Source: Holophagaceae bacterium (GTDB lineage Bacteria; Acidobacteriota; Holophagae; Holophagales; Holophagaceae). Taken from it: a stretch of 33,761 bases of DNA. Positions within the stretch are counted from its first letter, which is position 1; each line of letters starts with the position of its first letter. The position numbers and the translations under genes are program-made. This document shows positions 1-33,761 of this stretch, in pieces. The stretch is from contig PMJK01000181.1 of NCBI GenBank assembly GCA_003158505.1, forward strand, positions 1 through 33,761. The letters are read 5' to 3'. The notes beneath the pieces were generated by a model. It saw only the letters and a list, made by a program, of their open reading frames with translations. It was not told the origin of the DNA and did no database searches.

Positions 1-582
1 GCCATCAACGAAAAGCGCGGCTGCATGATCGTGGACATCGGCGGCGGCACGACTGATGTGGCCGTCATCAGCTACAACGGCAAGGTGTTCTCGGACTCCA
101 TCCTGATCGCGGGCGATGAGATGGACGAGGCGGTCATCAAGTACATTCGCGAAAAATATAACGTGCTGATTTCCGAGGCCTCGGCCGAGGAAGTGAAGTG
201 GACCCTGGGTTCCGCCTTCCCCTCCGAGTTGACCCGCACCATGGAGGTGAGCGGCCGGGATCAGTTCGAAGGCCTGCCCAAGACCCTCACGCTGAATGAT
301 GCGGAAATCCGCGAGGCCCTGGCCGAACCCGTCAACGCCATCATCGACCTGGTGCGCAAGGCGCTGAACGAGACGCCCCCCCAGCTGGCAGCGGATCTCA
401 TCGACCGCGGCATCTGCCTCACGGGCGGCGGTTCGCTCATCCAGGGTATGGACGAACGGCTCCGCAAGGAGACGCACCTTCCGGTCTTCCGGGCAGAGGA
501 TCCCCAGACCGCCGTCGTGCGAGGCACCGCCCTGTTGCTGGAGAACATCCCGCTCCTGCGCCGCATCCAGATCCTCGACTAG
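1..582 (+). CDS. mreB: Rod shape-determining protein MreB (3' part, start outside window)
   Basis: Bacterial actin homologue that polymerises under the inner membrane and guides lateral cell-wall synthesis by the elongasome. The reading frame is open from base 1, so the N-terminal part lies upstream; 193 residues are visible. The second phosphate-binding loop is clear (MIVDIGGGTTDVAVIS), and near the C-terminus comes the adenosine-binding segment with GICLTGGGSLIQGMDERL. It ends in TAG, 12 bases before mreC, and the next four genes are mreC, mreD, mrdA and rodA, the classical order of the rod operon. The identification is secure; only the promoter and first domain cannot be seen. Confidence 0.97.
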   Translation, partial: AINEKRGCMIVDIGGGTTDVAVISYNGKVFSDSILIAGDEMDEAVIKYIREKYNVLISEASAEEVKWTLGSAFPSELTRTMEVSGRDQFEGLPKTLTLNDAEIREALAEPVNAIIDLVRKALNETPPQLAADLIDRGICLTGGGSLIQGMDERLRKETHLPVFRAEDPQTAVVRGTALLLENIPLLRRIQILD

Positions 583-594
583 CCTGGAGGACGC

Positions 595-1482
595 ATGGTC
601 GTCCGTGCAACCAGGTGGAGATGGAGCCGCACGGTGTGGCAGCGCCTGTTCCTGTTGCTCCTTTGGCTGGGTCAGGGCGTCTGGGTGTTCCTCGGCCCGA
701 ACCCCGGCCGTCATTGGAGCCATCTGGCCGATGCGTTGTCCCGCCCTTCCCAGGGTCTCGCGTCGCGCTGGGATGGCTGGCGCGCCACCCGCCAGGCAGC
801 CCGTCGGAATCTTGCCGAGACCCGCGCGGAGAACGCCCGATTGGCGGCGGAATTGGCCCAGCTAAAAACCCAGGCCGCGCAGGAGGCGCCCAGGCTGTCG
901 GAGGCCGATGCTGCGGTGGGCCTGCTGGGCCTCAAGCAGCAGATCCCCCTCGACCTCAAAGCGGCCCGAGTGATCTTCACCACCCGCCCCGCCACCTTCG
1001 GCGGCTTGATCCTCGATCGGGGCCAGGACCTAGGCCTGGTGGCCGATCAGGGAGTGCTGGTGCCCGAGGGCATCGTGGGGCGGCTCTGGTCCGTCAGCGG
1101 CACCCAATCCAAGGTGCTCCCGGCCGACGCACCGAACGCCTCCGTGGCCGTGATGCTCATCCGCAGCCGGGCCACGGGCGTGCTCCAGGGCCTGGGTTCC
1201 GCGCGGGCGCTCATCCGCTACCTGAGCAACCAGGAGGTGGTGCAAGTGGGCGAGGCCGTGCTCACCAGTGGGCTGGACCGGGTCTTCCCGCGCGGGTTGC
1301 TGGTGGGCTACGTGGCTGAAGTGGCCCAGGGCGACCTCGAACTCCGGGTCATCGTCAACCTGTCTGCGCCCCTGGACCGCGTGAGCACGGTTCTATTGCT
1401 GCCTCCCCAGCCGCCCCTGGAGGTGCAGCCCCCCTTCCTCGCACCGGAAACAAAACCGCAGCGGAAACGGGGGATGCCATGA
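595..1482 (+). CDS. mreC: Rod shape-determining protein MreC
   Basis: Bitopic inner-membrane protein that links cytoplasmic MreB to periplasmic PBP2 in the elongasome. It has 295 residues, normal for the family. The N-terminus is basic, followed by a membrane segment at about residues 17-35, then an Ala/Arg/Glu-rich coiled coil at about 60-100, then the periplasmic beta-barrel region containing ATFGGLILDRGQDLGL, VPEGIVGRLW and a VLTSGLDRVFPRGLLVG segment that is typical of MreC. The ATG at 595 is preceded by a good Shine-Dalgarno sequence (TGGAGG). The last four bases (ATGA, 1479-1482) contain the mreD start, so the two are probably translationally coupled. A proline-rich tail of about 30 residues ends the protein. 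Confidence 0.95.
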   Translation: MVVRATRWRWSRTVWQRLFLLLLWLGQGVWVFLGPNPGRHWSHLADALSRPSQGLASRWDGWRATRQAARRNLAETRAENARLAAELAQLKTQAAQEAPRLSEADAAVGLLGLKQQIPLDLKAARVIFTTRPATFGGLILDRGQDLGLVADQGVLVPEGIVGRLWSVSGTQSKVLPADAPNASVAVMLIRSRATGVLQGLGSARALIRYLSNQEVVQVGEAVLTSGLDRVFPRGLLVGYVAEVAQGDLELRVIVNLSAPLDRVSTVLLLPPQPPLEVQPPFLAPETKPQRKRGMP

Positions 1483-1964
1483 GGATTCCCACGCCCTCCT
1501 CCACGCGCCAGAACCTGCTTTGCGCTGCGGCCCTGGGCCTGATCTTCCTTTGCGCGCCATTCCCCAAAGTTCAGATTGTCCTTCACGCCATGCTGGTGCT
1601 CGCGCTGGCGCCCCGCGCCGGAGCGCCCCTGACTGGAGTATTGTGGGCCATGGCAGCGGGATGGGCGCTGGAAGGCTCCTATCTGTACCCCCACATGGGC
1701 GGCACCGCCTGGGCGGACATGACCCTGACCCTGCTCACCGGATGGATGGCCGGGCGCTGGCCCCTGGAAGGCCTGAAGGGCTGGCTGGGTCGCCTGGCGG
1801 CACTCACGGTCCTTCATGCCCTGCTGGTGCATGGCGCGGTGCGGCTGGCGACGGCGCCGCATCCCTGGGGTTGGGGCTGGTTCTGGACCCTCCTGACCGT
1901 ACCGCTCTGGGGCTGGGTCGCCTGGAGGTTGCTCCAGGCGGGCACCGGATCCGGGCGGCGCTGA
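1479..1964 (+). CDS. mreD: Rod shape-determining protein MreD
   Basis: Small polytopic inner-membrane component of the rod complex. It has 161 residues, most of them hydrophobic, with about five membrane helices. MreD is poorly conserved in sequence, so the call rests mainly on size, hydrophobicity and position: it overlaps mreC by ATGA and lies 3 bases upstream of mrdA, exactly where mreD sits in most rod operons. The N-terminal segment FPKVQIVLHAMLVLALAPR and the later Gly/Trp-rich helices fit the family. Confidence 0.85.
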   Translation: MRIPTPSSTRQNLLCAAALGLIFLCAPFPKVQIVLHAMLVLALAPRAGAPLTGVLWAMAAGWALEGSYLYPHMGGTAWADMTLTLLTGWMAGRWPLEGLKGWLGRLAALTVLHALLVHGAVRLATAPHPWGWGWFWTLLTVPLWGWVAWRLLQAGTGSGRR

Positions 1965-1967
1965 GCC

Positions 1968-3859
1968 ATGGACCCACGGCAGCGACCCCTTCTGCGCCGG
2001 AGGCTCGGGGCCTTCAAGGCGATGACCTGGAGCCTGGTGGCCCTGCTGGTGCTCATCTATGCCTGGCTGCAGCTGGTCCGGCACGGCGAGTTCAAACAAC
2101 TGGCCATGCAGCAGGCCGTGAAGGTGCGTCCCATCCCGGCGCCGCGGGGCCTGGTGCTGGACCGCAGCGGGCAGCGTCTGGTGGACAATCGGCGGGCGCT
2201 CCACCTGGTCATCCAGCGGGAAGACCTTCCCAGCAAGCCCGAGGTGATCGCTTCCCTCGCGGATGCGCTGGTGCTGGATCCCGCGGCCCTGGCGCGGAAG
2301 ATCCTGAGCTACCGGCAGGCGGGGAAGGGACGCCCCCTGGTGCTCAAAGAGAACCTGGACGAGGCCGGCATCGCCATCGCCGAGCGCGTCCGGGCCCGCT
2401 ATGCCTTCCTCAGCGTGGAAGTGGCGCCCCGGCGCGTCTACCTCGGTGACGAGCTCGCCGGCCACGTGCTCGGCTACGTCGGGGAAGTGGATGAGGAACT
2501 GATGAAGGCCAAGCCTGGCATGTTCCACCTGGGCGAGACCATCGGCAAGGAGGGCTTCGAGGCCAGCGGCAACGAGAAGCTCAAGGGGGTGGACGGGCAG
2601 AAGCGTATCCTGGTGGATCAGCTGGGCACCGAGGTCGCGAACTTCGGGCAGCTGGACGCCACGGTGGGCCGCAGCCTCTTCCTCACCCTCGATGCGGGAC
2701 TGCAGAAGGTGGCCCAGGACGCCCTGGGCCAGGAGGCCGGAGCCGTGGTCGTGCTGGACCTGCGCGATGGCGGCGTGCTGGCGATGTACTCCAGCCCTTC
2801 GTACGATCCGAACCTCTTCCTCAACCGGCTCAGCCAGGACATGGTGGACCGCTACCTGGCCAACAACCTCACCCGGCCCATGGTGAACAGGCCTATCCAG
2901 GGCATCTACGCGCCCGGCTCCACTTTCAAGCTGCTGGTGGCCATTGCGGCGCTGGAGAAGGGCGTGGTCACCCCACAGACGATCATCTACTGTTCGGGAA
3001 AGAAGAACTTCTACGGCCGCGATTTCCGCTGCGACAAACCCACGGGCCATGGGGGCCTCTCCATGATCCAGGCCATCGCCCAGAGCTGTGACGTCTACTT
3101 CTACGAGCTGGCGTCCCGTCTGGACATCGATGACATCTACGCCACCGCGGAGAAGTACGGCCTCACAGAGCGTACGGGCATCGACCTGCCCCAGGAGAAG
3201 CGGACCCGCATTCCCAGCCGGGCCTGGAAGCGCAAGACCTATCCGCGGGATCCCAAGTGGTACGGCGGCGAGACCATCAGTGTGGGCATCGGCCAGGGCG
3301 CCGTGGGTGTGACGCCCCTGGGCTTGGCGCGCTTCTACGCCCTGCTGGCCACCAAGGGGAAGCTGCTGACGCCGCACCTGTTCTACGGCTTTCGGGACGA
3401 CCAGAACAACACCTTGGAAGTCGCCCCGACCCTGCCAGCCAAGGACACACCTCTGGACCCCAAAATCTGGGAGGTTCTGAACGAGGGGCTCCGCGAAGTG
3501 GTCCAGAGCGGGACGGCCTCCACCAATCCCTTCGTGCGCGAGATCGCCAAGGAGATTCCCTTCTCGGGCAAGACCGGCACCGCACAGGTGGCCACGTTCG
3601 TGGACAAGGCCCACTATGCGCGCCAGGCCAAGAAGCTGAAGGACCACGCCCTCTTTGCGGGCTACGCGCCCAGCGAGCACCCGCAGATCGCCTTCGCCGT
3701 GGTGGTGGAGAACGCAGGCTTCGGCTCCACCTCCGCCGCCCCCGTCGCGGCCAAGCTCGTGAAGTACTGGTGCGTGGACCGGCTCACCAATCCTCTGCCC
3801 CCGCCCAGGGGCAAGATGGTGGACCCCTTCGCCCCCGTACCGCAGGCGGAGGCCCCGGA

Positions 3860-3863
<4 letters not shown>
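1968..3863 (+). CDS. mrdA: Penicillin-binding protein 2 (elongasome transpeptidase)
   Basis: Class B penicillin-binding protein that cross-links peptidoglycan during elongation as the partner of RodA. It has 631 residues, as expected. A single N-terminal membrane anchor lies at about residues 20-38. The PBP dimerisation domain follows (PAPRGLVLDRSGQRL at 58-72; later EGFEASGNEKLKG). The transpeptidase domain has all three active-site motifs: STFK at 318-321 with the catalytic Ser318, SCD at 373-375 in place of SxN, and KTG at 535-537. It starts 3 bases after mreD and its stop overlaps the rodA start in ATGA (3860-3863), so the two enzymes are probably made together. The gene symbol follows E. 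coli usage (pbpA is a synonym). Confidence 0.96.
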
Positions 3864-6945
<3,082 letters not shown>

Positions 6946-6975
6946 TCCCTCGCCTATCGCCGTATTCATTTCAAT

Positions 6976-7002
6976 CACTTCGCGCGGCCTGCGCGCGAAG
7001 TG
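6976..7002 (+). terminator. Candidate terminator hairpin after ligA
   Basis: Perfect 11-bp inverted repeat (CACTTCGCGCG / CGCGCGAAGTG) with a 5-base loop, 30 bases after the ligA stop codon. There is no T-run after it, so it is not a textbook intrinsic terminator; it may end the mre-ligA transcript in another way or protect its 3' end. The hairpin is certain, its role inferred. Confidence 0.6.
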
Positions 7003-7047
7003 TGTGGCAGCGTTCCCCGGCCGCGCCGAGCATGGGACAGAAAGGCC

Positions 7048-7053
7048 TAGACT
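7048..7053 (+). promoter_or_regulatory. Candidate -10 box of the first kinase gene
   Basis: TAGACT, identical to hexamers found just upstream of several other genes here (17969-17974 minus, 18045-18050, 32925-32930). Transcription would start near 7060, about 40 bases before the kinase. I see no clear -35 box. Confidence 0.45.
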
Positions 7054-7102
7054 GGAACCCACACACGTCACATGATCTGACCTACCTCGAACGGAATTGT
7101 TT

Positions 7103-8449
7103 GTGCTGACGCGTCTCGGCAAGTTCGAAATTGTCCGGTTGCTCGCCCAGGGAAGCATGGGTGAAGTCTACGTGGGCCTGGATCCCATCCTGGGGCGCGA
7201 GGTGGCCATCAAGGTCATTCATGCATCGGCCAGTCTGGGACCTCAGGCCCGGGAGCGCTTCGCCACGGAGGCCCGCGCCGCCGCAGTCCTGAACCATCCG
7301 AACATCGTGACCGTGCATGAGTTGGGCGAGGAGCAGGGTGTGCTCTACCTGGCCATGGAACTGGTGAAGGGCGAGGACCTCGGCACGCTGATCCAGATGG
7401 GGACCCTGAAGCCCATCGATATGCTCGAAGTGCTGGCCCAGGTCTGCGATGGCCTGGCGGTGGCGCACCGGCACCAGATCCTGCACAGGGACATCAAACC
7501 CTCGAACATCCGCGTGGTCTGGGACGGGAAGAACCTCCAGGCCAAGGTGCTGGATTTCGGCGTGGCCAAGTTCATCAACCGGGACACCACGGACGAAGGC
7601 ATCGTCTTCGGCACCGTGAACTACATGGCCCCGGAGTACCTGCAGAGCGGTCGCCCGGATTCCCGCAGCGACCTCTTCGCGGTCGGGGTGATCCTCTATG
7701 AAGCCCTGGTCGGCATTCCGCCCTTCGATGGTCCCAGCCCAGGCTCGGTGATCTACCGCCTGCTCCACGATACGCCTATGCCCCTGCCCCCCACGGCCTT
7801 CCAGGGCATCAGTCGGGATGTGCAGGGCATCTTGAACCATGCCCTGGCCAAGGATCCGAGTAATCGGTTCCAGAGCGCCGACGATCTGGCCGCCATGCTG
7901 CGAGCCGCCAAGGACCCGGCCTGGCGGTGGGAACAGGAACGGCCCACGATGGCACTCAAGATCAACCGCCCTGTCTCGGAGCGGGGTCCGGTACCGCAGA
8001 CACCCCCGCGAGGGTTCCCGATTGTCCCCTTGGCGCTACGGCCAGCCTCACCGGGCCCAGCCATTCCGTCACCTTCGGGCTCCTTCCCCAAGTCCATGGG
8101 GGTGCTCCGTTCGTCGGCGAGGGAAGTCCCTGCCTCCCAGGGAGTCGTTCCCTCCGGCCGGGACGAGGTCAGGAAGGACGTTCTGGAAACCACCCGACAT
8201 CAGCTTCTCCAGGCCCTGGAGATCGATCCGGACAATGCGAAAGCCCACGCCATGCTGCTGGTCACCCACTACCGTCTGGGGCGCATGGATGCGCTCATGC
8301 AGACGCTTCGCCAGGCGCGAAACCGGGGCATTCCGACAGCCGGTCTGAAGGCCGTTCCCCGTTGCCATCAGATGGTGCTGGAGGAGATGCAGACGTGCCG
8401 CCTGCCGCTGGAGCTCCACGGGGAGTTCATGGATTACCTCGGATCCTGA
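7103..8449 (+). CDS. Serine/threonine protein kinase (Hanks type) with C-terminal helical tail
   Basis: Eukaryotic-like protein kinase, 448 residues from the chosen GTG. The glycine loop is GSMGEV (17-22), the ATP-binding lysine is in VAIK (Lys37), the catalytic loop is HRDIKPSN (Asp130), the metal-binding loop is DFG (Asp151), and the APE motif follows near 176. All residues for activity are present. After the kinase domain (to about 275) comes a Pro/Ser-rich linker without a clear membrane helix, then a TPR-like region (about 355-448). I prefer the GTG at 7103 because it aligns base for base with the ATG of the next kinase (VLTRLGKFE versus MLRRLGRFE); a TTG at 7097 is an in-frame alternative, and neither has a strong ribosome site. 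The target is not evident. Confidence 0.9.
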   Translation: MLTRLGKFEIVRLLAQGSMGEVYVGLDPILGREVAIKVIHASASLGPQARERFATEARAAAVLNHPNIVTVHELGEEQGVLYLAMELVKGEDLGTLIQMGTLKPIDMLEVLAQVCDGLAVAHRHQILHRDIKPSNIRVVWDGKNLQAKVLDFGVAKFINRDTTDEGIVFGTVNYMAPEYLQSGRPDSRSDLFAVGVILYEALVGIPPFDGPSPGSVIYRLLHDTPMPLPPTAFQGISRDVQGILNHALAKDPSNRFQSADDLAAMLRAAKDPAWRWEQERPTMALKINRPVSERGPVPQTPPRGFPIVPLALRPASPGPAIPSPSGSFPKSMGVLRSSAREVPASQGVVPSGRDEVRKDVLETTRHQLLQALEIDPDNAKAHAMLLVTHYRLGRMDALMQTLRQARNRGIPTAGLKAVPRCHQMVLEEMQTCRLPLELHGEFMDYLGS

Positions 8450-8506
8450 AAGTCCTGCGCTCAACCGCCGATGAGACTTTGGAATCCCTGGTTTCCAGGT
8501 GGTGCA

Positions 8507-10078
8507 ATGTTACGAAGGCTGGGTCGATTCGAACTTCAGAAGAGCCTCGGACAGGGCGCCATGGGCGAGGTATACCTCGGTCTGGATCCCGCCATTGGGC
8601 GAGAGGTGGCCATCAAGACCATTCATCGCGAGGCGGCCCAGGGGGCCGAGGCCCGGGAGCGGTTCGCCCAGGAGGCCAGAGCCGCCGGGACCCTGAACCA
8701 CCCGAACCTGGTGACCATCCACGAATTCGGCGAGGACCAGGGCGTGCTCTATCTGGCCATGGAATTCGTGCCGGGCGAGGACCTGGAGGCCATGCTTCGG
8801 AGCCGTGCGCTGGCGCCAATAGAGGCCCTGGAAGTCCTTGCCCAGGTCTGCGACGGCTTGGCCTATGCCCACCAAAAGGGCGTGCTGCATCGGGATATCA
8901 AGCCCAGCAACATCCGGGTGCGTCGCGAGGGTGAACGCCTGCTCGCCAAGGTGATGGATTTCGGCGTCGCCCGGGTGACGGGCTCCGACCTGACCGGAAC
9001 GGGCATCCTGCTTGGCACCTTCGGGTACATGGCGCCGGAATACATCAGGACCGGCCTGCCGGATCCCCGCAGCGACCTGTTCGCCGTGGGGGTGATCCTC
9101 TATGAGGCCCTGGCGGGCCGCCGTCCCTTCGAAGGGGATACCACGGCCACGGTGCTCTACCGGGTGGTGAACGAGGAGCCAGCCCCGCTGGCGCCTTCGA
9201 ACCTTCATGGCATCAGCCCCCAGGCAGACCTATTGCTGGCCAAGGCCCTAGCCAAGGATCCCGCTCAGCGCTTCCAGGCCGCCGAGGCCATGGCCAGGGC
9301 CCTCCGCGATGCGAGGGATCCTGCCTGGGCGGGCCTTCCAGGCAGCCTGCCTACGCGCTCGCTGCAGCGGTCCGCGGCCGCTTCTGGAGGTTCGTTCGCG
9401 CCTCGAAGGCGGAAGGTCCGGTGGATCGCTGCGATGTTGACCCTCGGTGCCCTGGGCCTGGGCGCCTGGTTTCAATGGGGGCGGCCAAGGACTCCGAGGC
9501 CCATCCCGCTTCCGTCAGCGGTTTCCCCCTCGGCTCCAACACCGGAGGTCTCACCCCTGCAATCGGCCCAACTCATGGGGAAGGTGGAACCAGCACCCGG
9601 GGTCGCCGTGTCAGAAGGTGCTGCCTGGCCCTCACCAGGCACGCAGGCCACACCGAAGGAATCATCCCGACCTGTCCGGGCCCCGAAATCCCACCCCCTG
9701 TCCGAGCAGGAGGCCTCGGATCTGCTCAACGAAGCCGCCAAAGGGCTTAGGGAGCAGCCCCAGGGTAGCCTGGCCCTTTGCGACCGCGTGATCCGGGACC
9801 ACCCCAAAAATCCCCGGGCCTACGCCTTGAAGACCACCGCGCTCTATGGCTTGGGGCGCTACCAGGAAATGTCCGGCGTACTGGATGCGGGCCGGGAGCA
9901 CGGGGTGAAACCCGCGCAGTACCTGGCCTTCGGTCACTTCACAGCCATGCTTCGAGAGGAGCGCCGGGAGCGGCGCCTGCCTCCCAAGGTGCGCGAATCC
10001 CTGGTGGCCGAACTTCCCACCCTGCGGCCGGGGCAGGGACTACGGCAGCCGCGAGTTCAGCGGCCATCCAGTGATTGA
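8507..10078 (+). CDS. Membrane-anchored serine/threonine protein kinase with C-terminal TPR-like domain
   Basis: Paralogue of the preceding kinase, 523 residues. Catalytic features fall at the same positions: GAMGEV loop, Lys37, HRDIKPSN with Asp130, DFG with Asp151, APE near 177. A basic stretch (RRRKVR) leads into one membrane helix at about 306-324, so the kinase is cytoplasmic and the C-terminal part should lie in the periplasm. That part has a Pro/Ser-rich linker and then a TPR-like region (SDLLNEAAKGLREQP, PKNPRAYALKTTALYGLGRY) resembling the tail of the first kinase. The ATG at 8507 has AGGTGG five bases upstream; an ATG at 8471 would add 12 residues with no counterpart in the paralogue. 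The 3' end overlaps the convergent lipoprotein gene by 22 bases. Confidence 0.92.
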   Translation: MLRRLGRFELQKSLGQGAMGEVYLGLDPAIGREVAIKTIHREAAQGAEARERFAQEARAAGTLNHPNLVTIHEFGEDQGVLYLAMEFVPGEDLEAMLRSRALAPIEALEVLAQVCDGLAYAHQKGVLHRDIKPSNIRVRREGERLLAKVMDFGVARVTGSDLTGTGILLGTFGYMAPEYIRTGLPDPRSDLFAVGVILYEALAGRRPFEGDTTATVLYRVVNEEPAPLAPSNLHGISPQADLLLAKALAKDPAQRFQAAEAMARALRDARDPAWAGLPGSLPTRSLQRSAAASGGSFAPRRRKVRWIAAMLTLGALGLGAWFQWGRPRTPRPIPLPSAVSPSAPTPEVSPLQSAQLMGKVEPAPGVAVSEGAAWPSPGTQATPKESSRPVRAPKSHPLSEQEASDLLNEAAKGLREQPQGSLALCDRVIRDHPKNPRAYALKTTALYGLGRYQEMSGVLDAGREHGVKPAQYLAFGHFTAMLREERRERRLPPKVRESLVAELPTLRPGQGLRQPRVQRPSSD

Positions 10079-10491
10079 ATTTCGAGCAGCTTCCAGTCCC
10101 CTCTGGCCTTGCGCCAAAGCAGCCAGAAACTGCGGTGCGAGGCGTCCTGGGGCAGCAGGCTTCCGCTGCGCCCCGTGAGGAGCAGATCCACTTCCTGGAA
10201 GGCCTCGCTCCTCTTCACCGTGATCTCGTTCCGCACGACGGTCACGCCGACCTTCTCCTGTCTTAAGATTCCGAGAAGGAACAGTCTCGCCGTGGCCTTA
10301 TCCATGCCATCGGGACCTCGGAACTCCGGATCCAGGCTTGACGTGGCTTCGGCCACGTCCCCCGACTCCACCCCGGCACGGCAGGTTTCAAAGGCTTTCC
10401 GGACCTGATCCTCCGGCTGGTCCGAATGGCAGGCGGCAAGGAAACAGAGGATGGACAGGGCGGCGGCCAAGGGACCCCAGCGTTTTCTCAT
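10057..10491 (-). CDS. Small putative lipoprotein of unknown function
   Basis: 144 residues with a lipoprotein signal peptide: basic MRKRW, a hydrophobic run, and the lipobox FLAAC with the lipidated Cys near residue 21. The mature part has the look of an NTF2/DUF4440-like fold (a helix with EDQVRKAFETCRAGVESGDV, then strands ending in a WKLLEIQSL segment); this is a weak resemblance only. The ATG is preceded by an excellent Shine-Dalgarno sequence (GAGGAGG, 5 bases away) and a TATCCT -10-like box lies about 30 bases further up. Its 3' end overlaps the end of the second kinase. Confidence 0.8.
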   Translation of the reverse strand: MRKRWGPLAAALSILCFLAACHSDQPEDQVRKAFETCRAGVESGDVAEATSSLDPEFRGPDGMDKATARLFLLGILRQEKVGVTVVRNEITVKRSEAFQEVDLLLTGRSGSLLPQDASHRSFWLLWRKARGDWKLLEIQSLDGR

Positions 10492-10649
10492 CGAGCCTCC
10501 TCATTCCATCCCGCCTGGTGTCCATGGAAGGATAGCTCCCCGGATCAAGCGTCCAGGGTAATGGCCGGGAACCCTTCACGTCGGTCCGGACCTTTTCGGT
10601 AGCATGGGTGCAAGGAATCAGGCTCAACCGCATCCATCCGAGACCCGCC

Positions 10650-11942
10650 ATGGCCCACCACACCCTCAAGGCCAGCCACCAGAAGCTCGTGGAGCGACTC
10701 AACCGCTTCCCTCAGGGGGCGCCACCCTCGGAGCTGCTCTTTCAGATTCTCCGGGTCCTCTTCACCGAGGAGGAGGCCGGGTTGGTCGCCCTGCTGCCCA
10801 TCCGACCCTTCACGGCCGCCCATGCCGCGCAGGTCTGGAAGAGGCCCGAGGACGCCTGCCTGGGCATCCTGGATCGCCTGGCGGATCGCGGGATGCTGCT
10901 GGACCTGGAGCATCCCGATGGCACGCGGACCTTCGTGCTGCCCCCGCCCATGGCGGGCTTCTTCGAATTCTCCATGATGCGGATCGGCAACGGCTACGAC
11001 CAGAAGCTGCTGGCGGAGCTCTTCTACCAGTATCTGAACGTGGAGGAGGACTTCGTCCGGGAGTTGTTCGCGGGCGGGGAGACGCAGGTGGGCCGGGTCT
11101 TCGTGAACGAGGGGGCCCTTCCCGAGCATGCCCTCCACGTGATGGATTACGAGCGGGCCTCGGAGGTGATCCGCACGGCCTCCCACATCGGCATTGGAAC
11201 CTGCTACTGCCGCCACAAGATGGCGCACCTCGGGAAGGCCTGCCAGGCGCCCATGGACATCTGCATGACCTTCAACGGCACGGCCGGCTCACTCATCCGG
11301 CACCGCGTCGCCCGGCGGGTGGACGTCTCTGAGGGGCTGGACCTGCTGGCCCAGGCCGTGGACGGCAACCTGGTCCAGTTCGGCGAGAACGTGCGCGACC
11401 AGGTGGGGTTCATCTGCAACTGCTGCGGCTGCTGTTGCGAGGCCATGCTGGCGGCCAAGCGCTTCGCGGTGTTGAATCCCATCGCCACCACGAACCACCT
11501 GCCGGAGGTGGAGGCCGAGGCCTGCAACGGCTGCGGGAAGTGCGTGGAGGTCTGTCCGGTGGAGGCCATGGGCCTCGTGTCCAGTGGGGATCCCCAACAC
11601 CCGAAGCGCAAGAAGGCGCGGCTGGACGAATCCATCTGCCTGGGCTGCGGCGTATGCGTGCGCGCCTGCTCCCGGCGGGCCCTGCGCCTGCGCCCGCGGG
11701 CCCGTCGTGTCATCACCCCGGTCAACACGGCCCATCGGGTGGTGCTGATGGCCATCGAGCGCGGTCAGCTCCAGAACCTGATCTTCGATAATCAGGCACA
11801 TATCCAGCACAAGGCCATGGCCGCCATTCTTGGCGTGATTCTCAAGCTGCCCCCCTTGAAGCAGGCCCTGGCCAGCCGGCAGATGAAGTCCCGCTACCTG
11901 GAGAGGCTGTTGTCCCGGAGGGACGTCAGCCACCGGGCTTAA
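10650..11942 (+). CDS. Cysteine-rich double [4Fe-4S] ferredoxin-type protein with winged-helix-like N-terminus
   Basis: 430 residues. The first 100 or so look like a winged-helix fold (SELLFQILRVLF ... CLGILDRLADRGMLLDL ... TRTFVLPPP), followed by a helical region. A first cysteine cluster lies at 185, 187, 198 and 205; a second, very dense one at 256-263 (CNCCGCCC); then two classical CxxCxxCxxxC ferredoxin motifs at 292-302 and 330-340. Two [4Fe-4S] clusters are therefore expected, with the other cysteines free to bind another cluster or metal. Similar proteins occur in anaerobes and metal reducers without an agreed function as far as I know. The ATG at 10650 is chosen; a GTG at 10608 sits only 2 bases after a possible -10 box (TAGCAT, 10600-10605) and is less likely. 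No redox partner gene is adjacent. The 3' end overlaps the convergent CYTH gene by 17 bases. Confidence 0.85.
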   Translation: MAHHTLKASHQKLVERLNRFPQGAPPSELLFQILRVLFTEEEAGLVALLPIRPFTAAHAAQVWKRPEDACLGILDRLADRGMLLDLEHPDGTRTFVLPPPMAGFFEFSMMRIGNGYDQKLLAELFYQYLNVEEDFVRELFAGGETQVGRVFVNEGALPEHALHVMDYERASEVIRTASHIGIGTCYCRHKMAHLGKACQAPMDICMTFNGTAGSLIRHRVARRVDVSEGLDLLAQAVDGNLVQFGENVRDQVGFICNCCGCCCEAMLAAKRFAVLNPIATTNHLPEVEAEACNGCGKCVEVCPVEAMGLVSSGDPQHPKRKKARLDESICLGCGVCVRACSRRALRLRPRARRVITPVNTAHRVVLMAIERGQLQNLIFDNQAHIQHKAMAAILGVILKLPPLKQALASRQMKSRYLERLLSRRDVSHRA

Positions 11943-12489
11943 GGACCTGGGATCCGGGGTCCGTGGATCCCAGCCCGTAGGCCTGGTACAGCTCGGGGTA
12001 GCTGCGCGGTTCCGCGCGATCCGGTGCAAGGCCCAGTCCCTCCATGGCCGCGCGGATGGCCTGGGGATCCCCTTCCAGCTCGAGGTAGCAACCGAAAGGG
12101 GTCTCGTCGAGGCAGGCCTCCAGCTCTGCGCGCTCCCATACGGCGCGCCGTTTCTCCATGCGCAGGACGGGCTCGAAGCCGAGGGCTCGGAGGATGGCCT
12201 CCAGGGCCTCGCCGTCCTCGATGCCTGTCTCCTGCTCGGGACGGATCTTCAGGATGGCGTCGGGCACCTTGGGGCCCTTCCAGGTCAGGCGTATTCGTCC
12301 GGCGAAGCCGCGGATCCGAAGGGCTGATCCTGTGGCACGCAGCTCGCCATGCCGGTCCCAGAGCACGCTGACCTCGGGCTGCAGGGGGGTGGCCTCGTGG
12401 AAGCCCAGGGCCTCCAGCAGGGGCCGGAAGGGGCCCGTGGCCGGGATGCGCAGCTTCAGTTCGATCTCCAGGGCTGATTTGTGCTTCAT
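11926..12489 (-). CDS. CYTH-domain protein (class IV adenylate cyclase / triphosphatase family)
   Basis: 187 residues. The diagnostic ExExK motif is at the N-terminus in EIELKLR (Glu8, Glu10, Lys12), followed by alternating charged strands expected of a triphosphate tunnel: SALRIRGF, IRLTWKGPK, ILKIRPEQE, KRRAVWE, and CYLELEGDP. CYTH proteins act on triphosphates (cyclic AMP formation, thiamine triphosphate or inorganic triphosphate hydrolysis); which one applies cannot be told from sequence. The ATG at 12489 has GGAG ten bases upstream; another ATG at 12513 is in frame but would add a basic 8-residue leader. It shares its upstream region with the divergent exported protein. Confidence 0.85.
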   Translation of the reverse strand: MKHKSALEIELKLRIPATGPFRPLLEALGFHEATPLQPEVSVLWDRHGELRATGSALRIRGFAGRIRLTWKGPKVPDAILKIRPEQETGIEDGEALEAILRALGFEPVLRMEKRRAVWERAELEACLDETPFGCYLELEGDPQAIRAAMEGLGLAPDRAEPRSYPELYQAYGLGSTDPGSQVLKPGG

Positions 12490-12539
12490 CGCGGCGTGTC
12501 TCCGATCGGTCATGATGGTGCTGTGCCCATGGCCCCATC

Positions 12540-13844
12540 GTGATCCCTCAACGGTACATCATCGCCAGCCTCTTCATCGCCGCCATGCTGCTGCTCTTCG
12601 CGGTGGTGCAGGCTCCGCGCCCCGTGAGTGCCGGGGGTGTCACCGCCGAGGGAACACCGGCCATGATGAACCTGGGCAGCTTCGAAACCCTGGCCGAATT
12701 CCGCCTGGTGGATGGATGGGCGCCGCGCTTTCAGGGGGCCCAGGACCCGGATCAGTCCGAGGCCTGGCCCTTCGAGGGCGGATTCGGAACGCCTTGGGAG
12801 CCCGCCACGCCCTACCTGGCGGATCAGGGCCTGGCCCTGAACGGTCCTGGCGGCCACAGCGAGGTGGTGCTGTGGCGGGGGCTGGAGTGGCGGCACTACC
12901 GCTTCGACGCGCCCCTGTGCTCAGCCCGCCTGGATCCATCCAAGGGAAATCGCCTGCTGGTGACCCTTCAGATGGGACCCTCGCGGTTCGAGACCCGCCT
13001 ACTGGAGGTGCCCGAGGGCCGCATCCTCTGGTCTGCGCAATCGGGCCCCTGGAGCCGGTTCAGCTGGGACGGCCGGGTCGCGTTGATTGGCTTCTTCGAG
13101 CCCCCTGAGGGTCATGGCGAGTCCAGGCTTCTGCTGAGTGCCCTGCCGTGTGATGCAGAGCCCGGGGAGCCCACCCTGGCGGGCTGGGACGAACCGGGGC
13201 TGCCACCCCCGCCAAAGGGTGTGGCCACCCGGGCGGAGGCTCTGACCGAGGATGGCCAGGATCTGCCCGGCCTGCGGGTCGAGATTCCCTGGCATGCAGG
13301 GGATCGGATGTGGATCCCGCGCGGGAACAGGCTCTGGCATGGCGGGCCCCAGGGCTGGACGGCATGGGGACTCGAGGGGGGGCGCTGGCGTCGGCTGGTG
13401 GTTGGCACCGGCTTTCTGAGCGCCCATCCACCGCAACAGATGGGGCTGGTGGAACCTGTCCCAGAGGAGGGCATGATCCGTCTAACGAGCCCCCTGGCGA
13501 AGGTGGAGTGGACCGAGGTGGCGTCCGATGTTCCACCATGGCCTGCCTGGGACCCCGCCTGGGCCTGGCGGGACAATGGCGCCTTCGACGCGTGGGATCA
13601 GCGGTGGAACGAGCGTGCCCTGCCGCCGGAACGACAGCGGCAGAGCCTGTTTGAGTCCTACCGGTCCGAATGGCGATCAGCCATGGGGCTGCGGATCTCG
13701 GTCAAGGGCTGGCTGCCGCGGGGGCCCGAGATCGCCCTTCGCGAGCCCTTCGGGGTTGCCTGGATCTGGGTGGGGGACCGGGTGCTGCTGGTTCGGCTCG
13801 TGGAGGTCGAGCGGGTCCGGATGCTCAGGAAGTTGCTGCGCTAG
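12540..13844 (+). CDS. Unrecognised exported or membrane-anchored protein
   Basis: 434 residues beginning at GTG. The N-terminus has a hydrophobic stretch (about residues 7-24) followed by PRPVSAGG, which fits a signal peptide or membrane anchor. The rest is rich in Trp, Pro and Gly and appears to be mostly beta strands, with pieces such as HYRFDAPLC, RLLVTLQMG and GRILWSAQSGPWSRFSWDGRVA, loosely like beta-propeller proteins. The C-terminus is basic and helical. I recognise no catalytic motif or family. It lies 50 bases from the divergent CYTH gene and stands alone as a transcription unit, with a 130-base gap after it. Coding status is well supported by length and codon pattern; the function is unknown. 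Confidence 0.75.
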   Translation: MIPQRYIIASLFIAAMLLLFAVVQAPRPVSAGGVTAEGTPAMMNLGSFETLAEFRLVDGWAPRFQGAQDPDQSEAWPFEGGFGTPWEPATPYLADQGLALNGPGGHSEVVLWRGLEWRHYRFDAPLCSARLDPSKGNRLLVTLQMGPSRFETRLLEVPEGRILWSAQSGPWSRFSWDGRVALIGFFEPPEGHGESRLLLSALPCDAEPGEPTLAGWDEPGLPPPPKGVATRAEALTEDGQDLPGLRVEIPWHAGDRMWIPRGNRLWHGGPQGWTAWGLEGGRWRRLVVGTGFLSAHPPQQMGLVEPVPEEGMIRLTSPLAKVEWTEVASDVPPWPAWDPAWAWRDNGAFDAWDQRWNERALPPERQRQSLFESYRSEWRSAMGLRISVKGWLPRGPEIALREPFGVAWIWVGDRVLLVRLVEVERVRMLRKLLR

Positions 13845-13974
13845 GGGTCTGTCCAAGTCATTGGAATGCCCCATGGGTTCGCCTCCTTTTCGATCCTTGG
13901 TCTTCAGAAGTGCACATTTCTGGTAGCGTTGTGCCCAGCCACTCCTTCTCCCTTCCGGCTTCCCGAGGTTTCCG

Positions 13975-15426
13975 ATGCCGCGTCTCCTCCTCGTGGACGA
14001 CAATCCCAGCATCCACCGGATTGCCGAATCCCTCCTGGCCCCCACCGATGTGGAGCTTGTCTGCGTAGCCTCTGCCGCAGAGGCCCTGGACCGCATTGAG
14101 CGCGGCGAGCGCTTTGACGTGGCCCTCATCGACACGGCCATGCCCGGTATGGATGGATGGACCCTGCTCAGCCGACTCAGGGAGATGGAAGAGACGGTCC
14201 GCATGCCGATCGCCTTGATGGCAGGGGTGCTGGATCCTGTGGATCCCTCGAAGTTGGCCAAGGCCCCCATCCAGGGGTTCCTGAAGAAGCCCATCGAGCT
14301 TCGTGAGCTGGGGGACCGCGTCAAGGCCCTCCTGGCCACGCCCGTGGTGGTCAGTCCCTCCCCCTTCAGCACCATGCCCGCCATCCCCGTCAAGGATCTG
14401 TTGAAGCGCGGCGAGGAGGCCCTGCCGGAACTTCGCCCTGAACCTGCAGTTGAACCCGCCGGGCCTGTGGATCTGGATCTGAAACAGCCCGAGCCGGAGG
14501 ACGATCTCATCGTGCTCACCGCAGAGGACGTGTGGCCCGAGGAACCCATTCCGGTCGTTACCACCGAATCAGCCCCCCCCACCCCAGTCCTGCATGATGT
14601 GCATCTGGAATTGGAGGAATTGGATGTGGCCGAGCCAGCCCTCCCTGCTCCGGCGCTGCATGATGTGCATCTGGAATTGGAGGAATTGGATCTCGAGAGC
14701 CTTCAGGATCTGGCGGGCCAGCCCCTTAGCGTCACCGGGCCAGCGTCCGATCTACAGCCTGAAACTCCCTCTGAATTCGAGCCAGAAGAGATCCTGACGG
14801 TGGAAGAGGACAACATCCTCACCCTTTCCGGCCTGGAAGAGTTGGAAACAATTCCCGCGGATTTCATTGACGCATCCTACAGTCCAACTCCGGAACCTGT
14901 GGCCGAACTGGATGATTCCTTCTACAGCCCAGCTCCTGAACCCGTGGCCGAACCAGATGATTCCCTCGCCCATCTTCCTGAAGCGGCCACGCTGTTGGGA
15001 ATGGATGGGGCGGATGAGAGCCCAGAGCTGGTTACCTTTGCCTTCGTCGATGAGGCCGTAGAAGTCGATGAACTTGCGCCCGCCATTCAGGAACCTGCGC
15101 CGGTAACCCCTGAATCCGCGCCCGTCATGCAAGAGCTCTCGCCCGTGGCCGCAGAACCAGTCTTCGATCTGGAGATGGAGGAATTCGCACTCGTGTCTGC
15201 CGCAGGCGGGCAGGTGCCTGCCGTTCCTGGTCATGACGCAATGGTTCCTGCTGAGCAGTCACCCGTGACCACGGAACAGGCCCGGGCCGTGGTCCAGGCC
15301 ATGTTGGCGGACCCAGTACTGGTGGATGCCTTGGTCAAGGCCGTGGTGGCGCGCATGGGTGATCAGGTACTTCGCGAGATCGCCTGGGAAGTCATGCCGG
15401 ATCTGGCGGGAAGATTGCAAGGCTAG
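13975..15426 (+). CDS. Response-regulator receiver protein with long acidic linker and conserved-looking C-terminal helix
   Basis: 483 residues. Residues 1-115 form a receiver domain: acidic pair Asp8/Asp9 (LLLVDDN), phosphate-accepting Asp53 in LIDTAMPGMDGW, and Lys104/Lys105 in FLKKP. The usual Ser/Thr switch position carries Met82 (IALMAGV), which is atypical. About 300 residues of Pro/Glu/Ala-rich low-complexity linker follow, containing a duplicated LHDVHLELEELD and a duplicated YSP.PEPVAE unit. The last 60 residues are a helical module (ARAVVQAMLADPVLVDALV, VLREIAWEVMPDLAGRLQG). No DNA-binding or enzymatic output domain is visible, so it probably signals by protein contacts. The ATG is preceded by GAGG at 7 bases. 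The next gene, 54 bases on, is probably co-transcribed. Confidence 0.88.
   Translation: MPRLLLVDDNPSIHRIAESLLAPTDVELVCVASAAEALDRIERGERFDVALIDTAMPGMDGWTLLSRLREMEETVRMPIALMAGVLDPVDPSKLAKAPIQGFLKKPIELRELGDRVKALLATPVVVSPSPFSTMPAIPVKDLLKRGEEALPELRPEPAVEPAGPVDLDLKQPEPEDDLIVLTAEDVWPEEPIPVVTTESAPPTPVLHDVHLELEELDVAEPALPAPALHDVHLELEELDLESLQDLAGQPLSVTGPASDLQPETPSEFEPEEILTVEEDNILTLSGLEELETIPADFIDASYSPTPEPVAELDDSFYSPAPEPVAEPDDSLAHLPEAATLLGMDGADESPELVTFAFVDEAVEVDELAPAIQEPAPVTPESAPVMQELSPVAAEPVFDLEMEEFALVSAAGGQVPAVPGHDAMVPAEQSPVTTEQARAVVQAMLADPVLVDALVKAVVARMGDQVLREIAWEVMPDLAGRLQG
14590..14691 (+). repeat. Direct repeat inside the receiver-protein linker
   Basis: Two identical 36-base units (14590-14625 and 14656-14691), spaced 66 bases start to start, each encoding LHDVHLELEELD. 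The identity at base level suggests a recent duplication within the low-complexity linker. A second, diverged repeat of period 45 lies at 14878-14964. Confidence 0.9.
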
Positions 15427-15480
15427 GCCCATGACCCAATCCTTCCTCGAGTTCCCAAGGCCGTCCCCCAGGCTCCTGCC

Positions 15481-16125
15481 ATGATCACCGGCTACAACAC
15501 GGATGTACGGCACGGGAACCGGGTCTTCCATGTCCAGACAGAGGACAAGGGTCGGTCCAACCCCAAGATTGAAACGCTCATCTATGTGGGCGGCGAAATC
15601 CTGGACAATTATCGTTCGTCCTACGGGGACCTGCTGGCTCGTCCTCCCGTGTCGGAGTCGGCCATCCAGGGGCTCATGGACGACCAGCATCGGGCCGTCA
15701 TCCGCGACATCAAGAATGGCAAGTACGATCCCACCCCGCCAGATCTCATGGAGTCGGAGGCCTTCAATGACCGCCCCCTGGATCAGGCCATCCTGGAATT
15801 TCTTCAACAGGAAGGCGATGTGGACTGCCTCGAATTGGTGTTGGACCAGCCCCTCAAGCCCGCCTTTGGGAGCTTGTTCCGGGTGGAGGTGCGGGCGCGG
15901 CTGTGCCAGAGCCAGAGCCCAGTGTCCGGTGCCGAAGTGGCCGTGAAACTGGTATCCAGCCTCAAGAAGGCCTCGAGCCTGCTGTCGGGGCGGACCAGTG
16001 CTGATGGCCTGTTTGTCGGCGAGGTCCAGCTTCCCCCCAGCCAACCAGGCCAATGCGCCGTCGTGGTGAGTTGCACCAGCGACCAGGGTTTCGATGAATT
16101 GAAGGCTGCCGTGGTGGTTGTTTGA
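15481..16125 (+). CDS. Conserved protein of unknown function
   Basis: 214 residues. The N-terminal 60 residues are distinctive: ITGYNTDVRHGNRVFHVQTEDKG, then PKIETLIYVGGEILDNYRSSY. I remember similar N-termini in Acidobacteriota and deltaproteobacterial relatives as unnamed proteins, but cannot assign a function. A charged middle part (IQGLMDDQHRAVIRDIKNGKYD) is followed by a C-terminal region of about 90 residues with strands like an Ig-type or carboxypeptidase-regulatory fold (LFRVEVRARLCQ, VSGAEVAVKLVSSL, GRTSADGLFVGEVQLPP). No signal peptide or membrane segment is seen. It follows the receiver protein by 54 bases, so a shared pathway is plausible. The stop TGA ends exactly at the first base of a perfect palindrome. 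Confidence 0.8.
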   Translation: MITGYNTDVRHGNRVFHVQTEDKGRSNPKIETLIYVGGEILDNYRSSYGDLLARPPVSESAIQGLMDDQHRAVIRDIKNGKYDPTPPDLMESEAFNDRPLDQAILEFLQQEGDVDCLELVLDQPLKPAFGSLFRVEVRARLCQSQSPVSGAEVAVKLVSSLKKASSLLSGRTSADGLFVGEVQLPPSQPGQCAVVVSCTSDQGFDELKAAVVVV

Positions 16126-16150
16126 GTGTCTAAATAAAAATTTAGACACT
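16125..16150 (+). promoter_or_regulatory. Perfect inverted repeat overlapping the -35 box: candidate operator of the B12 regulator
   Basis: Two 11-base arms (AGTGTCTAAAT / ATTTAGACACT) around AAAA, AT-rich in a GC-rich setting. The right arm contains TAGACA (16143-16148), five of six matches to a sigma-70 -35 box, followed after 16 bases by TATCCT (16165-16170), a good -10 box. A protein bound here would block that promoter. It could also be a terminator for the preceding gene, since TTT follows directly, but only three T are present. Confidence 0.65.
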
Positions 16151-16189
16151 TTTGCTGCAGCCCTTATCCTGGTCCTCACGGGGTGGGCC

Positions 16190-17038
16190 ATGGCCAAGGT
16201 TGAGCCGGAACTTCTGAGCATTGGTGATATCTGCTCGGAGACGGGCCTGTCGGCGGACGTGTTGCGGGTCTGGGAACGCCGCTACGGATTTCCGGTTCCA
16301 GTGCGTCTGCCTTCGGGTCATCGGCGCTATCGGCAGGCGGACCTGCACCAGTTGAGACTCATGGCCGAGGCTGTCGCCCAGGGGCATCGCCCCTCCATGG
16401 TGGCGAGGGCCGGGGAAGCAGCCCTGAAGCGGTTGCTCGTCCCCATGGACGACCCCAGGGTGGAAGCTTTGTTCCACACCGTGGTCGCGATGGACACGGA
16501 CCGGATGCGCTGGCTTCTGAGGGAATCGCTCGATCATTTGGGCTGGAAGCCTTTTCTTCAGCACATCGTCGCCCAGCTTCTGGATCGGGTAGGCATGGCC
16601 TGGGCCGATGGCAGCATCGGCATAGAACAGGAGCACCTGCTCACGGAAGTACTGGAGGATCTTCTTCGGGAACGGCGCCTGGCGTTCCCGACCCTGCCTG
16701 ATCAGGGCAGGGTCCTGCTCTGCACCTTGCCGGGGGAGCGCCACCGCCTGGGCCTGCTCATGGCGGCCCTGGCCTACGCGGCCCAGGGAATCAGCACGGA
16801 GCTGTTGGGCGTGGACCTTCCGGTGGCGAGCATCGCCCAGGCCGGACGGACGCTGATGGTGGATCGCGTGGCCGTGAGTCTTTCCATCCAGAGTGCCGGG
16901 GAGACGACTCGCCGACTGCTCATGGATCTCCAGGAACGCCTGCCTCCCAGGTGCCGGCTCATCGTTGGGGGCCAGGGTGCCGCCCGGACCAGGAAGATCG
17001 TTGGGGTGGAACGGATGACGGGACTGGACGTGATTTGA
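16190..17038 (+). CDS. MerR-type transcriptional regulator with CarH-like adenosylcobalamin-binding photoreceptor domain
   Basis: 282 residues. Residues 9-75 are a MerR winged helix (LLSIGDICSETGLSADVLR, VWERRYGFPVP, SGHRRYRQADL). Residues 85-160 form the four-helix cap with W-x9-EH (Trp138, Glu148, His149), the motif that in CarH proteins holds the deoxyadenosyl group. A Rossmann-like B12 domain follows with ExHxxG (Glu183, His185, Gly188), His185 being the expected cobalt ligand, then VAVSLSIQ and the GG loop at 260-261. The spacing matches Thermus CarH closely. Known members are tetramers in the dark that block a promoter and fall apart in light. The ATG at 16190 is chosen because the upstream extension to 16118 would run through the operator palindrome. 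It converges with the next gene with only 3 bases between stops. Confidence 0.9.
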   Translation: MAKVEPELLSIGDICSETGLSADVLRVWERRYGFPVPVRLPSGHRRYRQADLHQLRLMAEAVAQGHRPSMVARAGEAALKRLLVPMDDPRVEALFHTVVAMDTDRMRWLLRESLDHLGWKPFLQHIVAQLLDRVGMAWADGSIGIEQEHLLTEVLEDLLRERRLAFPTLPDQGRVLLCTLPGERHRLGLLMAALAYAAQGISTELLGVDLPVASIAQAGRTLMVDRVAVSLSIQSAGETTRRLLMDLQERLPPRCRLIVGGQGAARTRKIVGVERMTGLDVI

Positions 17039-17041
17039 GGG

Positions 17042-17959
17042 TCAGGGGTCCGCTGAGGACCCAGGGTCATCTGGGGCCCACTGCTTCCGGAGACGGTGAA
17101 GCAGGAGACGTAGCTCCAGCAGCAGGGGTCGGGCCGCCAGGAAGCACAGGAAGCCTGCGAGCGGCACCGTCAGCTTGAAGCCGATGTGCTTGAACCCGAG
17201 GGCCCCTACCACGCCGCCGCTGAGGAAGGACACGAGGATCAGCAGCAGGAGGATCAGCTTCGGGCGGTTGGCGAGGATTCGGGCCCGGCCGCGCCGCTGA
17301 TGGACGTTCACGTAGGTGAGCCGGCTCAGTTCAATGCCGATGTCCGTGATCGTGCCCGTCAGGTGCGTGGTGCGGACCGCGGCGCCGGAGATGATCGAGG
17401 TCACCGCGTTGTGCATGCCCATGATGAAGCAGAGCAGCATCACGGTCATGGGGAGTGTGAACTCCATTTCCTCCTGAAGCCGGTTCCCCATGAAGCCGAA
17501 TACCAGCATGAAGGCAGCTTCGACCACCAGGGTCAGCGCGTAGCGGCTGCGCATGCGGCGACGCTGCCCAAAGCTGATGAGGGTGGAACAGAAAAAGGCC
17601 CCGCCCAGGAAGCTCAACATCATGGCCAGGGCCGCGAGGGCCGTGGTGAGGTCCCCCTCGGCCAGTACATCCGCCATGGAGGAGACCACACCTGTCATGT
17701 GGGAGGTGTAGTGGCCCACCGCCAGGAACCCGCCCGCATTCACCGCCCCCGCCACGAAGGCCATGGCCCAGGCTAGTTGGCGGTTGAGGCTCTCCGATCG
17801 CAAGGCGCCCTCGCGCACCAGCAGCTTCTCCTGGATGGGCAGGCTGGCCACGGCCGACTCGATCACCGCCTGGAGCTGCTGCGTGTCCAGCCGGTTCCTG
17901 AGCAGCCTCCGCAGGTAGCGGGCCACGATCAGCTGGATGGCACGGGGGATGCGGCGCAT
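17042..17959 (-). CDS. DUF1275 (YoaK-like) membrane protein with N-terminal extension
   Basis: 305 residues. The DUF1275 core is plain: VNAGGFLAVGHYTSHMTG near residue 75 and GMHNAVTSIISGAAVRTTHL followed by TGTITDIGIELSR around 180-210, plus about six membrane helices. The family is of unknown function, suspected to be a transporter. A cytoplasmic, arginine-rich extension of about 60 residues precedes the first helix (RAIQLIVARYLRRLLRNRL), longer than in most members. The ATG has no Shine-Dalgarno sequence, and a TAGACT box ends 9 bases before it, so the mRNA may be nearly leaderless. It is divergent from the asparaginase gene. Confidence 0.9.
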   Translation of the reverse strand: MRRIPRAIQLIVARYLRRLLRNRLDTQQLQAVIESAVASLPIQEKLLVREGALRSESLNRQLAWAMAFVAGAVNAGGFLAVGHYTSHMTGVVSSMADVLAEGDLTTALAALAMMLSFLGGAFFCSTLISFGQRRRMRSRYALTLVVEAAFMLVFGFMGNRLQEEMEFTLPMTVMLLCFIMGMHNAVTSIISGAAVRTTHLTGTITDIGIELSRLTYVNVHQRRGRARILANRPKLILLLLILVSFLSGGVVGALGFKHIGFKLTVPLAGFLCFLAARPLLLELRLLLHRLRKQWAPDDPGSSADP

Positions 17960-17968
17960 GGATGCTTC

Positions 17969-17974
17969 AGTCTA
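17969..17974 (-). promoter_or_regulatory. Candidate -10 box of the DUF1275 gene, near-leaderless
   Basis: On the minus strand TAGACT lies 9 bases before the ATG. Initiation about 7 bases downstream would leave at most two or three untranslated bases, consistent with the absence of a ribosome-binding site. Confidence 0.5.
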
Positions 17975-18008
17975 CTGACTCCGGTCCCCTGAATTTATGC
18001 CGAAGGCT

Positions 18009-18050
18009 AACTCCAGACGCGCCATCGGCGCGTCTGGAGCCCGGTAGACT
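18009..18050 (+). repeat. 42-bp hairpin-promoter element, copy A (before asparaginase)
   Basis: A perfect 13-bp inverted repeat (18011-18023 and 18027-18039, 3-base loop) followed by GCCCGG and the -10-like hexamer TAGACT (18045-18050), which lies 6 bases before the asparaginase ATG. A second copy of equal length is at 19142-19183. The hairpin covers the place where a -35 box would be. Confidence 0.75.
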
Positions 18051-18056
18051 GCTCCC

Positions 18057-19064
18057 ATGCGCAAAATCCTGCTCCTCCACACCGGCGGCACCCTGGGCAT
18101 GGCGCCCAGCGGAGAACCCGCCTCCCTGGCGCCGGGGCCCTTCCTCGAGCTCCTGCTGGAGCAGGTACCCGAACTGGGTCAGCTCGCGGAACTGGCAGTG
18201 GAGGTGCCCTACAACCAGGATTCCGCCTGCCTCGAACCCGCGAACATCCTGGCTTTGGCCCGAAGGGTGCGAGACGCGGCCAGGGACTTCGATGGATTCG
18301 TCATCATCCACGGCACCGACACCATGGCCTTCACGGCCTCCTGCCTCGGGTTCCTGCTGCCGGACCTCGGCAAGCCGGTGGTGCTCACGGGCAGCCAAAG
18401 ACCGCTTGCGTTTGTGCGCAGCGACGCCCGCAGCAACCTCGTCAACGCCGTGGACCTGGCCTGTCGTGCCATCCCCGAGGTCGGCATCTGTTTCGGCACC
18501 CACTGGCTGCGCGGCGTAGCCACCGACAAGCTCAGTGTCAGCCAGTTCGAGGCCTTCGAGAGTCCCAACCTGGCGCCCCTGGCCGAGATCGGTGCCGAGA
18601 TCCGCCTGCATCCGGAGGTGGGCCAGTTCCTTCGCCAGGTGCCCGCGGGCCTTGGAGGCGATCTCGATCTGAACATCCACACGGTCACGCCCCATCCGGG
18701 CATGGCCTGGTTCCCCGCGCCTGCAGGCGCGAAGGCCGTGCTCATCCAGGCCTTCGGCGCGGGCAATCTGCCCATGGACCGGGCCGACCTGGTGGCCTTC
18801 CTGGAGGACTGCCAGCTCCGCCGCTTGCCCGTGGTGGTCACCTCCCAGTGCGCCTATGGGGGCGTCGATCTCTCCGCCTACGAACTCGGACGGAAGATCG
18901 AGGAGATGGACGGCATTTCCGGTGGCCTGCACACCCGCTGGACCGCCCTGGCGAAGCTGGGCCTGGTGCTGGGTGCCGGCGGCGGGATCGCGGAGACACG
19001 GGAGGCATTCAGGATCGCCTGGGCCGGCGAGCCGATGCCCGAGGGTGCTTGGCCGCAAGCTTGA
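18057..19064 (+). CDS. L-asparaginase (type I, cytoplasmic-like)
   Basis: Hydrolyses L-asparagine to aspartate and ammonia. It has 335 residues and no signal peptide, as in the cytoplasmic type. Both active-site threonine motifs are present: HTGGTLGM (Thr12) and HGTDTM (85-90, Thr87 and Thr89), followed by VVLTGSQRPL (109-117) and a VRSDARSNLVNA stretch that matches the region before the catalytic lysine in the family. The ATG has no Shine-Dalgarno sequence; TAGACT ends 6 bases before it, pointing to a leaderless transcript. The gene is flanked by two copies of the same 42-bp hairpin element. A related glutaminase-asparaginase activity is possible. Confidence 0.92.
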   Translation: MRKILLLHTGGTLGMAPSGEPASLAPGPFLELLLEQVPELGQLAELAVEVPYNQDSACLEPANILALARRVRDAARDFDGFVIIHGTDTMAFTASCLGFLLPDLGKPVVLTGSQRPLAFVRSDARSNLVNAVDLACRAIPEVGICFGTHWLRGVATDKLSVSQFEAFESPNLAPLAEIGAEIRLHPEVGQFLRQVPAGLGGDLDLNIHTVTPHPGMAWFPAPAGAKAVLIQAFGAGNLPMDRADLVAFLEDCQLRRLPVVVTSQCAYGGVDLSAYELGRKIEEMDGISGGLHTRWTALAKLGLVLGAGGGIAETREAFRIAWAGEPMPEGAWPQA

Positions 19065-19096
19065 TGGGTGCGGACCGTCCCATCCCACACGCAGGG

Positions 19097-19118
19097 CGCC
19101 GGGGCATGCGCCCCGGCG
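19097..19118 (+). terminator. Candidate terminator hairpin after asparaginase
   Basis: Nine-base perfect stem (CGCCGGGGC / GCCCCGGCG) with a 4-base loop, 32 bases after the asparaginase stop. No T-run follows, as with the hairpin after ligA. Confidence 0.5.
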
Positions 19119-19141
19119 TGAGAAAACAGAAAGCAGTTCAA

Positions 19142-19183
19142 AACTCCAAACCCGCCTGTGGCGGGTTTGGAGCCAGGTAGAAT
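19142..19183 (+). repeat. 42-bp hairpin-promoter element, copy B (before serS)
   Basis: Same architecture as copy A: 13-bp perfect stem (19144-19156 and 19160-19172), 3-base loop, GCCAGG, then TAGAAT (19178-19183). In the stem, the two positions that differ from copy A are both compensated on the other arm (G-C to A-T and G-C to C-G), so the pairing is kept. It lies 21 bases before the serS ATG and probably contains its -10 box. Confidence 0.75.
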
Positions 19184-19204
19184 AAAGGTTTCCTGGAACC
19201 GACC

Positions 19205-20473
19205 ATGCTTGACGCCAACCTCCTCCGCAACGACCTCGACGCCGTGGCGGCCCGACTCTCCGGGCGGGGCTATACCTTGGACCGGGATCGCTACCAGGAG
19301 CTGGATGCCCGCCGCCGGAGCATCCTGCAGGAGGCTGAGGCCCTGAAGGCCGAGCGCAACCGCGTGAGCGACGAGGTGGGCCGCCTCAAGCGGGCCAAGG
19401 AGAACGCGGATTCCCTCATTGCCCAGCAGCGTGAGGTCGGCGACCAGCTCAAGGCGCTTGAATTAGCCGAGCGCGAGATCGAGGCGGCCTTCAAGGATTT
19501 CCTCGCGGGCCTACCCAATCCGCCCCACGCAAGCGTGCCCGTCGGCCGCGATGAGCACGCCAACGTCGAAATCAAATGCTGGGGCCAGATTCCCGCGATC
19601 GAGAAGCCCTTGGATCACGTGGAGTTGGGAGCACGACTCGGGATTTTAGATGTGGAGCGGGCCCCAAAATTAAGCGGCGCACGGTTCTCTGTTCTCTTGG
19701 GTTTGGGGGCGAAGCTTGAACGGGCTCTAGCTCAATTCATGCTCGACCAACACGAGAAGGTTGGGTACCAGGAGGTCATTCCTCCTTATCTTGTCAACGC
19801 TGACAGCATGTTCGGGACAGGCCAGCTTCCGAAGTTTGAGCAGGACCTGTTTAAAGTGCCTCATGGCGATTCATTCCTCTATCTGATCCCTACGGCCGAA
19901 GTCCCGCTGACCAACCTGTTCCGAAATGAAATCCTCGAACTAGAAGCATTGCCCACGCGGCTCTGTGCTTTGACGCCCTGCTTCCGCAGCGAGGCCGGCA
20001 GCTATGGCAAGGACACCAAGGGCATCATCCGCCAGCACCAGTTCCACAAGGTGGAGCTCGTGGCATTCGCGGCACCGGACCAAGCGGAAGCGGAGTTGGA
20101 GCGGCTTACCTCAAACGCCGAGGCCATCCTGGAGGCTCTGGAACTGCCCTACCGCCGGGTCCTGCTCTGCACCGGCGACATGGGCTTCAGCAGCCAGAAA
20201 ACCTACGACCTGGAAGTGTGGCTGCCCTCCCAGAACACCTACCGGGAGATCAGTTCCTGCAGCTGGTTCGGCGACTTCCAGGCCCGGCGCGCCAACATCC
20301 GTTTCCGCCCGAAGGACGGCAAGCCCGGCTTCCTGCATACCCTCAACGGCAGCGGCCTGGCCGTGGGACGGACCTGGGTGGCTGTCCTCGAGAACTACCA
20401 GCAGCCCGATGGGAGCATTGTCGTACCGGAGGTGCTGCGACCCTACCTGAAGGGTCTCGAGGTGATCCGCTGA
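19205..20473 (+). CDS. serS: Seryl-tRNA synthetase
   Basis: Charges tRNA-Ser (and tRNA-Sec where present) with serine. It has 422 residues, normal length. The N-terminal coiled-coil arm that grips the tRNA spans about 30-100 (LKAERNRVSDEVGRLKRAKE). Class II motif 2 is FRSEAGSYGKDTKGIIRQHQ and motif 3 is GLAVGRTWVAVLENYQ; TAEVPLTNLF binds the serine/adenylate side. The gene is complete, but bases about 19,640-19,980 are clearly poorer in GC (about 54% by hand count) than both ends (about 65-67%), with TTA, CTA and ATT codons that are otherwise rare here. A hairpin-promoter element lies just upstream. The next gene starts 2 bases after the stop. Confidence 0.97.
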   Translation: MLDANLLRNDLDAVAARLSGRGYTLDRDRYQELDARRRSILQEAEALKAERNRVSDEVGRLKRAKENADSLIAQQREVGDQLKALELAEREIEAAFKDFLAGLPNPPHASVPVGRDEHANVEIKCWGQIPAIEKPLDHVELGARLGILDVERAPKLSGARFSVLLGLGAKLERALAQFMLDQHEKVGYQEVIPPYLVNADSMFGTGQLPKFEQDLFKVPHGDSFLYLIPTAEVPLTNLFRNEILELEALPTRLCALTPCFRSEAGSYGKDTKGIIRQHQFHKVELVAFAAPDQAEAELERLTSNAEAILEALELPYRRVLLCTGDMGFSSQKTYDLEVWLPSQNTYREISSCSWFGDFQARRANIRFRPKDGKPGFLHTLNGSGLAVGRTWVAVLENYQQPDGSIVVPEVLRPYLKGLEVIR

Positions 20474-20475
20474 CG

Positions 20476-21228
20476 ATGGGCCCTCTCCTTTGCGCCGAAG
20501 GCCTTGGCCTTCTGCGTGAGGAAACCTGGGCATTGAAAGACGTCTCATTTTCCATCGCCCCAGGTGAAGCCTGGGGCGTGATCGGAGAAAGTGGAGCGGG
20601 GAAGAGCACCCTGCTGAATCTGGTCCTGGGCCTCATGGAGCCGACAGAGGGTCGGATCACATGGGAAGGAGAACTCTGGTCCCCGCTGTCCGAACGGGAG
20701 CGGCGGGTCCGCCGGCCTCGCCTGCAGGCGGTCTTCCAGGATGCCCTGGCCAGCCTGCCGCCCCACCGGACCGGCTGGGAGATCCTGCAGGAGCCCCTGG
20801 AGGTCTGGAAACATGGAGACGCCCGCTCGCGCCGGGCGGCCGCGGTGCGCATGGCGGCGCGCGTGAAGTTCCCTGAGGTTTCATTGGATCAGCGGCCCCA
20901 GGCCTGGTCCGGCGGGCTGGCCCAGCGGTTGTGTCTGGGAAGGGCCCTCATGCTGGGGCCAGCCCTGCTGGTCCTGGACGAGCCCACCTCGGCCCTGGAT
21001 CCCACCCTGGGAGGCCACCTCCTGGCCCAGCTGCAGTCCCTCAAAGCAGAGGGCATGGCCCTGCTTGTCGCGAGCCATGACCTGAACTTGGTGCGGGCCC
21101 TCTGTGACCAGATGCTCCTGCTCCACGACGGGGAGGTCCTGTGCCAGGGCCCCATCGGACAGTTGCTGTCCAATCCACCCCACCTACACCTGCGCGAGCT
21201 TCTGGAGGCTTTGCCTATCCTGGAATGA
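20476..21228 (+). CDS. ABC transporter ATP-binding protein (peptide/nickel-type), no permease nearby
   Basis: 250 residues, one nucleotide-binding domain. Walker A is GESGAGKST (residues 37-45), the Q-loop is in QAVFQDALASLPP, Walker B is LLVLDEPTSALDP, and the switch histidine is in VASHDLNLV. The ABC signature reads WSGGLAQRL instead of LSGGQ, so it is slightly degenerate but keeps the SGG core. SALDP and the spacing resemble the Dpp/Opp/Nik oligopeptide and nickel importer ATPases. No permease or binding protein is within the window. The ATG lies 2 bases after the serS stop, so the two are co-transcribed; its partner and substrate are unknown. Confidence 0.88.
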   Translation: MGPLLCAEGLGLLREETWALKDVSFSIAPGEAWGVIGESGAGKSTLLNLVLGLMEPTEGRITWEGELWSPLSERERRVRRPRLQAVFQDALASLPPHRTGWEILQEPLEVWKHGDARSRRAAAVRMAARVKFPEVSLDQRPQAWSGGLAQRLCLGRALMLGPALLVLDEPTSALDPTLGGHLLAQLQSLKAEGMALLVASHDLNLVRALCDQMLLLHDGEVLCQGPIGQLLSNPPHLHLRELLEALPILE

Positions 21229-21358
21229 AAAGGAATTCAATAAGCGGAGGATAACGGAGGAGCGGAGGATAGCAGAGAAGGAATGGGGCAAGGCGTCTAC
21301 CCATCTTGTCTCCGCTGTCCTCCGCTTCTCAGCTTTCTCCGCTTTTACAAATTCTTTT
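21228..21358. repeat. Long imperfect inverted repeat built of GCGGAG units
   Basis: Two arms of about 58 bases (21228-21286 and 21301-21358, roughly three quarters complementary) around a short loop. Each arm contains repeated GCGGAG/GGAGGA units, for example GCGGAGGAT at 21244 and 21262. It fills the gap between the convergent ABC ATPase and isomerase genes, where it may act as a two-way transcription barrier. Similar CTCCGC-rich palindromes are, as I recall, scattered in intergenic regions of several bacterial phyla. Confidence 0.75.
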
Positions 21359-21386
21359 CCATGATGAGGAGGCCACGTCGAGGTGG

Positions 21387-23291
21387 CTATTCCTCCACCG
21401 ACACCTGTGCGGCGCTGGCGTTGACGTAGATGCCGCCGAAGTGGCCCCACAGGCTGCTGAAGCCAGGGCGCAGGCGGCCCTCCTGGTCCAGGGATTGCAT
21501 TTCTGCGGAGAGAAGCTTCTGGGCCTCGGCAGTCTGCACGTCCTGGATGAGGGTCCGGCGGGTCTCGAAGGTGAGGGCAGGTGCAGGTTCGCGCGAGGTG
21601 ATGCGGGCGACCCAAAGCTTGCCGTCCTGGGTCCAGAGCACCGGGGTCGTCTGACCCACGGGTGTGTCCAGCAGGGCCTTCCGGATTCCGGGGTGGGCGA
21701 CAAGGTCGCGGAGGCCGTTGAGGGGCGCGGCTGCCTGATCCGTGACGGGGCCTACAGCCTGCAGTCCGCCGGTCTTCATCGCCTGCTGGGCCTTGGCCAC
21801 GGCCAGCTTGCGGGCTTCCTCGAGTTGGTAGGCGGCAAGCACCTTGGCGCGGATCTCTTTGAAGGGCGGCACGGCCTCAGGCAGTTCCTCCTGCACCCGG
21901 AACAGCAGGTGGTGGTCCGGGAAGGGCAGGGGCTTCGACACCTCGCCCACCTTGAGGTGGAAGACTTCGCCGAGGATCTGCGGCAGTTCTGGAAGGCCCG
22001 GCGTCTGGGCAGAAGGCTCGTTGCTGAAGGGTTGGCTGAGCTGGGCGGCACTGCCTAGGCTCTTGGCGGCGGCCGCAAGATCGCCGCCATTGGCGCGCTT
22101 GCGGATCTGCTCGAGGCGCTCCTGGGCCCGGGTGTTGAACCGGCTGTTGGAGATCTCCAGGGCCAGTTCCGCTTTCACGTCTTCGAACTTCTTCTCGCGA
22201 CGTCCCTCCAGTTTGATGAGGTGGACGCCGAACTGGGTGCGCACGGGCTGGCTGATTTCGCCGGGCTTCAGGGCCGCGGCCGCATCGGAAAAAGGCTTGA
22301 CCATCTTGGAGGCATTGAACCAGCCCAGGTCGCCGCCGTTGCCCTTGGCGCTGGGGTCCTCGCTGAGCTCCTCGGCGGCCTTGGCGAAATCCTGACCCTT
22401 CACGAGACGCTCGCGGAGCAGCTTGGCCTTGGCCGTGGCTTCCTGGAACTGGGCGTCGCCCTCGGCCTTGAACAGGATGTGGCGGGCCTTGAACTCGGTG
22501 GTGTCCCCCTTGCGGGCCTCGAAGGCGGCCTTGAGGGCGGCCTCGTCCACCTGGATGTCCTTGCCGAGGGAGGCGCGATCGACGGTCACGAACTGGATGA
22601 CTCGCCGGGGTGGCTGGAGGAACCGCTCGCCGCCGGTCTTGTAGAAAGCCTCGAGGGTGGCGTCCCCGGGGTCGGCCACCACGCTGGGATCCACTGCCAA
22701 GGTGGCCTGCTGAAAGGCGACCTTTTCGTTGCGCAGGCGGTTCTCCAGGGCGATCCAGGCCTCGTCCACGGGAACCTGAAGGGCGGCCTGCTGGACCAGC
22801 TTGGTCCGCATCAGTTCGGAACGGATGCCCCGCTCCTGCATGGCCGGATTGAAGCCGGTCTCCTGGAAGATCTGCTTCAGCTCGGCGGTGGACTTCAGAT
22901 TGCCCTTGGCGTCCAGCAGCATGGGGTACTGGCGCAGGAAGGCCCGGAGACGGGCACCTACCTCTTCATCGGTCACCACCACGTGGTGCCGGTCGGCCAG
23001 TTCCTCCATGAGTTTCTGGTTCATGAGATCCCGCAGGGCCTGGGACTGGATGAAGGGCTTGAGGGTCTCCGGGCTGGCCTGCTTGCCGTAGCGCTGGTAG
23101 AGCTCCTGCATATGCTCGGCCAGTTCACGCATCAGGACCTCGTGTCCATAGACCCTGGCGATGACCGTATCCGCGGAGACAGCTCCCCCGGTCGGAGCCA
23201 GATAGGCCACGAGGCCCAGGAGGACCACGATCATGACCGCGGCCATGGGCGTGCGGTTGGATTTGAAAACCTGACGGAAGGAACGAAGCAT
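21387..23291 (-). CDS. Membrane-anchored peptidyl-prolyl isomerase, PpiD/SurA-like
   Basis: Periplasmic folding factor, 634 residues from the ATG at 23291. One N-terminal membrane helix (about 15-33) anchors it. A SurA-type N-terminal chaperone region follows (DTVIARVYGHEVLMRELAEHM ... LRDLMNQKLMEELA). A parvulin domain at about 267-365 has FKARHILFK, DPSAKGNGGDLGWF and QFGVHLIKLE. The remaining 270 residues resemble the C-terminal part of PpiD, with possible second parvulin-like remnants. The start at 23291 has TGGAG six bases upstream; the frame extends to 23324 without a better site. It is divergent from def, with TAATCT (minus strand, 23315-23320) as a possible -10 box. Confidence 0.9.
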   Translation of the reverse strand: MLRSFRQVFKSNRTPMAAVMIVVLLGLVAYLAPTGGAVSADTVIARVYGHEVLMRELAEHMQELYQRYGKQASPETLKPFIQSQALRDLMNQKLMEELADRHHVVVTDEEVGARLRAFLRQYPMLLDAKGNLKSTAELKQIFQETGFNPAMQERGIRSELMRTKLVQQAALQVPVDEAWIALENRLRNEKVAFQQATLAVDPSVVADPGDATLEAFYKTGGERFLQPPRRVIQFVTVDRASLGKDIQVDEAALKAAFEARKGDTTEFKARHILFKAEGDAQFQEATAKAKLLRERLVKGQDFAKAAEELSEDPSAKGNGGDLGWFNASKMVKPFSDAAAALKPGEISQPVRTQFGVHLIKLEGRREKKFEDVKAELALEISNSRFNTRAQERLEQIRKRANGGDLAAAAKSLGSAAQLSQPFSNEPSAQTPGLPELPQILGEVFHLKVGEVSKPLPFPDHHLLFRVQEELPEAVPPFKEIRAKVLAAYQLEEARKLAVAKAQQAMKTGGLQAVGPVTDQAAAPLNGLRDLVAHPGIRKALLDTPVGQTTPVLWTQDGKLWVARITSREPAPALTFETRRTLIQDVQTAEAQKLLSAEMQSLDQEGRLRPGFSSLWGHFGGIYVNASAAQVSVEE

Positions 23292-23340
23292 GCGGGGCTC
23301 CAGACGGACCTCCCAGATTACCAAGGGATTGGCGTTCGAT

Positions 23341-23346
23341 TACACT
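23341..23346 (+). promoter_or_regulatory. Candidate -10 box of def-fmt
   Basis: TACACT, 19 bases before the def ATG, with TTACCA (23318-23323) as a possible -35 at 17-base spacing. GGAGAGG in the leader is the ribosome-binding site. Confidence 0.5.
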
Positions 23347-23365
23347 TGAATGCTGGAGAGGTTGA

Positions 23366-23869
23366 ATGGCTGTCTTGTCCGTGCTCACCTGGGGGGATCC
23401 CCACCTCAAGAAGAACAGCGAGGATGTTGGGGATTGGACTCCCGAGTTGGAACAACTGGTGGCGGACCTGTTCGAGACCTCTCTCCATGAAGAAGGGGTC
23501 GGCCTCGCGGCCCCCCAGGTCGGCGTGAACCTCAACCTGGCGGTGATCGATTGCTCTTGCGGGGAGGACCCCGAGCAGAAGCTCGTCCTCATCAACCCCG
23601 AGATCACGAAGGAAGAAGGCTCCCAGGTGGGTCCTGAGGGCTGCTTGTCGATTCCCGGCATCCGCGAGGTGCTTGAGCGCCCCCAGAAAGTGACCATCCG
23701 CAACCGGACCAGGGATGGCGCCTGGCAGGAACTGACGGGCGAAGACCTGAAGGCCCGGGCCTTCTGCCACGAGATCGATCACTTGCGCGGGCGGCTCTTC
23801 GTGGAGTACTTCGGCCCCGTGAAGCGCCAGTTCCTCCAGAAGAAGTATCTGAAGCAGGCCCGGGGATGA
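23366..23869 (+). CDS. def: Peptide deformylase
   Basis: Metalloenzyme that removes the formyl group from the N-terminal methionine of new proteins. It has 167 residues, normal size. All three motifs are intact: GVGLAAPQ (44-51), EGCLS (91-95, metal ligand Cys93) and HEIDH (135-139, two histidine ligands and catalytic Glu136). The ATG at 23366 has a clear GGAGAGG upstream. Its stop overlaps the fmt start in ATGA (23866-23869), so the enzyme that adds the formyl group and the one that removes it are made from one message. Confidence 0.97.
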   Translation: MAVLSVLTWGDPHLKKNSEDVGDWTPELEQLVADLFETSLHEEGVGLAAPQVGVNLNLAVIDCSCGEDPEQKLVLINPEITKEEGSQVGPEGCLSIPGIREVLERPQKVTIRNRTRDGAWQELTGEDLKARAFCHEIDHLRGRLFVEYFGPVKRQFLQKKYLKQARG

Positions 23870-24786
23870 CCCGGATCGCCTTCCTCGGCACCCCCAGAGT
23901 GGCCGTCCCGGCTCTGAAGGCGCTCGCGGAGGAAGGGATCGTGGCGGTCTTCTGCAATCCGGATCGGCCTGCGGGCCGCGGCAGGCACCTGGAAGCCCCG
24001 CCTGTGAAGGTGGCGGCCCAGGCCTGCGGCCTCGCCATCCACCAGCCGCAGAGCTGGAAATCCCCCGATACCCGGGCGTTGTGGGAGACCCTGCAGATCG
24101 ACCTGGCGGTGGTGGTGGCCTACGGCCACATCCTGCCCCGCTGGATGCTGGATTCCTGTCTCCTGGGTGTCTGGAACCTCCACTTCTCCCTGCTGCCCCG
24201 CTGGCGCGGGGCTGCCCCCGTGAACCACGCCCTGCTGGCCGGAGACGAGGAGGCCGGCGTCAGTCTCATGCGGCTCACGGAGGGGCTCGACGAGGGGCCC
24301 GTGCTGGCCCAGTGCCGCCGGGCCATCGGCCTGGAGATCACCGCCGAGGGGCTGCTGACCAAGCTGGCGGTGGATGCCTCCGAACTCCTCATGGACCAGC
24401 TTCCCATGCTGCTATGCGGCTGCGCCAGACCGGTGGAACAGCAGCATGAACTGGCCACCTACGCCCCGAAGCTTCGCCGGGACATGGGCCACCTGGACTG
24501 GCGCCTCCCGGCGGCCGAACTGCACCGGCGGGTGCGGGCCCTGTGGCCCTGGCCTGGCTCCGAACTGCGGATGGAAGGCCAGGCGCTCAAAGTCTGCGGC
24601 GTGGGAGCGCTCCGCGCCTGCCACGGCGAGCCTGGCCAGCTGCTCTGGGGCAAGGAGGGTGCTTGGCTTACCACCCCCGACGGCGCCCTCGAGCTCACCC
24701 AGCTCCAGCGCCCAGGCAAGCCCGTCCAGCCCGCGCTCCAGGCCCTTCAGCCCTGGGGGGCCACCGGCAGCCAGGTCCTCGGCTGA
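23866..24786 (+). CDS. fmt: Methionyl-tRNA formyltransferase
   Basis: Formylates initiator Met-tRNA using 10-formyltetrahydrofolate. It has 306 residues, close to the usual length. The catalytic residues are visible: Asn104 and His106 in WNLHFSLLPRWRGAAP (the SLLP loop at 108-111) and Asp142 in LTEGLDEGP. The N-terminus has the expected FLGTPRVAVPALKAL, then DRPAGRGRHLEAPPVK. The C-terminal OB-fold domain is present but short and weakly conserved. The last 40 bases overlap the convergent TPR-glycosyltransferase gene. Confidence 0.97.
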   Translation: MTRIAFLGTPRVAVPALKALAEEGIVAVFCNPDRPAGRGRHLEAPPVKVAAQACGLAIHQPQSWKSPDTRALWETLQIDLAVVVAYGHILPRWMLDSCLLGVWNLHFSLLPRWRGAAPVNHALLAGDEEAGVSLMRLTEGLDEGPVLAQCRRAIGLEITAEGLLTKLAVDASELLMDQLPMLLCGCARPVEQQHELATYAPKLRRDMGHLDWRLPAAELHRRVRALWPWPGSELRMEGQALKVCGVGALRACHGEPGQLLWGKEGAWLTTPDGALELTQLQRPGKPVQPALQALQPWGATGSQVLG

Positions 24787-26186
24787 TTCTTAGAGAATCC
24801 CTTGAGGGCGGCGGCGACGGCCTCAATGACGGGCCCCCACCTTTCCGAGTCCGGTTGACGGAAGAGCCGCATGGAGCCCGGGTACCAGGGCGAATCCTCG
24901 CGGTCCTTGAACCAGCGCCAGTCGGTCTTGTAGTGGGGCAGCAGGACCCAGCAGGGCTTCCCGAGGGCTCCCGCCAGATGAGCAGCCGCCGTGTCCACAG
25001 AGATCACCAGATCGAGGTTGGAGACGAGGGCGGCTGTATCAGAAAAGTCCTTGATCCATGAGCTTGGATCAAAAAGCTCCAGGCCCTTCGGGATTCGCGC
25101 AGTTTCGTCCTCGCCCATGCCCTGCTGCAGGCTGACGAAGTGGAGGCCCTCCACGGCTGTCCATGGCGCCAGGAGGTCGAGTCCAGGCAGGGACCGATCG
25201 GCATCGTTCTCGAACCGGGAATTGCCCTTCCATGCCAGGCCCACGCGTATTCCCTGCGAAGGAAGCCGCGAACGCCACCTCAGAACCTCCTCCGGGGAGG
25301 CCCGCAGGTAGGGGATGGGTGCGGGAATGGTGTCGAGCCGCGTCCCACAGTGAAGAGGGAGGCTCTGGGGCAGGGTCCAGTAGTCCCAGTCGGGACCGGG
25401 GATCGTCTCGTCCATGGCCACCACCACATCGACCCCGGGAAGGGTCGCGAACAGCTTCTTCAGGGCCGGGTGGCAGACCATTCCGATCCGCGCGGCGCCC
25501 TGGCCCTTGAGAACCGAAGCGTATCGGCCGAACTGGATCATGTCGCCATATCCACCTTCGCATCCGACGAGCAGGGCTTTGCCTTCCAGGTTCTCTCCCC
25601 GCCATCGGGGACCGGGAATCTTGGCTAGAAGGTCCAGGTTCCAGGAACGGGCCTCCAGGGCCTGCCAGCCCTCCTCCAAACGGCCTTGGCGCAGCAGGAT
25701 GTAGCTCAGGTTGAAGCGGGCCTTGGCGTAGGTCGAATCGAGAGCCATGGCCCTTCGGAAGCAGCGTTCCGCCTCCGACTCGTCCTTCAGGCACGCCCGG
25801 AGTACTCCGAGGTTGGACCAGAGCGCCGCGGCAGTGGGAAACAGATCGAGCGCACCGTCGTAAAGCTTCGCCGCCTCTCCAAACCGCTTCTGGTTGACCA
25901 GGAGCGCGCCGAGGTTCAAGTGGACCTGCAGGCTGACAGGGGCGAGCGAGAGGGCACGCCCATAGCAGGCTTCGGCCTCCTTTAGCGCGCCCGTTTTTTC
26001 GAGAGTGACGCCCAAGTTGACATGGGCTTCAGCCAGATCCGGCGCGATCTGGATGGCCCTTCGAAAGGCCCTTTCCGCGCCCGGGAAGTCATTCACCTCC
26101 AGACATCGACTGCCCTTGCGGAAGCAGGCTTCAGCACCTACGGGGGCCGGGCTCATCGCCGTTTTCGCCGTTCTTCGCCGGTTCAT
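24747..26186 (-). CDS. TPR protein with GT9-like glycosyltransferase domain
   Basis: 479 residues. Residues about 18-180 are four to five tetratricopeptide repeats (FPGAERAFRRAIQIAPDLAE, AHVNLGVTLEKTGALKEAE and so on). Residues about 200-460 resemble ADP-heptose-type (family 9) glycosyltransferases: LLVGCEGGYGDMIQFGRYAS, IRVGLAWKGN, and DLVISVDTAAAHLAGALGKP followed by CWVLLP. TPR plus GT9-like fusions occur widely, but their acceptors are mostly unknown; a role in glycosylating a protein or surface polymer is inference. The gene starts 22 bases after the large TPR gene, so they form an operon. Start is uncertain: ATG at 26156 is also possible, neither has a strong ribosome site. Confidence 0.85.
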   Translation of the reverse strand: MNRRRTAKTAMSPAPVGAEACFRKGSRCLEVNDFPGAERAFRRAIQIAPDLAEAHVNLGVTLEKTGALKEAEACYGRALSLAPVSLQVHLNLGALLVNQKRFGEAAKLYDGALDLFPTAAALWSNLGVLRACLKDESEAERCFRRAMALDSTYAKARFNLSYILLRQGRLEEGWQALEARSWNLDLLAKIPGPRWRGENLEGKALLVGCEGGYGDMIQFGRYASVLKGQGAARIGMVCHPALKKLFATLPGVDVVVAMDETIPGPDWDYWTLPQSLPLHCGTRLDTIPAPIPYLRASPEEVLRWRSRLPSQGIRVGLAWKGNSRFENDADRSLPGLDLLAPWTAVEGLHFVSLQQGMGEDETARIPKGLELFDPSSWIKDFSDTAALVSNLDLVISVDTAAAHLAGALGKPCWVLLPHYKTDWRWFKDREDSPWYPGSMRLFRQPDSERWGPVIEAVAAALKGFSKNQPRTWLPVAPQG

Positions 26187-26208
26187 GTTGTCCCAGTGTT
26201 TCAGGCCC

Positions 26209-29025
26209 CTATGCCAGCCTCGCCGCCACGTCGCGGTAGTCGGGATCCATATCGTGGACAGCCTTGAACTCCTCCATGGCCAAGTCGGTATGGCCCTGCA
26301 GGAGATAGATATCGCCCAGGTCGTACCGCAGGCCGACGCAGTCCTCGGGTGGGAAGCCGGGGGCCAGGATTCCCTGTTGCAGCCACGTCACGGCTGCGGC
26401 GAGATCACCTCGGGCCTGCTCGCAGATGCTGAGCATGGAGCAGCACTCCAGGGTGCGCTCGGGATCGCCCATGGCGATCTTGAATTCTTCGATGGCGGGG
26501 TCGATGAGCATCATCTCCTTGTAGGCGATGCCCAGGTTGTAGTGGGTGTCATAGTCGTCGACCTTGACTTGCTTCTCCACGCCTTCGCGGAAGGCGCTGA
26601 ACAGCTCGTCCACACTCTGGATCTTTTCCACCACGTGGGTGGCGTCGTGCATCTCCTCGCCTTCGCCGCTGTCCATGAGGGCCGTGCCCAGCACGTCCGT
26701 GAGGTCGAAGAAGGAATTGGCGAAATCGCTTTCGTCCAGGGCGAGGGCCTGAACGGTCTTCCCCAGCTTCTGAAGGGCGGCTTCGGTGCGTTCGAGCCGG
26801 AGTGTCAGTTCGGGATTCCCCGGGAACTGCTTGAGGGCGGCCTCGATCTCGATCTTGGCCTCTTCCGGGCTGCCGTAGTCGAGCTGGAAGTCGATATCAC
26901 CGAGCAGGGTTTCGAGCTCCTCGGCGGTAGGCCCAACGACCGGCGAAAGTGCTTGAACCGCGGCGGCGGGTGCGGGTTCCACTTCGGGGAGCGCGGACAA
27001 GGCCTCGATGACCTCCGGCGCCAGCTGCAGGGTGGGCATGGGCGGCAGCGGCATGGTGGGTGCCGACGGAGGAGGAGCTGGCGGCTCCTCGGGCATGAAG
27101 TCGGAGAGCGTCGATTCCATCCAGCTTAGGTCAGAAGCCTCCAGGGCAGTAGCCTCTGGGGGCGCCGGGACGGGTTCTGTGCGTTGTGCCGAGGGGGCGA
27201 AGGAAACCGGCAGTTGGGGGTCCAGATCGGGTAACAGGGGGAGGCCATGACTCGGAGTGATGGGTTTGGCGGCCGATGGGGTCGGGGTCCGAGCAGGTGG
27301 GAGGGGTTCGAAACCCGGAAGATCGAGCCCGATCAGCATGTCCATGTCGCTTGGTATGACTTCGGATGGGGCCAATGCCGGGGGGGCTGAGGCGGGTATC
27401 GGCAGTCCGAGGGGTGTACTGGGCGCACTAGGCGCGATGGGCGCACTAGGCGTGATGGGCGGAAGGGCGCCCGGTTCAGGCAGGCCGAGGGTGCGGCGAT
27501 GGATGCGGGTGGAGCCCGGGAAGAGCTGTTCCGCCAAGTCCAGGAGGTGCGCGGCTTCGCGCTTCCTGCCGAGTTGCGCCAGGGTTTGGGCACTCTGCAC
27601 GTACTGCATCTGCACCTGGGTCAGGCGCCCCGTGGTGCGGTGGACGGAGACGATGGCTTCGATGATGGTCAAGTCGGCGGGATCCAGTTCCAGGGCCTTC
27701 TTGTAGGTCTCGATGGCCCGCTCGGGACTGCCGCCCCGCATGAAAGCCTCGGCTTCGCGAGAGAACTGGTCGATGCGCAGGCGCCGGATCGGATCCACCT
27801 CCGTACCGCCGCCCCCGCGCGTGGTTTCCGGGGGAGGCTGGGGCGCGAATCCTGTCGGGTCTCCCGGCGAGGAGAAGGCGAAAGTACCGACTGCCGCTGC
27901 GCCTGGTACGACGCCGAGGCTCTGGAGCTGTCCGCCGAGCCGACCGATGAGGGCCTGATCGTTATTCTGGTAGGCCATGCCATAGGCACTTTGGAGCGCC
28001 TGGATCTGGTCACCCCGGTTGCCGCTCTGATGCGCGATCTCGGCGAGAAGGACCCAACCTTCGATGCTGATGTTCCCTTGGAGGGCGGTCTGGAGACTGC
28101 GGCTGATGACATCGCCGGAACCGCGACGAGCCAGTTCCCTGGCGATGGGGGCGAACAGCCGGAGACCTTCCTCTCCCCGGTCCGCACTGACGAGATTCCG
28201 AAGGGCCTTTTCGCAGAGGGGCAGGGACTTCTCAGGCAGCTGGGCGATCTCCGCCAGGGATTCCAGGGCACGGTCCGGATGGCCACTGCGCAGCTCGATC
28301 TCGGCCAGGGCCTCGAGCAGCTCGGTATTGCGGGGATTGACGGTGAGGCCTTCTCGCAGACGCTGGGCGGCGGTGATGTAATCCCCCTGGATCACACCCA
28401 GACGGCTCTGGGTCAGAAAGACCTGGGGGGTGGAAATCATCGATTTGGCGCGTTCGAGGATCTGATTGGCCTCGGCGTGCATCTGCTCCATGGCCAGGGA
28501 TTCGGCCACCTCGAGGTAGATGCCCGCGGCGCGTTCCTTCATGCCCTCCTTGTTGTAGAGGTCCGCCAGCTTGACCTTCATCTTCAGGTTCTTGGGATCC
28601 AGGTCGACGACCTTGTTGAACTCCTCCAGCGCCCGTTTGATGAGCCCCTGCTTCTGGAAGTGCTCAGCCACCTGCAGGTGCACTCGAACCGAGTCGACGG
28701 GTCGGTTCATCTGACGGTAGAGGTCCGCCAGGCGCTGGGCTGCATCGATGTCATCCGGAGCGTTCCGAACCACCTTCTGGAAGATGGCGGCGGCTCGGGC
28801 ATGGAACCCATCCCGCTCGTAGGCGCTGCCGAGTCGCTTGTGGATCTCGACGCCCTCCTTCACCCGGCCGATCTGGACGGAGAGATCGCCGATCTGGTTC
28901 AGTGTGTTGTAGTCCTTGGGGTTGTCATCGATGAGTTTCTGGAACTCATCGATGGCCCGATCCACCTTGCCTGTCGACAGCAGCCTGTTGGCTTCCTTTT
29001 GGATTTTGCTGCGATCAATGGCCAT
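26209..29025 (-). CDS. Large tetratricopeptide-repeat protein
   Basis: 938 residues, cytoplasmic by appearance (no signal peptide or membrane helix). The N-terminal 400 residues are TPRs (RAIDEFQKLIDDNPKDYNTL, RALEEFNKVVDLDPKNLKMK). Another TPR pair lies around 440-520, then about 190 residues of Pro/Ala/Ser-rich low complexity including an APIAPSAP-type repeat, then a C-terminal TPR block (VDDYDTHYNLGIAYKEMMLI, HTDLAMEEFKAVHDMDPDYR). Such scaffold proteins are common in Acidobacteriota and Myxococcota; a specific role cannot be assigned. ATG at 29025 has GAGG seven bases upstream and a TACACT box (29062-29067) about 36 bases upstream. It is probably the first gene of an operon with the glycosyltransferase. 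Confidence 0.88.
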   Translation of the reverse strand: MAIDRSKIQKEANRLLSTGKVDRAIDEFQKLIDDNPKDYNTLNQIGDLSVQIGRVKEGVEIHKRLGSAYERDGFHARAAAIFQKVVRNAPDDIDAAQRLADLYRQMNRPVDSVRVHLQVAEHFQKQGLIKRALEEFNKVVDLDPKNLKMKVKLADLYNKEGMKERAAGIYLEVAESLAMEQMHAEANQILERAKSMISTPQVFLTQSRLGVIQGDYITAAQRLREGLTVNPRNTELLEALAEIELRSGHPDRALESLAEIAQLPEKSLPLCEKALRNLVSADRGEEGLRLFAPIARELARRGSGDVISRSLQTALQGNISIEGWVLLAEIAHQSGNRGDQIQALQSAYGMAYQNNDQALIGRLGGQLQSLGVVPGAAAVGTFAFSSPGDPTGFAPQPPPETTRGGGGTEVDPIRRLRIDQFSREAEAFMRGGSPERAIETYKKALELDPADLTIIEAIVSVHRTTGRLTQVQMQYVQSAQTLAQLGRKREAAHLLDLAEQLFPGSTRIHRRTLGLPEPGALPPITPSAPIAPSAPSTPLGLPIPASAPPALAPSEVIPSDMDMLIGLDLPGFEPLPPARTPTPSAAKPITPSHGLPLLPDLDPQLPVSFAPSAQRTEPVPAPPEATALEASDLSWMESTLSDFMPEEPPAPPPSAPTMPLPPMPTLQLAPEVIEALSALPEVEPAPAAAVQALSPVVGPTAEELETLLGDIDFQLDYGSPEEAKIEIEAALKQFPGNPELTLRLERTEAALQKLGKTVQALALDESDFANSFFDLTDVLGTALMDSGEGEEMHDATHVVEKIQSVDELFSAFREGVEKQVKVDDYDTHYNLGIAYKEMMLIDPAIEEFKIAMGDPERTLECCSMLSICEQARGDLAAAVTWLQQGILAPGFPPEDCVGLRYDLGDIYLLQGHTDLAMEEFKAVHDMDPDYRDVAARLA
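27421..27456 (-). repeat. 18-bp tandem repeat in the TPR protein linker
   Basis: Two nearly identical 18-base units (27421-27438, 27439-27456; one mismatch), followed by a partial third, encoding the APSAPI-type repeats of the linker. Such units can change copy number by slippage. Confidence 0.8.
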
Positions 29026-29061
29026 TCAGTTGCCTCGGAATACGAGCCTGGGAGTTCGGAA

Positions 29062-29067
29062 AGTGTA
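29062..29067 (-). promoter_or_regulatory. Candidate -10 box of the large TPR gene
   Basis: TACACT on the minus strand, 36 bases before the ATG, lying between cdd and the TPR gene and therefore giving the TPR operon its own promoter. A GAGG ribosome site sits in the leader. Confidence 0.45.
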
Positions 29068-29094
29068 GGCGGGGCGGCCTGTCCTTGGATAGAT

Positions 29095-29511
29095 CTATCG
29101 AAATTGCTCGCTCGTGAAGCTGTGGGGGAGCAGGTTTTCCAGCCGATGGAGCTGGCGGACCTGACGGTTGGCCAGCAGCACGGGGAGTTCCTTCGCAAAC
29201 TCGACCAAGGCCTGGCGGCAGGCGCCACAGGGCGGCGTCAGCTCGGCTACGTCAGTGACCACCACCGCAGCTACCAGGCCGCCTGGTCTGAGGCCTGCTG
29301 CCACGGCCGCGCTCAAGGCCCCGCGTTCGGCGCATAGGCAGACTGGGTAGGCGGCATTCTCCACGTTGCAGCCGCCGAACACAGCCCCGGAAGAAGTCAG
29401 CAGGGCCGCACCCACCTGGAACCTGGAATAGGGCGCATGGGCGTGATCACGGGCCTTCCAGGCTGCATTCAAAAGGGGGGTCCAGGCCGGGGATTGCGGA
29501 TCGTCGAACAC
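29095..29511 (-). CDS. cdd: Cytidine deaminase
   Basis: Deaminates cytidine and deoxycytidine in pyrimidine salvage. It has 138 residues, the small homotetrameric type. The zinc site is complete: CAERGA (Cys and catalytic Glu) and PPCGACRQ (two Cys), with the substrate-binding FQVGAALLTSSG and GGCNVENAAYP segments. The start is GTG at 29511 with a perfect GGAGG six bases upstream. The frame stays open for a further 95 codons upstream, up to the stop of the DUF58 gene, but holds no usable start codon. The last 40 residues are more diverged than the core. Confidence 0.94.
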   Translation of the reverse strand: MFDDPQSPAWTPLLNAAWKARDHAHAPYSRFQVGAALLTSSGAVFGGCNVENAAYPVCLCAERGALSAAVAAGLRPGGLVAAVVVTDVAELTPPCGACRQALVEFAKELPVLLANRQVRQLHRLENLLPHSFTSEQFR

Positions 29512-29603
29512 CAGAGCCTCCAGTGCCTTACAGCTTAGGCCGTTGTTCAGAAAATGAACCTGAATGTTCCAGAGGGGAGAGCTTCCCTCACGAATGAAAC
29601 CAG

Positions 29604-29683
29604 GGACTCCGTCTGCATCGAGACGATGGACGAAGCCAAGAAGCAGAGAGAAAAAAGGGCGGAAGACGATGCAGACGGAGTCC
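29604..29683. repeat. 80-bp element with 17-bp perfect inverted repeat ends
   Basis: Arms 29604-29620 and 29667-29683 are perfect reverse complements (GGACTCCGTCTGCATCG), separated by 46 purine-rich bases. It sits in the 285-base gap between cdd and the DUF58 gene, which holds no recognised gene. Function is unknown: a structured RNA, a small mobile element or a protein target are all possible. Confidence 0.7.
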
Positions 29684-29796
29684 GAATGATTGATGATGAC
29701 CAGGGAATGGGCGTTTCTGGGTGGGCCACCGCGAACCGTGCTGAATTGTGGCGCGAACGGTAACCCAGGCCCGGCGGAGAGAACTCCTGAATGAGC

Positions 29797-30735
29797 CTAA
29801 ACAAGCTGGGGAGCCATCGCGCTCTCTGCCATTCCCGCGGCCTGTGCCAGCGCCAGGGCGCGCCAGCAGGCGGTGTGCCCATGCACTTCGCGGATCCCTT
29901 GAACTCCGTGCAGCTCCAGGCTGGCATCGCGCTTCTGGAGCCTGGCCTGCAGCACGGCGCCGGACAGGTGCTCCAGTTCTCGCTCGAAGGGACGGCCGGG
30001 GGCCCAGGCCGCGAGATCCAGGCGAAGGTGGAGGCCCATGGGGCGCTCTTCTTCGAAGGTCCGCACCCAGGGTTGGCTTCGCTGTGCCGTGCGCTTCCAG
30101 TGGACCCGGCCAGGCGCATCGCCCATCCGCAGCGGCCGGGCGCCCTCGGGGCTGCTGGAGCCCTCCTGGGGCAAAGTCCGCTGCCCTTCGCCACGCCAGC
30201 TTGCGGGCTGGGCTGGTGGAGTGCGGGGATGGGGAAGCACCAGGACCGCTTGATCCAGTGGGACGAAGCGGGATTTTTCGATCAGGCCGAAGGGGAAGCG
30301 AGTTCGGAACTCCAGGGTGCGGACGCGAATCCAGCCCCGGTGTCCGGCCCTGGCATGCAGTACCACCAGGGTCTCGCCCGTGCGGCTGGCCGAGTCCAGG
30401 AAGCTGGGTTCCACGATGCCGTCCTCCATCACCAGATGCAGTTCGAGACCCCGAATGCGGCCATGCCCGGCGTCCTGAAGGAGCAACCGGAGGCCCCCTC
30501 GGACCCTGGCAAAGAGGTTGCCTTCCTCCAGCCCCACCACCTTGAGGTTCTGCAGGGCCCGGCGGCTGAGGATGCCGGAAACCAGGAAGAGGCCGAGCAT
30601 CAGGGCGAACACCAGGTAGAGCAGGTTGTTGCCGGTGTTGACAGAAAAGACGCCTACCGCCAGCAGGGCCAGCAGGTACTGGCCCCCCAGCCCCGTCAGG
30701 GACAGGCGCAAGCGGCGGTCGTTCCAGAGCCTCAT
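29797..30735 (-). CDS. DUF58 family membrane protein
   Basis: 312 residues from the ATG at 30735. Two membrane helices lie near the N-terminus (about 15-60, LALLAVGVFSVNTGNNLLYL and VFALMLGLFLVSGIL), followed by a soluble domain. The DUF58 signature is in the C-terminal half: RPLRMGDAPGRVHWKRTAQR, then WVRTFEEERP. Members usually lie beside a MoxR-type ATPase and VWA proteins; none is present here, so this one is an orphan copy. The frame is open for 113 further codons upstream but these overlap ribE on the other strand and look non-coding. TAGGCT lies 7 bases before the ATG, with GGAGG between them. Confidence 0.88.
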   Translation of the reverse strand: MRLWNDRRLRLSLTGLGGQYLLALLAVGVFSVNTGNNLLYLVFALMLGLFLVSGILSRRALQNLKVVGLEEGNLFARVRGGLRLLLQDAGHGRIRGLELHLVMEDGIVEPSFLDSASRTGETLVVLHARAGHRGWIRVRTLEFRTRFPFGLIEKSRFVPLDQAVLVLPHPRTPPAQPASWRGEGQRTLPQEGSSSPEGARPLRMGDAPGRVHWKRTAQRSQPWVRTFEEERPMGLHLRLDLAAWAPGRPFERELEHLSGAVLQARLQKRDASLELHGVQGIREVHGHTACWRALALAQAAGMAESAMAPQLV

Positions 30736-30742
30736 GGCCTCC

Positions 30743-30748
30743 AGCCTA
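30743..30748 (-). promoter_or_regulatory. Candidate -10 box of the DUF58 gene, near-leaderless
   Basis: TAGGCT on the minus strand, 7 bases before the ATG. A GGAGG lies in those 7 bases but is too close (2 bases) to the ATG for ideal ribosome binding. Confidence 0.35.
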
Positions 30749-30754
30749 CCGCCG

Positions 30755-30780
30755 CCGGTGCATTTCCGGAGGGGCACCGG
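30755..30780. other. Short hairpin in the DUF58-ribE gap
   Basis: CCGGTGC and GCACCGG arms with a 12-base loop. The 190-base gap before ribE was searched by eye for the conserved core of an FMN riboswitch and none was found; this hairpin is the only structure noticed. Confidence 0.3.
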
Positions 30781-30925
30781 TTGGGCCTCCACCTCGCGGG
30801 TTGGCCTCCCCAGGGTCCGCCGGGCGGTCCCATCTGCGTCATGATGGTCCCGACCATGTGGGTCGCGGAGAAGGCTCCGGGGGAGTCTTCGGAGCGGGGC
30901 CCCCAAAGGGAGGGAATCAGCGACC

Positions 30926-31576
30926 ATGTTTACCGGACTGATTAGGTACCTAGGCACCCTGGAATCCCGGTCTTCTCGTCCGGGAGGAGCTAGGCTGCGA
31001 ATCGCGGCCCCGGCAGACCTCCTGGCTCGCGCCAAGGCGGGGGCCAGCGTGGCCGTGAACGGGACCTGCCTCACCAGCGTGTCCGTGGACCGCGGGGCCT
31101 GGGAGGCGGACCTCAGCGAGGAGACCCTGGAGAAAACAACCCTGGGAAGGCTGCCCCTGGGCGCGCCGCTGCACCTGGAACCGGCCCTCTGCGTGGGCGA
31201 TCCCTTGGATGGTCACCTGGTATCTGGCCATGTGGATGGCATCGGCCAGCTGGTGTCGAGACCCCACGTCCAGGGCGGCGTCGATGAGGGCATCTGGCGG
31301 TTCAGCATGCCCGCGGTGCTGGCACCCATGACCGCCCCCAAGGGTTCCGTGGCCGTCGACGGCATCTCCCTCACGGTGGTCGACTGTGGCACCGACTGGT
31401 TCACCGTGGCCCTCATCCCCGAGACGGTCACACGCACGGCGATGAAGGGCCTGCGCCCAGGGGATCCCGTCAACCTGGAAGTCGACCCCATCGGCCGCTT
31501 CGTGGCCCGGGCCCTCACCTTGCGGGCCAGCGACGAGAAGCTGGCCAGGTTCGCCCAGGGTGGTTGGAACGGCTGA
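30926..31576 (+). CDS. ribE: Riboflavin synthase alpha chain
   Basis: Converts two 6,7-dimethyl-8-ribityllumazine molecules into riboflavin and a pyrimidinedione. It has 216 residues, the usual length, with two similar barrel halves. The start MFTGLI is typical; VNGTCLT in the first half and VDGISLTV in the second mark the repeated substrate sites, and GHVDGIG is a further signature. A purine-rich AAAGGGAGGG lies 11 bases before the ATG. It is a lone rib gene here; no FMN riboswitch is visible upstream, so the other riboflavin genes must be elsewhere. Also called ribC in some species. Confidence 0.95.
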   Translation: MFTGLIRYLGTLESRSSRPGGARLRIAAPADLLARAKAGASVAVNGTCLTSVSVDRGAWEADLSEETLEKTTLGRLPLGAPLHLEPALCVGDPLDGHLVSGHVDGIGQLVSRPHVQGGVDEGIWRFSMPAVLAPMTAPKGSVAVDGISLTVVDCGTDWFTVALIPETVTRTAMKGLRPGDPVNLEVDPIGRFVARALTLRASDEKLARFAQGGWNG

Positions 31577-31759
31577 GACAATTTTACAGTACGACCAAAT
31601 CCTAGACCGGGAGGGGACCGGACGCCTTCCGAATTGCCTCAAATGACCCTCCTCCAGGGTCCACCGCGACCCTTTTCCAGAGACATGGATCCGGCTCTGT
31701 TCACAATGGAGTGTTTGAAGTCCCCATCCACCCATTCCCGCCCCTCAAAGGAGGTATTC

Positions 31760-32413
31760 ATGCTCGTTCGAGAACTGATGACACTGAAACCCACCGTCGT
31801 CTTGCCAGAAATGTCCGTGCCTGACGCGCTGATCCTCATTCGCGGCCGCAAAATCAACCACCTGCCGGTGGTAGACGAAAAGGGGAAACTCGTCGGCATT
31901 GTCGCCGAGCAGGACCTCCTCCACGCATCGGCTTCTTCGGTAACCACCCTGAGCGTCTGGGAACTCCCCAGTCTGCTGGCCAAGATCACCGTGAACATGG
32001 TGATGGTCAAGAACCCGGTGACGGTGAACGAGGACACTCCCGTCGAAGAAGCCGCCCGCATCATGGCGGACAAGGGCATCGGCTGCCTGCCCGTGCTAGG
32101 TGATGACGGCGGGATGATCGGTCTCGTCACCAAGAGCGACCTGTTCCGCGCCTTCATGGAGCTCCTGGGCGGCCGTCGGCACGGTGTCCGCATCTGGGCC
32201 GAGACCCCGGATACCAAGGGGACCATTGCCAAGATCACGGGAGCCATTGCCGCCGTCTCAGGCAATATCGTGGGGCTGGGATTCAATGAGATCCACGATG
32301 TCAAAGGCTCCCGCTGGGAGATTACCCTCAAGGTCCAGGATGTTCCCGCGGAAAAACTGGCCGAAGCCATCAAGCCATTCGTGATCAGCGTCAAGGATGT
32401 CCGCGAGAGCTGA
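31760..32413 (+). CDS. CBS-domain pair protein with C-terminal ACT-like domain (AcuB-like)
   Basis: 217 residues. Two CBS domains cover about 1-140 (RELMTLKPTVVLPEMSVPDA, NHLPVVDEKGKLVGIVAEQD; NPVTVNEDTPVEEAARIMAD, CLPVLGDDGGMIGLVTKSDL), forming one Bateman module that normally binds adenine nucleotides. The last 75 residues look like an ACT domain (TPDTKGTIAKITGAIAAVSG, NIVGLGFN). The layout resembles AcuB, linked in Bacillus to acetoin metabolism, but no acetoin gene is near and a general energy or amino-acid sensing role is equally possible. ATG at 31760 has a near-perfect AAAGGAGGT site at 5 bases; longer in-frame starts, to 31634, would lie before this site. Confidence 0.93.
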   Translation: MLVRELMTLKPTVVLPEMSVPDALILIRGRKINHLPVVDEKGKLVGIVAEQDLLHASASSVTTLSVWELPSLLAKITVNMVMVKNPVTVNEDTPVEEAARIMADKGIGCLPVLGDDGGMIGLVTKSDLFRAFMELLGGRRHGVRIWAETPDTKGTIAKITGAIAAVSGNIVGLGFNEIHDVKGSRWEITLKVQDVPAEKLAEAIKPFVISVKDVRES

Positions 32414-32447
32414 TTCACTTCCTTCATCGAGGTTCCGGCAAGAGGCG

Positions 32448-32903
32448 CTACTCGCGCGCGCCTTTCCGGATGCGATCCATCTCGCGTTTCTGCTCGCGCT
32501 CCTTCAGCGCGTCGCGCTTATCGCTGTGGGCCTTGCCCTCGGCCAGGGCCACCTTCACCTTGATCATGCCCTTGGCGTTCAGGTAGATGGCCAGGGGGAT
32601 GATGGTGAGGCCCTTGCGCACGACCTTCGCGGTCATCTTGGTGATCTCGGCCTTGTGCAGCAGCAGCTTCCGGGCGCGCAGGGGCTCGTGGTTGGCATAG
32701 GTGCCGAACTCGTAGGGGGAGATGTGGGCCTGTTTGAGCCAAAGCTCGCCGGCCACCACGTCCACGTAGGCGTCCTGCAGCTGTCCCAGGCCTGCCCGCA
32801 GGGCCTTCACCTCGGTGCCCTGGAGGGCGATCCCCGCCTCCCAGGTCTCGAGGACATGATAATTGTGGAAGGCTTTGCGGTTGCGGACGAGATCCTCGGA
32901 CAT
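32448..32903 (-). CDS. smpB: SsrA-binding protein SmpB
   Basis: Binds tmRNA and brings it to stalled ribosomes (trans-translation). It has 151 residues. Core features are visible: NRKAFHNYHVLETWEAGIAL, QGTEVKALRAG, AYVDV, and the basic C-terminal tail (DKRDALKEREQKREMDRIRK) that enters the mRNA channel. TACACT on the minus strand (32910-32915) lies just 6 bases before the ATG, with no Shine-Dalgarno sequence between, so the transcript is probably leaderless. No tmRNA gene was seen in the window. Confidence 0.96.
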   Translation of the reverse strand: MSEDLVRNRKAFHNYHVLETWEAGIALQGTEVKALRAGLGQLQDAYVDVVAGELWLKQAHISPYEFGTYANHEPLRARKLLLHKAEITKMTAKVVRKGLTIIPLAIYLNAKGMIKVKVALAEGKAHSDKRDALKEREQKREMDRIRKGARE

Positions 32904-32909
32904 ACGAAC

Positions 32910-32915
32910 AGTGTA
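32910..32915 (-). promoter_or_regulatory. Candidate -10 box of smpB, leaderless
   Basis: TACACT on the minus strand, 6 bases from the ATG. It lies 9 bases from the opposite-strand -10 box of dedA, so the two divergent promoters overlap. Confidence 0.5.
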
Positions 32916-32924
32916 GCCTCCCGC

Positions 32925-32930
32925 TAGACT
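32925..32930 (+). promoter_or_regulatory. Candidate -10 box of the DedA gene
   Basis: TAGACT, 20 bases before the ATG, leaving a leader of about 14 bases with TTTTGGGATGG. No clear -35 box. Confidence 0.45.
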
Positions 32931-32950
32931 CGTCCTTTTGGGATGGCTCC

Positions 32951-33607
32951 ATGCTGCAGAAGCTCCTCGCCCCGGTCGTCGCCTGGATGGTGGCCCTCAT
33001 GGCCGCCATGGGGCCGTTGGGCGTCATGCTGCTGATGGCCATCGAAAGTGCCTGCATCCCCCTGCCCAGCGAGGTGATCATGCCCTTCGCGGGCTATCTG
33101 GCCTACAAGGGGCAGCTCACCTTCTTCGGCCTGGGCGCGGGCCATCCCGTGGCGCAGATCTGGATCGCAGGCTTCTTTGGAGCCTTGGGCTGCAACCTGG
33201 GCAGCATCCCCGCCTACGAGGTGGGGGCCTGGGGCGGAAGGCGCGCCGTGGAGAAGTACGGCCGGTTCATCTGGCTGCACACCGGCCACCTGGACCAGGC
33301 TCATCGCTTCTTCGAACGCTACGGACCCGAGGCCATCATCCTGGGCCGCCTGCTCCCCGTGGTGCGCACCTTCATCGCCCTGCCCGCCGGCATCGCGAAG
33401 ATGGACCGCACCCGCTTCCACCTCTACACCTTTCTCGGCAGCCTGCCCTGGTGCCTGGTTCTCGCCTGGATCGGCTACAAACTCGGCGAGAAGTGGAGCA
33501 CCCTGGGCGCCTACTTCCACAAGCTGGATGCCATCATCGGCGTGCTACTACTCGTGGGTGCCGCATGGTTTGTATACGACCACTTCCGGAACCGGGCCAA
33601 GGGGTAG
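32951..33607 (+). CDS. DedA family membrane protein
   Basis: 218 residues, polytopic inner-membrane protein of the DedA/VTT family, linked to membrane phospholipid recycling (undecaprenyl phosphate or phosphatidylethanolamine flipping) and proton-dependent stress tolerance. Typical motifs: ESACIPLPSEVIMPFAGYLA near the N-terminus (the acidic membrane-embedded residues), GCNLGSIPAYEVG, RFFERYGPEAIILGRLLPVV then RTFIALPAGIAKM (the family signature). Membrane helices follow at the C-terminal end. It converges with the alkyltransferase gene. Confidence 0.93.
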   Translation: MLQKLLAPVVAWMVALMAAMGPLGVMLLMAIESACIPLPSEVIMPFAGYLAYKGQLTFFGLGAGHPVAQIWIAGFFGALGCNLGSIPAYEVGAWGGRRAVEKYGRFIWLHTGHLDQAHRFFERYGPEAIILGRLLPVVRTFIALPAGIAKMDRTRFHLYTFLGSLPWCLVLAWIGYKLGEKWSTLGAYFHKLDAIIGVLLLVGAAWFVYDHFRNRAKG

Positions 33608-33634
33608 GACCGGAGCCTGGGCTCGAGGCCACAT

Positions 33635-33761
33635 TCAGGAGGCGTGTTCCCGGGACAGGGCCCTGGCGCGTTCCACGCTCAGCAGGGCCTGCTTCCGCAC
33701 CGTGCCCCAGTGGTACTCACCCACGACCCCTGAGGCCCGGATGACCCGGTGGCAGGGGATC
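33635..33761 (-). CDS. O6-alkylguanine-DNA alkyltransferase, C-terminal end (cut by window edge)
   Basis: Only the last 41 residues are in the window. They contain PCHRVI with the alkyl-accepting cysteine at the third visible position, then SGVVGEYHWGTVRKQALL and VERA, matching the end of Ogt/Ada-type repair proteins. The stop is at 33635-33637, 28 bases after the convergent dedA stop. Whether it is a stand-alone Ogt or the end of an Ada-type fusion cannot be seen; the symbol is therefore left blank. Confidence 0.88.
   Translation of the reverse strand, partial: IPCHRVIRASGVVGEYHWGTVRKQALLSVERARALSREHAS

Follow-up and report, generated by a model that had tools for sequence, protein, structure and literature searches.

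In Thermus CarH, His132 ligates cobalt in the light-exposed protein, giving a bis-His light state. CarH/LitR of Thermus thermophilus (PDB 5c8d, 5c8e, and 8c31) combines a helix-turn-helix (HTH) domain, a four-helix bundle, and a Rossmann domain, and its operator consists of three 11-bp direct repeats; CarH proteins of the Thermus type control carotenoid synthesis. Myxobacterial CarH and CarA also act on carotenoid operons, and their operators are plastic in design, with a TnnACA half-site, the -35 box held within the CarH operator, and inverted repeats in those of CarA (PMC9304148). In the acidobacterium Chloracidobacterium thermophilum, the B12-MerR protein CtMerR (B12 domain, PDB 8jbs and 8jbt) lacks the bis-His ligand; its report describes a tetramer in the dark and a monomer in the light, and a DNA-binding domain divergent from that of CarH (PMC11796333). 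Class II LitR proteins of Pseudomonas (PplR/PmlR), unlike those of class I, retain no more of the B12 site than its helical-bundle half and work together with LOV proteins, and their light regulon includes the type I GTP cyclohydrolase gene folE, a short-chain dehydrogenase, and a fatty-acid-modifying enzyme (PMC9758184).

We analyzed a stretch of 33,761 nucleotides, hereafter the window, for which an original prediction had proposed a CarH-type photoreceptor in an acidobacterial-like genome. The genome does belong to the Holophagaceae, in a genus containing Geothrix rubra, and 47 genomes of this genus served as the comparison set. The surprising part of the outcome is the predicted target of the regulator, which is riboflavin synthesis and not carotenoids.

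A CarH-type protein in the Holophagaceae

The gene lies on the plus strand at 16190-17038 and, as originally claimed, encodes a MerR-like regulator, a 282-aa MerR-B12 protein identified from its open reading frame, Pfam matches, and structure model. The ATG at 16190 is preferred over an in-frame TTG at 16118 because orthologues start there and because the operator and promoter described below fill 16127-16170. A MerR HTH domain (residues 10-72; 16217..16405; PF13411 [MerR_1], 3.6e-11) is followed by a four-helix-bundle B12-binding_2 domain (residues 92-159; 16463..16666; PF02607, 8.9e-8) and a Rossmann B12-binding domain (residues 174-265; 16709..16984; PF02310, 3.6e-8), all on the plus strand; Pfam and an AlphaFold model, which also delineates the last two domains, agree on this order, which is that of CarH.

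The signature residues are exactly those that had been read from the sequence. In HMMER alignments, Trp138 (the adenosyl cap; codons of Trp138 and Ala139, 16601..16606, plus strand), Glu148 and His149 (16631..16636, plus strand), and His185 (16742..16744, plus strand), the predicted cobalt ligand, correspond to Trp131, Glu141, His142, and His177 of Thermus CarH. Neither motif is a product of chance: among 51 aligned relatives drawn from several phyla, the three residues of the W-x9-EH motif are invariant, and within the ligand motif, G182-E-R-H185-R-L-G188, residues E183, H185, and G188 are at least 90% conserved. Arg184, Gly200, and Asp209 align with R176, G192, and D201 of Thermus CarH, which we take to be its dimer-contact residues; the numbering of the 3whp chain runs 5 ahead of the published one, and this offset was corrected by hand.

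Thermus CarH/LitR structures are also the nearest solved ones to this protein (E ~4e-31), at an identity of ~29-35%. The NCBIfam CarH equivalog model NF052513 scores 134.4 bits (E 4.6e-39), below its cut-off of 400 bits, and by the narrow NCBIfam definition the protein does not count as a CarH equivalog. The AlphaFold (AF2) model, built from the 51-relative alignment, has a pLDDT of 91, and its residues 88-282 superpose on dark-state, B12-bound Thermus CarH with a Z score of 22 and an rmsd of 2.0 Å over 187 residues. The next-best structural matches are photocobilins and CtMerR (Z 19.8), the latter with 22% identity in the aligned domain. On this high-confidence apo model, with the whole B12 domain superposed on B12-bound CarH and His185 sequence-aligned with its cobalt ligand, the original placement of His185 at the B12 site is not contradicted. 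The genome also has a gene for the adenosyltransferase that makes adenosylcobalamin (AdoCbl).

The original prediction missed one feature: the residue after the capping tryptophan is Ala139, in the place of Thermus His132, and the bis-His ligand is absent here. Alanine occupies this position in all genus homologues among the matches listed. We fetched 80 named relatives, picked by likeness to the query and so no census of the family, and in the 77 with the W-x9-EH motif the residue is never His, being A, E, M, L, S, T, I, V, R, Q, or G. These observations bear on whether the protein might depend on B12 without being light-switchable, the photolyzed form staying oligomeric and DNA-bound for want of the His132 ligand. 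The Thermus H132A variant is mostly still tetrameric after light (PMC10442372), and light release with Ala139 is therefore not guaranteed. The CtMerR report, however, describes monomerization in the light with Arg at this position and a Glu/water contact to cobalt (PMC11796333), and with no His among the 77 relatives His132 looks like a Thermus peculiarity. We therefore consider the loss of light switching improbable. As far as these relatives indicate, His132 is no general family feature, and a protein without it can hardly be denied light sensing on that ground; by analogy with CtMerR, the light state here is probably held by water or Glu rather than by a bis-His arrangement.

Strong carH homologues (E <1e-70) are present in 31 of the 47 genus genomes, with close orthologues (clade 1) in 22 of the 31, and the other 16 have none. 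Geothrix rubra Red803 has a carH gene (L182). Two neighbors serve as syntenic markers of the locus: upstream, a RomY N-terminal-domain protein (15481..16125, plus strand; NF053858), and downstream, a convergent DUF1275 protein (17042..17959, minus strand; PF06912). The two preceding genes had been described as a receiver protein and a conserved unknown; the former stands (PF00072), and the latter is the RomY-N-domain protein. Side-branch paralogues in the Holophagaceae (L191:4001-4819, L192:4001-4828, and L195:191-946) show a disturbed W-x9-EH motif, and their ligand motif reads GENRNLD instead of GERHRLG. Judged by these residues they are apparently B12-blind, CarA-like copies alongside CarH copies, which recalls the CarA/CarH pair of Myxococcus.

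Operator and promoter of carH

The operator to which the original prediction alluded is real. It is a perfect 22-bp inverted repeat, TGTCTAAATAAAAATTTAGACA (16127..16148, not strand specific), composed as TGTCTAAAT-AAAA-ATTTAGACA, which is conserved upstream of orthologues and recurs elsewhere as PWM/CM sites; each arm contains the CarH half-site TnnACA in the form TAGACA. Chance is ruled out as its origin, with 0 occurrences expected in the window and a nearly empty reversed-pattern control. A promoter scan identifies a putative -35 box, TAGACA, within the right arm (16143..16148, plus strand) and a putative -10 box, TATCCT (16165..16170, plus strand), and this TAGACA-16-TATCCT arrangement (9/12) is the sole sigma-70-like promoter in the scanned stretch. 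The arrangement is kept in the clade-1 orthologues: in 21/21 a -10-like hexamer, carrying A and T at both key places, begins 16-17 bases past the right arm, and the -35 box lies inside the operator. The position of the -35 box is thus as in myxobacterial CarH, and the single inverted repeat differs from the direct repeats of Thermus. The same palindrome is found 5' of CarH relatives in Planctomycetes and in some betaproteobacteria. The planctomycete palindrome lies between carH and a reading frame that, by eye only, looks fatty-acid-synthase-like (L199) or photolyase-like (L208).

The reading as a CarH-type photoreceptor is supported by the predicted domain order, the cap, ligand, and dimer-contact residues, the modeled fold, and an operator over the gene's own -35 box. 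Judged by its domains, residues, fold, and operator, we regard the protein as an ordinary and well-supported member of the class I LitR/CarH type.

Search for further operators

The regulon had been called unknown, with a genome search for further operator copies suggested; that search was run and specifically predicts carH and ribA as targets. Across the 47 genomes, a pattern search returned ~35 operator sites vs 3 for the reversed control, and those not at carH lie mainly 5' of ribA and of a TIGR01777 oxidoreductase gene. To avoid circularity, the PWM used for scoring was built from the 21 carH sites and no others; it was run on the regions upstream of the ribA, oxidoreductase, and photolyase genes. 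In 16 of the 17 genomes with clade-1 carH, the ribA site stands at a fixed -111 to -114 and scores 17.8-34, compared with a 99% value of 8.1 and a maximum of 12.1 for shuffled sequences. Seven clade-1 genomes have an oxidoreductase site scoring 24.9-32.3 and one has a weaker site at 13.8; the PWM scan found none in carH-less genomes and none in the window's own genome.

A motif model built from the carH, ribA, and oxidoreductase classes matches the own genome at E ≤3 in two places only, carH and ribA (C168:2302-2328), and the same two places in its close relatives G033, G034, and G044; five of six carH-less genomes have 0 sites. Training sites match by construction, and the informative part of this result is the absence of further sites. 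With the own genome at 86.6% completeness, additional targets may have escaped the search. Single motif matches, each confined to one or two genomes and lying near genes that by eye are cytochrome-like, hemerythrin-like, recG, and ispH, were not counted as targets. One further motif site, in G043 (L049:925-2900), is found where a DUF1365 gene ends, just 5' of a cyclopropane-fatty-acid (CFA)-synthase-like gene. The DUF1365/CFA synthase pair is a known member of regulons for photo-oxidative stress.

No carotenoid or photolyase gene had been noted beside carH, correctly, and neither was found in the whole assembly. The best characterized CarH proteins control carotenoid genes, and given the incomplete assembly a classic carotenoid or photolyase switch might have its targets in the unassembled 13% of the genome. 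The relatives contradict such a reading. The phytoene/squalene synthase family (SQS_PSY) is absent from 14 genus genomes, complete ones included, which rules out a carotenoid target. Class I photolyase, although present in 39/47 genus genomes, was not detected in the window's genome (G000) or in G033, G034, and G044, and in 20 upstream regions from carH genomes the best PWM score is 9.7, within the shuffled range, so that photolyase is ruled out as well. G008, G014, and G030, whose assemblies are nearly complete, lack such a target as well, and we give a classic switch next to no credence.

RibA, a GTP cyclohydrolase II (GCHII), catalyzes the step with which the synthesis of riboflavin (vitamin B2) begins. 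The enzyme here is a stand-alone protein of 219 aa (PF00925, 206 bits; TIGR00505, 230 bits) with its zinc cysteines intact. In all six genus genomes examined (L273-L278), RibB has a GCHII-like fusion partner from which the zinc cysteines are lost (VETLPDDLHGF for SEC...CDC). The own genome has one RibA and one RibB, the latter resembling the fused ones in length. With a single RibA and a cysteine-less GCHII-like domain on the RibB proteins examined, RibA is therefore probably the only working GCHII in this genome and the gate to flavins.

No FMN riboswitch was found on ribA in a search of 12 genus genomes, and an upstream extension of RibA is ruled out as coding in G000, where the frame has a stop. 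RNAalifold predicted no pairs between the operator and ribA, in a weak test with one row (L089) out of register. A conserved element, TTGC-N-CAGACT, lies ~8 bases 3' of the operator and is tentatively assigned to the promoter. Across the genus, and whether or not carH is present, the ribA leader has a conserved GCGGCATCCAA motif, for which no structure was predicted (e.g., L075 and L084; alignment A4).

Loss of the ribA site together with carH

The ribA site accompanies carH across the genus: it is present in 16/17 genomes with clade-1 carH vs 2/16 without any carH (Fisher, 2e-6, treating genomes as independent, which they are not). Among the genomes with clade-1 carH, only G043 lacks the ribA site. 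The absence of carH is polyphyletic on a tree of the nrnA-ribA region. In G029, G006, G039, G032, G003, and G010, the RomY and DUF1275 genes abut and carH is cleanly deleted, and in G022 there is a remnant comprising the last ~17 codons of carH (RIRKVEGVERRLGLEVI) just 3' of the RomY gene (L289), together with a decayed ribA operator; the ribA site is absent from all seven genomes. The left arm of the site overlaps the stop codon of nrnA (ATT GTC TAG), and part of its conservation is therefore coding; the right arm is intergenic and is the part that disappears along with carH.

This pattern also weighs on whether the palindrome belongs to another regulator, with carH merely one of its targets. 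Two genes that are not neighbors, carH and ribA, have the site in common, and G031 and G007 have it 5' of ribA with no carH found. In both of these genomes, however, the RomY gene is missing too; the whole carH locus therefore lies outside the assemblies, which may just be incomplete. Moreover, the site was lost together with carH in several independent lineages, the palindrome also stands 5' of CarH relatives in Planctomycetes and betaproteobacteria, and its arms carry the published half-site TnnACA. Control by a different regulator is, in our judgment, highly improbable.

In a branch with several CarH paralogues (G013, G036, G037, G038, and G045; L103, L136, L141, L096, and L137), a shorter inverted repeat (e.g., TTGTTTGATACAA) and another promoter-like stretch replace the ribA site, which suggests a changed operator at ribA in these genomes.

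Discussion

We consider it likely that this protein is an AdoCbl-dependent, light-released class I LitR/CarH-type repressor of carH and ribA. In the dark, AdoCbl would be held with His185 as the lower cobalt ligand and with Trp138 and Glu148 against the adenosyl group, and the AdoCbl-bound oligomer on the 22-bp palindrome would block RNA polymerase at the carH -35 box, giving autorepression; at ribA, it would most likely block access to the promoter just 3' of the operator. Green or blue light would break the Co-C bond, the oligomer and its grip on DNA would be lost, and carH and ribA would be derepressed. Since RibA is the entry to flavin synthesis and probably the genome's sole working GCHII, light or a lack of AdoCbl would then raise flavin synthesis. 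The operator lies over the -35 box at carH, 5' of the likely -35 box at ribA, and in the ribosome-binding region of the oxidoreductase gene, a variation in position typical of a repressor rather than an activator. At ribA it is 5' of, and not over, the likely -35 box, and activation there is therefore conceivable.

The same protein and targets could also respond physiologically to the level of AdoCbl and not to light, with plentiful B12 lowering flavin synthesis. FMN is a precursor of the B12 lower ligand, and the system would therefore form a B12-to-flavin feedback loop. The residues that serve dark AdoCbl sensing are the same, the adenosyltransferase is present, no photoprotection gene is among the own-genome targets, and photolyase genes lack the motif. 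Geothrix, moreover, is known to live anaerobically in sediments and aquifers, which receive little light. Yet the additional targets in relatives, the TIGR01777 oxidoreductase and the DUF1365/CFA synthase pair, resemble genes of light or photo-oxidative regulons, and the adenosyl-capping W-x9-EH signature is the one validated for light-responsive B12 domains (PMC11796333). We regard AdoCbl level as a rather unlikely signal, though the strongest competitor to light-released repression, which we continue to prefer.

The predicted targets are echoed by those of class II LitR in Pseudomonas, with its GTP cyclohydrolase, dehydrogenase, and fatty-acid-modifying enzyme; folE serves pterin/folate, whereas ribA serves flavin. 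In the literature searched, which mostly did not include subscription papers, we found no report of CarH/LitR control of riboflavin synthesis. In Geothrix fermentans, secreted riboflavin serves as an electron shuttle (Mehta-Kolte and Bond 2012, as cited in PMC6041382). On balance, we lean toward a B12 photoreceptor devoted to the reaction that opens riboflavin synthesis, in a genus known to secrete this vitamin as a shuttle for iron respiration; light or the level of AdoCbl would then govern flavin output and, through it, extracellular electron transfer.

These observations bear on how Geothrix, without detectable FMN riboswitches, regulates flavins usable as electron shuttles to iron, and on the means by which CarH-type proteins switch when the His132 ligand is lacking, as it is in all relatives examined. 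The B12 photoreceptors of this family have so far been read mainly as carotenoid or photoprotection switches; here, the conserved predicted target is ribA, in organisms without carotenoids. As a target, ribA would tie one vitamin cofactor, AdoCbl, together with light, to the making of another, flavin.
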